Below, in pieces: positions 1 through 64,000 of a stretch of 64,000 bases of DNA. Origin of the DNA: Halomonas piscis. Its GTDB lineage: Bacteria > Pseudomonadota > Gammaproteobacteria > Pseudomonadales > Halomonadaceae. The DNA is taken from positions 186,001 to 250,000 of the forward strand of contig NZ_CP119391.1 of NCBI RefSeq assembly GCF_031886125.1, given 5' to 3'. Position 1 is the first letter of the stretch. Every line of letters begins with the position of its first letter. Both the position numbers and the translations under genes were made by a program. Under the pieces are notes generated by a model, which was not told the origin of the DNA, made no database searches, and saw nothing but the letters and a program-made list of their open reading frames with translations.

Positions 1-2
1 TC

Positions 3-752
3 GCTTTCGGCCTGCGCATGCAGAAGGTGCCTCAGGAAGAGCGGCGTCGCCGCATCGATGAGGTGCTGCGCCTGGTTGAACTCCAGGCCCATGCCAACAA
101 GTTTCCCCATCAGCTCTCCGGTGGACAGTGCCAGCGCGTGGCCCTGGCACGAGCGTTGGTGGTCGAGCCGCGCATTCTGCTGATGGATGAGCCGCTCTCG
201 GCACTCGATGCGCGTATCCGCGGTCATCTACGCGAGCAGCTGCGTGATATCCAGCAGACGCTGGGTCTGACGACGCTATTTGTCACCCACGACCAGGAAG
301 AGGCATTGATGATGTCCGATCGCATCTTCCTGATGCATGACGGACGCATCCTGCAGCAAGGGGCTGCCGAAGAGCTGTATACCCGGCCCAGCGGCCGTCA
401 TGCGGCGGGCTTCATGGGGCACTACAATGTGCTGCTCGGCGACCAGGCGCGTCCGCTGCTGGGAGACGGTTTCGATTCGGCACGCGTGGCGCTGCGGCCT
501 GAGGCCCTCTACCTCCAGCCTATGACAGAAGAGGCGGTGGGTGTGGAGTTACCGGTTCGCCCGGGCCCGGGCTGCCGGGGAGTGATCCGCCGTCGCCAGC
601 TGCTGGGCAACATCGTGCGCTATGCGGTGGCGTGTGCCGGAGTGGTGCTCTCGGTCGATGCGCTCAACCGCAGTAGCCGCCATCTGCTGGCGGAAGAGAG
701 CGAAGTGCTGGTGGTGGTGGATCTCGATGAGGTTCAGGAGTTCGAGGAGTGA
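3..752 (+). CDS. ABC transporter ATP-binding protein (5' end outside window)
   Basis: The reading frame is open to the left edge, so the N-terminus with the Walker A loop lies outside the window. What remains has the ABC signature LSGGQCQRVALARAL, Walker B ILLMDEPLSALD and the H-loop VTHDQEEAL, followed by a C-terminal part of about 120 residues resembling the regulatory (TOBE-like) domain of the polyamine/iron/phosphonate importer ATPases. It would power import of a small solute as part of a membrane complex whose permease and binding protein must lie upstream. A HAD hydrolase gene starts 2 nt after its stop, so the two are probably co-transcribed. The nearby phnX remnant makes 2-aminoethylphosphonate a possible substrate, but this is inference only. 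Decayed copies of this gene and its HAD partner occur near 11.5-11.9 kb. Confidence 0.9.
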   Translation, partial: AFGLRMQKVPQEERRRRIDEVLRLVELQAHANKFPHQLSGGQCQRVALARALVVEPRILLMDEPLSALDARIRGHLREQLRDIQQTLGLTTLFVTHDQEEALMMSDRIFLMHDGRILQQGAAEELYTRPSGRHAAGFMGHYNVLLGDQARPLLGDGFDSARVALRPEALYLQPMTEEAVGVELPVRPGPGCRGVIRRRQLLGNIVRYAVACAGVVLSVDALNRSSRHLLAEESEVLVVVDLDEVQEFEE

Positions 753-754
753 GT

Positions 755-1420
755 ATGTCCCGTGCGGCGATGCGTCTGGCGCTTTTCGATTTAGATGACA
801 CCCTGCTTGACGGGGACATCACCGGCTTCTGGAACGAATGGTTGATCGAGCAGGGCTGGATCACGGATGCCGCCGAGTACTGTCGCACCTGGTACAGCCA
901 TATGGCCGACTATGCGGAGGGCACCTTGGATATGGAGGCGCATCTGCAGTTCCTTCTCGCCCCTCTGGCGGGACGCTCTGTGCAGGAAGTGGCCGAGCAG
1001 GTCGACGCCTTTCTCGATAGCCGCATCATGCCGCGGCTGTTCCCGGGAGGGCTGGCACAGGTGGCTTGGCACCGGCACCAGGCGCACACCACCGTGATCA
1101 TCTCGGCCTCGACCGCCCAGCTGGTGGTGCCACTGGCCAAGCGTCTGGGCTGTGATGCGGCCCTGGCAACGGCTCTTGAGCAGGAGGCGGGTCGCTATAC
1201 GGGCCAGGCCAGAGGCACCCGCACGTTCCGGGAGGGGAAGCTTCAGGCCCTGCATGAATGGCTGGGGGATACGCCATTGGCAGAAACCTGGGGCTACTCC
1301 GACTCACGCAACGACTTGCCGCTGCTCGAGGCCGTGGAAAAGCCCCACGCCATTCACCCGGATCCGGTGCTCGCCGGCATTGCGCGCCAACGAGGCTGGG
1401 CGATGCCCTCGTGGCGATAA
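755..1420 (+). CDS. HAD-superfamily (IB-type) phosphatase
   Basis: A cytoplasmic HAD hydrolase of about 221 residues. Motif I is LALFDLDDTLLDGD with both catalytic aspartates, motif II is VIISAST, and motif III/IV is GYSDSRNDLPLLE, as in the phosphoserine-phosphatase-like IB subfamily. An earlier GTG is in frame, but ATG at 755 follows a GAGGAG ribosome site overlapping the end of the ABC ATPase gene, so that start was chosen. The tight spacing implies one operon with the transporter, so the enzyme may dephosphorylate the imported compound or a derivative. The true substrate cannot be read from sequence. Confidence 0.88.
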   Translation: MSRAAMRLALFDLDDTLLDGDITGFWNEWLIEQGWITDAAEYCRTWYSHMADYAEGTLDMEAHLQFLLAPLAGRSVQEVAEQVDAFLDSRIMPRLFPGGLAQVAWHRHQAHTTVIISASTAQLVVPLAKRLGCDAALATALEQEAGRYTGQARGTRTFREGKLQALHEWLGDTPLAETWGYSDSRNDLPLLEAVEKPHAIHPDPVLAGIARQRGWAMPSWR

Positions 1421-1478
1421 AGACACCGCCGATGCCGTATCGGCTCCTGAAGCTGGCTGAGCCATAGGCGTAATCAGG

Positions 1479-3255
1479 TCAGCCGATGGCGCCACCGCCC
1501 CGACGGGTGATGACCACCAGCGACGGGCGTGGTGGCATGCCGTCCTGGAAGTCCGGCCAACGGGTTGCCGGGTCCTCGAAGGTGGAGGGGCGTCCCTTGC
1601 GGCCTGCATAGGCCTCGGTACCGTCGGCGGCCGGGTGCTGCACGGCGACGAACAGCGCGCCGTCGTCCGGGCTGAAGCAGGGGCCGCACATCTCGGCGCC
1701 CAGCGGTACGCGGAAGAACATCTTGCCGGTGCCGCGCCGCTCGCCCTGAGTCTCCAGGGCCCAGACGCCGTCGGCGGTGCCGGTCGTCGCCCAGTTGCTG
1801 CCCTGGTCGGTGGCCACCCACAATCGACCGCGATGGTCGATGGCACAGTTGTCCGGCGCGGCGAACCCAGCCGTTCTCGCTGGTGGCCGGGTTCCACAGG
1901 GCGCCCACCTCGGCGCGGGATGGATCGCCGCACTTGACCAGGATCTCCCAGCGGTCACGGCTGGCAGTGTGATCGCCGCCCTCGGTGACGACCTCGACGA
2001 TATGCCCGAAGGTATTGTCGGCGCGGGGGTTGGCGGCATCCACCTGGCCCGCGGTGCGCTCGGTGTTGTTGGTCAACATCACATAGACGCGACCGGTCTC
2101 GGGGTTGGCCTCGACGTCTTCCGGGCGATCCATTGGCGTGGCGCCCAGGGCGTCGCCGGCCAGCCGCGCCTTGATCAGCACCTCGGCCTGGCTGGCGAAG
2201 CCGTTCTCCGCGGTCAGCGGCCCCTGACCGTGGACCAGCGGCAGCCAGGTGACGCCGCCATCGGCATTGAAGCGTGCCACGTAGAGAGTACCGTGATCCA
2301 GGAGATCACGGTTGTTGGCGGGGCTGGCCGTATCGACCGGATCGCGGGTGACGAACTTGTAGAGGTAGTCGAAGCGCTGGTCGTCGCCCATGTAGACCAC
2401 CAGCCTGCCGTCCCCGGAGACCACGTTGGCTGCGGCTTCGTGCTTGAAGCGGCCCAGGGCGGTGCGCTTGATCGGCATTGAGGTCGGGTCCCGCGGGTCG
2501 ATCTCGACCACCCAGCCGAAACGGTTGGATTCAAAGGGCTCCTTGGCGATGTCGAAGCGGTCGTCGTAGCGGCCCCAGGCATAGCCCATGGCCGGGATGC
2601 CGTAGCGCTCGAGCAGCGCCGCGTTCGGGTGGCCGGCGGGGTCGCCCATGAAGTAGTAGTGAATGTTCTCTTCGCAGGACAGCACCGTACCCCAGGGGGT
2701 GGTGCCCCCGGCGCAGTTGTTGAGGGTGCCGATGACCTTCTTGCCGGACGGGTCGGCGCCGGTCTTCAGCAGCGCATCCCCGGCGGCGGGGCCGCTGATC
2801 GCCATCTCGGTGGAGCGCGGCGTGATGCGACGGTTGTAGCGGCTGTCCTTGAGATACTGCCACTTACCACCCCGGCGCTGGACCTCGACCACCGACAGGC
2901 CATGGGCGGCCTGCTCGATCTCGACCATCTCGCGGGTCAGGCCGGTGAAGTCATGCTCATCGAGAATCAGCACCTCGGCGTCATGGCCCTCGGCCACATG
3001 GTGGGTGGTGTCGACGCCATGGGCGATCTCGTCGACGGCGAAACGGTCGAGGCTGCCGCTTTCGGCGGCGATGGCCGCGGCAAGCGGGTTCATGGCGCCG
3101 ATCGCGGCCACCCCGAGCCCGGCAGTGCCGGCGTCCTTGAGAAAGCCGCGGCGCGAATAGCGGCGCTCGATGATCTCGCCGATCGGGGCGCTCACCGAGG
3201 GATTGCTGGGAATGTTCTCGGCCTCTTCGAAATAGGCTCGACGATTGAAAACCAT
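1479..3255 (-). pseudogene. phoX: phoX alkaline phosphatase, decayed second copy
   Basis: A near-identical but broken copy of the intact phoX at 15778-17754, in the opposite orientation. Two lesions are visible. About 72 codons are missing near 2963-2966: HDAEVLI is joined directly to LDEHDF, whereas the intact copy has a metal-site-rich stretch between them. A one-base expansion of a C run at 1866-1868 shifts the frame, so the conserved C-terminus (from about [12 protein letters not shown]) continues in another frame. The Tat-type RR motif at the N-terminus is retained. It is divergent from phnX and has its own Pho-box-like site. The lost segment makes activity very unlikely. Confidence 0.9.
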
Positions 3256-3318
3256 GGGATTCTTCGTCGTATCGGTGTCGGTTACAACCTTGGCGACGAC
3301 AAACGATATCTGGCTGCG

Positions 3319-3336
3319 GTGACAGACGCGTGACGG
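3319..3336 (-). promoter_or_regulatory. Pho box upstream of broken phoX copy
   Basis: On the minus strand the site reads CCGTCACGCGTCTGTCAC: two CNGTCAC units 11 nt apart, as in PhoB direct-repeat sites. It is the counterpart of the site in front of the intact phoX. Confidence 0.65.
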
Positions 3337-3452
3337 TCCCGTCTCACTACGATGTCACCCAGCCGATCCCTGCCGATGTCTCGGTCATGAGCCTTCTGCG
3401 GCGCCGGCCTGCACCTTCTCGAGTATTGTCACAGCGCCGCCATGCGATTTTA

Positions 3453-3470
3453 CTGTCATGAATCCGACAT
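3453..3470 (+). promoter_or_regulatory. Probable Pho box upstream of phnX
   Basis: CTGTCATGAATCCGACAT lies about 120 bp before the phnX start: a perfect first half-site (CTGTCAT), a 4-nt spacer and an imperfect second half (CCGACAT). A further CCGTCAT follows at about 3475. Confidence 0.5.
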
Positions 3471-3719
3471 CTTTCCGTCATGCTGTGCCCTTAAGGTGGC
3501 TATCGCCATATGACTGCTGGGCGAGCCCACTGCACCATGTTGTGGGGAATATCGCGTCTTTTATCCCGCTACAGTTGAGGTGACATCCAATGAAACAACT
3601 TGAAGCGGTTATTTTCGACTGGGCCGGCACCGTCGTCGATTTCGGCTCCTTCGCACCTGGTATGGATTGACCCGTCAAGGGGTCGGTTGACTCTGCTACG
3701 TGTGATTGTCCTCAATGCC

Positions 3720-3910
3720 CACGGATCAGGAAGCGAGGGGCTATCAGCGACGGTGGATCTCTCTGGTATTCGTGGGTTGGTTACCGACCTGTCATCACTT
3801 CGTCGCGGAGCTACCCTGGTCTACGAGCGAGGGTCACCCCGCCCCGCAGGGCGGGGGCCTCATAGGAGCGTCAGGGGTTCTCCCACCGGCCCGACGCTCC
3901 CTGAATCGTA
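3720..3910 (-). ncRNA. Candidate bridge/seek RNA of the IS110-family element
   Basis: This is the non-coding end downstream of the transposase, on the same strand. In RNA order it has an 8-bp stem (GGAGCGTC/GACGCTCC), a GC-rich 8-bp hairpin (CCCCGCCC/GGGCGGGG), then two guide-like pairs. The first pair resembles the phnX target: complement of 3823-3830 reads TCGCTCGT against target TCGCACCT, and 3811-3815 CTACC equals the core plus right flank. The second resembles the joined element ends: complement of 3788-3797 reads TGATGACAGG against TGATGTCTGG, and 3762-3769 TCTGGTAT is an exact match. Target loop before donor loop is the known IS621 order. RNA boundaries are estimates. Confidence 0.55.
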
Positions 3911-3928
3911 GGCACTGAGGCGCGATCA

Positions 3929-5131
3929 TCATGCGGTGGCCCGGCTGCCGTGCGGTTTGCCCATCGCTTCGCAGGCAATCGCCCACAGGAAGCCGGCCAT
4001 TTCTCGCGCCACCGCCGTGGTGACTTGCTGCTTGGCCTTGCCCGTGGCAGCCAGGCGGCGGTAGCGCCCGCACAGTCGCTTCTGCGCCTCCCAGGCGATC
4101 GCCTGCACCGTTGGCGAGGTCTTCTCGGCGCGCTGCTCAATAATGCGCGTCTTGCGGGCCGGGAACCGGTAGCTCCAGGCCGCCTCCACCAGCACTCGTC
4201 GCACATGGCCATTGCCGGTCTTGGTGATGCCGCCCTGGCGCCGACTGCCCCCGCTCGAGTGCTCGCTGGGCACCAGGCCCAGGTAGGCCATCAGCTGGCG
4301 GGGCGAGTCGAAGCGACTGATGTCACCCAGCTCGGCCAGCACCGTCATCGCCGTGATCAGGCTCACGCCCCGCATCGCCTGAACGGCCTCGACCACCGGA
4401 GCCAGTGACCAGTTTGGTAACACCGCTCTCATCTGTTTTTCGAGACCCGCCACACGGCGCTGGGCATCTTTCACGTTGTCGACGTACTCCTGCAACACAA
4501 CCTGCTGAACCGGGGTGTCGAAGCGCACCGTCTCCAGCCAGCGGAAGTGTGCCGGTATCCACTTGCTCTTGCCGGGGTAGATCTTGCTGTGCCGCAACAA
4601 GAAGGCGTTGAGTCGCTGTCGGGCGCGGAGCTCAGCGGCTTTCATGTCTTCCCGGGCACGCGTCAGATCGCGAATCGCCTCCTGTTCCGGCGTTGGCACC
4701 CAGACCGGTGTCAGCTCTCCTGAGCGCGACAGGCGAGCCAGCATCTTGGCATCGCGACGGTCGGTCTTGATGCGATCCCCTGCGCGCTGAGGAATCAGCG
4801 TCGGGGCAACGACCTCGCAATCATGGCCGCTGGCCTGAATCTGGTGATAGACCCCGTAGCCACAGGGGCCAGCCTCGTAGCTGAATAACAACGGCTGCCC
4901 ATCGAAACGCTGACTCAGCTGACGAACCAGCTTATCGATGGCCTGAGGCTCGTTCGGAATTTCGCCGCGGAACTCGGGAGCTTGGCGTCTGGCCTCGGCG
5001 ATTGCCACGGAGATACTCGCCTTGTGCACGTCCAGGCCAATATAAGCGGCGTGGACGTTGCTGGCAGCACTAACCCGCTGGGCAACAGTGCGCTCGACAA
5101 TAGCTGGCTGAGTTGCGTTAGACTGTTTCAT
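3929..5131 (-). CDS. IS110-family transposase (DEDD + catalytic serine)
   Basis: A 400-residue recombinase. The N-terminal RuvC-like DEDD domain shows YIGLDVHKASIS, SYEAGPCGYGVYHQI and DRIKTDRRDAKMLARL; the C-terminal Transposase_20 domain shows MRGVSLITAMTVLAELGDI and the serine-containing GLVPSEHSSGG. Such enzymes insert circular elements at sites chosen by a structured RNA from the element. The frame is intact, so the element could still be active. Confidence 0.95.
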   Translation of the reverse strand: MKQSNATQPAIVERTVAQRVSAASNVHAAYIGLDVHKASISVAIAEARRQAPEFRGEIPNEPQAIDKLVRQLSQRFDGQPLLFSYEAGPCGYGVYHQIQASGHDCEVVAPTLIPQRAGDRIKTDRRDAKMLARLSRSGELTPVWVPTPEQEAIRDLTRAREDMKAAELRARQRLNAFLLRHSKIYPGKSKWIPAHFRWLETVRFDTPVQQVVLQEYVDNVKDAQRRVAGLEKQMRAVLPNWSLAPVVEAVQAMRGVSLITAMTVLAELGDISRFDSPRQLMAYLGLVPSEHSSGGSRRQGGITKTGNGHVRRVLVEAAWSYRFPARKTRIIEQRAEKTSPTVQAIAWEAQKRLCGRYRRLAATGKAKQQVTTAVAREMAGFLWAIACEAMGKPHGSRATA

Positions 5132-5985
5132 GACCTGCCTCCCTCAATAGTGGCTCTGTGTTGTTGCCCTACCTCAACATAACCCACGACGTTGAGGTGG
5201 GGCAGGTCAATCCATGATGTCTACCACTATTTTTGTAGAGGCTTTCAAGCAGGCGTTCGATTTCGATATCACCCTGGCTGAAGCTCGCGGCCCCATGGGT
5301 ATGGGCAAGTGGGATCACATCCGCACGCTCGGGAATACGCCGGCTATCGCAGAACGCTGGGTAGCCCGGTTTGGCCAACCGATGTCGGATACGGATGTAA
5401 GCGTCATCTACGATGCCTTCATGCCATTGCAAATTGCCGAGGTGAAGGAGCATGCGGCACTGATACCGGGCACTCTCGATGTCGTGACCTTGCTGAAGGA
5501 GCAGCAAATCCGCATCGGTTCCTGTTCCGGCTACCCGCGTCCTGTGATGGAGGCTCTAGCGCCTCTGGCCGCCGCCCAGGGGTTTGTACCTCAGAGCATC
5601 GTAGCTAGCGATGACCTCGAACCCGGAAGCCGCCCCGGACCCTGGATGGCGCTGCAGAATGTGATTGAACTGGGCGTAATGGATGTAGCCCGCTGTGTGA
5701 AAGTGGATGACTCGGCACCGGGTATCGAAGAGGGACGCAATGCGGGTATGTGGACCGTCGGCCTGGCTCTGTCCGGCAACGAAGCGGGATTCACTCTGGA
5801 CGGCTTCCTGGCCGCATCCGAAGACGAGAAGCAGCATGTTCGCCAACGCGTCGAAGCCAGGCTCAAAGCGGCCTCGGCCCACTATGTGATCGATACCATC
5901 GCAGATCTTCCCGGTGCGCTACAGGCAATCGGTCAGCGCCTGGCTGACGGCGAAAAACCCTGATTCAACCGAGACTTCCAATATC

Positions 5986-6211
5986 ATGGCCGACATTCGA
6001 CTCACGCATGTGCGCAAATCCTTTGATCAAACTGAAATCCTTTAAGGGTATAGACCTCGATATCCGGGATGGTGAATTCCTGACCCTGGTGGGTGCATCA
6101 GGCAGTGGTAAGTCCACTCTGCTGCGTATTATTTCGGGCCTGGAAGAACAGACTTTTGGCTCCATTCGGATCAAGGACGAGGAGGTTTCGCGCAAACCGC
6201 CCAAGGACCGC
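5986..6211 (+). pseudogene. ABC transporter ATPase N-terminal stump
   Basis: It begins [19 protein letters not shown], after which an extra T (about 6042) creates a TAA. The next frame continues with GIDLDI, the Walker A motif [11 protein letters not shown] and RKPPKDR, then stops matching the family where IS3-like sequence begins. This is only the first 75 or so of about 350 residues. Its position 22 nt after phnX suggests the ATPase of a former phosphonate importer, which remains inference. Confidence 0.8.
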
Positions 6212-6336
6212 CTCCAAGGCCACCTTGGCCTTCAGCTCCGGCGAGTGGGTGTTACGTTTCTGCTTCGACATCTCTGGTTCCTTCGAAATCGGCCTCGGCA
6301 TATCTTAAACCAGTGTCTTGATTTCGGGGTCCACTA
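6212..6336 (-). mobile_element. IS3-family remnant (left end and OrfA start)
   Basis: On the minus strand an IS3-type terminus (starting near TAGTGGACCCCGAAATC) leads into an OrfA start, [20 protein letters not shown], which breaks off at the ABC ATPase stump. The rest of the element is gone, so this is the scar of an insertion followed by deletion. Confidence 0.75.
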
Positions 6337-6365
6337 TAAAAACGGTGACGGGGCGCCAGTGCCGA

Positions 6366-7082
6366 TCAATGAGCCTGCAGGGCTCCCCTAAGCTTATCGT
6401 GCCGCTCGGGGTGAGCCACCAGCAGGCTGTTCCACTCGGCGGGGTCCGGGTCGCCGGCGAGATCGGTCACCGTGCAGCCCGCCTCCCGGGCGATGACGAT
6501 GCCGGCGGCAACGTCCCAGAGGTCGAGCCGGGCGCCCTGGGACCAGAAGGCGTCGAAGCGGCCAAGGCCCGCATAGGCAATCTCGAGCGCCGCCGAGCCG
6601 GGCACGCGAATGCCCACCACTCGGGGCATCAGGAGAGTGAGCTGGGCCACGCTGGTGGGGCAGTCGCCCTTGGCGTGGTAGGGCAGGCAGGTGGCGACCA
6701 GCATCTCGTCCAGCAGCGGCTGATAGACCACGCCGTGGGTGAGGACGCCTCCTTCGCGCACGGCGATGGAGACCGAAAAGTGGGGCACCCGGTGAAGGAA
6801 GTTGTTGGTGCCGTCGAGGGGATCGATGATCACGGTGAGGTCGCCGGCCTCGGCGGCGGTGGTGCCGCTCTCCTCGCCGATAAAACCCACCCCGGGATGG
6901 GTCCGTCGCACCGTCTCGATGATGGCGTGTTCGGAGGCCCTGTCGTAGTGGGTCACGAAGTCCGAGGCGCCTTTGGCCTCGAAGTCGATGGTGCCGGCGG
7001 CGTGATAGCCCTCGCGCAGCAGCTCGCCGGCGGAGCGAGCGGCCTGCTTGAGGGTGTCGATCAGAGCGATCCTGATGGTCAT
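6366..7082 (-). CDS. Inositol-monophosphatase-family phosphatase, last gene of ugp operon
   Basis: A Mg2+-dependent phosphatase of the IMPase/FIG superfamily, 238 residues. Metal-site motifs are present: [30 protein letters not shown] and LDLWDVAAG with the last metal-binding aspartate. It is about 28 residues shorter than SuhB-like relatives: the stretch that usually follows the DE(L/M) motif (the RGxGAxxNG loop) is absent and the sequence runs [11 protein letters not shown]. The start overlaps the ugpC stop as ATGA, so the two are translationally coupled, and the gene occupies the slot often held by ugpQ. It may dephosphorylate imported glycerol phosphate or a product of it (inference). Whether the internal deletion leaves it active is uncertain. 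Confidence 0.85.
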
Positions 7083-8197
7083 GCGGCTTGCTCCTTGAGC
7101 GGCTTGCCGGTGCGCCTGCCGCTCTCCTGGTGGAAGGGATGCAGGGCGTCTCGGGTCACGTGGAAGCGTAGTGTCTCGCCTTCGGCCACCGGCGGCTGAC
7201 CGGCGGTGCGGATTACCATAGGTTGATCTCTGTCGGCCAGGCGCACGTAGAGATGACTGTCGGCGCCGGCAGCCTCGAAAAGCTCCAGGGTGGCTTCCAC
7301 TGTCAGATGGGGCTCGCAGGGAGCCTGAAGGCGCAGATCATCGGGGCGGATGCCGACGATATCGGTGTCCGGTGGAAGGTCGTGGAGCAGGGTTTTCGCG
7401 CTCTGGGCGTCCTCATCGGCCCGTAGCCCGCTGGTTTGTAGCCCTCTAGCTTGTAGATAGTCCTGCGGAATCAGGTTCATGGCCGGCGAGCCGATGAAGG
7501 CGGCAACGAACAGCGAGGCGGGCCGGGCGTAGATTTCCATGGGCGTGCCCACCTGCTCGATGCGCCCCTCGTTGAGCACCACCAGGCGGTCGCCCAGGGT
7601 CATGGCCTCCAGCTGGTCGTGGGTGACATAGAGGCTGGTGGTTTTCAGACGACGCTGCAGCTGCTTTATCTCCACCCGCATCTGCACGCGCAGCTTAGCG
7701 TCCAGATTGGAAAGAGGCTCGTCGAACAGGAATGCCGCAGGCTCGCGCACCAGGGCACGGCCCATGGCTACCCGTTGGCGCTGGCCACCGGAGAGCTGGC
7801 GTGGCTTGCGCGGCAGGAAGGCCTCGATTTCGAGCATCTTCGCCGCTTCCTCTACCCGGCGCTGGATCTCATCGCGTTTGAAACCTCGGTTCTTCAGACC
7901 GTAAGCCAGGTTGTTGAACACCGTCATATGCGGATAAAGGGCGTAGTTCTGAAACACCATGGCGATATCGCGCTGGGCGGGTTCCAGGTCGTTGACTCGG
8001 CGCTCGCCGATGCAGAGCTTCCCTTCGCTGATGGTCTCGAGCCCCGCCACCATGCGTAGCAGGGTCGACTTGCCGCAGCCCGAGGGGCCTACCAGCACCA
8101 CAAACTCGCCGTCGGCCACTTCCAGGTCGATGCCCTTCACCGCCTGAATACCACCGGGGTAGGTCTTCTTGAGGTCGTCGAGCTTGATACTTGCCAT
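7079..8197 (-). CDS. ugpC: Glycerol-3-phosphate ABC importer ATPase
   Basis: A 372-residue ATPase of the MalK/UgpC type. Walker A is [11 protein letters not shown], the signature [15 protein letters not shown], Walker [12 protein letters not shown] and the H-loop [15 protein letters not shown]; a TOBE-type regulatory domain follows (from about residue 240). It energises UgpAE for uptake of sn-glycerol-3-phosphate or its diesters. ATG at 8197 was chosen over an upstream in-frame start because [16 protein letters not shown] is the usual N-terminus. It lies 2 nt after ugpE and overlaps the phosphatase gene, so all belong to one operon led by ugpB. Confidence 0.93.
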
Positions 8198-8199
8198 TG

Positions 8200-9048
8200 C
8201 TATTTCTCCGTCTCGGTCAGGCCCTTCACGAACAGGCGTTGCATGAACAGGATCACCAGCACCGGAGGCAGGGCGGCCATCACCACCGCGGCCATCACCA
8301 GATGCCACTGGGGGTCGCCATCGGCGGCGGTGGTCATGCGCTGGATGCCCATCACCACGGTGTAGTAGTCGCTGTCGGTGGTGATGAGTAGCGGCCAGAG
8401 ATACTGATTCCAGCCGTAGATGAAGAGGATTACGAACAGTGCCGCGATATTGGTGATCGACAGCGGCAGCAGGATGTCCCTGAAGAACCTCAGGGGGCCC
8501 GCGCCATCGACTCGGGCGGCTTCCAGTAATTCTTCAGGAATCGTCATGAAGAACTGGCGGAACAGGAAAGTGGCAGTAGCCGAGGCGATCAGCGGAATGG
8601 AGAGTCCGGCGAAGCTGTTGAGCATGCCGAGGTCGGCCACCACCTGAAAGGTGGGGATGATGCGCACCTCCACCGGTAGCATCAGGGTGACGAAGATCAG
8701 CCAGAAGAAGAACGTCCGGAAAGGGAAGCGGAAATAGACGATGGCGAAGGCCGAGAGCAGTGAGATGACAAGCTTGCCCAGGGTGATTGCCAGCGCCATC
8801 ACCAGGCTGTTGAAGAGCATCTGGCCTACCGGTGGCGCCCCGGCCTGGGAGAGCCCGCTCTCCCACATGGTGCGGTAGTTCTCCAGGGCGTGGCCACCCG
8901 GCACCAGCGGCAGGGTACCGCGCAGGAACTCCCCCGGCGCCTGGGTGGAGGCGACGATGGCGACATAGACGGGAAAGAGCACCAGGGCCACGCCGGCGAT
9001 CAGGATCAGGTGGGCGGCCAGCTGGCCCAGGGGGCGGTGTTCGACCAT
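8200..9048 (-). CDS. ugpE: Glycerol-3-phosphate ABC importer permease
   Basis: A 282-residue inner-membrane permease, the same length as E. coli UgpE. It has about six hydrophobic segments and the BPD permease coupling motif ([20 protein letters not shown], about residues 185-205) that docks on the UgpC ATPase. ATG at 9048 ([13 protein letters not shown]) is preceded by AAGGAGCC; the open frame continues upstream into ugpA sequence without support. It lies 17 nt downstream of ugpA. Confidence 0.93.
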
Positions 9049-9065
9049 GAGGGGCTCCTTTGGCG

Positions 9066-9950
9066 TCAGTAGTTGATGCGTCGTTCGATAAAGCGGAACT
9101 GCACCACGGTCAGCGCGACCACGATGGCCATCAGGATCACCGACTGGGCGGCGGAGCTGCCCAGGTTGAGCCCCACGAAGCCGTCGGCGTAGACCTTGTA
9201 GACCAAGGTGTTGGTGGTCTGGGCCGGGCCGCCTTGGGTGGTGGCGTGGATCACCCCGAAAGTGTCGAACATGGCATAGACCACGTTGACCACCATCAGG
9301 AAGAAGGTGGTAGGAGAGAGCAGCGGGAAGACGATGGCCCAGAAGCGCTTGTGCGGGCCGGCGCCGTCGATGGCTGCCGCCTCGATCAGCGACTGGGGGA
9401 TCGACTGCAGTCCGGCCAGGAAGAACAGGAAGTTGTAGGCGATCTGCTTCCAGGCGGCGGCGATGATCACCAGCGCCATGGCGTCGACCCCGGAGGTGCG
9501 GTGGTTCCAGCGGTAGCCCAGCATCTCGAGCACATAGGGCACGATGCCGATGGAGGGGTTGAAGATGAACCACCACAGCACCCCGGCGATGGCCGGGGCG
9601 ACGGCGTAGGGCCACACCAGCAAGGTGGTATAGAGGTTGCGCGAGCGCAGCATGCGATTGACGTTGGCCGCCAGCAGCAGGGCGGCGGACATCGATAGCA
9701 GGGTAGTGCCCAGGGCGAAGACTGCCGTGACCGACAAGGAGTTGAGGTAGGTGCCGTCGGCGAACAGGCGAGTGAAGTTTACGAAGCCGACAAAAGTGGT
9801 GTTGAGGCCAAAGGCGTCCTCGCGCAGCAGCGACATGTAGAGCGCCTGGGCCGAGGGCCAGATAAAGAAGATCAGGGTCACGATCACCTGGGGCGCCAGC
9901 AGGGCATAGGGCAGCCAGCGCCCGGGGAAGGTCATGCGTTTGGTCTGCAT
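9066..9950 (-). CDS. ugpA: Glycerol-3-phosphate ABC importer permease
   Basis: A 294-residue inner-membrane permease with an N-terminal membrane segment ([16 protein letters not shown]) and the BPD coupling loop [20 protein letters not shown]. It pairs with UgpE to form the transmembrane channel. It follows ugpB after a 78-nt gap that contains a strong hairpin, which may set the ratio of binding protein to permease. Confidence 0.93.
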
Positions 9951-9989
9951 AGTAGAGCCCGGCAGGAGAGTGGCGTTTCGAAAACGACA

Positions 9990-10014
9990 CCGCCCGCTGT
10001 TCGGCAGCGGGCGG
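9990..10014 (-). promoter_or_regulatory. Intercistronic hairpin between ugpB and ugpA
   Basis: CCGCCCGCTG pairs perfectly with CAGCGGGCGG across a 5-nt TTCGG loop. There is no U-run, so it is more likely a 3'-end stabiliser or partial attenuator that keeps ugpB mRNA more abundant than the permease message, as is common after binding-protein genes. Confidence 0.6.
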
Positions 10015-10028
10015 CAAGTGAAGGCGCG

Positions 10029-11348
10029 TCAACGGTTGGCGCTTTCGAAGTCGCGCAGCAAGGCATTGCCGCGGCGCGCGGCGTCGGCGCCGGCCTGCTC
10101 ACCGCTTTTCTGGCCGCTCATAACCGCCTCCATCTCCTCGGAGATGATGTCGCGGATCTGCACGAAGTTGCCGAAGCGCAGGCCCTTGGAGTTCTCGGTG
10201 GGCGGGTTGAGGGTCATCTGCTCGATGGAGATGTCAGTGCCGGGGTTCTCGGCATAGAAGCCCTGCTCCTTGCTCAGCTCCCAGGCGGCCTGGGTGATCG
10301 GCAGGTAACCGGTACGCTGGTGCCATTCGGCCTGCACCTCGGGCTGGGAAAGGTACTCGAAGAAGGCGGCTACGGCCTCGTACTCCTCGTCGCTGTGACC
10401 CTGCAGGGCCCACAGGGTAGCGCCGCCGATGATGGAGTTCTGAGGAGCGCTCTCCACGTCGGCGTAGTAGGGCTGCATGGCGTAGTCCACGTCGAAGTCG
10501 GAGTTGGCCAGCACCCCGACGCGGGCGGCAGAGGAGCCGAAGAACATGGCGCACTCGCCTGAGTAGAACATCGGCGCGGCGTCATCGCCCGGTCCCGGGC
10601 CGCCCCAGCGGAAGACGCCCTCGTCCTGCCACGCCTTGAGATTGTCCCAGTGGCGCGCCACCAGCTCGTTGTCGAAGACGAACTCGGTATCGAGGCCGCC
10701 GAACCCGTTCTCCAGGGTGCCCAGAGGCGAGTCATGCATGGCGGAGAAGTTCTCCAGCATCACCCAGCTCGGCCAGGAGGTGGTGAAGCCGCAGCTGGCC
10801 GCCTCGCTCTCGCGCAGCTGGCGTGAGGCCTCAACCACCTCTTCCCAGGTCTCCGGCGTGTCCTGGATGCCGGCGGCATCGAAGGCGTCGCGGTTGATAT
10901 ACAGGATCGGCGTGGAGGAGTTGAAGGGGAAGGAGAGCATGTTGCCGCGGGTATCGGTGTAGTAGCCGACCACCGCCGGCAGGAAGGCCTCGCGGTCGAA
11001 GGCGCGACCGTGGGCTTCCATCAGTTCGTGGATGGGATAGACGGCGCCCTCGGCGGCCATCATGGTGCCGGTGCCCACCTCGAAAACCTGCAGGATGTGC
11101 GGCTGCTCACCCGCGCGGAAGGCTGCGATGGCGCCGGTCATGGTCTCGGTGTAGTTGCCGCGGTAGCTGGGGCGCACCCGGTAGTCGTCCTGAGAGGTGT
11201 TGAAGTCCTCGGTGATGCCTTCGAGGATCTCGCCGAGCTCGCCGCCCATGGCGTGCCACCACTGGATTTCCACGGCGGCGTGAGCGGATAGCGACAGGGT
11301 AGCAGCGGTGACGCCGGCGGCCAGGACCTTGCAAGACGGTACGAACAT
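10029..11348 (-). CDS. ugpB: Periplasmic glycerol-3-phosphate binding protein
   Basis: A 439-residue extracellular solute-binding protein (family 1), nearly the length of E. coli UgpB (438). A Sec signal peptide ends near LSAHAAVEIQWWHAMGGELG; the mature protein keeps typical UgpB stretches such as EIQWWHAMGGELGE, PFNSSTPILYINRDAF and GGATLWALQGH. ATG at 11348 was chosen because AAGGAGAG lies just upstream; an earlier in-frame ATG has no such site. It is the first gene of ugpB-A-E-C-phosphatase, and a Pho-box-like site lies 68 bp upstream. Confidence 0.94.
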   Translation of the reverse strand: MFVPSCKVLAAGVTAATLSLSAHAAVEIQWWHAMGGELGEILEGITEDFNTSQDDYRVRPSYRGNYTETMTGAIAAFRAGEQPHILQVFEVGTGTMMAAEGAVYPIHELMEAHGRAFDREAFLPAVVGYYTDTRGNMLSFPFNSSTPILYINRDAFDAAGIQDTPETWEEVVEASRQLRESEAASCGFTTSWPSWVMLENFSAMHDSPLGTLENGFGGLDTEFVFDNELVARHWDNLKAWQDEGVFRWGGPGPGDDAAPMFYSGECAMFFGSSAARVGVLANSDFDVDYAMQPYYADVESAPQNSIIGGATLWALQGHSDEEYEAVAAFFEYLSQPEVQAEWHQRTGYLPITQAAWELSKEQGFYAENPGTDISIEQMTLNPPTENSKGLRFGNFVQIRDIISEEMEAVMSGQKSGEQAGADAARRGNALLRDFESANR

Positions 11349-11415
11349 GGGGCTCTCCTTGCATGTTGCAAGCGCAATCATCGGTGAACGTCGTGCTCGA
11401 TTTTAGTGGCGATGA

Positions 11416-11433
11416 ATGACGGTTTCATGGCAG
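11416..11433 (-). promoter_or_regulatory. Pho box upstream of ugpB
   Basis: The minus strand reads CTGCCATGAAACCGTCAT: half-sites CTGCCAT and CCGTCAT with the 11-nt repeat spacing of PhoB sites, 68 bp before the ugpB start. Confidence 0.65.
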
Positions 11434-11510
11434 GGGGATGACGCCTGCTCGATGTCATGTTTCCGTCACGGGGAGGCGGCAGGCTATGGCTCGCTGATCC
11501 CCCGGCTGAC

Positions 11511-11757
11511 ATGCGTCTTGCCCTCTTCGGTTTCGACGACACTCTGTTGGATGGCGACTGCAGCGTCCTGGGGAACGGTTGGATGGTGGAGCGCGGTTGG
11601 ATAGTCTCTCCCAGTGGGTCTCTGGCACGCACTTAAGCCATGGATGCGGCCTACCTACGGGTCGGCTCAGCTTGAAGCAGTATCTGGCCGTTACTCTTTC
11701 CGCCGCTGGCGGGCCGCCACGCGGTGGAAGTTGCTGACGAGGCGAAGGCCTTCGTCA
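11511..11757 (+). pseudogene. HAD phosphatase remnant
   Basis: It starts MRLALFGFDDTLLDGD, closely matching the HAD enzyme at 755-1420, then loses frame; a later stretch reads PLAGRHAVEVADEAKAF, matching PLAGRSVQEVAEQVDAF of the intact gene. Stops and shifts interrupt it, and the C-terminal half is missing. Confidence 0.75.
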
Positions 11758-11945
11758 CCGGCTCTGCAAGATCCAGCGGGAACTGGGGCTGACCGCGCTG
11801 TTCGTCACCATGGCCAGGAGGAGGCGCTGATGATGTCGGACCGCATCTTCCTGATGCACCAGGGTGACATTGTCCAGCGAGGGGATGCCGAAGCCCTCTA
11901 TTCCGCCTGGAGGACACCTTGCGCAAGCGGGGATATCCGGAATAG
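11758..11945 (+). pseudogene. ABC ATPase remnant
   Basis: The translation LTALFVTMARRRR / EEALMMSDRIFLMHQGDIVQ matches the region around the H-loop of the ATPase at the left edge of the window, with a one-base deletion in the VTHDQEEAL motif. It directly follows the HAD remnant, the reverse of the gene order at 3-1420. Confidence 0.75.
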
Positions 11946-11996
11946 ATGGAGAATGCTGACGCCGGTACCCAAAAAGTGGTGAGTCTTTACCTAGCT

Positions 11997-12016
11997 CAAG
12001 TATGTCCATATACTTG
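11997..12016 (+). promoter_or_regulatory. Probable ArsR operator
   Basis: CAAGTATGTCCATATACTTG is a perfect 7-bp inverted repeat (CAAGTAT/ATACTTG) with a 6-nt spacer, 5 bp before the arsR start. ArsR-family repressors bind such AT-rich dyads and are released by As(III). Confidence 0.65.
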
Positions 12017-12021
12017 GACTC

Positions 12022-12372
12022 ATGGAAACGTCGAAGGCACTCGAAATTTTTTCCGCGCTATCCCAGGAAACTCGCCTGGAGGCATTCCGGCTGCTTGTTC
12101 GACATGAGCCGGAAGGGCTCCCTGCCGGTGAAATCGCACGGCAGTTGGAGGTGCCGCACAACACCATGTCGGCGCACCTATCCGTGCTTTCTCGTACAGG
12201 ACTCGTTCTTTCCCGGCGCCAGAGCCGCTCGATCATCTATCGAGCAAACTTAAATCATATGCAAGAGACGATCCGGTTTCTGGTCAATGACTGTTGTGCG
12301 GGCCATCCGGAGGTCTGCGACCCCCTGGCAGCGTCTCTGATCGACTGCTCCTTCCATCAAGGCGATCAATGA
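12022..12372 (+). CDS. arsR: ArsR-family arsenic-responsive repressor
   Basis: A winged-helix regulator of 116 residues. The recognition helix region reads AGEIARQLEVPHNTMSAHLSVL and the wing LVLSRRQSRSIIYR. The cysteines that could hold As(III) are near the C-terminus (NDCCAGHPEVCDPL) rather than in the DNA-binding helix as in E. coli ArsR, so it belongs to the type with a C-terminal sensing site. It is the first gene of arsR-arsC-ACR3 (7-nt gap to arsC) and probably represses itself through the adjacent dyad. No strong ribosome site is visible before ATG 12022. Confidence 0.9.
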   Translation: METSKALEIFSALSQETRLEAFRLLVRHEPEGLPAGEIARQLEVPHNTMSAHLSVLSRTGLVLSRRQSRSIIYRANLNHMQETIRFLVNDCCAGHPEVCDPLAASLIDCSFHQGDQ

Positions 12373-12379
12373 GGTCACC

Positions 12380-12793
12380 ATGCAACCGCTGATTTATCAC
12401 AACCCTGACTGCGGCACGTCGCGCAATACCTTGGCGATGATCAAGGCCTCCGGTGAAAGCCCCGGGGTCATCGAGTATCTCAAAACGCCGCCCAGCCGTG
12501 AGCGACTGGTCACGTTGCTGTCGATGATGGAGATCGCTCCACGCGATCTCCTTCGGCGCAAGGGCACGCCTTACGATGAGTTGGGGCTCGACGATCCGGC
12601 ATTGAATGATGATCAGCTGATCGACGCCATGCTGGCGCATCCGATTCTGATCAATCGCCCGATCGTCGTGACTGACAAGGGGGCTCGGCTATGCCGACCT
12701 TCCGAGCGCGTGCTGGAGCTGCTCGAACGGCCTGTCGAACACTTCATCAAGGAAGACGGCGAAGTGATTCATCACCCGGGAGCAGCGCAATGA
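12380..12793 (+). CDS. arsC: Glutaredoxin-dependent arsenate reductase
   Basis: A 137-residue ArsC of the E. coli plasmid type. The catalytic cysteine is in [13 protein letters not shown], and [15 protein letters not shown] carries conserved arginines. It reduces arsenate to arsenite for export. The stop overlaps the next start as ATGA, coupling it to the efflux pump gene. Confidence 0.94.
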
Positions 12794-13884
12794 CCCGGAT
12801 GACCACGCAACCGGCTAGCCAGGCCCCTGATACCTCTGAAGGCATGGGGCGATTCGAGCGTTTCCTTACCGTCTGGGTGGCTTTGGCCATCGTGGCGGGT
12901 GTGCTGCTCGGGCAGTTCGCCCCGGCCATCCCCGAGGCCTTGTCGCGTTTCGAGTATGCCCAGGTGTCGATTCCGGTGGCGGTGCTAATCTGGGCGATGA
13001 TCTTTCCCATGATGGTGCAGATCGATTTCACCTCGATCCTCGGCGTCCGCCGCCAACCCAAGGGGCTGGCTATCACCACCACGGTGAATTGGCTGATCAA
13101 GCCCTTCACCATGTTCGCCATCGCCTGGTTCTTCCTGACCGTGGTGTTCGCACCGCTGATCCCCGCTGAAAAAGCCAATGAATACCTGGCCGGGGCCATC
13201 CTGCTGGGTGCGGCGCCCTGCACTGCCATGGTCTTCGTGTGGAGCTACCTCACCCGTGGCGATGCGGCCTATACCCTGGTGCAGGTGGCGCTCAACGACC
13301 TGATCATGCTGTTCGCCTTCGCGCCCATCGTGGTCTTCCTACTCGGCGTGTCGAATATCCAGGTGCCCTGGGATACGGTCCTCCTGTCGGTGGTGCTCTA
13401 CATCGTGATTCCGCTGGGAGCCGGCTACCTGACCCGTCAGGCGATCATCAAGCGGCGCGGCATCGCGTGGTTCGACAATGTCTTCATGAAACGCCTAGCC
13501 CCCATCACCCCGACCGGCTTGATCATCACCCTGGTGTTGCTGTTCGCCTTCCAGGGCGATGTGATTATCGCCAACCCGCTGCATATCGTGCTGATCGCCA
13601 TCCCGCTGACTCTTCAGACCTTCTTGATCTTCTTCCTCGCCTACGGCTGGGCCAGAGCCTGGAGAGTGCCCCACAACGTCGCCGCGCCCGGGGCGATGAT
13701 CGGTGCCAGCAACTTCTTCGAGCTGGCCGTAGCGGCCGCCATTGCCCTGTTCGGGCTGCAGTCCGGCGCGGCGCTGGCAACGGTGGTGGGCGTGCTGGTG
13801 GAGGTACCGGTCATGCTAGCCCTAGTGCGCATTGCCAACGTCACCCGTGGCCGCTTCCCGGGGGCCCAGGCAGCCCGGGGCTGA
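12790..13884 (+). CDS. acr3: ACR3-type arsenite efflux permease
   Basis: A 364-residue inner-membrane transporter with about ten hydrophobic segments. It has the essential cysteine in [20 protein letters not shown] and the conserved glutamate near its end ([11 protein letters not shown]), both ACR3 hallmarks. It extrudes As(III) made by ArsC. The start is the ATG overlapping the arsC stop. It is convergent with phoD, whose stop lies 76 bp away. Confidence 0.94.
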
Positions 13885-13960
13885 GCCATGGCCGTCATGA
13901 TCATACCAATCAGGTATTCCGGCGCTCCTCTTTGGCAACGATGGCGACGCCATCGAGGCG

Positions 13961-15511
13961 TCACCCCTGATGAGGCGTTAATACCTGACGATGTAGCGCG
14001 GTGCCCGCCGTATCCATCAGTGTGACGGTAAGGGATTCATCTTCGCCATTCAGATCGACCTGGCCGAAGAACTGATAGCCGGCCGAGGGTGGCAGGTTCG
14101 ACTGTCCGGCAGGCGGCGCCTTTTGATACACCACCTGGGGGCCGAAAGTCATGTCGAGTTCGTTGGGGCCAAAGGTTCCCGCATGCAATGGTCCGCTGAT
14201 GAACTCCCAAAACGGCGCGAACTCCTTGAAGCTGGCACGCTCGGGAGAGTAATGGTGCGCGGCAGTGTAGTGCACATCCGCGGTCAGCCATACCACATTA
14301 CGAATGCCCTCGTCGCGGATGGCCTTGAGCAGCTTGGCGATCTCCATTTCCCGCCCCTTGGGCTCGCCGTCCTCACCATTGGCGCTTGCCTCGTAGTGCT
14401 CGCCATCCGCCACCACCAGCCCCACCGGCATATCGGCGGCGATGATCTTCCAGGTCGCCTGGCTGCGCCGCAGGGCATTCAGCAACCAGGCAAGCTGAGG
14501 TTCACCGAGGAAGTCCGTCGCCGGCCCAGGTTGGGTCTGGCGGTTGCGGCTATTGGCGCCACGGAAACTACGCATGTCGAGCATGAAGACTTCAAGCCCC
14601 GGTCCGTAGGGAAAGCGCCGGTAGATGCGTTGCGGCGATTCGGGCTGCTGGCGAATCGGCATGTACTCCAGGAAGGCCTGCCGTCCCCGCGCCGCCAGCA
14701 GCGACACGTTGTTCTCGGTATAGCGCGGGTCCTCGAGGTGTTCCTCGGGATACCAGTTATTGAACGTTTCGTGATCATCCCACTGGGCAAGCATCGGCAC
14801 TTCGGCGTTGAAGCGCTTGAGGTTGTCATCCAGCAGATTGTAGGCGTACTGCCCCCGGTACTCCTCCAGGCTCTGGGCAACCTGAGCTTTGGCCGAGGTC
14901 ATCCGGTTGCGCCAGATCTTTCCATCTTCCAGCACCACCGTTTCCTCCAGAGGACCATCCGCGTAAACCGTGTCACCGGAATGGATGAAGAAGTCCGGTC
15001 GCTGGCCGCGCATGGTTTCGTAGATGCGCATGCCACCTCGGGACTCATCGATGCCCCAGCCTTGCCCCACCGTATCTCCCGACCAGACGAAGCGTACGTC
15101 CCGAGGCGTGGAGGAAGGCAGGCTCAACTGCCCGACTACCGGTTCGCTGATGGCGCGATGATCCCCCAAGGCGGCAAAACGCACCCGGTAGTGCAGCCGG
15201 TCCCAGTCCGCCAATCCTGTCACATCCAGCTTGGCCGCCAGGTCGCTCACCGGCAGCGCCTGCGGACCCTGTAGCTGGCGCGCGCCGCGAAACTCGGGGT
15301 TATCGGCGAGCTCCACCAGCATGCGCGCCGGCCGGTCGACGCGGCTCCAGAGCATCGCGCGATCGATGAGCATGTCGCCGCTCATCACGCCGGAGGTAAT
15401 CACGGGCCGTCGAGTCTGCGCCAGTACGATAGCCGGCGCCGCCAGGACACCCCCGGCCATCACACCGCCCTTGAGGCCCAATGCCAGAAAATCGCGTCGA
15501 GAGAATCGCAT
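13961..15511 (-). CDS. phoD: PhoD-family alkaline phosphatase/phosphodiesterase
   Basis: A 516-residue exported metallophosphatase. The Tat signal is RFSRRDFLALGLKGG followed by a hydrophobic stretch to about residue 32. The catalytic domain has HSGDTVYADGP, QWDDHETFNNW and WLTADVHYTAAHHY, as in the PhoD phosphatases that use iron and calcium. ATG 15511 follows AGGAGAA; an in-frame ATG at 15538 lacks a ribosome site. It releases phosphate from mono- and diesters in the periplasm or outside the cell. It is divergent from phoX, and the 266-bp intergenic region holds one Pho-box-like site for each. Confidence 0.93.
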   Translation of the reverse strand: MRFSRRDFLALGLKGGVMAGGVLAAPAIVLAQTRRPVITSGVMSGDMLIDRAMLWSRVDRPARMLVELADNPEFRGARQLQGPQALPVSDLAAKLDVTGLADWDRLHYRVRFAALGDHRAISEPVVGQLSLPSSTPRDVRFVWSGDTVGQGWGIDESRGGMRIYETMRGQRPDFFIHSGDTVYADGPLEETVVLEDGKIWRNRMTSAKAQVAQSLEEYRGQYAYNLLDDNLKRFNAEVPMLAQWDDHETFNNWYPEEHLEDPRYTENNVSLLAARGRQAFLEYMPIRQQPESPQRIYRRFPYGPGLEVFMLDMRSFRGANSRNRQTQPGPATDFLGEPQLAWLLNALRRSQATWKIIAADMPVGLVVADGEHYEASANGEDGEPKGREMEIAKLLKAIRDEGIRNVVWLTADVHYTAAHHYSPERASFKEFAPFWEFISGPLHAGTFGPNELDMTFGPQVVYQKAPPAGQSNLPPSAGYQFFGQVDLNGEDESLTVTLMDTAGTALHRQVLTPHQG

Positions 15512-15570
15512 GCCGTTTCTCCTGTTAAAGATGGCCAAGCATCATTCGAGCTCAAGCCTGGCATTGATGT

Positions 15571-15588
15571 ATGACACAAAATTGACAG
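15571..15588 (-). promoter_or_regulatory. Pho box upstream of phoD
   Basis: The minus strand reads CTGTCAATTTTGTGTCAT: half-sites CTGTCAA and GTGTCAT with an AT-rich 4-nt spacer, 60 bp before the phoD start. Confidence 0.68.
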
Positions 15589-15696
15589 TGCATTTTTTGC
15601 CGCAGCAAGAGGCGCCGACGCCGCAGCAGGAGGCCATGACTGAGGCACCGCAGGCCAATGAGAGGGTTGGCAAAATGACATCGTAGTGAGACGGGA

Positions 15697-15714
15697 CCGT
15701 CACGCATCTGTCAC
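15697..15714 (+). promoter_or_regulatory. Pho box upstream of intact phoX
   Basis: CCGTCACGCATCTGTCAC has two CNGTCAC half-sites 11 nt apart, 63 bp before the phoX start. It is conserved in the duplicate copy with one change in the spacer. Confidence 0.7.
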
Positions 15715-15777
15715 CGCGGCCAAGTATCGTCAGTCGTCGTCAACGTTGTGACCGACACCGATACGAGGAAGAGTCCC

Positions 15778-17754
15778 ATGGTTTTCAATCGTCGCGCGTA
15801 TTTCGAAGAGGCCGAGAACATTCCCAGCAACCCCGCGGTGAGCGCCCCGATCGGCGAGATCATCGAACGCCGCTATTCGCGCCGCGGCTTTCTCAAGGCA
15901 ACCGGCACCTCCGGGCTCGGGGTGGCCGCGATCGGCGCCATGAACCCGCTTGCCGCGGCCATCGCCGCCGAAAGCGGTAGCCTCGACCGTTTCGCCTTCG
16001 ACGAGATCGTCCATGGCGTCGACACCACCCACCATGTGGCCGAGGGTCATGACGCCGAGGTGCTGATCCGCTGGGGCGACCCGCTGTTTGCCGATGCCCC
16101 TGAGTTGGACCCGTTGAACCAGAGCGCCGATGCCCAGGAGCGGCAGTTCGGCTACAACAATGACTATGTGGGCTTCGTGCCGCTCGACGGCAACCCGGAT
16201 CACGGCCTGCTGGTGGTCAACCATGAATATACCAACGAAGAACTGATGTTCCCGGGCCTGCCGGGACCCCTCGATGAGCATGACTTCACCGGCCTGACCC
16301 GCGAGATGGTCGAGATCGAGCAGGCCGCCCATGGCCTGTCGGTGGTCGAGGTCCAGCGCCGGGGTGGTAAGTGGCAGTATCTCAAGGACAGCCGCTACAA
16401 CCGTCGCATCACGCCGCGCTCCACCGAGATGGCGATCAGCGGCCCCGCCGCCGGGGATGCGCTGCTGAAGACCAGCGCCGACCCGTCCGGCAAGAAGGTC
16501 ATCGGCACCCTCAACAACTGCGCCGGGGGCACCACCCCCTGGGGTACGGTGCTGTCCTGCGAAGAGAACATTCACTACTACTTCATGGGCGACCCCGCCG
16601 GCCACCCGAACGCGGCGCTGCTCGAGCGCTACGGCATCCCGGCCATGGGCTATGCCTGGGGCCGCTACGACGACCGCTTCGACATCGCCAAGGAGCCCTT
16701 TGAATCCAACCGTTTCGGCTGGGTGGTCGAGATCGACCCGCGGGACCCGACCTCAATGCCGATCAAGCGCACCGCCCTGGGCCGCTTCAAGCACGAAGCC
16801 GCAGCCAACGTGGTCTCCGGGGACGGCAGGCTGGTGGTCTACATGGGCGACGACCAGCGCTTCGACTACCTCTACAAGTTCGTCACCCGCGATCCGGTCG
16901 ATACGGCCAGCCCCGCCAACAACCGTGATCTCCTGGATCACGGTACTCTCTACGTGGCACGCTTCAATGCCGATGGCGGCGTCACCTGGCTGCCGCTGGT
17001 CCACGGTCAGGGGCCGCTGACCGCGGAGAACGGCTTCGCCAGCCAGGCCGAGGTGCTGATCAAGGCGCGGCTGGCCGGCGACGCCCTGGGCGCCACGCCA
17101 ATGGATCGCCCGGAAGACGTCGAGGCCAACCCCGAGACCGGTCGCGTCTATGTGATGTTGACCAACAACACCGAGCGCACCGCGGGCCAGGTGGATGCCG
17201 CCAACCCCCGCGCCGACAATACCTTCGGGCATATCGTCGAGGTCGTCACCGAGGGCGGCGATCACACTGCCAGCCGTGACCGCTGGGAGATCCTGGTCAA
17301 GTGCGGCGATCCATCCCGCGCCGAGGTGGGCGCCCTGTGGAACCCGGCCACCAGCGAGAACGGCTGGTTCGCCGCGCCGGACAACTGTGCCATCGACCAT
17401 CGCGGTCGATTGTGGGTGGCCACCGACCAGGGCAGCAACTGGGCGACGACCGGCACCGCCGACGGCGTCTGGGCCCTGGAGACTCAGGGCGAGCGGCGCG
17501 GCACCGGCAAGATGTTCTTCCGCGTACCGCTGGGCGCCGAGATGTGCGGCCCCTGCTTCAGCCCGGACGACGGCGCGCTGTTCGTCGCCGTGCAGCACCC
17601 GGCCGCCGACGGTACCGAGGCCTATGCAGGCCGCAAGGGACGCCCCTCCACCTTCGAGGACCCGGCAACCCGTTGGCCGGACTTCCAGGACGGCATGCCA
17701 CCACGCCCGTCGCTGGTGGTCATCACCCGTCGGGGCGGTGGCGCCATCGGCTGA
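15778..17754 (+). CDS. phoX: PhoX-family alkaline phosphatase
   Basis: A 658-residue secreted phosphatase of the PhoX (DUF839) family, which uses iron and calcium. A twin-arginine signal lies unusually deep ([19 protein letters not shown], about residues 30-50). Family landmarks are [19 protein letters not shown], the GRYDDRFD region and [22 protein letters not shown] 15778 follows GAGGAAGAG and was preferred to an upstream in-frame GTG. It supplies phosphate from external organic esters. The broken copy at 1479-3255 derives from the same gene. Confidence 0.94.
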   Translation: MVFNRRAYFEEAENIPSNPAVSAPIGEIIERRYSRRGFLKATGTSGLGVAAIGAMNPLAAAIAAESGSLDRFAFDEIVHGVDTTHHVAEGHDAEVLIRWGDPLFADAPELDPLNQSADAQERQFGYNNDYVGFVPLDGNPDHGLLVVNHEYTNEELMFPGLPGPLDEHDFTGLTREMVEIEQAAHGLSVVEVQRRGGKWQYLKDSRYNRRITPRSTEMAISGPAAGDALLKTSADPSGKKVIGTLNNCAGGTTPWGTVLSCEENIHYYFMGDPAGHPNAALLERYGIPAMGYAWGRYDDRFDIAKEPFESNRFGWVVEIDPRDPTSMPIKRTALGRFKHEAAANVVSGDGRLVVYMGDDQRFDYLYKFVTRDPVDTASPANNRDLLDHGTLYVARFNADGGVTWLPLVHGQGPLTAENGFASQAEVLIKARLAGDALGATPMDRPEDVEANPETGRVYVMLTNNTERTAGQVDAANPRADNTFGHIVEVVTEGGDHTASRDRWEILVKCGDPSRAEVGALWNPATSENGWFAAPDNCAIDHRGRLWVATDQGSNWATTGTADGVWALETQGERRGTGKMFFRVPLGAEMCGPCFSPDDGALFVAVQHPAADGTEAYAGRKGRPSTFEDPATRWPDFQDGMPPRPSLVVITRRGGGAIG

Positions 17755-17756
17755 GG

Positions 17757-17775
17757 CGCGAGTCAGCCACTCGCG
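17757..17775 (+). terminator. Hairpin after phoX
   Basis: CGCGAGT and ACTCGCG form a 7-bp stem with a 5-nt loop just after the phoX stop. There is no T-run, so terminator function is tentative. Confidence 0.4.
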
Positions 17776-17787
17776 AACCCCATAGAA

Positions 17788-17805
17788 TTGTCACTCAACC
17801 GTCAT
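17788..17805 (+). promoter_or_regulatory. Pho box upstream of phnC operon
   Basis: TTGTCACTCAACCGTCAT has half-sites TTGTCAC and CCGTCAT spaced 11 nt apart, 63 bp before the phnC start. It is the only clear control site for the 12-gene operon. Confidence 0.65.
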
Positions 17806-17868
17806 CGATTGGACCTCGAAGCTTAATATTTCTACGCGACACTAGCGCCGACTACTAAAGGAGGCGTT

Positions 17869-18708
17869 ATGTCGCTCACCACCATCGCAGTTGAACAACT
17901 CAGCAAGACGTTCGGTCGCACCACCGTGTTGCAGGATGTCGATTTCGAAATCGATGCCGGCGACATGGTGGCGCTGATCGGCCCCTCCGGTTCCGGCAAA
18001 TCTACCCTGCTTCGATTGATGGTAGGTCTGACCCGGGCCAATCGCGAACAGCGTAGCCGCGTCACCATCATGGACCGTGCCGTTCAGCAGCGCGGCAAGC
18101 TGACACGCTGCTCGCGCGCCGAGCGCTGTCGCGTCGGCTATATCTTTCAGCAGTACAATCTGGTCGGGCGACTCAGTGTCCTGACCAATGTACTGATCGG
18201 ACATCTTGGTAGTATGCCCCGCGGGCGCGCCCTGCTGGGACGCTTCAATCGACAGGAACGCTTGCGGGCGCTCGAGGCACTGTCCCGGGTCGGGCTGGAA
18301 AGCCTGGCCGGCCAACGCGCCAACACCCTCTCCGGCGGCCAGATGCAGCGCGTCGCCATCGCGCGAGCGCTGGTACAGGACGCCGACATTATCCTCGCCG
18401 ACGAACCCATCGCCTCGCTGGATCCGCGCAGCGCCCGCGAGGTGATGAAGATCCTCCAGCGTATCAACGAGGAAGACGGTCGCACCGTTCTCGTCACCCT
18501 GCATCAGGTCGAATACGCCCGAGAATTCTGCCGCCGTGCCATCGCCTTGAAGCAGGGCCGGCTTTACTACGATGACTCGATTCAGCACCTCACCGATGCA
18601 CGCCTGCAGGCGCTCTACGACGACGAAGGACTGTGCGAACTCTTCGATCGTCGACCACAGCAGCCGGACACCATCACCCAGCCCGCCGCCGCGGGTGCGG
18701 CCCTCTAA
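17869..18708 (+). CDS. phnC: Phosphonate ABC importer ATPase
   Basis: A 279-residue ATPase with Walker [12 protein letters not shown], signature LSGGQMQRVAIARAL, Walker B ILADEPIASLDP and H-loop VTLHQVEYA, typical of PhnC. It drives uptake of phosphonates through PhnE with PhnD as the receptor. It is the first gene of phnCDE-GHIJKLMNP and starts after a strong AAAGGAGG site. A C-terminal tail of about 20 Pro/Ala-rich residues is longer than in E. coli PhnC. Confidence 0.95.
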   Translation: MSLTTIAVEQLSKTFGRTTVLQDVDFEIDAGDMVALIGPSGSGKSTLLRLMVGLTRANREQRSRVTIMDRAVQQRGKLTRCSRAERCRVGYIFQQYNLVGRLSVLTNVLIGHLGSMPRGRALLGRFNRQERLRALEALSRVGLESLAGQRANTLSGGQMQRVAIARALVQDADIILADEPIASLDPRSAREVMKILQRINEEDGRTVLVTLHQVEYAREFCRRAIALKQGRLYYDDSIQHLTDARLQALYDDEGLCELFDRRPQQPDTITQPAAAGAAL

Positions 18709-18745
18709 CCCTGGATTCACACACCTCACATTCAAGGAGTACGAC

Positions 18746-19747
18746 ATGCTGACTCTTCCCCTGCGTCGACTGGCGCTATCACTGATTATCGGCCTGGGCG
18801 TCACAAGCGGTCCGGCCGCCGCCGAGGAGCCCTTGAAGTTCGGCATCATTTCCACCGAGTCCAGCCAGAATATGGCGCCGCTGTGGAAGCCATTCCTGGC
18901 GGACCTGTCCGAAGAGGTGGGCGTCGAGGTCGAGCCCTTCTTCGCCACTGACTACGCGGCGGTTATTCAGGCGATGCGTTTCGACAAGATCGATCTGGCC
19001 TGGTATGGCAACAAGTCAGCCATGGAGGCGGTCGATCGCGCCGGCGGCGAGATCTTCGCCCAGACGGTTCCCGACAATGGCAAGGCCGGCTATTACAGCT
19101 TGCTGCTGGTCAGCCAGGATAGCCCTTATGACAGTGTCGATGAGGTCCTCGCCAATGCTTCTGACCTGATCTTCGGCAACGGTGATCCCAACTCCACCTC
19201 GGGCTTTCTGGTGCCGGGCTACTACGTCTTCGCCCAGAACGGCGTGGATCCTTCCAAGGCCTTCAGGCGCACCCTCAACTCCAATCACGAGACCAATGCC
19301 CTGGCGGTCGCCAATGGCCAGGTGGATGTGGCGACCAACAACACCGAAAGCATGGATCGCCTCGAACAAAGCCATCCGGGCAAGGCCGAGCAAATCAAGA
19401 GTATCTGGAAATCGCCACTGATCCCTTCCGACCCCTTGGTATGGCGCAAGGAGCTGTCGGAGAAGACGAAGGCCAAGCTCAAGGAGTTCTTCTTCAACTA
19501 CGGCGACACCCAGGAAGAGAGGGCCATTCTGGCGGGTTTGCAATGGTCGGGGCTCAAACCCTCGGACAACGATCAGCTGCTGCCGATTCGTCAGCTCGAA
19601 CTTTTCAAGCAGCGCTCCCAGGTCGCCAACGATGTCTCGCAGGATGAACAGCAAAAAAAGCAGCGCCTGGCAGAGCTGGATAAACGCCTGGAAGAACTGA
19701 ACCGGCGCATCGAGAAGCAGAATGCCTCCAGCGTAGCCGCTCAGTGA
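18746..19747 (+). CDS. phnD: Phosphonate-binding periplasmic protein
   Basis: A 333-residue binding protein with a Sec signal ([20 protein letters not shown]). The mature part has [30 protein letters not shown] and [20 protein letters not shown], which form the phosphonate pocket in PhnD proteins. The last 40 residues are charged and predicted to form a coiled coil ([20 protein letters not shown]). ATG 18746 follows AAGGAGTACGAC. Confidence 0.95.
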
Positions 19748-19772
19748 GCCTTGGTTCTATTCAAAGAGGTTG

Positions 19773-20564
19773 ATGAACATGCAGAGCTCATCGCTACCCC
19801 TCGCTTCACATAAGCGCCGTTGGCTCAAACTGCTGGGTTGGGGGGCGACCCTGGGGGCGCTGACCTGGGCCTGGCAGGGGGCTGAGATGCAGCCCGGCCT
19901 TCTGGTCAAGAATACCGACAACATGGTTCAGCTGGCCGGCGACTTCTTTCCGCTGCGCTTCGGCAATCTCAAGCACTACATTGCCCAGATGCTGGTGACC
20001 ATCCAGATCGCCATCTGGGGCACGTTGCTGGCGGTGGTCTTTGCCATCCCTTGTAGCCTCTTGTCCTCTGAAAACCTGGTGTCCTGGTGGGTCTATCAGC
20101 CCATGCGCCGGCTGATGGACGCCTGCCGCGCTATCAACGAACTGGTCTTCGCCATGCTTTTCGTCGTCGCGGTGGGGCTGGGTCCCTTCGCCGGCACCCT
20201 GGCGCTGTTTATCCATACTACCGGGGTGCTGGCCAAGCTGTTCTCGGAGGCCGTAGAGGCCACCGAAGCCGGTCCCATGGAAGGCGTTCGCGTCACCGGC
20301 GCCGGGCGCATCGAGGAAATCATCTTCGGCCTGATCCCCCAGGTATTGCCCCTGTGGATCTCGGTCAGCCTGTATCGCTTCGAGTCGAACATTCGCTCGG
20401 CGACGGTGCTGGGCATGGTCGGCGCCGGCGGTATCGGTGTGTCGCTTTGGGAAACCATGCGTGGTTTCCAGTACTCGGAAACCGCCACCATCATGCTGGT
20501 CATCATTATCGCGGTAACGCTGCTCGACATGGCCTCCCAGCGCGTGCGCAAGCGCTTCATCTGA
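19773..20564 (+). CDS. phnE: Phosphonate ABC importer permease
   Basis: A 263-residue inner-membrane permease with several hydrophobic segments and the coupling loop [21 protein letters not shown] single phnE is present. Two ATGs (19773, 19779) sit after AAAGAGG; the second has better spacing, so the protein may be two residues shorter. It lies 25 nt after phnD. Confidence 0.94.
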
Positions 20565-20598
20565 TGCCTTTACCACTGCAAATCCTAATGAGGTTGTC

Positions 20599-21030
20599 AT
20601 GACTCGATCCTATCGTCAGCGCGTGCTTGCCCTGACGCCCTGCCACCACCTCGAATCGCGTTGGGCAGCGCTCGATATTCACGAACATCACCGCTGCGTG
20701 CGTGGCCCGGAAACCGGCATGGCCATGGTCAGAGGCCGTATGGGCGGTACCGGCAGCGCCTTCAACCTCGGCGAGGTCACCATGACCCGCGCCAGTGTGG
20801 CCCTCGATGACGGCACTCTGGGTCATGGCTGGGTGCGCGGTCGCGATCGGCGCCACGCGGAATTGATCGCCCTGGTCGATGCCTGCACCCAGCAAGCCGG
20901 GCTTGTTAGACGCATCGACGATGAACTGATCGCCCCGTTGCACGACGCGCTAACCACCCGGGATGTACAGGCCTCGCGCACCGCCGCGGCCACCCGGGTC
21001 GATTTCTTCACCCTGGTAAGAGGAGAATGA
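20599..21030 (+). CDS. phnG: C-P lyase subunit PhnG
   Basis: A 143-residue component of the PhnGHIJ core complex, which attaches the phosphonate to ribose in exchange for the adenine of ATP (with PhnI) and then breaks the C-P bond. Recognisable stretches are MAMVRGRMGGTGSAFNLGEV and VDFFTLVRGE at the end. No phnF regulator precedes it. Its stop overlaps the next frame as ATGA. Confidence 0.94.
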   Translation: MTRSYRQRVLALTPCHHLESRWAALDIHEHHRCVRGPETGMAMVRGRMGGTGSAFNLGEVTMTRASVALDDGTLGHGWVRGRDRRHAELIALVDACTQQAGLVRRIDDELIAPLHDALTTRDVQASRTAAATRVDFFTLVRGE

Positions 21031-21032
21031 CC

Positions 21033-21644
21033 ATGCTCTGGCCCGCTTTCAACGATCCCGTTCACGATAGCCAGCGCCTGTTCCGGCAGCTCCTCCAGGC
21101 CATGGCGGAGCCCGGCACCCTCGAGATGCTCAGGGCGCCGGAGCCTCCCCGAGAGGCGTCGATTGGCCCGGCACTATGGGGCGTCTTGCTGACACTCTGC
21201 GATCTCGACACGCCGCTGTGGATCGCCGGCGAGCTCGATTCCCCGTCGCTGCGTGAGGCGCTGCGCTTTCATACCGGCTGCCCTGTCACCGAGGATAGCG
21301 CCGCCGCGGAGTTTGCCCTGCTCACCTCCGGAACCCTGGCTCGCGAAATCGAGTTCGCTACCGGTAGCGACGCCTATCCGAATCGCGGCGCCACGCTGCT
21401 GATCGCTATCGACCACCTCGAGGCACCGGGCCCGTGGCAGCTCTCCGGCCCCGGTATTGCCGATCGGCGCCACCTGGATATCGGTGACGCGGATGATCTG
21501 ATGACGCGACTCAACGCCAATCGCACGAGTTTTCCGCGCGGGATAGACGTCATTCTCACCTGCAATGACCGGCTCGTCGCCATTCCCCGCAGCACCCGCG
21601 TCGAACGCACTAATCAGGAGGTTCGTCCATGTATGTCGCCGTGA
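21033..21644 (+). CDS. phnH: C-P lyase subunit PhnH
   Basis: A 203-residue core subunit beginning MLWPAFNDPVHDSQRLFRQL with the family motif LLQAMAEPGTLEML. ATG 21033 has AAGAGGAG at the proper distance; an in-frame ATG at 21027 overlaps the phnG stop but is too close to that site. The last 16 nt overlap phnI. Confidence 0.93.
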   Translation: MLWPAFNDPVHDSQRLFRQLLQAMAEPGTLEMLRAPEPPREASIGPALWGVLLTLCDLDTPLWIAGELDSPSLREALRFHTGCPVTEDSAAAEFALLTSGTLAREIEFATGSDAYPNRGATLLIAIDHLEAPGPWQLSGPGIADRRHLDIGDADDLMTRLNANRTSFPRGIDVILTCNDRLVAIPRSTRVERTNQEVRPCMSP

Positions 21645-22792
21645 AAGGTGGCGAGCAGGCCATCGCCAACGCGCACCGCTTGCTTGCCGATCGCCGTCGG
21701 GGCGAACGCGATCAGGCCGAGCTTGACGTCGCCCAGATCGCGGGGCAGCTGCGGCTCTCGGTGGACCGGGTGATGAGCGAAGCCTCGCTCTACGATCCGG
21801 AGCTGGCGGCCTTGGCCCTCAAACAGGCCAGCGGCGATCTGATCGAAGCAGTGTTCCTGCTGCGCGCCTATCGCACCACCCTCCCGCGCCTGGCAGTGAG
21901 CAAGCCTCTGGATACCGGCAACATGCGCATCGAGCGCCGTATCAGCGCCACCTACAAGGACATTCCCGGCGGTCAGATCCTGGGGCCGACCTACGACTAC
22001 ACCCATCGTCTACTGGATTTCCTGCAGTTGGCCAAGGGCGAGGTGCCTACCCCGGCCAAGGCCGAAGAAGCGCTGGAGGCCTGCCCGCAAATCCTCGACC
22101 TGCTCAATGACGAGGGGCTGATCGAGCAGGAACGGGACGACGGCAGCGAACCCTACGATATCACCCGGGACCCGCCGGATTTTCCCGTCGATCGCGCCAC
22201 TCGGTTACAGATGTTGGCCCGCGGCGACGAGGGCTATCTGCTGTCGCTCGGCTACTCCACCCAGCGCGGCTACGGGCGCAACCACCCCTTTGCCGGCGAG
22301 ATTCGCCTCGGCCAGGTGGATATCGAAATCCATGTCGAGGAATGGGACGAGGTCATCTGCATCGGTGAGCTCGCGCTAAGCGAATGCCAGATGGTCAATC
22401 AGTTCGGCGGCAGTCGCGAGGCCGCGCCGCAGTTCACGAGGGGGTACGGCTTGGCCTTCGGCCACAACGAGCGCAAGACCATGGCCATGGCGCTGGTCGA
22501 TCGCGCCCTGCGCGCCGAGGAGCTTGGCGAATCTGTCACAAGCCCGGCGCAACAGGCTGAGTTCGTGCTGGCGCACGCCGACAACGTCGAATCCTCGGGC
22601 TTTGTTTCGCACCTCAAACTGCCTCACTACGTCGATTTCCAGTCCGAGCTGGAACTGCTGCGCCGCCTGCGCAAGGCGCACGAGGCGCAACGCAGTCGCG
22701 CGGGCGATCCGCAGCAGAAAAGGGAAAACGTCAGCGAGGAAGCCAAGGCGACCGAGCGCGCATCGAAAGGAGTACACCATGAACGGCTATAA
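21629..22792 (+). CDS. phnI: C-P lyase subunit PhnI (nucleosidase/phosphonylation)
   Basis: A 387-residue protein that, with PhnG, H and L, makes ribose 1-methylphosphonate 5-triphosphate-type intermediates. Conserved stretches include SLYDPELAALALKQASGD, MRIERRISATYKDIPGGQIL and LLSLGYSTQRGYGRNHPF. The start follows CAGGAGGTTCGTCC; the 3' end overlaps phnJ by 14 nt, so translation is tightly coupled. Confidence 0.95.
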   Translation: MYVAVKGGEQAIANAHRLLADRRRGERDQAELDVAQIAGQLRLSVDRVMSEASLYDPELAALALKQASGDLIEAVFLLRAYRTTLPRLAVSKPLDTGNMRIERRISATYKDIPGGQILGPTYDYTHRLLDFLQLAKGEVPTPAKAEEALEACPQILDLLNDEGLIEQERDDGSEPYDITRDPPDFPVDRATRLQMLARGDEGYLLSLGYSTQRGYGRNHPFAGEIRLGQVDIEIHVEEWDEVICIGELALSECQMVNQFGGSREAAPQFTRGYGLAFGHNERKTMAMALVDRALRAEELGESVTSPAQQAEFVLAHADNVESSGFVSHLKLPHYVDFQSELELLRRLRKAHEAQRSRAGDPQQKRENVSEEAKATERASKGVHHERL

Positions 22793-23612
22793 CTTCGCCT
22801 ATCTCGATGAACAGACCAAGCGCATGATCCGCCGCGCGCTACTCAAGGCCGTAGCGATCCCCGGCTATCAGGTACCCTTCGGCGGGCGCGAGATGCCGAT
22901 GCCCTACGGCTGGGGTACTGGCGGCATGCAGCTTACCGCCAGCATCCTGGGCGCCGACGACGTGCTCAAGGTCATCGACCAGGGCGCCGACGACACCACC
23001 AACGCGGTGAGCATCCGCGCCTTCTTCGAGCGCGTCGCCGGGGTCGAGACGACCACCGCTACCGCGGCGGCGGATGTCATCCAGACCCGCCATCGTATTC
23101 CCGAAACGCCCCTCGAGCCCGGACAGATCCTGGTCTTTCAGGTGCCGATCCCGGAGCCGCTGCGCTTCATCGAGCCAAGCGAACAGGAGACGCGATTGAT
23201 GCACGCGCTGGAAGAGTACGGCGTGATGCACGTCAAGCTCTATGAGGACATCGCGCGCTACGGACATATCGCCACCACCTACGCCTATCCGGTCAAGGTC
23301 GACGGTCGCTATGTGACCGACCCCTCGCCCATCCCCAAGTTCGACAACCCCAAGCTGCACATGAGTGATGCCCTGATGCTGTTCGGTGCCGGTCGCGAGA
23401 AGCGTCTGTATGCCATCCCCCCGCACACCCGGGTGGAGAGCCTCGACTTCGAGGACCATCCCTTCGAGATCCAAGCCTGGGACGAGCACTGCGCGCTATG
23501 CGGCTCGGACCATAGCTTCCTCGATGAAGTGATCACCGACGACGTGGGCAGCCGCATGTTCGTCTGCTCGGATACCGACTACTGCCTGTTGCGGCGTGGG
23601 GAGGTTGCATGA
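22779..23612 (+). CDS. phnJ: C-P lyase catalytic subunit (radical SAM-type) PhnJ
   Basis: The catalytic subunit, 277 residues, which cleaves the C-P bond by radical chemistry with S-adenosylmethionine and a [4Fe-4S] cluster. All four key cysteines are visible: CALCGSDHSF, then CSDTDYC (spacing CX2CX21CX5C), which includes the cluster ligands and the thiyl-radical cysteine. RREMPMPYGWGTGGMQLT-type sequence near residue 30 (here GREMPMPYGWGTGGMQ) is also typical. It should be fully functional. Confidence 0.96.
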   Translation: MNGYNFAYLDEQTKRMIRRALLKAVAIPGYQVPFGGREMPMPYGWGTGGMQLTASILGADDVLKVIDQGADDTTNAVSIRAFFERVAGVETTTATAAADVIQTRHRIPETPLEPGQILVFQVPIPEPLRFIEPSEQETRLMHALEEYGVMHVKLYEDIARYGHIATTYAYPVKVDGRYVTDPSPIPKFDNPKLHMSDALMLFGAGREKRLYAIPPHTRVESLDFEDHPFEIQAWDEHCALCGSDHSFLDEVITDDVGSRMFVCSDTDYCLLRRGEVA

Positions 23613-24484
23613 CGCGCTCCGTTCTAGAAAGCCCCGTCGGGGAGAAGCCTGTGTTGGATAAGCCCGTACTGGAGAGACCCGACCTGGATAGCCCTGCGTT
23701 GCTGGACGTGGAGAGCATCACCCGCCTTTATGGTCCGGGCAAGGGCTGCGAGGCGATCGATTTTCGTCTGCATGCCGGCGAGGTGCTGGGCATCGTCGGC
23801 GAGTCCGGGTCCGGCAAATCGACCCTGCTGCGCGTACTCGCCGGCCTGGAAGCCCCGGACGCCGGCCGGGTGACCTACTATCCGCTCGACCGAAGCCTCA
23901 GTGATCATAGCCGTGAAGGCGAACTCGATCTCTATGGCATCGGCGACGCTCGCCGCCGCGCCCTGTTGCGCCTGGAGTGGGGGCTGGTGCATCAGAACCC
24001 ACGGGATGGCCTGCGCATGGGCGTCTCCGCCGGTGCCAATATCGGTGAACGCCTGATGGCCCTAGGGGATCGTCACTACGGTCAGCTGCGCGCCGCCGGC
24101 TGCGACTGGATGCGTCAGGTGGAGCTCGATGCCGAACGCATTGACGATGCGCCTCAGACCTTCTCCGGCGGCATGCAGCAGCGCCTGCAGATCGCTCGCA
24201 CCCTGGTCACCCGGCCACGCTTGGTGTTCATGGACGAGCCCACCGGGGGGCTGGACGTCTCCGTGCAGGCGCGCCTGCTCGACATGCTGCGTACCCTGGT
24301 GCGTCAGCTTGGGCTCTCCGTGGTGCTGGTCACTCACGACCTGGCCGTGGCGCGGCTGCTCTCGCATCGTTTGCTGGTGATGCGTCAGGGCCGCGTGGTG
24401 GAAGCCGGTTTGACCGATCAAATCCTCGACGATCCACAGCACGCCTATTCCCAACTGCTGGTGTCGTCGGTGCTGACGCCATGA
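23609..24484 (+). CDS. phnK: C-P lyase ABC-type subunit PhnK
   Basis: A 291-residue ABC protein that docks on the PhnGHIJ core. Walker A is [11 protein letters not shown], followed by the PhnK-specific WGLVHQNPRDGLRM, signature FSGGMQQRLQIARTL and Walker B LVFMDEPTGGLD. The first 30 or so residues are an extra, imperfectly repeated segment (units like KPVLDKPVLERPDLDSP) absent from E. coli PhnK, after which the usual domain begins at LLDVESITRLYGPGKG. The start overlaps the phnJ stop as ATGA. Confidence 0.94.
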   Translation: MTRSVLESPVGEKPVLDKPVLERPDLDSPALLDVESITRLYGPGKGCEAIDFRLHAGEVLGIVGESGSGKSTLLRVLAGLEAPDAGRVTYYPLDRSLSDHSREGELDLYGIGDARRRALLRLEWGLVHQNPRDGLRMGVSAGANIGERLMALGDRHYGQLRAAGCDWMRQVELDAERIDDAPQTFSGGMQQRLQIARTLVTRPRLVFMDEPTGGLDVSVQARLLDMLRTLVRQLGLSVVLVTHDLAVARLLSHRLLVMRQGRVVEAGLTDQILDDPQHAYSQLLVSSVLTP

Positions 24485-24504
24485 GCGACTCAAGGAGCCA
24501 AGCG

Positions 24505-25224
24505 ATGAAGGCATTACTCACCATCGAGAAGCTGCACAAGGATTTCGTCCTGCACGGTCAGGGCGGTATTGCCATCAAGGTGATGCACGATCTTTCCCTT
24601 GAGCTGCACCGCGGCGAATGTCTGGTACTGGCGGGGCGTAGTGGCATCGGCAAGAGCACCCTGCTCAAGATGCTCCACGGCAACTATCTCGCCGAGCGCG
24701 GCAGTATCCGCATCCACTTCGACGACGGCCTGCTGGAGTTGACCGATTTGCCGACTCATGCCTGGCACCGAGTGCGCCGGGATGTAGTCGGCTACGTCAG
24801 CCAGTTCCTTCGCGTTGTACCGCGGGTTTCCGCTCGGGAGGTAGTGATGGAGCCGCTGCTGGCCCGGGGTGCCTACGCCCAGGACGCCCGCCAGCGCGCC
24901 GAAACGCTGCTCGCCCGCCTCAATCTGCCCGAGCGCCTGTGGTCGCTGCCGCCGGGCACCTTTTCCGGGGGCGAGCAGCAGCGCGTGAACATCGCCGAGG
25001 GCTTCATCGGTGAGCACCCGCTGCTGCTGCTCGACGAACCCACTGCCTCTCTGGATGCCACCAACCGCGACGTCGTGGTTGAGATGATCAGTGAGGCCAA
25101 GGCCCGAGGCTGCGCCCTGCTCGGCATCTGCCACGACGAGGATGTACGCAGCCGAGTGGCGGATCGCTTGCTGCCGCTGGACGAGCATCTGATGGCCCGC
25201 ACCTCTTCTCAGGAGACATTTTGA
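24505..25224 (+). CDS. phnL: C-P lyase ABC-type subunit PhnL
   Basis: A 239-residue ABC protein with Walker A GRSGIGKSTLL, the PhnL-type QFLRVVPRVSAREVV, signature FSGGEQQRVNIAEGF and Walker B LLLLDEPTASLD. ATG 24505 follows AAGGAGCC at good spacing; an in-frame ATG at 24481 overlaps the phnK stop but gives eight extra residues without family support. PhnL assists the first ribosylation step. Confidence 0.93.
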   Translation: MKALLTIEKLHKDFVLHGQGGIAIKVMHDLSLELHRGECLVLAGRSGIGKSTLLKMLHGNYLAERGSIRIHFDDGLLELTDLPTHAWHRVRRDVVGYVSQFLRVVPRVSAREVVMEPLLARGAYAQDARQRAETLLARLNLPERLWSLPPGTFSGGEQQRVNIAEGFIGEHPLLLLDEPTASLDATNRDVVVEMISEAKARGCALLGICHDEDVRSRVADRLLPLDEHLMARTSSQETF

Positions 25225-26366
25225 TGAACGAACAGATTCTTACCCGGGCCAGGCTGGTGCTCGACGATGAGGTGGTCTGGGGCACGCTGGTGATACGCAA
25301 CGGCAGGATCCGCGAGATCGATCTTGCGCCGTGTCGGCTCTCCACCGCCATCGACTGCGAAGGCGACTATCTGCTGCCCGGGCTGGTTGAGCTGCACACC
25401 GACAACGCGGAGAAGTATTTCCAGCCCCGGCCCAAGGTGGCCTGGCCTCGGCGCCAGGCCGCCCTGGCCCACGATAGCCAGATGGCCGCCAGCGGCATCA
25501 CCACGGTATTCGATGCGCTCTCGATTGGCGATGTGGATGAGCAGAGCATGCGTCACGACTCCTTGAAGGCCATGCACGACGCCATCGTCGGGATTCAGCA
25601 GGAAGGTTTGGCACGGGTGGATCATCGTATTCACCTGCGCTGCGAGGTCAGCCATCCAGATACCCTGAGCAACTTCCGCGCCCTGGCGGATTCGCCGCTG
25701 CTCGGCCTGGTATCGCTGATGGATCACGCCCCGGGGCAGCGCCAGTTCGTCAGTCTCGAAGCGTATCGCGCCTATTATCAGGGCAAGTATGAGCTGAGCG
25801 ACGCGGATATGGAGATCTATCTCGAACGCCAGCTGGCCAACAGTGCGCGCTACAGCAACACGTATCGCCGCACCATTTCGGCGGAGGCCAGGACTCTCGG
25901 CCTGGCTCTGGCCAGCCACGATGATGCCACCCTCGAGCATGTCGCCGAAAGCCACGAGTACGGCATGCGCATCGCCGAGTTCCCGACCACGCGGGAGGCC
26001 GCCGAGGCCTCGCATCGTAACGGCATGGCGGTGATGATGGGCGCTCCCAACGTGGTCCGCGGCGGCTCGCACTCCGGCAACATCGCCGCCACCGAGATGA
26101 TTGGACTCGGGGTGCTGGATATTCTCTCATCGGATTATTATCCCGCCGCGCTACTCGATGCCGTGTTCAAGTCCGCGCAGATCGAACAAGGCTATTCGCT
26201 GCCCAGGGCGGTAGCCAGCGCCGCGCGACAACCGGCACAAGCGGTGGGTCTGACCGATCGCGGTCGTCTCGCTCAGGGACTGCGCGCGGATCTATTGCGC
26301 GTACAGACGGTCGACGACCATCCGATCCTGAAACGGGCGTGGTGCGCTGGAAGGCAGGTGCATTGA
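25224..26366 (+). CDS. phnM: Phosphonate ribose triphosphate diphosphatase PhnM
   Basis: A 380-residue amidohydrolase-fold enzyme that removes pyrophosphate from alpha-D-ribose 1-phosphonate 5-triphosphate. Metal-site motifs are LLPGLVELHTDNAEKYF, LASHDDATLEHV and LSSDYYPAALLDA. Its ATG shares one base with the phnL stop and follows AGGAG. Confidence 0.95.
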   Translation: MNEQILTRARLVLDDEVVWGTLVIRNGRIREIDLAPCRLSTAIDCEGDYLLPGLVELHTDNAEKYFQPRPKVAWPRRQAALAHDSQMAASGITTVFDALSIGDVDEQSMRHDSLKAMHDAIVGIQQEGLARVDHRIHLRCEVSHPDTLSNFRALADSPLLGLVSLMDHAPGQRQFVSLEAYRAYYQGKYELSDADMEIYLERQLANSARYSNTYRRTISAEARTLGLALASHDDATLEHVAESHEYGMRIAEFPTTREAAEASHRNGMAVMMGAPNVVRGGSHSGNIAATEMIGLGVLDILSSDYYPAALLDAVFKSAQIEQGYSLPRAVASAARQPAQAVGLTDRGRLAQGLRADLLRVQTVDDHPILKRAWCAGRQVH

Positions 26367-26367
26367 T

Positions 26368-26910
26368 ATGGCGCGTCTCGTTTACCTCATGGGTGCCAGT
26401 GGCGTGGGCAAGGACAGCCTGCTGAGCGCCATTCGTCAATGCCACCCCGAACTGCTGGTGGCGCACCGCTATATTACGCGCTGGAGCGGGCATCATGAAA
26501 ACTGCGTGAGCCTATCCGCGCAAGAGTTCACCGAACGCCGTCACGCCGGCCTGTTCTGTCTCGATTGGCAGGCACACGGTCTTGAGTATGGCATCGGGAT
26601 CGAGGTGGAGCACTGGCTAAAGCGTGATCATACGGTCATCGTCAATGGTAGTCGACGCGCCTTCGCTCGCGCGCGTGAGCGTTTCGGTGAGCAGTTGCTT
26701 CCGATATTGGTTACGGCGGAACCACAGGTATTGCGTCAGCGTTTGATTCAGCGTGGCCGTGAGACGCACTTCGAGATCGAACGACGCCTGGCGCAGCATC
26801 AGCGTCTGGAAGCGGAGCTAGTAGATGTCGAGCGCCTCAACAATAACAAGGCGCTGCACCACAGCGTGGCGGCATTGCAGAGATTGCTCAATACCGAGTG
26901 CATCTCATGA
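26368..26910 (+). CDS. phnN: Ribose 1,5-bisphosphokinase PhnN
   Basis: A 180-residue P-loop kinase with GASGVGKDSLL near the N-terminus and the PhnN-type ITRWSGHHENCVSLSAQEF. It converts ribose 1,5-bisphosphate to PRPP, feeding the C-P lyase product back to nucleotide metabolism. It begins 1 nt after phnM and overlaps phnP as ATGA. Confidence 0.93.
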   Translation: MARLVYLMGASGVGKDSLLSAIRQCHPELLVAHRYITRWSGHHENCVSLSAQEFTERRHAGLFCLDWQAHGLEYGIGIEVEHWLKRDHTVIVNGSRRAFARARERFGEQLLPILVTAEPQVLRQRLIQRGRETHFEIERRLAQHQRLEAELVDVERLNNNKALHHSVAALQRLLNTECIS

Positions 26911-27668
26911 AATTTCGCTTTACCGGTACCGGCGACAGTGTCCAGGTGCCCTGTTTCGGCTGCCATTGCCTGGCCTGTGAACGCGCCCGGCTGATGAGCC
27001 GTTATCGACGCGGCCCTTGCAGTGCCAAGATCTATAGCAGCGGTGAGAGCTACCTGCTCGACGCTGGGCGCATGGACCTGGCCGATAGCTGCGAACGCGA
27101 ACGCCCCGCCGGCGTGCTGCTCACGCACTATCATGCGGATCATGTGCAGGGGCTGTTGCATCTACGCTGGGGAGTGGGTGAATCGATACCGATCTACGGT
27201 CCCAGAGATGCCGAGGGCTGTGCGGATCTCTTCAAACATCCCGGCATTCTCGATTTTAGACCCGGACTCGAGCCGTTTCGGCCCTTGGTATTAGGGGACA
27301 TGAACGTCATTCCTGTGCCGCTCAATCACAGCAGGCCCACACTGGGCTACTGTATTGCCGACTCGATGAGCCGACTTGCCTATCTGACCGATACTGTTGG
27401 GCTGCCCGGCAGCACCGAACATTTTTTACGCCAATGGCAGCCGGATATCGTCATTCTTGATGCCACCCATCCGGCCAGTCATACGATGCCGCGTAACCAT
27501 AATAATATCACTATGGCCCTCGACATTCTCGAGCGTCTGAACCCTTCCCAAGGCTGGTTGACGCACCTGAGCCACGACGTCGATGCTGAGGTGCTGACTA
27601 CCTATTTATCATTGCCAGCGAACGTGTCACTGGCTTGGGATGGACTCGAAATTGAGTTACCCGATTAG
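26907..27668 (+). CDS. phnP: Phosphoribosyl 1,2-cyclic phosphate phosphodiesterase PhnP
   Basis: A 253-residue metallo-beta-lactamase-fold enzyme with the metal motif LLTHYHADHVQGLL, further ligands in LDATHPAS and HLSHDVD, and a Cys-rich N-terminus (CFGCHCLACERAR) like the structural zinc site of E. coli PhnP. It opens the cyclic phosphate made by PhnJ. It is the last gene of the operon; no phnO follows, and transposon debris begins at once. Confidence 0.95.
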   Translation: MKFRFTGTGDSVQVPCFGCHCLACERARLMSRYRRGPCSAKIYSSGESYLLDAGRMDLADSCERERPAGVLLTHYHADHVQGLLHLRWGVGESIPIYGPRDAEGCADLFKHPGILDFRPGLEPFRPLVLGDMNVIPVPLNHSRPTLGYCIADSMSRLAYLTDTVGLPGSTEHFLRQWQPDIVILDATHPASHTMPRNHNNITMALDILERLNPSQGWLTHLSHDVDAEVLTTYLSLPANVSLAWDGLEIELPD

Positions 27669-27923
27669 CAATATCGTCTGCTCGGCTCCAGCCGCTTGTC
27701 GCCGGGGAAGCCGACCTGGCGGCGCCGGTAGAGGTCTGGCGCGGTAAGGTGCGCAAGCAGGTAGGCGATATGGCGCGCGATGCGCATCGAGGGCCTTCAC
27801 GCGCTCTTGATGCGTCTGGGCAATCTGGATGGCTGCCACGTCCTGGCGCAGGTGCTTATGTACAGTGTTGCGGGGAAATCCCCGGCTGTTGGTTGATGGA
27901 TCGGATCGATACTCCCTGCCCGT
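27669..27923 (-). mobile_element. Older IS21-like remnant, main part
   Basis: The minus strand encodes an IstA N-terminal piece (RNTVHKHLRQDVAAIQIAQ, compare RNTVRKYLRQDVATIEAAQ of the intact copy) joined directly to an IstB piece (DLYRRRQVGFPGDKRLE). Most of istA and istB is deleted. The other end of this remnant is at 31930-32092, beyond the younger IS21 that split it. Confidence 0.78.
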
Positions 27924-28056
27924 TGTTAATGGCCAAGTAAAATGACCCACTACTGGCCAACGCTTTTGACCCACCCCCGAGGTGGCAGCGCTGCCACCAT
28001 CCACCTACCGTGTCCGCTCAGCCAGCGGCCGGGACGATGCAGTGAAGGAGTGGGTC

Positions 28057-29580
28057 ATGATTCATAAGATCAAAGGGTTACACGATGACGGACAGGGCCT
28101 GTCGATCCGAGCCATTGGCCAGGAGCTGGGCATCTCCCGCAACACCGTCCGCAAGTACCTCCGCCAGGACGTGGCCACCATTGAGGCGGCGCAGTCGAAC
28201 CGAGAGCGTGAGAAGACGCTCGATGCGCATCGCGTCTACATCATTTACCTGCTGCGCACCTTCCCGCGGCTGAGCAGCGTCAAGGTCGCTCGCAAGCTGC
28301 GTGAGAAGGTTGGTGAACTGGTGGTCTCCGAGCGCACCCTGCGCCGCTACGTCCAGCAGGTGAAGAGCACCGTGGCCAGCCGGCAGCGGCGCTACTACGA
28401 GCCGGTGCTCGACATGGTGCCCGGCGTGCAGTGCCAGGTGGATCCGGGCGAGCTGCGCGAGGTGATGATCGGCGGCGAGCCGCGCCCCCTGTACTTCGTG
28501 GTGTTCGTGCTCTCCTACTCACGCCTGACCTACATCGGCGTCAGCTTGTCACCACTCGACACCGCCACTTTCATCCGCCTGCACGACGAGGCCTTCCGCT
28601 ACTTCGGTGGCTTGCCTGAGGAGTGCGTCTACGACCAGACCAAGATGGTGGTGATCAGCGAGCAGTTCCGCGAGTTGGAGGTGAATCAGCGCTTCCACGA
28701 GTACGCCACCACCGCCGGCTTTCGCATCCACGCCTGCTGCGGCTACGACCCGGAGAGCAAGGGCAAGGTCGAGGCCGGAGTGAAGTACGCCAAGCAGGAT
28801 GCCTTCTATGGCGAGTCCTTCCGGGACGAGGCGGATTTACGAGGCCATGTGCGGCAGTGGCTCGACGAGGTTGCCAACGTGCGTACCCACGGCACCACCG
28901 GCCAGCAACCGATGGCTCTCTGCGACGCCGAAGAGCGGCACCATCTGCGTCCCTATCTGACCCCGGCCTGCGTGGGCCGCGAGGCCGACGGCCTGGCCCC
29001 GCGCCGGGTCGACAAGACCGGGCTGATCGCCTGGAAGGCGAACAAGTACTCGGTGCCCATGGCCTACCAGCAGGGCCGCGTCGGGGTGCAGGAAATGGAA
29101 GATCGCCTGTCGATCCATGACCTGGAGAGCGGCGAGATGATCGCCACCCACACCCTTCACCTGGGCAAGGGGCACACCTCGCGCAACGAGGCGCATTACC
29201 GCGATCATCGCCAGCAGGAGGCAGAGTTGGAGCAGGCCATCACCCGCTGCCTTGGCGCGTCGCTGGGCGAGCCGCTCTGCGCGCGCCTTCGCGCCACCAT
29301 GCCACGCCACTACAAGGATCAGCTGCGCGCGGCCAAGCAGCTGCTGGAAGGCGAGACCGAGCTGGACCTGGCGCTAATCGGTGACTGGGTTACCCGGGAG
29401 CGTCTCACCGCCGGTGGCCTCAAGGAGCGGCTGGCGGCCGCTCGGCTGGCCAAGGCGCGGGGCCGGGATCGCGACGACGATGCCTCGGCCAGCCCGCACA
29501 CGCCGCCCCCGGACCTGAGTCAGTATGCCCGACTTGGCCGCTCCAGCGGCCACCAGGGGGTGACCCATGGGACAGCTTGA
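28057..29580 (+). CDS. istA: IS21-family transposase IstA
   Basis: A 507-residue transposase with an N-terminal helix-turn-helix (LSIRAIGQELGISRNTVRKY), an rve-type DDE core (QCQVDPGELREVMIGG; ECVYDQTKMVV; YDPESKGKVEAGVKYAK) and a C-terminal Mu-type domain. ATG 28057 (MIHKIKGLHDDG) was preferred to upstream in-frame starts because it is the usual IstA N-terminus and the remnant copy aligns from there. It overlaps istB by 14 nt. Confidence 0.93.
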   Translation: MIHKIKGLHDDGQGLSIRAIGQELGISRNTVRKYLRQDVATIEAAQSNREREKTLDAHRVYIIYLLRTFPRLSSVKVARKLREKVGELVVSERTLRRYVQQVKSTVASRQRRYYEPVLDMVPGVQCQVDPGELREVMIGGEPRPLYFVVFVLSYSRLTYIGVSLSPLDTATFIRLHDEAFRYFGGLPEECVYDQTKMVVISEQFRELEVNQRFHEYATTAGFRIHACCGYDPESKGKVEAGVKYAKQDAFYGESFRDEADLRGHVRQWLDEVANVRTHGTTGQQPMALCDAEERHHLRPYLTPACVGREADGLAPRRVDKTGLIAWKANKYSVPMAYQQGRVGVQEMEDRLSIHDLESGEMIATHTLHLGKGHTSRNEAHYRDHRQQEAELEQAITRCLGASLGEPLCARLRATMPRHYKDQLRAAKQLLEGETELDLALIGDWVTRERLTAGGLKERLAAARLAKARGRDRDDDASASPHTPPPDLSQYARLGRSSGHQGVTHGTA

Positions 29581-30307
29581 ACTGACCGCCGGGCGCTACC
29601 GCAGCCTGCGCCTGGGGGCCATCGCCGGGGAGCTCACCGAGCTGCTGGCTCGGGCCGAGGCCAACGAGGTCTCCTACCTGGCCTTCGCCGACATGCTGGT
29701 CGAGCACGAACGCCAGACCCGCGAGGCCAAGCGCATCGACCTCTACCGGCGCCAGGCCGGCTTCCCCAGCGACAAGCGGCTGGAGGGCTTCGACTACCGG
29801 CACCAGACCACCATCACCAAGCGCCAGGTCAACGCCCTGCTCGACTTCGCCTTCCTCGACAACCGCGAGAATCTGGTGTTTATCGGCCCGCCGGGCGTGG
29901 GCAAGACCCATTTGGCCATCGGCATCGGCCAGAAGGCCATCGAAGCCGGCTACCGGGTGCTGTTCCGCAACGCCCTGGACCTGGTCGAGGAGTTGGAGAT
30001 CGCCGAGATGAAGGGCGAACTGAAGAAGACGCTCCATAAGCTCGCCAAGGTCGACGCCCTGGTAATCGACGAGCTGGGGTATTTACCAATGAGTCGACAG
30101 GCGCGCTATGCGCTGTTCCAGCTGATCAACCGCTTCTACGAGCACCGTTCGCTGATCATCACCACCAACAAGGACTTCACCAGCTGGGGGGAGTTCTTCC
30201 ACGACGACAACGTGGCGGTGCCGATCGTCGATCGGATCATCCACCACTCGCACCTCTACCTGCTCGGCGGGGAGAGCTACCGGCTGAAGCAGAAGACGCT
30301 CAGCTGA
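29567..30307 (+). CDS. istB: IS21-family helper ATPase IstB
   Basis: A 246-residue AAA+ protein related to DnaC, with Walker A FIGPPGVGKTHLAIGIG and Walker B ALVIDELGYL. IstB selects target DNA and activates IstA. The start lies inside the istA 3' end. Confidence 0.94.
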   Translation: MGQLELTAGRYRSLRLGAIAGELTELLARAEANEVSYLAFADMLVEHERQTREAKRIDLYRRQAGFPSDKRLEGFDYRHQTTITKRQVNALLDFAFLDNRENLVFIGPPGVGKTHLAIGIGQKAIEAGYRVLFRNALDLVEELEIAEMKGELKKTLHKLAKVDALVIDELGYLPMSRQARYALFQLINRFYEHRSLIITTNKDFTSWGEFFHDDNVAVPIVDRIIHHSHLYLLGGESYRLKQKTLS

Positions 30308-30341
30308 CGGTCATGGGTGGGTCAATTTTGTTGACCGTTAG

Positions 30342-31899
30342 CCCGGATTTCTCATAGGCTGCCAACAAGTCTCGCAGACCGGTCGACCTATCGCCATACC
30401 GGTTCAGCTCAGGCTCTAATCGCTTAATATTTAATCAGCCGCGGTCCTCCGGACACACTACCCCCTTTCCCCCATTGCGTCGGGCCGGGGGAGCCCAGGG
30501 TTCTATCCAGGAACCAGTCGGCGCACCAGATCTGAAAGTTCATCTTTGTATGGGTAGGCATCACTCATCAGCACCCGAACTCGGCGGGTATTGCGGATGA
30601 TCACCGCACCCACCTTGATCAGCTTGAGTCTCAGTGTGCTGGCGCTCATGCGCTCGAACGGTGTCTTCCTCAGGTAGCTCCGCAGCCGTTCGAACAAGGT
30701 ATAGGCGAAGCCCGACAGGATCAGTCGCCACTGGTTGGTCCACCAATGGGTGCTGGAGGTGCGATCAGCAAACAGGCTCAGTTGCTGGTCCTTGATCCGG
30801 TTTTCCATGTCACCCCGGGCACAGTACTGCTCGTAGTAGAGCTTGAAGCCGTCATCGTAACGGGAGCTGATGATGAACCGGGGATTGGAGCCCAGCTCGC
30901 CTTCTTCCAGACGGGCCACCACCCAGCGAGGGTATTTCCAGGACTTGGCCTGGTACTGGAAGCGGAAGGTCTGTGCCACCTTTTCATCCAGCTGCCGGTG
31001 CGCTTTGCGCACCAGCATCATTGGCACGTCCACTTCCTTGAGCAGGCGACTGTTCTTGCTGATGCCCACGATGTAATCGACGTTGTTCCGGTCACACCAA
31101 CTCAGGATCCGGGGGCGATAAAAACCACTGTCACCACGGAACACGATGTGGGTATCTGGCCAGTACTGCCGGATAAATCGCACCAGTAGTGCCAGGATCG
31201 CCCAGCTGTGCCGGCTGTCGCTGCGGTTGCTGGTGCGCAGGTAACTGACCAGCAGGTGGCGACCACAGAACACGTACAGCGGAAAGTAGCAATGGTGATC
31301 GTAGTAACCGTTGAAGAACTTGCCTGGCTGATCCCCGTGGACCGGAATATCGGTGCCATCAAAGTCCAGCACAATTTCCTTCGGCGGCTCGTCATGCTGC
31401 TCAATGAAATGGTGCCAGAGCAGCTCATGGGCCTTCACCACCGCATGCCGGTCTGCTCGCTGCTCCATCCGACATAACGTGGATTTGCCGGCCAGATCAT
31501 TGTCCTGGCCAACCGCTGTTTGAAGTACTTGATCAAAACGCAGAGCTTCGTGGTCGTTGAGGTCTTCATAACCGGCCGCCACGCCAAAGACCCGTTGACG
31601 AACCATGGTGTCCAGCCTGTGGCGGACCATTTCCGGTGTTCGTGGGTCTTGCAGTGCTGAGGCCAGGCGACGAGTGAGTCGATGCTGCTTGTCGACTTCA
31701 CGGAGCAGCAGTAATCCGGCATCGGAGGTAATGTGGCCACCGGAGAAATCGGCTTCAATCTGGCGGCGTGCGAGTGGCGAGAAGGTCAGTTTTTCAGGTA
31801 CCATTCTGGAAGCGGCTGTTGGTGCTTGGTGGATTGGTTAGGCTCTTGAAACCATAGCACTTTCAGCCGCTTTCTTTTATCCCCTGTGAGAAATCCGGG
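30342..31899 (-). mobile_element. IS1380-family element nested in the IS21 right end
   Basis: A 1558-bp element with terminal inverted repeats CCCGGATTTCTCATAGG and CCCGGATTTCTCACAGG and a 4-bp target duplication TTAG (30338-30341 and 31900-31903). It carries one transposase gene. Confidence 0.92.
30503..31804 (-). CDS. IS1380-family transposase
   Basis: A 433-residue DDE transposase with N-terminal FSGGHITSDAGLLLLREVD, core aspartates in IVLDFDGTDIPVHGDQPG and HIVFRGDSGFYRPRIL, and the C-terminal YCARGDMENRIKDQQL containing the catalytic glutamate. The frame is intact, so transposition competence is plausible. Confidence 0.94.
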   Translation of the reverse strand: MVPEKLTFSPLARRQIEADFSGGHITSDAGLLLLREVDKQHRLTRRLASALQDPRTPEMVRHRLDTMVRQRVFGVAAGYEDLNDHEALRFDQVLQTAVGQDNDLAGKSTLCRMEQRADRHAVVKAHELLWHHFIEQHDEPPKEIVLDFDGTDIPVHGDQPGKFFNGYYDHHCYFPLYVFCGRHLLVSYLRTSNRSDSRHSWAILALLVRFIRQYWPDTHIVFRGDSGFYRPRILSWCDRNNVDYIVGISKNSRLLKEVDVPMMLVRKAHRQLDEKVAQTFRFQYQAKSWKYPRWVVARLEEGELGSNPRFIISSRYDDGFKLYYEQYCARGDMENRIKDQQLSLFADRTSSTHWWTNQWRLILSGFAYTLFERLRSYLRKTPFERMSASTLRLKLIKVGAVIIRNTRRVRVLMSDAYPYKDELSDLVRRLVPG

Positions 31900-31929
31900 T
31901 TAGTGGGTCAGTTCTAATGGCCATTGACA

Positions 31930-32092
31930 CCCGTAATCGCCTAACCCCTTGATCTTATGATTTATTCCCTAGTCCTTCACGCCTCCATCCCAACTCCTGG
32001 CTGAGTCGGGATGGAGGCGGGTGGTAACAGTGCTGCCATCTCAAGGGTGGGGCAAAAACGTTGGTCAGACGGCCTTTCCCACCTGGGTGAAC
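31930..32092 (-). mobile_element. Older IS21-like remnant, left-terminal part
   Basis: The minus strand has CCAACGTTTTTGCCCCACCC and GAGATGGCAGCACTG, close to the inner left end of the intact IS21, then a frame reading HKIKGLGDYGQGVSIRSI, which continues across the CCCGT duplication into the remnant at 27669-27923. Between 32093 and the phoR stop nothing coding is seen. Confidence 0.72.
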
Positions 32093-32191
32093 AACGATAC
32101 CAGGACGATGTTCTCGCACCGTATACCAAGAGGCTGAGGACTATATTACCGGCCGTTATGACTAAGGGGATTGCCGTCACGTGGTGAAGCA

Positions 32192-33493
32192 TCAGGAAGA
32201 CGATGCCACTACCAGCTGGTGGGGAAACACACAGCGAAAGGTCGCCCCCTGGCCCAGCTGGGAATCGATCTCCAGTCGCGCTTCGTGACGCAGCAGCACG
32301 TGCTTGACGATGGCAAGCCCGAGCCCCGTGCCGCCGGTAGCGGTGCTGCGGCCTTTATCAACGCGATAAAAACGCTCGGTAAGGCGTGGTATATGGATCG
32401 CCGCGATTCCTTCGCCATCATCCTGCACTTCTACGCAAGCGCCGTCGCCAAGCGCCCGCCAGCGCAAGACGATCTGGCTGCCCGATCCTGAATAGCGTAC
32501 GGCATTGAACGCCAGGTTGGATATTGCGCTCTGCAGTTCTTGTTCGCAGCCCATCAGGTCAAGGGTGCTATGTATCTCCAGGGTGATACGCTGCCCGCTG
32601 TCAGATAATGCCTCAGCGTCACGGCGTATGGTCTCCAGCATGCTGGCAAGGTTGAGGCGGCGGGCATCTTCGCCGCTTCGATCATTGCTTTCGAGCCGCG
32701 AAAGCAGCAGCAGGTCATCGACCAGGTTTTGCATGCGAGCAGTCTGCTTTTGCATCTGCGGCAAGCTGCACTCAAGCCTTGACGGTAGAACCTCGGCTAT
32801 ATCCTGATAGATTTCCAGATACCCGGTCAGCACGGTCAGCGGCGTGCGAAGCTCGTGGGAGACGTTGGCCACGAAATCGCGTCGTATTTGCTCTAGTCGA
32901 TGCAAGCGCGTGATATCGCGCGCCATCAGCAGGCGTTCACCGTTACCGTTAAGGGTGATTTGGCACTGAAGAACCAATTGCTCATCGATAGGTGAGATCA
33001 GGGTTAAGGGCTCGCGATAGTCCAGCGCATGGAAGTAGTCAACGAAGTGCGGAGCGCGCAGCAGGTGGGTTATGTGTTGATGCCGACCTTTAGCAGGTTT
33101 GAGACCCAGCATGCGTTCAGCGGCACTATTCCGCCATTCTATGTAACCGTGGCGATCGAGCATGACCACGCTGTCGCGCATGGCCTCTGAAGAATCCTTG
33201 ATACGCGACAGGGTATCGCGCAGCCGCCGTTGGATGGTCTGTTGAGCCTTCTGATAGCGATAGAGGCGATCGAACAAGTCATCCCATACGCCACCACTTA
33301 CGAGGGGTTGGTTGGAGGAGAGCCGGGATAGTTGTTGGTGCAGCGCGTGGAGCTGGCGCAGCTGGTAAAAAAGATACACGCCCAAGGCAGCAGCAAGGCC
33401 GGCGCCCACGGCAGAAAATAGCCAACCAAGCAGCACGCCAAGACCGCACAGCATACCCAGGCGCCACAACTCTCTCAGCCAAAGTCGCGTCAT
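32192..33493 (-). CDS. phoR: Phosphate-regulon sensor kinase PhoR
   Basis: A 433-residue membrane kinase, close to E. coli PhoR (431). Two adjacent hydrophobic segments at the N-terminus are followed by a PAS-like region (VVMLDRHGYIEWRNSAAERM), the phospho-acceptor NVSHELRTPLTVLTGYLE and the ATP-binding boxes NLAFNAVRYS, VEVQDDGEGI and GGTGLGLAIVKHV. ATG 33493 (MTRLWLRELW) was chosen; an upstream in-frame start overlaps phoB. It lies 13 nt after phoB. It senses phosphate status with Pst/PhoU, which are not in this window. Confidence 0.94.
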   Translation of the reverse strand: MTRLWLRELWRLGMLCGLGVLLGWLFSAVGAGLAAALGVYLFYQLRQLHALHQQLSRLSSNQPLVSGGVWDDLFDRLYRYQKAQQTIQRRLRDTLSRIKDSSEAMRDSVVMLDRHGYIEWRNSAAERMLGLKPAKGRHQHITHLLRAPHFVDYFHALDYREPLTLISPIDEQLVLQCQITLNGNGERLLMARDITRLHRLEQIRRDFVANVSHELRTPLTVLTGYLEIYQDIAEVLPSRLECSLPQMQKQTARMQNLVDDLLLLSRLESNDRSGEDARRLNLASMLETIRRDAEALSDSGQRITLEIHSTLDLMGCEQELQSAISNLAFNAVRYSGSGSQIVLRWRALGDGACVEVQDDGEGIAAIHIPRLTERFYRVDKGRSTATGGTGLGLAIVKHVLLRHEARLEIDSQLGQGATFRCVFPHQLVVASSS

Positions 33494-33506
33494 ATCAGTG
33501 CCTGGC

Positions 33507-34196
33507 TCAGTATTTGGTGGAGAAACGATAGCCCGCGCCACGGACGGTCTGGATTAGCTGTTGATGGGATTCGCCAAGCGCCTTGCGCAGCCGGCGAATG
33601 TGCACGTCCACGGTGCGCTCATCGATATAGACGTTGCCACCCCACACCTGGTCAATCAGCTGATCTCGGGTGTAGACACGCTCCTGATGCGTCATGAAGA
33701 ATTGCAGCAGGCGATATTCGGTAGGGCCAAGCTCCAGCGTCTTGCCATTGCTGCTGACGCGATGGCTGACGGGGTCGAGCAGCAGGCCGTTCACCTCCAC
33801 CACCTCATCGATGCCATAGGGTGTCGTACGTCGCAATACCGCTTTCAGGCGAGCCATCAGCTCACGAGGCGAAAAGGGTTTGGCGATATAGTCGTCTGCG
33901 CCGGCTTCCAGCCCTTGAACCTTATTGTCCTCCTCGCCTTTTGCGGTCAGCATGATGATCGGCAGCTCGGCAGTCACCGGATCACGCTTGAGGCGGCGCG
34001 CCAATTCGAGGCCGCTGGTGTCAGGCATCATCCAGTCGAGCAGTACCAGATCGGGTTGATGATCGACGATCAACGAGTGAGCCGCCTGGGCGCTGCCCGC
34101 TTCCAGTACGCGGTAGTCGGCCATCTCCAGCGACAAAGCGATCATTTCACGGATAGGTGCTTCATCATCGACAATCAGTACGGTCTTTGCGGTCAT
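33507..34196 (-). CDS. phoB: Phosphate-regulon response regulator PhoB
   Basis: A 229-residue OmpR-class regulator. The receiver has the acidic pocket VDDEAPI, phospho-acceptor LVLLDWMMPDTSG and lysine in DYIAKPFSPREL. The winged-helix domain has GPTEYRLLQFFMTHQERVYTR and VDVHIRRLRKAL, matching PhoB. It should bind the Pho-box-like sites found across 3.3-34.3 kb. It is first in phoB-phoR. Confidence 0.95.
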   Translation of the reverse strand: MTAKTVLIVDDEAPIREMIALSLEMADYRVLEAGSAQAAHSLIVDHQPDLVLLDWMMPDTSGLELARRLKRDPVTAELPIIMLTAKGEEDNKVQGLEAGADDYIAKPFSPRELMARLKAVLRRTTPYGIDEVVEVNGLLLDPVSHRVSSNGKTLELGPTEYRLLQFFMTHQERVYTRDQLIDQVWGGNVYIDERTVDVHIRRLRKALGESHQQLIQTVRGAGYRFSTKY

Positions 34197-34257
34197 CCTG
34201 GGCTCCAGGTCAAGGATACTGATAATGACGGATCGGTGACGATGACAGCATCTTCTT

Positions 34258-34275
34258 GTGACAATAGTGTGACAA
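34258..34275 (-). promoter_or_regulatory. Pho box upstream of phoB
   Basis: The minus strand reads TTGTCACACTATTGTCAC, two perfect TTGTCAC units 11 nt apart, 61 bp before the phoB start, which indicates autoregulation. The rest of 34276-34500 shows no gene. Confidence 0.72.
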
Positions 34276-34505
34276 GGCGGCGTGTCGGAGATCGCGGCTT
34301 ATTCGCAATCTGCTGGACAAGGTCAGCAATCAACAGGCCTTTTTTGTCTTTGTGATTAGGCCAACGCGGGGGCTGCCGACCATCGGTCCAGAGGTTACTA
34401 AAAAATCAAGCACCCATGAACCATCTCTGATGCGAGCAATGTGTGTACTCTGCAACTCTTTGATAATATTTGCTTTACTAGGAGTAGAACTCAGTATTTA
34501 CTGAG

Positions 34506-34830
34506 GATGCCTGGAAGCCGGAGAGGTGCGCCACTCACTTCTCGCAGCTCCAGGCGCTGGAAGGCCGGCCTTAGGCAATCCACGACATCGTTCAGCTCGG
34601 CAGCGGTCGGAGCCGTCCTCACCGCTTGGGTATAGACTTCGTCCAGGCACTGCTGAGGACGTGCCACCTGGATGGCATAGTGCGCCACACTCAGCGCCGA
34701 CAGCGACAGGGCCAAGTCGCGTAGCGATGCCAGGGTCCAGTCGTGCCATTGGACGGTCGTGCGGCACTCGAACGCTATATCGCTGGCCAGCAGCTGGGCC
34801 AGGCTCTCCCGGTGGGCGTCAGCCATACCG
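34506..34830 (-). pseudogene. nrdG: Truncated duplicate of the nrdG 3' part
   Basis: It encodes about 100 residues matching the last part of intact NrdG (FECRTTVQWHDWTLASLRDL versus FECRTTVHWRDWTLASLRDL) with about 80% identity. The radical-SAM half with the CxxxCxxC site is missing, and its upstream edge at about 34830 is abrupt. It is in the same orientation as the intact gene 3.9 kb away. It is not expected to be functional. Confidence 0.82.
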
Positions 34831-34866
34831 GATCTCGGTGAACAACCTGGTGGGTTTACACAGCTA

Positions 34867-35723
34867 GGGCGTGTTGACGTTTCACATTGGTAGCCATAAA
34901 AAGCCGCAGGCCAAGGCCACCATGCTTTCGTAGTTTCGCTTGAGCTTGTCGTAACGCGTTGCGATGGCGCGATACGGCTTCAATCGAGCAAAGGCATTCT
35001 CAACCAGATGCCGATAGCGATATAAGCCTCTGTCCAGATTGGCATTTCCTTTCTTTGAGTTGCGTTTACGTGGAATGACGGCAGCCATGCCCTTGGCTTC
35101 GATCTGTTCACGGATACGCTCGCTGTCATAGCCCTTGTCAGCCACCAATGCATCACCCGCTGGCAAATCGTCAATCAATGCCCGGGCTTCCGTGCTGTCG
35201 TGCACCTCACCCCCGGTTATTCTGAAGGTGATCGGTAGCCCATAGGCATCTACGGTCAAGTGGATCTTGCTGGTATTGCCTGCACGACTTTTGCCAATAG
35301 CTTCTGCGTCTTCCGTGGCAGCTCCGGTGCTGTCCTGGTGGGCCTTGACGTAGGAGCCATCAATGAACAGCCACTCAACATCAGGCTCCTCCACCAGAGA
35401 GCTGAAAAGCCTCATCAGCTTTCCACTCGCTGACCAGGCGTTAAAACGCTTGTAGACCGTGTTCCAGGGGCCAAACGTCTCCGGTAGGTCCCGCCACGGG
35501 CAGCCGGTGCGCATCCGATAAAGGATGCCTTCTATTGTGGTACGCAAGTCGGCCTTGTCATAAATACCTTGTTGAAGCAGGATAGGTTTCAGCTTCGACC
35601 AGTGTTCATCCGTGAGCATTTGTCGGGGCATGGCAGGCTTGCAGTTTGTTGGTGTAGGAACCTTTATTCTGCGAGCTTGCCCCTATCCTGCCAATACCCC
35701 TGCCATGAAACGTCAACAGGCCC
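34867..35723 (-). mobile_element. IS5-family element
   Basis: An 857-bp element with ends GGGCGTGTTGACGTTTCA and, inverted, GGGCCTGTTGACGTTTCA, flanked by TA on both sides (34865-34866, 35724-35725). It carries one intact transposase gene. Confidence 0.85.
34882..35631 (-). CDS. IS5-family transposase
   Basis: A 249-residue DDE transposase with an N-terminal DUF4096-type domain (MLTDEHWSKLKPILLQQG, YRMRTGCPWRDLPETFGPW) and catalytic motifs WLFIDGSYVKAHQ, DALVADKGYDSERIR and LVENAFARLKPYRAIATRYD. It is a single unshifted frame. Confidence 0.94.
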   Translation of the reverse strand: MPRQMLTDEHWSKLKPILLQQGIYDKADLRTTIEGILYRMRTGCPWRDLPETFGPWNTVYKRFNAWSASGKLMRLFSSLVEEPDVEWLFIDGSYVKAHQDSTGAATEDAEAIGKSRAGNTSKIHLTVDAYGLPITFRITGGEVHDSTEARALIDDLPAGDALVADKGYDSERIREQIEAKGMAAVIPRKRNSKKGNANLDRGLYRYRHLVENAFARLKPYRAIATRYDKLKRNYESMVALACGFLWLPM

Positions 35724-35929
35724 TAGCACTTCCCCTTGCCGGGCGTGCAGGGAGACTGTCCCCCCAAGTCATCCCGAGGCATTACCCTCGGAAACAGCAC
35801 CATAAAATACTGGCCATGAAAATGACGCATGACACATTTCATTGAATCACTACAAATCCGGCTAGGTGATCACTACGCTGACAGACAAGGAGAATAAATT
35901 TAGAGATAAGATAGAGATGAGGTGGGTTC

Positions 35930-36163
35930 ATGAAAATTATTTTATTAGTAATATTCTTATTGATTGTTTTTTCTTGTTTCCTTTACGACCTAAACCACCT
36001 CCCCAATAAAAGTAGTAAAGGTGGTGGCAGTAAAAATGGCGGAGGCACGGGTGCTGTTACCACAGGTGCTGGCGGCGTAGGTGTGGGTGTCGGCAGCGCA
36101 GGTGCCGGCGGTGCAGGTGGTTGTGGTGGTGGCGCAGGTGGTGGCAATGGAGGAGGGTGTTAA
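35930..36163 (+). CDS. Small membrane-anchored glycine/cysteine-rich peptide
   Basis: A 77-residue protein that I do not recognise. Residues 1-19 are a hydrophobic segment (MKIILLVIFLLIVFSCFLY), then a short Asn/Lys/Ser linker, then about 43 residues that are mostly Gly with Ala, Val, Thr and two Cys, ending GGGC. A ribosome site (GAGGTG, 5-nt spacing) supports the start. The first part is AT-rich and the Gly repeat GC-rich. The stop lies inside the target duplication of the adjacent IS4-family element, which inserted right after the coding region without changing the last codon. It could be a secreted or surface peptide, a bacteriocin-like precursor or simply a low-complexity membrane protein; no modifying enzyme is nearby. 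Confidence 0.6.
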   Translation: MKIILLVIFLLIVFSCFLYDLNHLPNKSSKGGGSKNGGGTGAVTTGAGGVGVGVGSAGAGGAGGCGGGAGGGNGGGC

Positions 36164-36165
36164 AC

Positions 36166-37499
36166 CTGAGGAATCCCCATGAAATGGGTAATAAAATCAG
36201 CATGATAGGATTGAAAAAGCCTGCATGAGTCATGCATGTTGTGAGTTACGACACACAACAACATGCGAAGGAGACCCATGCAGGCCCCTCGATTCTTGCA
36301 TAACTTGCTGACGTCTTCACTCTCCGTGATCCATGCCAAGCGGCTACAGACCGTCCTCGATACCGTTGGCGCTCTGCTGGGCGAGCGACGTCTGGGATTA
36401 ACGGCCATTGGCCGTGCGTTGCCGAGCTCGACGGATGCCAAGCACGCCATCAAACGAGTCGATCGACTATTAGGCAACCCTCACCTTCATCAGGAACGAC
36501 CGCTGTTCTATTGGCTCATGGCCTCGCTGCTAATCGGCCATACAACGCGCCCACTGATTCTGGTGGACTGGTCGCCGATTGATGACCGCGGCAGGCATTT
36601 CCTGCTGCGTGCGGCGGTGCCCTTCGCCGGGCGATCGCTGCCCATCTTCGAGAAGGTTCATCACAAGGAAGGATGCCCATACTGTGAAGCCTATCTGCTG
36701 GATGCGCTGGCAAGGATCCTGCCCGACAAGGCCACGCCGATCCTGGTGACCGATGCCGGCTTTCGTAACCCGTGGTTTCGGGCCGTTGAAGCGCGCGGCT
36801 GGTATATCGTTGGACGGGTCCGTCAGCCCGCCCGTTACCAGGCGTCAGGCGAAGCATGGCAACCCGTGAAGACCCTGTTTCAACACGCGACATCGGAACC
36901 GCAGGCGTGGGGCTCCGTCCGGATCGCCGAAAACCATCCGTTCCGCGCTCAGATGGTGCTCTATTATCGACCGCCACGGGGACGTAAGCATCGCAATAAA
37001 CAAGGCCGGATCTCTCGGGACGGCGGCAGCCGGACGATCGCCCGGCGTCAGCAGGAGCCCTGGGTGCTGGTCAGCAATCTGCCGGACCGCTCAACGCTGG
37101 CGAATAAAGTGGTAACGATCTACCGACAGCGCATGCAGATTGAGGAAGGGTTCCGCGATGTCAAAAGTCCCTTGTTCGGGCTGGGCTTCGGCATGCATCA
37201 GTCTCGCCAGGGCAAGCGCATCGAGGTCCTGCTGCTGATCGCCATGTTGGCGAACGTGGCCATGATGGTGGCCGGCCTGGATGTCCGAGCCCGGGGGCAA
37301 CAGCGGCGCTATCAGAGCAACAGTATCCGGCACCGGAGCGTGCTTTCCGTGTGGCGCCTGGGCTTGGAATGTCTTCGTCGTCATCAACCCGACGCCGTGC
37401 CTTGGCCTGCTTGGACAACCCTCCGAGCACGACTTCGCGAGGAAGTCAGGGAGCAGAGCCTATGCGGCGAGTAGCAACATATTCGTGGGGATTCGTCAG
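36166..37499 (+). mobile_element. IS4-family element, copy 1
   Basis: A 1334-bp element with ends CTGAGGAATCCCCA and, inverted, CTGACGAATCCCCA, flanked by a 9-bp duplication GTGTTAAAC (36157-36165, 37500-37508). Nearly identical to copy 2. The 200 bp from 37509 to the next gene show no feature. Confidence 0.93.
36278..37474 (+). CDS. IS4-family transposase, copy 1
   Basis: A 398-residue DDE transposase starting MQAPRFLHNLLTSSL after AAGGAG. Catalytic regions are LILVDWSPIDDRGRHFLL, ILVTDAGFRNPWFRAVEA and the YREK-type IYRQRMQIEEGFRDVKS with the glutamate. It differs from copy 2 by Ser instead of Gly at RALP(S/G)STDAK. Confidence 0.94.
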   Translation: MQAPRFLHNLLTSSLSVIHAKRLQTVLDTVGALLGERRLGLTAIGRALPSSTDAKHAIKRVDRLLGNPHLHQERPLFYWLMASLLIGHTTRPLILVDWSPIDDRGRHFLLRAAVPFAGRSLPIFEKVHHKEGCPYCEAYLLDALARILPDKATPILVTDAGFRNPWFRAVEARGWYIVGRVRQPARYQASGEAWQPVKTLFQHATSEPQAWGSVRIAENHPFRAQMVLYYRPPRGRKHRNKQGRISRDGGSRTIARRQQEPWVLVSNLPDRSTLANKVVTIYRQRMQIEEGFRDVKSPLFGLGFGMHQSRQGKRIEVLLLIAMLANVAMMVAGLDVRARGQQRRYQSNSIRHRSVLSVWRLGLECLRRHQPDAVPWPAWTTLRARLREEVREQSLCGE

Positions 37500-37713
37500 G
37501 TGTTAAACCCTGAACTCAGGTTGACACATAAGGCCACTCCACATTGCCGTGCGCCTGCGCCACGGTTTAGCAGACTAAGGGGTGTAAATAGCGTACGGAG
37601 ACACTGCCAGAGCGAACGACGCCGCCCAGACCCCTGACACGCAGCGGCCAAGGAAAACAAAGCACCGGGGAAATGGCTCTCCTGGGAAGACTCCACCAGG
37701 CGGGCAAGGAGGC

Positions 37714-38550
37714 ATGATGGAGCTGGATACCGTGTTACGGGCCCTGCTGTGTGTCAGCCCCGTGATCGCAGGGGTGGTATTGGTGATCTACGCCCGTTCG
37801 CTTACTGGCGTTAACGGGTTCGACGACCTCAGTCAGAGCGATACTAAACACCGCGCTGAACAAGGCGATGCCCAAGCGCAGAACAATTTTGGCGCCATGT
37901 ACCTCAACGGCAGGGGCGTTTTTCCTCGGAACACCACTAAAGCTGCTGAGTGGTTCCGCCAAGCCGCGGAACAGGGCCTTGCCTCCGCGCAGCACAATCT
38001 GGGCGTCATGTACCACAACGGCATAGGAGTTCCCCAAGACTACACCCAGGCTGCTGAGTGGTTCCGCCAGGCCGCGGAACAGGACTTTGCCGCCGCGCAG
38101 TACAATCTAGCCGTCATGTACGACAAAGGCAGGGGCATCCCCCAGGACGACACCCAAGCCGTCGAGTGGTACCACCAGGCGGCGGAACAGGGTTTTGCCG
38201 GCGCGCAGCACAATTTGGGCGTCATGTACGTCAACGGCAGGGGCGTCACCCAGGACGACACCCAAGCTGTCAAGTGGTACCGCCAGGCCGCGGAACAGGG
38301 CATTGCCGACGCGCAGCACAACCTGGGCATTATGTACCTCAAAGGCGAGGGTGTTTCCCAGGACGATACTCAAGCCGCTGAATGGACTCGCCAGGCCGCG
38401 GAACAGGGCATTATCGAGGCGCAATTCGGTCTCGGCTTGTTATATGGCGAAGGCAGGGGCGTTCCCCAGAACTACACTCAAGCCATCAAGTGGTTCTTCC
38501 GGGCGCAGCGGAACAGGGCCTTGCAGAAGCTCAAAAAAATCCTGACATGA
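37714..38550 (+). CDS. Sel1-repeat protein with N-terminal membrane anchor
   Basis: A 278-residue protein. Residues 1-27 contain a hydrophobic segment (LLCVSPVIAGVVLVIYA), followed by six 36-residue Sel1 repeats of the form AQHNLGVMYxNGxGVPQDxTQAAEWxRQAAEQG. Such solenoids act as protein-protein interaction platforms, often outside the cytoplasm. The C-terminus looks damaged: after WFF the sequence reads RAQRNRALQKLKKILT, whereas another frame would continue the repeat (AAEQGLAEAQKNP), so a small indel has probably shortened it. ATG 37714 follows AAGGAGGC. Confidence 0.85.
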   Translation: MMELDTVLRALLCVSPVIAGVVLVIYARSLTGVNGFDDLSQSDTKHRAEQGDAQAQNNFGAMYLNGRGVFPRNTTKAAEWFRQAAEQGLASAQHNLGVMYHNGIGVPQDYTQAAEWFRQAAEQDFAAAQYNLAVMYDKGRGIPQDDTQAVEWYHQAAEQGFAGAQHNLGVMYVNGRGVTQDDTQAVKWYRQAAEQGIADAQHNLGIMYLKGEGVSQDDTQAAEWTRQAAEQGIIEAQFGLGLLYGEGRGVPQNYTQAIKWFFRAQRNRALQKLKKILT

Positions 38551-38552
38551 GG

Positions 38553-38648
38553 GACGACCAGGATCAGAGCCTGGTTTTCCAGCATTTTCTCGGCGCTGCT
38601 GTCCCAGCGATCCGTGGTGGAGACGATCAGCCACTTGCTGAAAATGAC
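38553..38648 (-). pseudogene. Possible helicase-like gene fragment
   Basis: The minus strand reads SKWLIVSTTDRWDSSAEKML followed by ENQ, resembling a short stretch of large DEAD/DEAH helicases of type ISP restriction systems as I recall them. It is only about 32 codons long without a start, so it would be a scar of a lost gene. Confidence 0.3.
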
Positions 38649-38689
38649 AGTAACGGCGAGCAGGCGTCGAAAGAGGCTCCGCAACCGAA

Positions 38690-39424
38690 CTAAACCACTC
38701 CTTCGCGCAGCTCCAGGTGTTGAAAGGCAGGCTGCAGGCGATGCACGAGATCGTGCAGCTCGGCAGTCGTCGGGGCCGTTGTCACCGGTTGAGTGTAGGC
38801 TTCTTCCAGACACTGCTGAGGGCGTGCCATCTGGATAGCATAATGCGTCACTCCCTGCGCCGACAGCGATAGGGCCAAATCGCGTAGCGATGCCAGGGTC
38901 CAGTCGCGCCAGTGGACGGTCGTGCGGCACTCGAAGGCGACATCGCTGGCCAGTAGCTGGGCCAGACTCTCCCGATGGGCAGCAGCCATACCGCGTCGGC
39001 CGACAATGACGTCGAAGTTTTCGGCGCTACCCTTCACGTCCAGCCCCACCCAGTCGAGCCAGGGCAGCAGCGCCTTCAGGCGCCGGGGATAAACGCCGGC
39101 AGTGTGCAACCCGACCCTGAAGCCCAGGGCGCGAACCCGCGCGGCGGCCAGCGGCAAATCAGCATGCAGCATAGGCTCGCCGCCGCTGAACACGACGCCT
39201 TCCAGCAAGCCACGGCGCCTGTCAAGGAAGGCCTCGATCTCCGCCCACTCATCGGGCTTGGCCTTTCTCGGTTCGAGCATCTGCGGGTTATGACAGTAGC
39301 CGCAGCGCAAGGGGCAGCCCTGCAGGAAAACCACGCAGGCGAGGTGGTCGGGATAGTCCAGGGTGGTCATGGGTGTCAGGCCGGCCACAGGCAACTGCGG
39401 CCGACGGGATTCAATGGGGGACAT
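38690..39424 (-). CDS. nrdG: Anaerobic ribonucleotide reductase activase
   Basis: A 244-residue radical-SAM protein with the cluster motif CPLRCGYC (CxxxCxxC), GGEPMLH and LDVKG. It installs the glycyl radical in NrdD. It lies 50 nt downstream of the small glycyl-radical gene, in the operon nrdD - small gene - nrdG. Its 3' third is duplicated at 34506-34830. Confidence 0.94.
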   Translation of the reverse strand: MSPIESRRPQLPVAGLTPMTTLDYPDHLACVVFLQGCPLRCGYCHNPQMLEPRKAKPDEWAEIEAFLDRRRGLLEGVVFSGGEPMLHADLPLAAARVRALGFRVGLHTAGVYPRRLKALLPWLDWVGLDVKGSAENFDVIVGRRGMAAAHRESLAQLLASDVAFECRTTVHWRDWTLASLRDLALSLSAQGVTHYAIQMARPQQCLEEAYTQPVTTAPTTAELHDLVHRLQPAFQHLELREGVV

Positions 39425-39474
39425 AGCGGCAAATTCCGACCGGACGCCCGCAGGCGTCCGGCGTGGTGGTGGGT

Positions 39475-39636
39475 TTAACGGGTGGTGGCGTGCTCCCGGA
39501 AGTGGCAGCGCTCGTAGTGTTCGGACTGCTTGCCGTGGTTGAACTGGCTGACCGGGCGGTGATAGCCCATCACCCGAGTCCAGATTTCGCAGCGCTGACG
39601 CTGTTCGGTGGGCAGGGTTTCGGTGGAGTGGTTCAT
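39475..39636 (-). CDS. Separate glycyl-radical domain of anaerobic ribonucleotide reductase
   Basis: A 53-residue protein whose centre, CEIWTRVMGYHRPVSQFN followed by HGKQ, is the RVxGYxxPVxxxNxGKQ glycyl-radical motif that normally ends NrdD. It starts at ATG 39636 after AAGAGGAG with good spacing and has its own stop. The main NrdD frame stops 30 nt upstream, directly after its zinc-site region. NrdG would create the radical on the Gly of RVMGY, and the peptide would have to dock into the NrdD barrel. No simple one-base error would rejoin the frames, and the dedicated ribosome site argues for a real split gene. Confidence 0.85.
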   Translation of the reverse strand: MNHSTETLPTEQRQRCEIWTRVMGYHRPVSQFNHGKQSEHYERCHFREHATTR

Positions 39637-39666
39637 GAAAAGCTCCTCTTTACGATGATGACCCGT

Positions 39667-41409
39667 TCACGGGTCGGCAATGCCTAAGGCCGGGGTATCG
39701 GCCTGGGAGGCGCGCTGTGCCAGAAGGGCGTCGTCGCACTTCGGGCAGAACTCGTGTTCGCCGGCCAGATAGCCGTGCACCGGACAGATCGAGAAGGTCG
39801 GCGTCACGGTGAGATAGGGGAGGTGAAAGCTCGATAGAGCGGTGTGGACCAGCTTCCTGCAGGCGCTGGCCGAAGAGAGCCGCTCGCGCATGTAGAGATG
39901 CAGCACGGTGCCGCCGGTATAGCGCGTCTGCAGCGGATCCTGGTGGATCAGCGCCTCGAAGGGATCGTCGGTATGGCCTACCGGCAGCTGGCTGGAGTTG
40001 GTGTAGTAAGGCGCCTGGGCCGTCCCGGCCTGCAGAATACCGGGAAAGCGCTTGGCGTCCTCCTTGGCGAAACGGTAGGTGGTCCCCTCGGCCGGGGTTG
40101 CCTCCAGGTTGTAGAGGTGACCGGTGCTCTCCTGGAACTCACGCATCCGCTCACGCACATGCTCCAACACCTCGACCGCCAGCTGCTGTCCCTCAGGGTC
40201 GGCGATATCGTAGTAATCGTCGCTGATATTGCGCGCCATCTCGTTGAGGCCGTTTACCCCCAGGGTCGAGAAATGATTGTGCAGCGTGCCCAGGTAGCGT
40301 TGGCTGTAGGGATAAAGGCCGCCGTCCATCCACTTCTGGATGCATTCGCGCTTGATCTCCAGGCTGTCGCGGCCCAGCTCGAGCAGCCGGTCCAGCTCGG
40401 CATAGAGCCCCGCCCGGTCACCGGCAAAGCGGTGGCCCAGGCGTGCGCAGTTGATCGTCACCACGCCCAGCGAGCCGGTCTGCTCGGCGCTGCCGAACAG
40501 GCCGTTGCCGCGCTTGAACAGCTCGCTGAGATCCAGCTGCAGCCGGCAGCACATGGAACGCACCATGTGCGGCTCCAGGTCCGAGTTGAGGAAGTTCTGG
40601 AAGTACGGCAGGCCGTACTTGGCGGTTAGCGCAAAGAGCCGCTCGGCGTTGTCGCTGTGCCAGTCGAAGTCGTGCGTGATGTTGTAGGTGGGGATCGGAA
40701 AGGTGAACGTCCGGCCGCGGCAGTCCCCTGCCTCCATCACCTCCAGATAGGCGCGGTTGAGCAGGTCCATCTCGGCCTGCAGCTCGCCGTAGGTGAAGGG
40801 TTGCTCCTGGCCGCTGATGACCGGCACCTGGTCGCGCAGGTCCGCCGGGCAGACCCAGTCGAAGGTCAGATTGGTGAACGGCGTCTGGCTGCCCCAGCGC
40901 GAGGGCACGTTGAGGTTGTAGATGAACTCCTGCACCGCCTGCTTCACTGCCGGGTAGTCGAGCCGGTCGAGGCGCACGAAGGGCGCCAGATAGGTGTCGA
41001 AAGAGCTGAACGCCTGGGCGCCGGCCCACTCATTCTGCAAGGTGCCGAGGAAATTGACCATCTGCCCCAGGGCACTGGAAAGGTGCCGGGGCGGCGCGCT
41101 CTCTGCCCGGCCCGGCACGCCATTGAAGCCTTCGGTCAGCAGGGTGCGCAGCGACCAGCCGGCGCAGTAGCCGCTGAGCATATCCAGATCGTGGATATGC
41201 AGGTCGCCCTCGCGATGGGCGTCGCCCACCGCGGCGGGGTAGACCTCGTCCAGCCAGTAGTTGGCGATCAGCTTGCCCGAGGCGTTGAGAATCAGCCCGC
41301 CCAGGGAATAGCCCTGATTGGCGTTGGCATTGACGCGCCAGTCGGCGCGCTGCAGATATTCATTGATCGTCGATGCCACCCCGACGGTACCAGGCTGCGG
41401 GCTTTCCAT
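39667..41409 (-). CDS. nrdD: Anaerobic (class III) ribonucleoside-triphosphate reductase, catalytic barrel only
   Basis: A 580-residue NrdD. It begins MESPQPGTVGVASTINEYL after AAGGAGTG and goes straight into the barrel (DLHIHDLDMLSGYCAGWSL; TFPIPTYNITHDFDW; GVVTINCARLGHRF), so the ATP-cone of E. coli NrdD is absent. It ends with the zinc-site CPVHGYLAGEHEFCPKC and a short tail and lacks the glycyl-radical motif, which is in the next gene. It reduces ribonucleotides to deoxyribonucleotides without oxygen. NrdR- and ANR-like sites lie upstream. Confidence 0.93.
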   Translation of the reverse strand: MESPQPGTVGVASTINEYLQRADWRVNANANQGYSLGGLILNASGKLIANYWLDEVYPAAVGDAHREGDLHIHDLDMLSGYCAGWSLRTLLTEGFNGVPGRAESAPPRHLSSALGQMVNFLGTLQNEWAGAQAFSSFDTYLAPFVRLDRLDYPAVKQAVQEFIYNLNVPSRWGSQTPFTNLTFDWVCPADLRDQVPVISGQEQPFTYGELQAEMDLLNRAYLEVMEAGDCRGRTFTFPIPTYNITHDFDWHSDNAERLFALTAKYGLPYFQNFLNSDLEPHMVRSMCCRLQLDLSELFKRGNGLFGSAEQTGSLGVVTINCARLGHRFAGDRAGLYAELDRLLELGRDSLEIKRECIQKWMDGGLYPYSQRYLGTLHNHFSTLGVNGLNEMARNISDDYYDIADPEGQQLAVEVLEHVRERMREFQESTGHLYNLEATPAEGTTYRFAKEDAKRFPGILQAGTAQAPYYTNSSQLPVGHTDDPFEALIHQDPLQTRYTGGTVLHLYMRERLSSASACRKLVHTALSSFHLPYLTVTPTFSICPVHGYLAGEHEFCPKCDDALLAQRASQADTPALGIADP

Positions 41410-41432
41410 GGAGCACTCCTTCACTGACCGGA

Positions 41433-41479
41433 TTTCTATATATGGTATCAAGCATAAACAAAAACACCATATGTTGTGC
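41433..41479 (-). promoter_or_regulatory. Tandem NrdR boxes upstream of nrdD
   Basis: Two 16-bp palindrome-like sites, minus-strand ATACCATATATAGAAA (41433-41448) and GCACAACATATGGTGT (41464-41479), start 31 bp apart, i.e. three helical turns, the spacing used by the repressor NrdR on ribonucleotide reductase promoters. Confidence 0.68.
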
Positions 41480-41513
41480 CTATGGAGTCTAGGTACTTCC
41501 CGGCGGCAAAAAA

Positions 41514-41527
41514 ATGATCCAGGTCAT
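41514..41527 (-). promoter_or_regulatory. Possible ANR/FNR box upstream of nrdD
   Basis: The minus strand reads ATGACCTGGATCAT, one mismatch per half-site from TTGAC-N4-ATCAA. It would give anaerobic activation. The region 41530-41950 beyond it shows no convincing gene. Confidence 0.5.
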
Positions 41528-41962
41528 TAATAGGCGGGTGAGAGGGATTCGCACTTCTTGCCTGCCTGTCAGAAACCATCCCGGCAGTCCTTCGGACGGG
41601 CGCGCCGTTCTGCTTGCGCTGGCAACCTATGGGAAGCGAGTCCCGGAGTCTCTGGAACGTTTGCACGACGAGTTTGCCCAGTGATCATTATCGGGAGACG
41701 ATTGCGCTAGCTCATCGGGTGAGGCATCCGGTGTGCAGCGGATTTGTTAACGAAACGTGTCAGCAGACCTCTGCACGATCCTCGAAATTGTTCAGAACTC
41801 CTGTGCACGATGCAGACTGTCCGGGAAACACTCGGCTATCGGACACCCGCACAGGTGTTTCTGGGAGAATACTCAGGAGCCTTGGATACTGCAGGTGCTG
41901 CGCTTATTGTTTGAATTCAATATCATCTGCTAAAGATGCTATTAAAAAAATGGGTTTAAATA

Positions 41963-43296
41963 CTGAGGAATCCCCATGAAATGGGTAATAAAATCAGCAT
42001 GATAGGATTGAAAAAGCCTGCATGAGTCATGCATGTTGTGAGTTACGACACACAACAACATGCGAAGGAGACCCATGCAGGCCCCTCGATTCTTGCATAA
42101 CTTGCTGACGTCTTCACTCTCCGTGATCCATGCCAAGCGGCTACAGACCGTCCTCGATACCGTTGGCGCTCTGCTGGGCGAGCGACGTCTGGGATTAACG
42201 GCCATTGGCCGTGCGTTGCCGGGCTCGACGGATGCCAAGCACGCCATCAAACGAGTCGATCGACTATTAGGCAACCCTCACCTTCATCAGGAACGACCGC
42301 TGTTCTATTGGCTCATGGCCTCGCTGCTAATCGGCCATACAACGCGCCCACTGATTCTGGTGGACTGGTCGCCGATTGATGACCGCGGCAGGCATTTCCT
42401 GCTGCGTGCGGCGGTGCCCTTCGCCGGGCGATCGCTGCCCATCTTCGAGAAGGTTCATCACAAGGAAGGATGCCCATACTGTGAAGCCTATCTGCTGGAT
42501 GCGCTGGCAAGGATCCTGCCCGACAAGGCCACGCCGATCCTGGTGACCGATGCCGGCTTTCGTAACCCGTGGTTTCGGGCCGTTGAAGCGCGCGGCTGGT
42601 ATATCGTTGGACGGGTCCGTCAGCCCGCCCGTTACCAGGCGTCAGGCGAAGCATGGCAACCCGTGAAGACCCTGTTTCAACACGCGACATCGGAACCGCA
42701 GGCGTGGGGCTCCGTCCGGATCGCCGAAAACCATCCGTTCCGCGCTCAGATGGTGCTCTATTATCGACCGCCACGGGGACGTAAGCATCGCAATAAACAA
42801 GGCCGGATCTCTCGGGACGGCGGCAGCCGGACGATCGCCCGGCGTCAGCAGGAGCCCTGGGTGCTGGTCAGCAATCTGCCGGACCGCTCAACGCTGGCGA
42901 ATAAAGTGGTAACGATCTACCGACAGCGCATGCAGATTGAGGAAGGGTTCCGCGATGTCAAAAGTCCCTTGTTCGGGCTGGGCTTCGGCATGCATCAGTC
43001 TCGCCAGGGCAAGCGCATCGAGGTCCTGCTGCTGATCGCCATGTTGGCGAACGTGGCCATGATGGTGGCCGGCCTGGATGTCCGAGCCCGGGGGCAACAG
43101 CGGCGCTATCAGAGCAACAGTATCCGGCACCGGAGCGTGCTTTCCGTGTGGCGCCTGGGCTTGGAATGTCTTCGTCGTCATCAACCCGACGCCGTGCCTT
43201 GGCCTGCTTGGACAACCCTCCGAGCACGACTTCGCGAGGAAGTCAGGGAGCAGAGCCTATGCGGCGAGTAGCAACATATTCGTGGGGATTCGTCAG
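41963..43296 (+). mobile_element. IS4-family element, copy 2
   Basis: The same 1334-bp element as copy 1, flanked by its own 9-bp duplication GTTTAAATA (41954-41962, 43297-43305), so it inserted independently. Confidence 0.93.
42075..43271 (+). CDS. IS4-family transposase, copy 2
   Basis: A 398-residue DDE transposase identical to copy 1 except Gly at RALPGSTDAK. It is intact, with the same ribosome site. Confidence 0.94.
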   Translation: MQAPRFLHNLLTSSLSVIHAKRLQTVLDTVGALLGERRLGLTAIGRALPGSTDAKHAIKRVDRLLGNPHLHQERPLFYWLMASLLIGHTTRPLILVDWSPIDDRGRHFLLRAAVPFAGRSLPIFEKVHHKEGCPYCEAYLLDALARILPDKATPILVTDAGFRNPWFRAVEARGWYIVGRVRQPARYQASGEAWQPVKTLFQHATSEPQAWGSVRIAENHPFRAQMVLYYRPPRGRKHRNKQGRISRDGGSRTIARRQQEPWVLVSNLPDRSTLANKVVTIYRQRMQIEEGFRDVKSPLFGLGFGMHQSRQGKRIEVLLLIAMLANVAMMVAGLDVRARGQQRRYQSNSIRHRSVLSVWRLGLECLRRHQPDAVPWPAWTTLRARLREEVREQSLCGE

Positions 43297-43498
43297 GTTT
43301 AAATATTTAATTACAATTAACTCAACTTCTCGCATTGCCAATACGCCGGATTTTTATGAGACACTATTGTCTGGAGCCAAAGTTATACCAAATGCCTCCT
43401 CCCCAGCTCAAAGATAAAACACGTTGAGTAACGAGCGACTCAAGATATTAGCTGTCGGGTTCCGCGTGATTGACGGCTCTTTTGGGTTCTTCGTCACT

Positions 43499-44722
43499 TC
43501 ATGTGGATTGAGTGTGATTCAGCATGCGCCCCACAGGGCTACCGATCAGATAGATCATGGCGATGAAGTTGGCCTCGTTCCGATAGCCGCGTGCACGTGA
43601 CCTGGCGGCCAGGAACAGACCGTTCATGCCTTCCAGGTGCGGTTGGTCAGGCCGGAGAGCCAGCGCCTTACCACCTGCTCGGCATCTCGTTCCAGCGTAT
43701 TCAGGGCTTTCGCCATCGGTTTCAGGAGCGCGTTGTCGGCCACTGCAACGCGCATCACGTTCAGGTAGTGGGTGATCCGCCAGCGAGCGCCTCGTGGCGT
43801 CGGCGCCTGTTGGATCCACCTCAGCTTCTCCTTGATGATCCAGGCTTCCGCCGTGGCGCTACGGTCACTTACTAGCTCCTGGAGGGCGGTGACCTGGTTG
43901 GCTGTCAGGTTGCCGGCCTCGGTGTTCTTCAGCACCGCCCAGCGCAGTGCCTTGGGATGAGTTTGTTGGCGGCGCTCTCGCTTGCGGACCTCGTCCAGGG
44001 GCATTGGTGAAAGTCTGCACGATGTGGAACCAGTCGACCGTCATTTCGGCGCTGGGCAGGTGCTCGGCCACGCTACTCAGGAAGGCCTGGGACATGTCAC
44101 AGACGACTTCGACCACGTTGTCCGGGTCGCCGCCTGGAAGGCGCTGAAGGCCTCGATGGCGGCTTGCCATGGCCAGGCACAGCACAGATCACCGGCTCCT
44201 GAGGACGCTGCATGTCAAGGAGCACGGTGACATGGCGCTGGCCGCGTCGTGAGGCCGTCTCATCCAGGCCGGTAGCCGCGACCTCGGACAGCATCCGTCC
44301 CACATAGTAGTGCACGATGCGCCACAGGCGCTTGTCGGCAATCTCCAGCTGCCGGGAGACGGCCAGCACCGGCATCTCCTTGATCAGCGATATGGCAGCC
44401 TGCTCGAACAACAGGGTAAAGTCACTGCCGGGCCGTGCCCAGGGCACCTCGATGCGCTTGACACCATGCTCTTGGCACTTGGGACGCGTGCATGCAGATA
44501 GCAGTGGTGCTGGAAGAAGTTCAGATGCCGCCAGGTCTTGTCGGCGAAGTCATGGGCCGGGCAGGCCTGGCCGTACTCCGGGTAAGGGTAGAGGCTGCCT
44601 CGCTCAGCCTCGACATAGGGGTCCAGGCGATGAGGCGACACGGCGGTATCCAGGTGCTGGTCCTTGAGAACCCAGAGCGCTTCAAGGCCCAGGCCGAGGG
44701 GTAGAATCTGAGTGCCGTCCAT
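43499..44722 (-). pseudogene. ISL3-family transposase, multiply frameshifted
   Basis: Pieces in successive frames rebuild an ISL3 transposase: N-terminal LPLGLGLEALWVLKDQHLD and a zinc-finger region (KCQEHGVKRIEVPWARPG), then ATGLDETASRRGQRHVTV, VVEVVCDMSQAFLSSVAEHL, MTVDWFHIVQTF and, at the end, EGMNGLFLAARSRARGYRN. At least four shifts are needed, so it is dead. A probable element end (GGCTCTTTTGGGTTCTTCG) lies near 43475. Confidence 0.82.
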
Positions 44723-44799
44723 GCTCTATCTCCTGTCCATGTGGAGGTCATATCCTGGCCCGGCTCAGGGGCGAATTCCACATCCAGCGACGAAGAGCC

Positions 44800-45064
44800 C
44801 CTTTTCATGGCAGTAGGCGCCCATCTCGGCTTCTGATGGGGGCCGTTTCAATCACCATGGCCAACTTGGCATCGGCCGACCATTCGTCTCCGGTTTTACG
44901 CTTGCCAGGCACAGACATTCCTTGTTGTCGGCATGTTTTCAGCCAACCATACAGGGTTGATCCTCGATGTCTGCTTCGGCGGCGACCGACGCCACACTAC
45001 GGTTGTCTAGCGGCAACAATTGCTTTAGCACTACGGCCTTACGTTCCTCGGAATAATGTGGCAT
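44800..45064 (-). pseudogene. IS3-type transposase N-terminal fragment
   Basis: The minus strand starts MPHYSEERKAVVLKQLLPL and RSVASVAAEAD, a transposase helix-turn-helix, then loses frame; a later stretch resembles GDEWSADAKLAMVIETAP. The rest is missing where the ISL3 remnant begins. Confidence 0.65.
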
Positions 45065-45140
45065 GAACCATCCTATGCTGCCCATTCTGAGGTTAATTCA
45101 GGCGAAATCGCCAACTGGACAACTAAGCTGACAGAGGGGG

Positions 45141-45713
45141 TTACTTTGTTCCGTTATTCGGACTCCGCAGCGACGATCTTGCAGTCATGCGCTGGAGCGT
45201 ATCGTCATGTTTGACGAAATGGTGATACAGCGCCGCTCCCAAATGGCCGAGTACCAGGGCCACGAATAGCCAGGAAATCGGCGCGTGCGATTCGCCTAGC
45301 ATGATCGCCCAGGACATTTCCGTCTCGCGCTCGGCGAGAAGCTGGAGGCCGAAAAACCCCAGGGAATGGCCCTCGCCCACCATGATCAGAATGCCCGTCA
45401 CCGGCATCAGTATCATGCAAACATAGAGCAAGAGATGCCCGCCTTTCGCCATCAGCTGCATGGCATGACGACCGCGGAGCTCTGGGCGATGTTCCCGCTG
45501 CCCCAGCATCCAGAGGACCCGCAGTGACACCAGAACGAGCAGTAGCAGCCCGATATCGACGTGCCAAGGAACGATGGTGTTGCCGATCCAGTGTTCACCG
45601 TCATTGATGTAGCCGCCGAGCGCCATGAACTGGGCGATGATGAGAAGCGCCATCGCCCAATGAAACAAAAGACTGACAGCGCCATAACGCCGGCGAGTAT
45701 CGTGATAAGTCAT
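45141..45713 (-). CDS. Cytochrome b561-family membrane protein
   Basis: A 190-residue four-helix di-heme membrane protein. Histidines in LLFHWAMALL, VPWHVDIGLL, GGHLLLYVCM and LGHLGAALYHHFVKHD fit the heme ligands of bacterial b561 proteins. It probably moves electrons between the quinone pool and a periplasmic partner. It is third in the operon PepSY - cytochrome b - b561, 28 nt after the second gene. Confidence 0.88.
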   Translation of the reverse strand: MTYHDTRRRYGAVSLLFHWAMALLIIAQFMALGGYINDGEHWIGNTIVPWHVDIGLLLLVLVSLRVLWMLGQREHRPELRGRHAMQLMAKGGHLLLYVCMILMPVTGILIMVGEGHSLGFFGLQLLAERETEMSWAIMLGESHAPISWLFVALVLGHLGAALYHHFVKHDDTLQRMTARSSLRSPNNGTK

Positions 45714-45741
45714 TGATGCCTCCTATTACAGATGCCGTTGC

Positions 45742-46293
45742 TCAACGCCGTTTGTGACCGGTCACCATGGAACGAACCAGATTTTCTCGATGATGCACGC
45801 TTTCGTAGATCGCCGCCGCCACGTGCAGCGCGATCGCCACAAGGGTGATGTTCACCGCTATCTCGTGCACTTCTTCGATCGTCTCGCTGCCCCATCCCCA
45901 GTCGGTGGTCAGCAGCCAGCCGCTGACGCCGATCACACCGACGGCCGCGAGCAGGAAAAGGATCATGATCGCCGCCGCAGGATTATGACCAATATAGCGC
46001 GGCTCCTGTCCTTTCAGGGCGCGCCGCAGATAGTCGCTCAGGCGCTTGGGGCCCGACACGAAGTCACTGAAGCGTGCATGACGACTGCCGATCACGCCCC
46101 AGACCAGGCGAAAAAACACCAGCCCTAGGGCGACATAGCCGGACCATTCGTGGATGTCGCGGTTGCTGTCCGGAGTGAAGTAGGCGACGGCAAACGCCGC
46201 CACTAGGCTCCAATGAAAGACGCGCACCGCCGGATCCCAGACCTTGACCCGGTTGTCCCGGGTCACGGCGCTCGCTTTCGGGGTGTCAGTCAT
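45742..46293 (-). CDS. Cytochrome b (b561/Ni-Fe hydrogenase b-type)
   Basis: A 183-residue membrane protein with candidate heme histidines in VFHWSLVAAFAVAY, DIHEWSGYVAL, EVHEIAVNITL and ALHVAAAIYESVHHREN. The start overlaps the PepSY gene by 8 nt. It is related in fold to its downstream neighbour but distinct in sequence. Confidence 0.88.
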   Translation of the reverse strand: MTDTPKASAVTRDNRVKVWDPAVRVFHWSLVAAFAVAYFTPDSNRDIHEWSGYVALGLVFFRLVWGVIGSRHARFSDFVSGPKRLSDYLRRALKGQEPRYIGHNPAAAIMILFLLAAVGVIGVSGWLLTTDWGWGSETIEEVHEIAVNITLVAIALHVAAAIYESVHHRENLVRSMVTGHKRR

Positions 46294-46558
46294 TGCGATA
46301 CTCCTTTACGACCTCGCCGTTGACTGGGTTGAAGTAGATCTCGACTTTCACACCTTCTTTGTCCTCGCCGTAAATCTCGTAGCAGTTGCCATCGGTCACC
46401 TTGAACTCGTCGATGGTGTAGCCTTGATCGGCCAGCTCCTGCTGCATGGCGCCCTGGGACGTCCACTCGGACTCCGGCGCCTCGGTGCATTGCGGGCCCG
46501 CGACAGCGGCAGTGGTGAACAGCAGGGCGGCGCTGGCGACGAAATGACGGATTTTCAT
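46286..46558 (-). CDS. Exported PepSY-domain protein
   Basis: A 90-residue protein with a Sec signal (HFVASAALLFTTAAVAG) and a C-terminal PepSY domain (LADQGYTIDEFKVTDGNCYE; VKVEIYFNPVNGEVVKEY). ATG 46558 follows GAGGAGAG. Such proteins often accompany cytochrome b561 genes and PmrAB/QseBC-type regulators, one of which lies 1.2 kb away. Its biochemical role is unknown. Confidence 0.88.
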   Translation of the reverse strand: MKIRHFVASAALLFTTAAVAGPQCTEAPESEWTSQGAMQQELADQGYTIDEFKVTDGNCYEIYGEDKEGVKVEIYFNPVNGEVVKEYRND

Positions 46559-46817
46559 GGTAGCTCTCCTCGTTGATTCAGGGTGCATGCTGGTTGGCAT
46601 ACCCGTCATCGAAACACGCTAATCTGACGCGAACCTTAACGACGAAGACTTACAACCGATCCTATGCTTCTAGTTGATACGGCAGCTGTGAGGACCGCAT
46701 CATCCGTTGTTAGACGATATGTCTCTCAGTGGGCGCCGTACCGCGATGCACAATCGAATGAGAGGGGACAAATTGACATAAACTTCGGAGGCACGGGGCT
46801 TGGTCGCCATAGTCGGG

Positions 46818-47093
46818 TTAGGCTAGTACGTACAGCATAGCGATGGTAACGAGCGCGGCTATGGCTAAGACTTGTAAGTCATCTGCTAGCTGGGATGTAT
46901 TGGGCGACGCGGCAAGCCGAAGGGAGCCGAGGCTGGCAAGCATAGCCAACATCAGTAATTCGCCATAGACAGTGCCCGCCGTGAACATGGCACCGTGTAG
47001 CAGCGCCAATATCGCAATAGGCAACATAAGAAGATTTTCACATTGAAGTCGCTGACCGACCGGCGAGCCAATTGAATAAGCAAGCATGGTCAT
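46818..47093 (-). CDS. Small hydrophobic protein of unknown function
   Basis: A 91-residue protein that I do not recognise. Two or three hydrophobic stretches (LLMLPIAILALLHGAMF; GELLMLAMLASLGSLRL; LAIAALVTIAMLYVLA) suggest an inner-membrane protein. A GAGGAG ribosome site before the ATG at 47093 is its main support. The 259 bp between it and the PepSY gene hold nothing clear. Confidence 0.5.
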   Translation of the reverse strand: MTMLAYSIGSPVGQRLQCENLLMLPIAILALLHGAMFTAGTVYGELLMLAMLASLGSLRLAASPNTSQLADDLQVLAIAALVTIAMLYVLA

Positions 47094-47228
47094 ATATAGG
47101 CTCCTCAGGCTAAAAGACTGTCTCCTTCAGACTAACCGGCGTTACTTAACGTCAGCTTAGGCCCTATCTCTTCCTCGCTACATTCCTGGGAGCATCGTGG
47201 GGTAATGAACGGGGGGGCGGCACTGTGT

Positions 47229-47602
47229 TCTGGTCATGAGACCTCTATGCAGCGTTGGTCATTAAGGCGCTGGATCATGCCTGGAGATCGCGCGGTAGGC
47301 CAGAAGGCCTTATATTCCACTCGGATCAGGATAGCCAGTATGCCAGCCGGTCGTTCCGTCAGCGGCTATGGCGTTACCGAATGCAGCAAAGCATGAGCTG
47401 TGGTGGCAACGGCTGGGATAACGCCCCGATGGAGCGGTTGTTCCGTAGTCTGAAAATGGAATGAGTGCCCGCGCTGAGATACACGAATCTGCACAAGGCA
47501 CGTCAGGATATCGGTGACTACCTGATGGGCTACTACAATCGGCAATAACCCCATGCTTTCAACGATGATATATCGCCTATGGCGGCCGAGGAAAAGATTT
47601 AA
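47229..47602 (+). mobile_element. IS3-family remnant (OrfB C-terminus)
   Basis: It encodes the end of an rve-type transposase: LIFHSDQDSQYAS (an Asp), GNGWDNAPMERLFRSLK (the Glu) and GDYLMGYYNRQ, interrupted by in-frame stops. The element's beginning is missing. Confidence 0.8.
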
Positions 47603-47711
47603 CGTACTGTCCGAAAATAGTGGATCACTACAAGATGATGACAGGTCATGGGGGATATATGACGAGGCTCTTCATGCAGACAGGACAAAAGAGAACAACG
47701 CATAATGCATG

Positions 47712-47728
47712 CTTAAGCAAATCTTAAG
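47712..47728 (+). promoter_or_regulatory. PmrA/QseB-type response-regulator box
   Basis: CTTAAGCAAATCTTAAG is a perfect direct repeat CTTAAG-N5-CTTAAG, the PmrA-box form, 42 bp before the regulator gene. It indicates autoregulation. Confidence 0.7.
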
Positions 47729-47770
47729 CCTGCTAGCCGATAATCGAGTCAGGACTCGTGAGGATAGACA

Positions 47771-48433
47771 ATGCGCATACTGCTGATAGAGGATGATTCC
47801 CTGCTGGGAGACGGTGTCAAATGTGCCCTAGAGCGCCAAGGCTATGTGGTTGACTGGCTTTCTCGAGGACGCGAGGGCCTAACCGCTCTGGAAAACGAAG
47901 ACTTCTCGGCGGTGATATTGGATCTGGGACTGCCGGATATCGATGGCCTGGAGGTGCTGGCGAGCGTACGCCGCACAAGCAATGTGCCCTTGCTGATTCT
48001 GACCGCGCGAGATGCGATAGAGTCACGCATTCGCGGACTGGATGCCGGAGCAGACGATTACGTGCTCAAGCCTTTTGATTTGCAGGAATTGCTGGCCCGT
48101 TTGCGGGTCGTGACTCGGCGCGCCTCCGGTCACAGCTCTTGCGAACTTAAGCTTGGCGATCTGTTAATTGATGAGGCCAGCCACAAAGTGTCCTGGCGTG
48201 ACCAGGAAGTTGACTTGAGGCGGCGCGAATACGCCTTGCTGCTCGAGCTGGTACGCCATGCCGATAAAGTCCTCTCGCGCACTCGCTTGGAAAGCCTGCT
48301 CTACGGTTGGGGTGAGGGAGTGGAATCCAACGCTCTGGAGGTTCATGTGCACCACTTGCGCAAGAAACTTGACAAGCGACTGATTACCACCGTGCGTGGT
48401 ATCGGCTATCGCCTGGACAGCCGGGCGACATGA
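47771..48433 (+). CDS. OmpR-class response regulator (PmrA/QseB-like)
   Basis: A 220-residue regulator with receiver landmarks IEDDSLLGDGV, phospho-acceptor VILDLGLPDIDGLEV and lysine in DDYVLKPFDLQELLARL, then a winged-helix domain with VDLRRREYALLLELVRHADK and VEVHVHHLRKKL-type sequence (here LEVHVHHLRKKL). It overlaps the kinase gene as ATGA. The box upstream and the neighbouring PepSY/cytochrome genes suggest a cell-envelope or metal stress role. Confidence 0.92.
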   Translation: MRILLIEDDSLLGDGVKCALERQGYVVDWLSRGREGLTALENEDFSAVILDLGLPDIDGLEVLASVRRTSNVPLLILTARDAIESRIRGLDAGADDYVLKPFDLQELLARLRVVTRRASGHSSCELKLGDLLIDEASHKVSWRDQEVDLRRREYALLLELVRHADKVLSRTRLESLLYGWGEGVESNALEVHVHHLRKKLDKRLITTVRGIGYRLDSRAT

Positions 48434-49848
48434 TTTCAATACGCCGATATCTGGTCCGCACGTTGGCCATTACCCTGATAGCGGTTAGCGCGCTGTCCGT
48501 TGTCGCGGCGTACTTGATTTCCCAGCACGAGCTTGAAGAAATTCTTGACGCTCAGCTTAGCCTCGAGGCGCGTATCATGGCGTCTTTTCTACCAGACTCA
48601 CCCAATACCGAGGTATACCGTGCACTGTCTCGGCAGCTGAGCCAGCCAGACCATCCGGCGCAGCTGTATGACGACCTGCTAACTGATACGACAGCGCAGA
48701 CGTCGGCAGCCGCCCTTTTCCATCATGAAGAAAAAAAGGTGGGCCTGGGCTTTTGGAACGCGCAGGGCCGCCCGCTCATGATGGGGCCTCGCTGGCACGA
48801 AACGTCCGCCTTCCCCGCGCCGCGAGAAGAAGGTTTTCGCTGGGTCGACTACGAGGGTCGGCGCTGGCGAGTCTTCAGCCTGTTTGATAGCAACAGCGAG
48901 ACTTGGCTGCGTATCGGTCTCCAGCAGCGCTTCCATCAGTCCATCGTCAACCGCATCACGATCAACCATCTCTGGCCGATGCTGTTGATGATGCCACTGG
49001 CACTGTGGCTGATGATGCGCGCGATTCGTCGCGGACTCACGCCCATTGAACAATTGTCACGACAGGTACGTGGCCGGGATCAAACGGACCTGAGCCCCAT
49101 CAGTCTATCGGTACCGCGGGAGCTTGACGGGCTGCATCGCGCCCTCAACGATTTTATCACCAGGCTCGGTGAAGCTCTGCAAAAGGAGCGCCGCTTTACC
49201 GCCGACGCCGCTCACGAACTGCGCACGCCCTTGGCCGGACTGAAGATCCAGTTGGATAACGCCGTCGAGGGTGAAGCGGCATCGCTGGATAAGGCCAGGA
49301 TCGGTATCGAGCGATTACAGCGCGTGGTCGAGCAGCTATTGATATTGGCACGCCTGGACCAGCGTCAGCAGCATAATGTCGAGAAGATTGATGTAGGGCT
49401 GCTGGTGGAAGACCTGGCGGCGGAACTTTGGCCGTTGGCCGAGTCGCGCGGACAGACGTTGGAAATAGCCGGGACTACTCGCGCCAGGGAAGAGCCATGC
49501 TACGTGACGGCCAATGCCACCGAGCTTGGCATCCTCATACGCAACCTGTTGGACAACGCGATGCGCTATACGCCGGATGAAGGCCGCGTCACGGTCTCCC
49601 TCGACAAGGTGCCCCAGGGACTCCAGCTGATCATACGCGATACCGGCCCGGGAATACCCGAGGCTTTACTGGGATCCGTGACCCAGCGTTTTCGACGTGC
49701 CTCGTCGCAGAGTATCAGCGGTAGCGGCCTGGGACTATCGATCGCCGTCGCGTTGGCGAAACGACAGCATGCCGAGTTGAAGTTGCGAAACCATGAGCGA
49801 GGGGGGTTGGAGGTGCGACTTGAGTGGCACGATCCTTCCTCGTCCTGA
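48430..49848 (+). CDS. Sensor histidine kinase (PmrB/QseC-like)
   Basis: A 472-residue kinase with membrane segments near residues 11-30 and about 175-195, a periplasmic sensor region between them, a HAMP-like linker, phospho-acceptor FTADAAHELRTPLAGLKIQL, and ATP-binding boxes IRNLLDNAMRYTP, IRDTGPGIP and GSGLGLSIAVALAKR. Partner of the regulator just upstream. Confidence 0.93.
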   Translation: MISIRRYLVRTLAITLIAVSALSVVAAYLISQHELEEILDAQLSLEARIMASFLPDSPNTEVYRALSRQLSQPDHPAQLYDDLLTDTTAQTSAAALFHHEEKKVGLGFWNAQGRPLMMGPRWHETSAFPAPREEGFRWVDYEGRRWRVFSLFDSNSETWLRIGLQQRFHQSIVNRITINHLWPMLLMMPLALWLMMRAIRRGLTPIEQLSRQVRGRDQTDLSPISLSVPRELDGLHRALNDFITRLGEALQKERRFTADAAHELRTPLAGLKIQLDNAVEGEAASLDKARIGIERLQRVVEQLLILARLDQRQQHNVEKIDVGLLVEDLAAELWPLAESRGQTLEIAGTTRAREEPCYVTANATELGILIRNLLDNAMRYTPDEGRVTVSLDKVPQGLQLIIRDTGPGIPEALLGSVTQRFRRASSQSISGSGLGLSIAVALAKRQHAELKLRNHERGGLEVRLEWHDPSSS

Positions 49849-49920
49849 TGGCTTTCTCGGCATAGTCTTCAATGCCTACCTTGACGACCTAACCCCCAGG
49901 CTGGGACATGCCAACCGCGT

Positions 49921-50096
49921 TTGACGATGCTGGTGGCCATCGCCAAGGCGCGCTGGCAAATCGAGCGCCACTATCAGGAGCTCAAGCAGGAGTTCGGCTT
50001 GGGTCACTATGAGGGGCGCAACTGGCGAGGCTTTCACCATCACGCCAGCCTCTGCATCGCGGCATACGGGTTTCTGGTCGCTGAACGCGATCTTTT
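49921..50096 (+). mobile_element. IS701-family transposase C-terminal remnant
   Basis: The frame encodes ARWQIERHYQELKQEFGLGH, YEGRNWRGFHHHASLCIAAYG, the conserved end of IS701-type transposases; no upstream part remains. Confidence 0.75.
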
Positions 50097-50311
50097 CCCG
50101 CGTCGATGAGGGTGCCTATGTGCAGGACAAGATTGCCGTGGATGGCGCGGAACTGCGCCAGCTGATCGAGAAGGGCGCGCAGATCCTAGTCTGCGGTGGC
50201 CGAGACATGGCGGCAAGCGTCATGGCGGCGCTGAACGAGGTCATCGCGCCGCTAGGCATGGACGTGGCGACGCTCAAGGCCCGGGGACGCTATCGTGAAG
50301 ACATTTATTGA
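50078..50311 (+). pseudogene. Flavoprotein reductase (CysJ-like) C-terminal fragment
   Basis: The frame reads IFSRVDEGAYVQDKI, GAQILVCGGRDMAASVMAAL and ARGRYREDIY, the NADP-binding end of sulfite/P450-reductase-type flavoproteins. Only about 75 residues remain, fused to the IS701 remnant, so the gene was cut by the transposon. The 120 bp after it show no gene. Confidence 0.7.
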
Positions 50312-50435
50312 CCTCTGGATGGATGCAGGATCCCAGGATATAGGGTCCCAAGAAAATAGTATCCCGAGAAATAGGAGCAGGATCATACAGGTAGTGCCCG
50401 ACACATCCTGCTGGTAAAAAGAGCTTTTCGAAATT

Positions 50436-50459
50436 AAGATAGTAACTAATCACTATCTT
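50436..50459 (+). promoter_or_regulatory. Probable TetR-family operator
   Basis: A perfect 8-bp inverted repeat, AAGATAGT and ACTATCTT, with an 8-nt spacer, 13 bp before the TetR gene. The regulator would repress its own operon with the efflux genes. Confidence 0.65.
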
Positions 50460-50472
50460 TTGGAAGATGCTC

Positions 50473-51084
50473 ATGGCAAGAACCCATCACCTACCCGCGG
50501 AAGAACGCAAGGAGCGGACTGTGCGTGCCATGGTGGAGCTGTGCGCTGAACAGGACCCCGCCCGCATCACTACCGCCACCATCGCCGAGCGCATGAAGGT
50601 GACTCAGGGGGCGCTGTTTCGTCATTTCAGCGGCAAGGACGAGATGTGGCAGGCGGTCGTGGCTTGGATCACCGAGCGGCTCATGCGGCGTCTGGAAGCA
50701 GCCGTCGACCGCTGCGCGACGCCGTTGACGGCCCTGGAGGCCATGTTCATGGCGCACACCGATTTCATTGCCGAGCATCCCGGGGTGCCGCGTCTGATAT
50801 TCGGGCAGCTGCAGCACGCGGAGCCGACAGATGCCACACGACTGTTACGCTCCATGCTTGCCAAATACCGCGAACGACTCGCGGCCATTCTGACAGAGGG
50901 CAGGGCAAGCGGTGAGTTGCGTGCTGACTTGAATATCGAGACGGCGGCCACCCAGTTCATCGGCACCGTGCAGGGGCTGGTGGTGCAATCCCTGATTGAC
51001 GACGATGTCGCGCGCATTGCTGAACAGGCGCCCGAGGCCTTTCTGCTCTATCGACGCGCCGTCCAGGCCAAGGAGGAGACATGA
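50473..51084 (+). CDS. TetR-family repressor of RND efflux operon
   Basis: A 203-residue regulator. The DNA-binding domain has ITTATIAERMKVTQGALFRH followed by FSGKDEMW; the ligand domain is typical of AcrR-like TetR proteins. ATG 50473 follows GGAAG with good spacing. The stop overlaps the efflux adaptor start as ATGA, so repressor and pump are one operon. Confidence 0.9.
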   Translation: MARTHHLPAEERKERTVRAMVELCAEQDPARITTATIAERMKVTQGALFRHFSGKDEMWQAVVAWITERLMRRLEAAVDRCATPLTALEAMFMAHTDFIAEHPGVPRLIFGQLQHAEPTDATRLLRSMLAKYRERLAAILTEGRASGELRADLNIETAATQFIGTVQGLVVQSLIDDDVARIAEQAPEAFLLYRRAVQAKEET

Positions 51085-52448
51085 GCTCGCGACTCAAGCG
51101 TTGGGGGCGTGGCCTGCTGATCGCGTTGGGGCTGGCGATTGGTATCCTGCTGATCGTGGTCTTCGTCATCAATCGCCAGACACCCTCGCGCGGCGAGGAC
51201 GCCTTGAGGATACCCACGGTGCGCGTTGTTGCGGTCGAGTCGCTACCCTTCGTCGTCGAGGCGCGGGGCTACGGCACCGCGCGGCCCGCCCGCACCTGGG
51301 ACGCCACTGCCAACGTGCCGGGACGCGTCGTCGAACGCCATGAGGATCTGGAGAGCGGCACGCTACTGGCAGAGGGCACCCTGCTGCTGGAGATCGATCC
51401 CAGCCGCTATCGGCTGGCCGAAGCCGAGGCCCAGGCGCAGCTGGCCAGCCTTGCCGCGGAGCAGGCGCAGCTGAAGCGGGAAGCGGAGAATACCCGGCAC
51501 CTGGTCGCCCTGGAGCGTGAACGCCTGGAGCTGGCGGAGCAGGAGCTGGCGCGCATCCAGCGCCTGGCCAGCAGCGGCTCGGTATCCCGCTCGCGGCTGG
51601 GCGAAGAGCGGCGCGCGACCCTGGCCCAGCGTCAGACCGTGCAGTCGCTGGAAAACGAGCTGCAGCTCATCCCCTCGCGCCGCCAGCGCCTGGAAGCGGA
51701 AGTCGAGCGTACGACCACGCGCCTGGATCAGGCGCGCCGTGATCTCGAGGACACGCGCTTCGAAGCGCCCTATGATCTGCGCCTGGGCGAGGTCGAGGCC
51801 GAGCTGCATCAGTACATCAACGCCGGTCAGCGCTTGTTCCGTGCCGAGGGCATCGAGGCCGCCGAGGTGGTGGCCCAGATGCCGATGGACATGCTGCGCC
51901 GCCTGCTCGGCACCCAGACCGTTCGCGATGCCGAAGACGGGGTCCTGGACATTGCCCAGCGGCTGGATTTCTCCGCCATCGATGCCGAGGTGACCCTGGT
52001 CGCCGGGAAGAGCGCGCGCTGGCCGGCCCGGGTCGTGCGCATCGCCAACGGCCTGGATCCGGCCACCCGCACCGCCCGGGTCGTGGTGCGGGTCGAGGAG
52101 CCCTACCGGCAGGTGGCGCCGCTGACGCAGCCTGCGCTGGTGCGCGACATGTACGTGCAGGTACGGCTGGCGTCCAGAGCGCCGAACCCGCGGATGGTGG
52201 TGCCGGCGACGGCGGTGCATCAGGGTGAAGTCTACGTGGTCGATAGCGATCAGCACCTCGTGCGCCGGCCGGTGCGTGTCGCCTTCGAACAGCACGATCT
52301 GGCGGTAGTGACGGAAGGGCTCGAGGAAGGTGACAGCGTGATCGTGGACGACTTGGTGCCGGCCATCAACGGCATGGCGATCGATCCGCGGCGCGACGAG
52401 GAATTGGCACGGCGTCTTCGTCGCCAGGCGTTGGGAGAGAAGTCATGA
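51081..52448 (+). CDS. RND efflux periplasmic adaptor (HlyD/MFP family)
   Basis: A 455-residue adaptor with an N-terminal membrane anchor (GLLIALGLAIGILLIVVFVI), a lipoyl-type half motif (ANVPGRVVERHEDLESGTLL), a long coiled-coil hairpin (about residues 110-230, rich in Ala/Glu/Arg) and a C-terminal barrel with MVVPATAVHQGEVYVVD. It links the inner-membrane pump to an outer-membrane channel that is not encoded here. Confidence 0.92.
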   Translation: MSSRLKRWGRGLLIALGLAIGILLIVVFVINRQTPSRGEDALRIPTVRVVAVESLPFVVEARGYGTARPARTWDATANVPGRVVERHEDLESGTLLAEGTLLLEIDPSRYRLAEAEAQAQLASLAAEQAQLKREAENTRHLVALERERLELAEQELARIQRLASSGSVSRSRLGEERRATLAQRQTVQSLENELQLIPSRRQRLEAEVERTTTRLDQARRDLEDTRFEAPYDLRLGEVEAELHQYINAGQRLFRAEGIEAAEVVAQMPMDMLRRLLGTQTVRDAEDGVLDIAQRLDFSAIDAEVTLVAGKSARWPARVVRIANGLDPATRTARVVVRVEEPYRQVAPLTQPALVRDMYVQVRLASRAPNPRMVVPATAVHQGEVYVVDSDQHLVRRPVRVAFEQHDLAVVTEGLEEGDSVIVDDLVPAINGMAIDPRRDEELARRLRRQALGEKS

Positions 52449-55400
52449 TTCGCTGGTTCGCCGGTCATCCCACCGCCGCCAATCTGTTATTGATTCTGCT
52501 GCTGGCGGTGGGGCTGTTCGCCGTTCCCAACCTCAAGCGCGAGACCTTTCCCGACTACCGGCCCGGCGAGGTGGGCATCGAGATGAAGTATCGCGGCGCT
52601 ACCGCCGCGGACGTCGAGGATCAGATCTGTCGTCGCCTTCACGATACGCTGACCGGCGTGGACTTCCTTGACGAGTTCGTCTGCGTGGCCCAGGACAATC
52701 TGGCCAGCGCTACAGCCACCATGGAGGACGATGGTGATATCGGCCGCTTCCTGGACGATATCTCTACCGAGGTTGAAGCCATTACCGACTTCCCCGAACG
52801 TGCCGACCCGCCGGTCGTGCGCGAGCTGCACCGCAGCGATCTGGTGGCGGCAGTGGCGGTAGGCGGCGACATGCCGCTGTCCGACCTGGAGGATTACGCC
52901 AAGACGCTGGAGAATCGGCTGCTGCGCCTGCCCGGCGTGGCCAGGGTCGATATCCAGGGGCTTTCTCAGCGCCAGTGGCAGATCGAGATTCCCCAGCAGG
53001 TGCTGGGGCAGTACGGCCTCTCGGCAAGCGAGCTGGCGGCAACCCTGGCGCGCCAGAATATCGATATGCCGCTGGGCATTCTGGAAACCTCGAGCCAGGA
53101 TATCCAACTGCGCTTCACCGACCAGCGCCACTCCCTGCGCGAGCTGCAGGATGTGGTGGTCGTCTCCGGCGCCGACGGGGGCGAGCTGACCCTGGGCCAG
53201 ATCGCCACCCTGCGGGAGACACCCGAGCGCGAGGAGGAGAAGGTTTGGTTCGACGGCCAGCGCGCCCTGGTGCTGGAGGTGCACAAGACCCTGCGCGACG
53301 ACGCCCTGGACGTGATGAATGGTCTGCAGGCGGTAGCCGAAAGTGAGCGCCAGCGCCTGGACGGCGATGTCTCGCTGACCCTGACCCAGGACATGACCAG
53401 CATCGTGCGCGACCGCCTGCAGATGCTGGTCGAAAACGGCATCATGGGGTTTGCGCTGGTGGTGCTGGTGATGAGCCTGTTCTTTCGGCCGCGATTGGCG
53501 CTATGGGCGGTACTGGGCCTGCCAGTGGCCTTCCTGGGCGCCTTTGCGGTCATGGGACTGGCCGGATTGACGCTCAACATGATCACCCTGGTGGGGCTGC
53601 TGATGGCGATCGGTATCGTCATGGACGATGCCATCGTGATCACCGATAACATCGCCACCCAGGCTCGGAAGGCCGCGACGCCGCTGGAAGCGGTAGTCGC
53701 GGGCACCCGGGGCGTACTCCCCGGAGTGGTGTCGTCGTTTCTGACCACGGCGGCGGTCTTCGTGCCGCTCGCCTTTCTGGTCGGCGAGATGGGCGAGGTG
53801 CTCAAGGTGCTGCCGGTCGTCCTGATCGCTGCCCTGGCGGCGAGTCTGATCGAAGCCTTCTTCATTCTGCCGCATCATCTGAAGGGCAGTCTTCATCGCC
53901 TGCAGGCCGAGCCGTCACGGCTGCGCGCCGGCTTCGAGCGCCGTTTCGAGCGCTTTCGCGAGGGCGTCGGACGCCTGGTCGAGGCGGCGATTCGCTGGCG
54001 CTACGCCCTGCTGGGCAGCGTGCTGATCCTGCTGCTGGGCTCCGGCGGCTATCTTGCCGGCGGCCATATCGGCAGCGAGGCGATGCCCGAGATCGATGGC
54101 GACGTGCTCGAAGCGCGCATCCTGATGCCCCAGGGCACGCCATTATCACGCACCGAGGCGGTGGCTTCCCGGGTCGAGAACGCCTTGCGCGAGGTCGAGG
54201 CGCGTCTCGCCCCCGAGCAGCCGGACGGAGAGTCCCTGATACGCGCCGTCCAGGTGCGCTTCAACCACAATCCCGGCGCTCGCGAGGCCGGTGCCCATGT
54301 GGCCACGCTGATCGTCGATCTGCTTGGCGCCGAGCGGCGCCGCCTGAGCCTGAATGAGTTGACCGCGGCCTGGCAGAAGGAGATCGGCGATATTCCCGGC
54401 CTGCTCACCCTGATCATTCAGGAGCCGGGATTCGGGCCGGCGGGCATTCCCATCGAGGTGCGTCTGCAGGGGGAGAGTCTGGCTGGGCTGAAGATCGCTT
54501 CGCGGGAGCTCGGCGAGCATCTCGCCGGCTATGCGGGCGTCACCAACGTCATCGATGACCTGCGGCCCGGCAAGCCCGAGCGCCGCCTGTCGCTGGCCGA
54601 AGGCGCCCACGGGCTGGGGCTGACCGCCGAAGAGATCGCCGCGCAGCTGCGCGCCGCCGTGCTCGGGCAAATCAGCGACACCCTGCGCATCGGCCAGCGG
54701 GACGTGGACATCCTGGTGCGCCATGCCGAGCAGGATCGACAGAGCCTGGATGACCTTCAGGATCTGACCGTGCAGCTCCCGGGGGGAGGCCGGGTGCCCC
54801 TTGAAGTCGTCGCCAACATCGACAAGGCCCGGGACTGGGCGCGGATCACTCGGGTCGATGGCCAGCGTACCGCTACCGTGACCGCCGACGTGGATGCGAC
54901 CTTGGCCAATGCCCAGGCGGTCGTCGACGATATTCGCCGGCACTGGCTGCCCGATTTCCAGACGCGCCATCCCCAGGTGGCGGTCGCTTTCGAGGGTCAG
55001 GTCGCCCGCTCCGCGGAGACCGGCGGCTCGATCCGGCGCGCGCTGCTGATCGGGCTGCTCGGCATCTTCGTCATCCTTTCCTTCCAGTTCAGAAGCTATG
55101 TCGAACCGCTGATCGTCATGCTGTCGATCCCGCTGGCCTTCGTCGGCGCGCTCTGGGGCCATGTGGCGATGGGCTTTTATCTGTCGATGCCCTCGATGAT
55201 CGGCGCAGCGTCCCTGGCCGGCATCGTGGTCAACAACGCCATCCTGCTGATTCACTTCATCAAGAGCTACCGCGCCGCGGGGCAATCCGCCATCGCCGCG
55301 GCGGGCCAGGCCAGCCGCGACCGCCTGCGCGCCATCCTGATTTCGACGAGCACCACCATCGCCGGGCTCCTGCCGCTGCTGGCCGAGACCAGCGCCCAGG

Positions 55401-55570
55401 CGGCGGCAGTGCAGCCGCTGGTCATTGCGGTGGTGTTTGGCCTGCTGACCTCCACCGTGCTGGTGCTGGTAGTGATCCCGGCACTTTATGTGATCTTCGA
55501 CGACCTGGGCTGGGCAAGGGTAGAGGAAGCTGCGTCCGACGCCAGGCTTCAGGCGAGAGAGGCGAGTTGA
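52445..55570 (+). CDS. RND-family efflux pump
   Basis: A 1041-residue pump with twelve membrane segments expected in the 1+5+1+5 pattern; TM1 is NLLLILLLAVGLFAVPNL. The proton-relay region reads LLMAIGIVMDDAIVITDNIA with paired aspartates. Periplasmic porter repeats are recognisable (VRFNHNPGAREAGAHVATL; IPIEVRLQGESLAGL). It is driven by proton influx; substrates cannot be told. Coupled to the adaptor by an ATGA overlap. Confidence 0.93.
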   Translation: MIRWFAGHPTAANLLLILLLAVGLFAVPNLKRETFPDYRPGEVGIEMKYRGATAADVEDQICRRLHDTLTGVDFLDEFVCVAQDNLASATATMEDDGDIGRFLDDISTEVEAITDFPERADPPVVRELHRSDLVAAVAVGGDMPLSDLEDYAKTLENRLLRLPGVARVDIQGLSQRQWQIEIPQQVLGQYGLSASELAATLARQNIDMPLGILETSSQDIQLRFTDQRHSLRELQDVVVVSGADGGELTLGQIATLRETPEREEEKVWFDGQRALVLEVHKTLRDDALDVMNGLQAVAESERQRLDGDVSLTLTQDMTSIVRDRLQMLVENGIMGFALVVLVMSLFFRPRLALWAVLGLPVAFLGAFAVMGLAGLTLNMITLVGLLMAIGIVMDDAIVITDNIATQARKAATPLEAVVAGTRGVLPGVVSSFLTTAAVFVPLAFLVGEMGEVLKVLPVVLIAALAASLIEAFFILPHHLKGSLHRLQAEPSRLRAGFERRFERFREGVGRLVEAAIRWRYALLGSVLILLLGSGGYLAGGHIGSEAMPEIDGDVLEARILMPQGTPLSRTEAVASRVENALREVEARLAPEQPDGESLIRAVQVRFNHNPGAREAGAHVATLIVDLLGAERRRLSLNELTAAWQKEIGDIPGLLTLIIQEPGFGPAGIPIEVRLQGESLAGLKIASRELGEHLAGYAGVTNVIDDLRPGKPERRLSLAEGAHGLGLTAEEIAAQLRAAVLGQISDTLRIGQRDVDILVRHAEQDRQSLDDLQDLTVQLPGGGRVPLEVVANIDKARDWARITRVDGQRTATVTADVDATLANAQAVVDDIRRHWLPDFQTRHPQVAVAFEGQVARSAETGGSIRRALLIGLLGIFVILSFQFRSYVEPLIVMLSIPLAFVGALWGHVAMGFYLSMPSMIGAASLAGIVVNNAILLIHFIKSYRAAGQSAIAAAGQASRDRLRAILISTSTTIAGLLPLLAETSAQAAAVQPLVIAVVFGLLTSTVLVLVVIPALYVIFDDLGWARVEEAASDARLQAREAS

Positions 55571-55589
55571 GACGCCTCGACTCGCTTAT

Positions 55590-55607
55590 CGGGCACTGTG
55601 CTGCCCG
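55590..55607 (+). terminator. Hairpin after RND pump gene
   Basis: CGGGCA and TGCCCG form a 6-bp stem with a 6-nt loop between the pump gene and the cytochrome gene; no T-run, so weak or only stabilising. Confidence 0.35.
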
Positions 55608-55645
55608 GTGAATGCAAGCAAATCAACGTGACCGTGAGGTAGATC

Positions 55646-56167
55646 ATGAGCAAACGACAGACACACCGCATCATTGTATCGGCTGCCGCGCTGGCTGGCC
55701 TGACATTGAGCGCTACCGTTTTTGCGGCGCAGCCGGTAGGTCCCGATTTGACCGAGAAGCTGCGTGGGCTGCTGGTCAAGGAGATGGTTGAGGTCGAGGC
55801 GGCGATGCAGGAGACTTATAGCGCCATCATCCAGGGACGGCATGATGAGGTGGCGCAGAAGGGGCAGGCTATTCACGACAGCTTCATTCTGGAACAGTCC
55901 TTGACCGAACAGGACCGTCAGGACTTGAAGGCGGCGGTTCCCGAGGCGTTTCTGCAGATGGACACGCGCTTCCACCAACTGGCAGCGTCCCTGGCTGAAG
56001 CGGGCAAACAGCAGAATACTCAGGCTCAGGTCAATACCTTCAACCGCATGACCGAATCCTGCGTGGCCTGCCACAGCCGCTACGTGACGGATCGCTTCGA
56101 GGGTCTGGAGGAGCAGTCATTCTCCGAGGCCTGGGGGAATAACGCAGGCGAAGAGCGCCCAGAGTGA
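55646..56167 (+). CDS. Exported c-type cytochrome-like protein
   Basis: A 173-residue protein with a Sec signal (IIVSAAALAGLTLSATVFAA) and one heme motif CVACH near residue 137. The rest is helical and Gln/Glu-rich, as in cytochrome c'-like four-helix proteins. It should be a periplasmic monoheme electron carrier or sensor. It lies 75 bp after the RND pump and could be co-transcribed; a functional link is unknown. Confidence 0.8.
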   Translation: MSKRQTHRIIVSAAALAGLTLSATVFAAQPVGPDLTEKLRGLLVKEMVEVEAAMQETYSAIIQGRHDEVAQKGQAIHDSFILEQSLTEQDRQDLKAAVPEAFLQMDTRFHQLAASLAEAGKQQNTQAQVNTFNRMTESCVACHSRYVTDRFEGLEEQSFSEAWGNNAGEERPE

Positions 56168-56509
56168 TTTGCAAAGACCATCGGTCATGTGAATAGGTGT
56201 CTTGACACCTTGAGCTGAAGCCGGGCGCAGGCCGAAGTGTTTTCAGCCAGTTAAGGCTCAGTAAATGGCAACGATGCGCTGTTCTGCGGCCATGGCGGCC
56301 TTATCCAGCTCAGAGAGGGAGAGCTACGAACCCATCAGCGATGTGCTGGCGACTCGACGTTATACCTGACCGGGAGCAGACACTCAAACGCTATGTAGGG
56401 CTGTAAAATCACCTTATCTCGCAAAAAGTACTGCGCCATCAATCGCCGATTACTGCGATGAAAGCATGGCAGAGCCAGCGGTCTGAGTTATTTACCAAAC
56501 GAGTTGTCA

Positions 56510-56600
56510 ATCACACTGGACCCGACAGCTAAAGGGGTAGGTACAGGAACGGTACTGGCGTTGATTATTGGCAGTGCCGGGGCCAGCCTGACTGAGCTGA
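56510..56600 (+). pseudogene. Permease gene fragment
   Basis: About 30 codons read KGVGTGTVLALIIGSAGASL, like the membrane segment of ArsP/DUF318-type permeases, with no start or end. The surrounding 56168-56510 shows only short meaningless frames. Confidence 0.35.
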
Positions 56601-56883
56601 TCTTTATCGCGATCTGCCCACGATGGCCAGAAACTAGGTGGTCAACGACAGATGCGTGGCATGGGAGATGGTACCGGCGGTCAGCGAGGTTTGATGATGG
56701 CAGCGATGGCACTGGTAGAGCCCCCGCGACAGCCGGCAGTCAGTGTTATTGCCACAGTCGGAGTGAACCCCATGGGCCAGCGATACTGAAAGAGAGCTGC
56801 TTGGCACTGCGTTTCCGCACCCTACTGCTTGAGAAATGCTGGCACGACAGGTCGGGTTGGAACTGGATAGAATTGCGTGCCAT
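56600..56883 (-). pseudogene. IS1595-family transposase N-terminal remnant
   Basis: The minus strand starts MARNSIQFQPDLS and, after frameshifts, reads SRGLYQCHRCHHQTSLTAGT and THLSLTT followed by a stop where the family has Trp. It is the zinc-ribbon start of an IS1595 transposase. From 56950 to 57250 the sequence is AT-rich without a gene. Confidence 0.7.
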
Positions 56884-57250
56884 AACGCCACCTCCTGTAC
56901 TGGGCATAACATCAGTATAGGAGGGACTGACGGGATGGTGGTTGATCAATATGAGTAATCAGGTTGAGTTTTCCAGCACTTAACCCTACCAGTGATATAG
57001 TCTACTTATTGTAAAAGAAATTTCAGATTCCCTTCGTATACGGAATATAAGGTGACATTGTTCAGAGCTGGAAATTACGTGATGAAATAATGAAAAGTTA
57101 CCAACTTTATTATTATGGAAACTGAGTTCTGGAAGAGGTGCGTTGGTTTTAGTTACCATCTTTATTTTCTAGCATGAATATTCTTTGCCGAAAAATGAGG
57201 CTTCCAAGAGTGATTTGTTACCAACTTTTTTACCATCCCACAGAAACCAG

Positions 57251-57285
57251 GTGCAACACCTGGCCGTCCCGCCATGGTGTTGCAC
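57251..57285 (-). terminator. Terminator-like hairpin after dctM
   Basis: GTGCAACACC and GGTGTTGCAC form a perfect 10-bp stem with a 15-nt loop, 25 bp past the dctM stop. An A/T-rich run follows at a distance in the dctM direction. Confidence 0.55.
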
Positions 57286-57309
57286 TCAGTTTTTGCGGCC
57301 ATGGTTAAT

Positions 57310-58617
57310 TTATTCAAACAGGTTGGGTAACCAGGTAGCAATGCTCGGGAATATAAAGATCAAACCCAGGCCGATTATTTGTAGTATGACAAAAGGACCT
57401 ACCGAGCCGTAGACATCCCCCCACCCGACATCCTTGGGAAGAATACTTTTTATCCAGAACAGCACAAACCCAAAAGGTGGCGTCAGATACGCAATCTGAA
57501 TATTGACAATGAAAAGCACGCCGAACCATATTTTATCCACTCCCAGAAGCTCGATAATGGGCAAAAAAAGCGGCGTGCATAGCATAATGATAGCCCAGTC
57601 ATCCATCACCATTCCCAACAAGAGGATGATTAGCATCATCAACAGCAGAATGCCAGTCGTCCCCCCGGGCATTGCCAACACGGCGTTCGTGATCAGTTCC
57701 TGGCTTCCCAGGGTATTAAATATGTTGAGGAAAATGTTAGCACCGATCAGTATCCACAGCCCCATCCCGGTCAGTTTCAAGGTGGTGGCCAGTGAATCCT
57801 TGAACACCTGGGTAGTCAGACGTCCATTAAACAGGTTGAGCAGCAAAGCGCTCGTGGCGCCAAAGGCGGCTGCTTCAGCCGGTGTTGTAATACCGCCCCA
57901 AATGGAACCCAGTACAATGATGATCAATAGGCCGAAAGGCCAGATCCCCAGCAGAGACTGAGCCTTTTCGCGCCGGGAAAATTTCTTCTCTGCAGGTATG
58001 GGCGGGCCCAACTCGGGCTGGAACTTGCAGCGTAGGCCAATATAGATGCCGTAGAAGGTGGCGAGCATAATGCCCGGCAGAAGACCGGCGAGAAAGAGCT
58101 TCCCGATGGAGGCGTTAGCCAATAGGCCATAAAAAATGAAGGGCACGCTAGGGGGGATGAGCGCGCCCAGGGCGCCACCTGCGCCAATAGAGCCGATGGC
58201 TATTTTTCGGCTGTATTTATACCTCATCATTGAGGGGTAGGATATTTGCCCCATCGTAATAGTTGCAGGCGGCGTAATGCCAGTGATCGCTGCAAAGATC
58301 GTACATACTTGCACAGTGCCTATGGCGAGCCCGCCCGGAATATGGCCGATCAATTTATACACGGCATCGTAGGCCGCATCAGCTATCCCCGAATAGCGTA
58401 TAAGGCTTCCCATGAAAAGAAAAAGCGGTACCGTGACAAGCACGGCGTCCCAGGGAGTGGAATAGAAAGCGCTGGGAATAGCCATTAAAGCACGTGGTTC
58501 AGCTATGGCAGCAAACACTACGCCTGTGCCGCCCAGAGCGAAGGCTACGGGTAATCCCAGGAACAAAGTTCCAAAAAGACATGCAAAGTAGAGGAGTGTT
58601 ACTATTTCTAAGCTCAT
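57310..58617 (-). CDS. dctM: TRAP transporter large permease (DctM)
   Basis: A 435-residue inner-membrane subunit with about twelve hydrophobic segments. Family stretches include GLPVAFALGGTGV, ITPPATITMGQISYPSM, GGALGALIPPSVPFIFYG and YLTPPFGFVLFWIKSI. It imports a small organic anion with Na+ using DctP and DctQ. It is the last gene of amidohydrolase - dctQ - dctP - dctM and is separated from dctP by 220 bp with a hairpin. Confidence 0.93.
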   Translation of the reverse strand: MSLEIVTLLYFACLFGTLFLGLPVAFALGGTGVVFAAIAEPRALMAIPSAFYSTPWDAVLVTVPLFLFMGSLIRYSGIADAAYDAVYKLIGHIPGGLAIGTVQVCTIFAAITGITPPATITMGQISYPSMMRYKYSRKIAIGSIGAGGALGALIPPSVPFIFYGLLANASIGKLFLAGLLPGIMLATFYGIYIGLRCKFQPELGPPIPAEKKFSRREKAQSLLGIWPFGLLIIIVLGSIWGGITTPAEAAAFGATSALLLNLFNGRLTTQVFKDSLATTLKLTGMGLWILIGANIFLNIFNTLGSQELITNAVLAMPGGTTGILLLMMLIILLLGMVMDDWAIIMLCTPLFLPIIELLGVDKIWFGVLFIVNIQIAYLTPPFGFVLFWIKSILPKDVGWGDVYGSVGPFVILQIIGLGLIFIFPSIATWLPNLFE

Positions 58618-58770
58618 GCAGCAACCTTATTTGTGTAAGGATTGTTGGGCTACCCATTTTTTTCGTTAAAAATTTAGCTTATCAACATCTCGTCATTTTA
58701 AATATTTTTATTTTTATAGCTTAATTTAGGATTGGTAGGCGTATGGGGCCATATGTTTTTAGTATATGCC

Positions 58771-58799
58771 TGCCTTCCCCGAACTCAGTAGGGAAGGCA
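58771..58799 (-). promoter_or_regulatory. Intercistronic hairpin between dctP and dctM
   Basis: TGCCTTCCC pairs perfectly with GGGAAGGCA (9 bp, 11-nt loop), 39 bp after the dctP stop. It probably protects the dctP message or limits read-through to dctM. Confidence 0.55.
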
Positions 58800-58837
58800 A
58801 GCTCCATAGATTGTTTTAAAGACACATTGCCTTTAGT

Positions 58838-59884
58838 TCATGACTCGTTTTGATCCTCCAGGAAGCGCTTGTAAATTTCTACGCCCTTAGCATTTCGGTC
58901 TGACATTTCAGCTACTTTGGGCCAAACCTTCTCGATGGCCAGTTCCCGCATCCGCTCGACTTCCTCATCGCTGAAGCGAATGACTTCACCGCCTTCATCC
59001 TTCAATGCCTGCAGCGCGATATCCACCTGGTCAGCATGCAGCTGGCTCGTTTCAAAGTAGGTTTCCTTGAAAATGCCCTCAATCTGTTCACGCTGCCAAT
59101 CAGTTAGCGAATTCCAGGCTTCCAGGTTAACGTAGGTTTCCTGGTGCTGAGCCGGGTTCCAGCCGGGTAAAATGGCGTAATCAACCACTTCCTCGAAAGA
59201 CATGTCGTCAATGCCGCCGGTATCCCAGTAGGTGCCTTCAATAGTGCCCAAGCGGATAGCCGTATAAATATCACCGGCCCCCATGGATACGGCGGTACCG
59301 CCGACCGCTTCGTGGAACAGGGCTTGCGGACCACCGGCGCGCATCTTTTTACCTTCCAGGTCTTCGTATTTCTCAACGCGGAAATTGGTAAACATGGCGT
59401 TCGCCCCCTGGTTGGTCCAGCCAATCCAGTGGAGTCCACGCTCGTGGGCAGCCTCCTGAACCAGATCACCCACTCGGTAGTCGTCGCCCCACATGACCTC
59501 CCAGGCCTCTTCCGGATTGCTGGCCCCCATGGCCAGGCCATAGGCCAACATGCCTTCCGGAAGCACCCCGCCGTAAACTGTGGCCCAGCCTGCATAGCCT
59601 TCGGTCATCCCCGACACCGTGGCGTTAAAGGCTTCATTACCGCTGGTCAAGGAGCCGGCAGGCATCAGCTTGATTTTTACGGTGCCTTCCGTGGCCTCTT
59701 CTACCGCCTCGGCCCAGGGTACCAGTCCCTTGTCCCAGCCGGCATCGGACGAATCAAAGGCCGGCTGAAATACCCATTCCGTCACTTTATCCGGTGGACC
59801 CTCGGCTTGAGCCAGAGAGTAGGTGGATATAGCCCCGAAACTGATTGCCGTGATGGTTAGCATGCTGCGTTTGACAGATATCAT
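58838..59884 (-). CDS. dctP: TRAP transporter solute-binding protein (DctP)
   Basis: A 348-residue periplasmic receptor with a Sec signal (MLTITAISFGAISTYSLAQA). It has the DctP-type MPAGSLTSGNEAFNATVSGM, MRAGGPQALFHEAVGGTAVS and YWDTGGIDDMSFEEVVDYAI, the last two lining the ligand site. The ligand is unknown; the adjacent exported amidohydrolase suggests a product of that enzyme. Confidence 0.92.
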   Translation of the reverse strand: MISVKRSMLTITAISFGAISTYSLAQAEGPPDKVTEWVFQPAFDSSDAGWDKGLVPWAEAVEEATEGTVKIKLMPAGSLTSGNEAFNATVSGMTEGYAGWATVYGGVLPEGMLAYGLAMGASNPEEAWEVMWGDDYRVGDLVQEAAHERGLHWIGWTNQGANAMFTNFRVEKYEDLEGKKMRAGGPQALFHEAVGGTAVSMGAGDIYTAIRLGTIEGTYWDTGGIDDMSFEEVVDYAILPGWNPAQHQETYVNLEAWNSLTDWQREQIEGIFKETYFETSQLHADQVDIALQALKDEGGEVIRFSDEEVERMRELAIEKVWPKVAEMSDRNAKGVEIYKRFLEDQNES

Positions 59885-59949
59885 TTCACGTCCTCTTTCT
59901 TTTTTTAAGGTTGGTTATCCCGACGCCGTGTCGGCTCCGAGAAATTCAT

Positions 59950-60453
59950 CTATTGTGGTTTTTTTATAATTGTTTTTATATCCTCTATAAATTGCTTGAT
60001 AACGATCAATAGAACAATAAATGCAGCGAGTGGGATGGCGCTCTTGATAGGGTAAATCGGCACGGGCACGGCAGTAGGCGTTACCTCGTTGAACTTGATT
60101 GACATGATGGCTGAGGCGGTGCCTTCCCAAATGAGAACGCCAAGGAAGGCAAAGGTGAGAGACGATGTTAACACGTCGCATATCGCCTTGGTGCGAGCTG
60201 AAAAGTTGTCATAGAAAAGATCAAGCTTAATGAAGGAGCCATGTTTCAGGGCATAGCTGCCGCCGACGCATGCTATCAGCACCATGGCGGCTTGAATGGT
60301 AGCTCCGATCCACTGGGAGGCCGAATTGAGCACATACCTTAGAAAAACGTCGGTGACACCAAACACCATGCAGTAGAGTATAAGGAGGTAGCCGATTACC
60401 CCCATATATTCGATTAGCTTATCGAGAGCTCTATTGAAAATAGTACTCAACAT
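59950..60453 (-). CDS. dctQ: TRAP transporter small permease (DctQ)
   Basis: A 167-residue inner-membrane subunit with four hydrophobic segments (IGYLLILYCMVFGVTDVFLR; GATIQAAMVLIACVGGSYAL; LTFAFLGVLIWEG; IPLAAFIVLLIVIKQF). It follows the amidohydrolase gene by about 115 bp and precedes dctP by 65 bp. Confidence 0.88.
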   Translation of the reverse strand: MLSTIFNRALDKLIEYMGVIGYLLILYCMVFGVTDVFLRYVLNSASQWIGATIQAAMVLIACVGGSYALKHGSFIKLDLFYDNFSARTKAICDVLTSSLTFAFLGVLIWEGTASAIMSIKFNEVTPTAVPVPIYPIKSAIPLAAFIVLLIVIKQFIEDIKTIIKKPQ

Positions 60454-60569
60454 TTTTCTGCCTCTTTAGCGGATACGTTTTTATAAGTTGTATGTTATTC
60501 AAGAGATACATGTAAGTTATTTGTTGTTTTAGAAATTTTATCTCCGCAGTATGTGTTTTCACGTAGCCA

Positions 60570-62336
60570 CTATTCGATAGGCTGTTCTGCGACGATACTT
60601 TCTGTTTCACCCTCGAACACCGTCTCGCCACCGACGATAGTCTCAAGTACTTTGATATCCTTGATCTTCATTGGATCGAGGTGGCCGATCGACAGCGGGT
60701 TGTCGGACAGGACCACAAAGTCCGCGAGCTTGCCGGGTTCGATGCTGCCCTTGATGTCCTCCTGGAAATACTGCCAGGCGGCGTTGATCGTGATCGCCTT
60801 GAGCGCCTCCAGCGGTGCGACCTGCTGATCCTCGCCGATGATATCGCCACCGGTCGACATGCGGTTGACCGAGGACCAGAGCATCTGAACGCCGTCGATC
60901 GGTACCACCGGCGTGTCGGTATGGGTGGTGGGGGTCAGGCCATGTTCGTAGGCGCCTTTCAGCGGACTCATATGATTGGCACGCGATTCGCCAAAGAAGA
61001 CGTTCTTGTGTCGGTCACCCCAGTAGAAGGTGTGGCCGATGAAAAAGTCGGGATGCACGTCGAGCGCTGCCATCTGGTTGAGCTGATCGGGCCGGGTGAA
61101 CTGCGAGTGCTGTATCGTGTGGCGCGCATCCTCGCGCGGGGCGGCGAGCTGGGCGGCAGCAAAGGCATCAAGAGTATTCTGAATGCCCTGATCGCCGTTG
61201 GAGTGAACGGTAACCTGCCAGCCTTCCCGGTGCAGTGCTTCGACGAAGTCCAGGAAGTCGTCGCGGTCGTCCCAGTACGGAAAGCCCCGGTAGGAGCCGT
61301 CATCCTGAGGCCGTTGCGTCTTGTAGGGCTGGCTGAAGTGAGCCGTATAGCCTTGCGGCGAGCCGTCGATAACGAGTTTCATGGGGCCGTGATGGATCAT
61401 GTTATTACCGGCGGTGATATCAGTGCCTGACTCCACTGCCGGATACGCCCGTGCATCCTCAATGTTGGTCTCTCTTGGCCAGTACGTCAGCCTCAAAAAG
61501 AGGTCTTCATCATTGAGCGCCTCTTTGTACACATCGATCATGTCGGGGTCGCTAGGCTGATCGTTGGCCGTAGTAAAGCCATGCGCGGTCCACATCTCGG
61601 AGGCTTTGCGGATGCCGGCAAGCCGATCCTCTTTCGTCGTTTCCGGGGTGAGGTCGCTGACCAGCTGGCCGGCATTGCCTTCCAGAACGCCGGTCGGTTC
61701 ACCGGTCTCGCCATCCTTTGCCACGCGCCCGCCATCCGGGTCAGCCGTATCCGCACTAATGTCGGCCATCTCGAGAGCCTTGGAGTTGACCGCCGTGACG
61801 TGGCCGGATATGTGTTTGACGATCACCGGGCGCGAGGTGCTGACCTGATCGAGATCTTCCCGCGTCGGATGGCGATTCTCGTCCAGCAGAGTATCGTCGT
61901 AGCGGGCCCCACGGATTACCTCGCTCTCGCTGTCAGCTTCTGCCTCGTCCGTCAGCTTGGCAATGAGGTCGTCCATGCTGGTGACGTTGCCGATCGGCGG
62001 GGGATTGAGATCAACCTGCTGCAAGGCCGAAGTGCCGGCGCTGACGAAGTGACCATGCGGATCGATGAAGCCGGGCAGCATCGTTTTTCCTTCAAGATCA
62101 ATCCGCTTGGTGCTGTCGTCGGTCAGCGGTTTGATATCGGCCAGCCGGCCAACATGGGTAATGCGATCGCCTTCGACGGCCACCGCCTCGACGAACAGGT
62201 TTTCCTCGTTCATGGTGACGATATTGCTGCCGTAGTAGAGCTTGTCGACTTGCGCATGGGCAGCGGCAGAAACAGCCAAAGCAAGAAGAGGTAAAGAAGC
62301 AGTAGTTATTATTCTAGGAAGAAATGCCTTATACAT
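60570..62336 (-). CDS. Exported amidohydrolase (YtcJ-like, amidohydrolase 3)
   Basis: A 588-residue metal-dependent hydrolase with a Sec signal (TASLPLLALAVSAAAHAQ). Metal-site motifs are MLPGFIDPHGHFVSAG, VIVKHISGHVTAVNSKAL, GWQVTVHSNGDQGIQNTL and HTDTPVVPIDGVQMLW; the last part is the composite domain typical of these enzymes. Periplasmic location plus the TRAP genes just downstream suggest that it releases an organic acid or amine that the transporter takes up. The substrate is unknown. It is the first gene of the cluster. Confidence 0.9.
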   Translation of the reverse strand: MYKAFLPRIITTASLPLLALAVSAAAHAQVDKLYYGSNIVTMNEENLFVEAVAVEGDRITHVGRLADIKPLTDDSTKRIDLEGKTMLPGFIDPHGHFVSAGTSALQQVDLNPPPIGNVTSMDDLIAKLTDEAEADSESEVIRGARYDDTLLDENRHPTREDLDQVSTSRPVIVKHISGHVTAVNSKALEMADISADTADPDGGRVAKDGETGEPTGVLEGNAGQLVSDLTPETTKEDRLAGIRKASEMWTAHGFTTANDQPSDPDMIDVYKEALNDEDLFLRLTYWPRETNIEDARAYPAVESGTDITAGNNMIHHGPMKLVIDGSPQGYTAHFSQPYKTQRPQDDGSYRGFPYWDDRDDFLDFVEALHREGWQVTVHSNGDQGIQNTLDAFAAAQLAAPREDARHTIQHSQFTRPDQLNQMAALDVHPDFFIGHTFYWGDRHKNVFFGESRANHMSPLKGAYEHGLTPTTHTDTPVVPIDGVQMLWSSVNRMSTGGDIIGEDQQVAPLEALKAITINAAWQYFQEDIKGSIEPGKLADFVVLSDNPLSIGHLDPMKIKDIKVLETIVGGETVFEGETESIVAEQPIE

Positions 62337-62743
62337 GCCTGACCCCGCTATATTCTCAAGCGAAAAGCCAAGCTCATGACTTTTAGCCTTAAGGGAAACG
62401 TAGACTTGGCTTTTCAGAATTTTTTATCAGTATTTTACGTATCTGGCTTTTTCGAATTTCATTATGGCGGCAGCTGATATCCATATAGAACATAGGCATC
62501 TTAACCAAACGCTGTCAAGCTGAGATCGGCGAAAACCACCTGAAGACCAAAACCGCCTAGGGGTGTATAAATCTATGATTTAAATAATAATTTAGCGTAA
62601 AAGGCTGATGGGATTGGTAAGCTGGGGAAGGTTGCCGTTTCGTTGCATGACAACGTAGCGAAGGGGGAGCGTTGCCTTTTGATATTACGTGAGCCAATGG
62701 CTGCCCAGCACCAAAACATAACACGGCTGTGGCCATCGGCGCA

Positions 62744-62880
62744 GACTGTCACGCAAGAAGAAAGGGTCGGTCAACCGAGACGAGGCGAAACTCAAGGTCG
62801 CACGCATCCATGCCAAGATCGTCGGCCAGCGCCAGGACTTCGCGCACAAGGTGACTAAGCGGCTCATTGCCGGCAGCTAT
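62744..62880 (+). pseudogene. TnpB (IS200/IS605) fragment
   Basis: The frame reads RLSRKKKGSVNRDEAKLKVA and RIHAKIVGQRQDFAHKVTKR, the central helical part of IS605-type TnpB, with no RuvC motifs left. The rest of 62337-62966 is AT-rich intergenic sequence without a gene. Confidence 0.7.
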
Positions 62881-62966
62881 ATTTCTCGGCGCGTGTTGCG
62901 GGCTTCCCTTAGGGTGCTTATCATTAGCGGGTTTTCTCTCCTCTCCTGCCTCCCAAGGTTTGTGCC

Positions 62967-64000
62967 ATGCGACCCTCCAACGCCTCTGCCCCCCGGCCCC
63001 GCTCTCTTCGGGTCCGCCGGTGGTTTCTTGCTGTCTGCCTGCTGTGCTTCCCCCCTTTGGCCTTTGCCGAGGCCGGCCCGCTCGACCTGACGCTGTCCGC
63101 TGCCGGTATCGCTTCGGTAGTGATATTCCTGCTGGCCTACGCGCTGGTCATGGGCGAGGAAGTTTTGCACATGCGCAAGTCCAAGCCGGTGCTGGTGGCA
63201 GCGGGGCTAATCTGGACGCTGGTGGCGTGGATGTACATGCGCGCGGGGCTGCCGGACGTGGCCGAAACCGCATTCAAGGAAACCCTGCTGGAATACACCG
63301 AGCTTTTGCTGTTCCTCCTGGTGGCGATGACCTATATCAACGCCATGGAGGAGCGCCGGGTGTTCGACAAGCTGCGCGCCTGGCTGGTGTACAAGGGCTT
63401 CAGCTATTGCAGCCTGTTCTGGATCACCGGCATTCTGGCGTTCTGGATTTCCTCCATTGCCAACAACATGACCACCGCCATGCTGATGTGCGCGGTGGTA
63501 TTGAAGGTGGCCGAAGGCGATAACCGGTTTATCAGCCTGTGCTGCGTCAACGTGGTAGTAGCGGCCAACGCCGGCGGCGCGTTCAGCCCCTTTGGCGATA
63601 TCACCACGCTGATGGTGTGGCAGGCCGGGCAGATCCCTTTCGGTGGCTTCTTTGCTCTGCTGATTCCGGCCATCGTCAATTTCATGGTGCCGGCGCTGAT
63701 CATGAACTTCTTCATCGTCAACCAGAAACCCGAGTCGCTCACCGAAACCGTGTGGCTCAAGCGCGGCGCCCGGCGTATCGTGCTGCTGTTTCTGTTTACC
63801 GTGGCCATTTCGGTGCTGTGCCACTCGGTGCTTAACCTGCCGCCGGCCATGGGGATGATGTTCGGCCTGGGGCTTCTGCAGTTCTTCGGCTACTACCTGC
63901 GCCGCAGCCTGCCGCGCTCGCTGGAGCGCAAGCGCGAGCGCTACTCCCGCCGGGGCGACTGGCGAAAGCTGGAGCAGCTGGGAAGCGTAGTGCCGTTCGA
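62967..64000 (+). CDS. nhaD: NhaD-type Na+/H+ antiporter (3' end outside window)
   Basis: The frame is open to the right edge, giving 344 residues of a protein usually near 480. A signal-like N-terminus (RWFLAVCLLCFPPLAFAEA) is followed by many membrane segments and the NhaD landmarks WISSIANNMTTAMLMCAVVL and ANAGGAFSPFGDITTLMVWQ. It exports Na+ (and Li+) in exchange for protons, a common trait of halophilic and alkaliphilic gammaproteobacteria. No strong ribosome site is seen before ATG 62967. Confidence 0.92.
   Translation, partial: MRPSNASAPRPRSLRVRRWFLAVCLLCFPPLAFAEAGPLDLTLSAAGIASVVIFLLAYALVMGEEVLHMRKSKPVLVAAGLIWTLVAWMYMRAGLPDVAETAFKETLLEYTELLLFLLVAMTYINAMEERRVFDKLRAWLVYKGFSYCSLFWITGILAFWISSIANNMTTAMLMCAVVLKVAEGDNRFISLCCVNVVVAANAGGAFSPFGDITTLMVWQAGQIPFGGFFALLIPAIVNFMVPALIMNFFIVNQKPESLTETVWLKRGARRIVLLFLFTVAISVLCHSVLNLPPAMGMMFGLGLLQFFGYYLRRSLPRSLERKRERYSRRGDWRKLEQLGSVVPF

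Follow-up and report, generated by a model that had tools for sequence, protein, structure and literature searches.

The insertion sequence and its site in phnX

The window, by which we mean the whole stretch of 64,000 nucleotides of Halomonas piscis DNA that was analysed, carries an insertion sequence that divides phnX into two pieces (Table 1). When these pieces (3590-3658 and 5223-5963) are joined at one core CT, a single open phnX frame of 269 aa is obtained, and this frame matches the phosphonatase model TIGR01422 with 325.8 bits over model positions 2-250 of 251; in the split gene the match covers positions 21-250. The ends of the element, placed at 3659 and 5222, are consistent with those of other copies in the same genome, as found by copy comparison. 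Judged by its sequence, the element is of the IS1111 type (IS110 family) and sits in phnX. Elsewhere in the window, the frame at 1474-3255, which presumably belongs to a PhoX-like protein, seems by eye to run on in a different frame between about 2039 and 1479, suggesting a frameshift.

The transposase is recognized by NF033542, the model of IS110 family RNA-guided transposases, with 276.9 bits (cut-off 140). It has the domain pair of the IS110 and IS1111 proteins, DEDD (PF01548) and Transposase_20 (PF02371), and carries the motifs GLDVHK at residue 32, KTDRRDAK at residue 122 and GLVPSEHSSG at residue 285, the last being its form of the GL-P----S(T)G motif. The solved structures that match it by sequence are named ISCro4 and IS621 transposase. 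Against NF052498, a model of the TIGR-Tas endonuclease, the product of 3929-5131 scores 37.6 bits, under the model's cut-off of 100. With 400 aa the protein is outside the 330-350 aa of the IS1111 group, a range that PMC11187229 describes as a compact spread of lengths and not as a requirement.

Two further traits of the IS1111 group are present. Subterminal inverted repeats, reported to measure 7-17 bp in the group (PMC11208160), are found here as GGTCAATCCAT and ATGGATTGACC, each of 11 bp, and the longer non-coding stretch downstream of tnp extends for 270 bp, from 3929 to the right end at 3659. The left side of the element has 91 bp of non-coding DNA.

Table 1. Coordinates, in the window, of the insertion sequence, the interrupted gene and the predicted RNA elements.
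Feature	Position	Strand	Remarks
Insertion sequence, IS1111-type, 1564 bp	3659..5222	-	length includes a single core CT out of those at 3657-3658 and 5221-5222
phnX 5' piece, through core CT	3590..3658	+
phnX 3' piece	5223..5963	+
Transposase/recombinase, 400 aa	3929..5131	-	PF01548 + PF02371; NF033542
Left subterminal inverted repeat ATGGATTGACC, after 7-bp extension AGACATC including core	5205..5215	-	direct reading
Right subterminal inverted repeat GGGTCAATCCAT, then 3-bp extension	3662..3673	-	direct reading
TTGACG	3673..3678	-	direct reading; would face CATCAT (5214-5219) over 17 bp once the ends circularise
Bridge RNA as modelled	3713..3917	-	target and donor loops enclosed by a long closing stem (3895-3917/3713-3735); predicted extent
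Target-binding loop domain, predicted	3807..3883	-	outer stem 3872-3883 with 3807-3818
Left target guide (predicted), RNA GCTC + core CT	3864..3869	-	GCTC 3866-3869, CT 3864-3865; weaker agreement one base outward
Apical hairpin between both target guides	3837..3856	-	helix 9: all 6 pairs changed on both sides
Right target guide (predicted), RNA CGTAG	3821..3825	-	core AG 3821-3822; T 3823; G 3824 strong, C 3825 weak
Donor-binding loop domain, predicted	3747..3806	-	stem 3796-3806 with 3747-3755
Possible left donor guide, RNA TGATGACAGG	3788..3797	-	direct reading, 8/10 to joined ends
Right donor guide (predicted), RNA ATACCAGA	3762..3769	-	8 bases identical to joined ends

A conserved RNA fold in the right end

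The earlier note had proposed that a bridge RNA with stable hairpins follows the transposase gene, and had suggested that its fold be compared with those of close relatives. The minus strand of 3659-3930 folds with -119 kcal/mol (z -4.44), and none of 200 shuffled sequences folds equally well. An alignment of 18 right ends was built from the window, L009, 15 loci taken from 70 and a copy on a plasmid of Halomonas sp. KG2; L032, L048, L053, L055, L056, L057 and L072, which are more distant, were omitted from this alignment (A1), and L028 was omitted from model R1. The fold is conserved in the 18 relatives: their consensus has 58 pairs, 27 of which show compensatory changes on both sides; in the outer stem of the target domain, two pairs swap CG and UA. 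The cells of the consensus are paired in 93.7% of cases, against 37-40% when the partners are slid, and none of 500 shuffles reaches any of five measures. Bridge RNAs (seekRNAs) are characterized by an RNA of conserved structure in the non-coding end, and this trait is present in the element. Rfam gave no family at the gathering score within the window. The order of the loops along the RNA, in which the target loop precedes the donor loop, and the presence of one same-sense and one complementary guide in each pair, both put forward in the earlier note, are supported. On these grounds the non-coding right end of the element is predicted to encode a bridge RNA.

Probable target guides located by covariation

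Guides were sought by comparing every position of the RNA with the flanks of its own element and with those of other elements, using 20,000 permutations. On the RE-side flank (17 elements) the agreement peaks at 3866-3871, where 4.41 of 6 bases agree with the own flank and 1.72 with the crossed ones, a difference reached by none of the 20,000 permutations; the next-best position shows a difference of 0.63 (37/20,000). On the LE-side flank (14 elements) the peak is at 3823-3828, with 2.79 of 6 own against 1.96 crossed (37/20,000), and a three-base scan places it at 3823-3825 (0/20,000). These figures are given per position and are uncorrected for the number of positions scanned, so that the LE-side peak is modest if taken alone, and secondary RE-side positions reach 30 and 37/20,000, values no higher than that of the LE-side peak. 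In the fold the two peaks face each other across a single internal loop.

The flanks of a larger set of relatives were then read base by base, with 39 sites and 21 guide sets in all (38 sites and 20 sets on the RE side, 29 sites and 17 sets on the LE side). Sites sharing the last 12 bases of the RE-side flank were counted once, which removed duplicates and also some distinct copies (L010, L167, L171 and L017 among them), only L017 being restored; the permutations take the guide sets as exchangeable, and the elements are related. Before the core, own-guide agreement from -1 to -4 is 0.94, 0.98, 0.90 and 0.85, against 0.32, 0.32, 0.37 and 0.32 for the guides of other elements, and each of these positions gives 0/20,000. 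Position -5 is weak (0.43 own against 0.24 crossed, 335/20,000), and no signal of guide agreement was found at -6 to -8 in the 38 sites and 20 sets. After the core, the first base hardly varies (1.00 own, 0.88 crossed, 1235/20,000), the second agrees in 0.87 own against 0.30 crossed (0/20,000) and the third in 0.50 against 0.31 (1049/20,000); the signal of the right guide therefore comes mainly from one base. Individual elements illustrate the agreement, RNA and flank being identical in L065 (TGACACT), L071 (GGGCACT), L075 (TTACTCT) and L117 (GCCGACT), and L019 has CGAAG in RNA and flank alike where the others end in TAG.

Segments that match both target strands and change with the target, the second trait of bridge RNAs and seekRNAs, are observed, and the better-supported target guides are predicted at 3864-3869 (left target and core) and 3821-3825 (right target and core). 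A few elements deserve separate mention. In L051 (2998-3212), an exception, the RE-side flank fits the guide exactly over ACCTCCCG but is shifted by 2 nt from the core; its transposase match has only 983 bases for residues 1-400. L015 and L017, from different Halomonas records, have near-identical RE-side flanks (GTTAAGCYCGACAGGCTCCT) and different LE-side flanks.

A bridge RNA with other guides had been read from the phnX copy in the earlier note, with the left target guide at 3823-3830 and the right one at 3811-3815. The matches that it quoted are literally there: the RNA of 3830-3823, TCGCTCGT, agrees with the target TCGCACCT at 6 of 8 bases, and 3811-3815 reads CTACC, a fit of 5/5. At phnX alone, 3864-3871 (ACGCTCCT against TCGCACCT) also scores 6/8, equal to 3823-3830; a single copy cannot separate the two placements and could mislead. 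The relatives do separate them. The six of the eight bases that entered the test (3823-3828) agree with the own RE-side flank in 2.77 of 6 and with other flanks in 2.59 (20 sets, 2491/20,000), which is no own-flank signal, and the four best positions of the LE-side scan do not include 3811-3815. In fact the greater part of the right target guide lies within 3823-3830, a stretch that fits the opposite flank, and the better-supported left target guide at 3864-3869 had been missed. We consider the original placement extremely unlikely. The comparison of guides with the flanks of other copies, which the earlier note had itself recommended, thus found covariation, at shifted guide positions; its caution that the short guides could be chance was justified for the target pair as then placed, which does no better than chance, and not for the guides as placed here, which covary with the targets.

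Stable GC-rich hairpins right after a gene could also form only the 3' untranslated region or the terminator of the transposase transcript, the matches being fortuitous, an explanation which would have to accommodate compensatory changes in 27 of 58 pairs and a left-guide agreement that none of 20,000 permutations equals, and to which we assign a very low probability. A bridge RNA (seekRNA) with its target guides at 3864-3869 and 3821-3825 is, by contrast with both explanations, very probably what this end encodes.

Copies in the genome and the shared target motif

Eight near-identical copies of the element, one of them split into two pieces (L008 and L012), and three copies at 79% are present in the same genome. 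Read in the orientation of tnp, the copies have the form flank-AG-ACAT...ends...CATACC-AG-flank, the core on the plus strand being CT. Beyond these 11 copies, the genome has 21 further IS110-like matches at 28-31% identity, including several multi-copy groups.

The eight near-identical copies have identical RNA at 3811-3830 and occupy different sites. Together with four copies that have the same guides in another genome, they provide 12 sites, which on the plus strand of the window mostly read G-C-T-C-CT-A-C: C at -3, the core CT and the A after the core are found in 12/12 each, G at -4 in 11/12, T at -2 and C at -1 in 9/12 each, and the C after the A in 10/12. The phnX site, GCAC-CT-AC, is one base off this motif. 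The earlier note held that the same 3811-3830 sequence in copies at different targets would refute a bridge RNA. Seven other copies in the genome do show this arrangement, and the bridge RNA is nevertheless not refuted, because the copies share a degenerate target motif that fits one RNA and because, among related elements, altered guides go together with matching alterations of the target.

Covariation alone is silent on the direction of cause, and the guide segments could have been copied from the flanks in past recombination, with the recombinase protein selecting the target. Against this, one guide set accompanies 12 different sites, which have little in common apart from the bases matched by the guides, and published IS1111 and IS110 RNAs have been experimentally reprogrammed (PMC11187229); we regard copying from the flanks as very improbable. 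One observation speaks against a guiding role of the RNA, which we prefer. The 10-mer CGCTCCTACG, which fits both guides, has seven uninterrupted occurrences in the genome (24 for the reversed pattern), and the empty sites of the eight main copies are all imperfect, none (0/8) being equal to it. Since perfect sites are uninterrupted and copies lie at imperfect ones, site choice appears to need more, or less, than the full guides.

Candidate donor guides and the joined ends

For the donor pair, the matches quoted in the earlier note are again literal, the RNA of 3797-3788, TGATGACAGG, agreeing with the joined ends TGATGTCTGG at 8 of 10 bases and 3762-3769, TCTGGTAT, being identical to them. In the comparison with relatives, the region of the right guide in the RNA agrees with the RE end in 21 of the 22 rows (of 24) that show both, as ATACCAG or ATATCAG, the exception being L028, whose RNA has ATCTCAG; this agreement amounts in essence to a single division between two groups. 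For the left guide, covariation gives no support to 3788-3797, and L020 is the one compared row with an exact match over TGATGTCT.

By the promoter consensus, the TTGACG at 3673-3678 is a possible -35 box, and a junction promoter TTGACG-17-CATCAT is predicted from the joined ends. TTGACA or TTGACG is found in 21 of the 23 related rows that cover the stretch, the exceptions being L080 and L115. A promoter has been reported at the circle junction of ISEc11 (PMC11187229), and the TTGACG-17-CATCAT of the present element is in line with it.

Relatives in other genomes and a second clade

The conserved RNA pattern matches two of 369 class-level genomes, our own genome included, and, since these matches were few, a covariance model made from the relatives was used on 250 genomes of the family, of which 11 match, again with our own genome included. 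The RNA region 3700-3900 has one match among 72,556 plasmid records, and a scan of viral contigs with the conserved RNA pattern gave no match. The papers that name both Halomonas and IS1111 concern other subjects, judged by their titles.

A second, more distant clade (L025-L084), mostly alphaproteobacterial by record title, has the same target loop, in the same register, with many different guides, and differs in its end repeats, ATGTTCGCC and GGCGAACAT. It comprises 30 elements with the RNA motif, 23 of which could be anchored, the seven without an anchor being omitted; the ends were located by comparing copies. An end motif assumed at first for this clade gave 0/22 hits, with 0/384 in the crossed control, because it was the wrong motif. 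In the four bases before the core the left guide agrees in 3.70 of 4 with the own flank and in 2.36 with the crossed ones (20 guide pairs, 0/20,000). The offset was set after the flanks had been viewed, so that this test is not fully blind, and the crossed comparison uses the same offset. For the right guide the agreement is suggestive only (2.13 of 3 own against 1.86 crossed, 15 guide pairs, 879/20,000).

As a tentative extension, which we hold to be possible though somewhat less than even in likelihood, these elements may form a sub-group of IS1111 extending from Halomonadaceae to Alphaproteobacteria, in which the RNA would effectively read a target of about 8 bp (4 + CT + 2), one RNA would scatter copies over many genes and single-base changes in the guides would redirect whole lineages. 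If a reading of about 8 bp holds, the 21 and 20 natural guide sets of the two clades would constitute a ready reprogramming code.

Proposed mechanism and comparison with known systems

In the mechanism that we propose, the bridge RNA would be encoded on the strand of the DEDD recombinase gene, downstream of it, and the long closing stem of the RNA would carry the target-binding loop, followed by the donor-binding loop. Next to the right end, the left guide (GCTC and CT, 3864-3869) would pair with one of the target strands, over the core CT; next to the left end, the right guide (CGTAG, 3821-3825) would pair with the opposite target strand, also over the core. In the donor loop, the RNA ATACCAG would pair with the ends of the element once joined. 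By means of the RNA the recombinase would unite the circular element with the target, recombining them at CT. The element ends, the fold, the covariation of guides and targets and the frame of the empty site, on which this scheme is built, are established by comparison of sequences; transcription, an RNA-recombinase complex, the circle, strand exchange and pairing as the cause of site choice are steps that we infer.

The RNA-guided recombinases of IS110 and IS1111 elements are candidate tools for programmable DNA insertion. Here the guides have been placed from natural data alone, where the reading of a single copy had misplaced them, and the guide-target pairs from two clades are directly testable. 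The results also suggest how the RNA of one transposon can interrupt different genes, in this case phnX. The element is an ordinary member of a recently described kind, and its guide map has been corrected.

Among the systems described, the seekRNAs of the IS1111 family (ISEc11, ISPa11, ISKpn4 and ISPst6; Siddiquee et al. 2024, PMC11187229) are located downstream of tnp, and their match to the top strand lies 5' of that to the bottom strand; the same order is found here, 3864-3869 being 5' of 3821-3825 on the RNA strand. The present element shares with them the downstream non-coding region, the subterminal inverted repeats, the 7-bp left extension, the order of the strand matches and the location of the target matches in one folded domain, and natural redirection between relatives is described for them as well (PMC11187229). 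It differs in being another element with other targets, in its 400-aa recombinase (330-350 aa in the group), and in having an RNA that is inferred from sequence.

The IS621 bridge RNA of the IS110 group (Durrant et al. 2024, PMC11208160) likewise has left and right target guides facing each other in a loop, an analogous donor loop and guides that each cover the core, and natural agreement between guides and targets, described in that paper as covariation among natural elements, is common to both. In IS621 the RNA is in the left end, whereas here it is in the right end, and the guides there have nine bases (LTG) and four bases (RTG), against an agreement here over the core and four further bases on the left, and over the core and about two on the right. 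The order of the matches to the target strands is also reversed with respect to IS621, which suggests an opposite orientation of the element with respect to CT. For IS1111 elements, the same paper places predicted bridge RNAs in the right end and gives a figure of 93.0% for the elements with such a prediction; the present element has this placement and the same general architecture (Durrant et al. 2024, PMC11208160).
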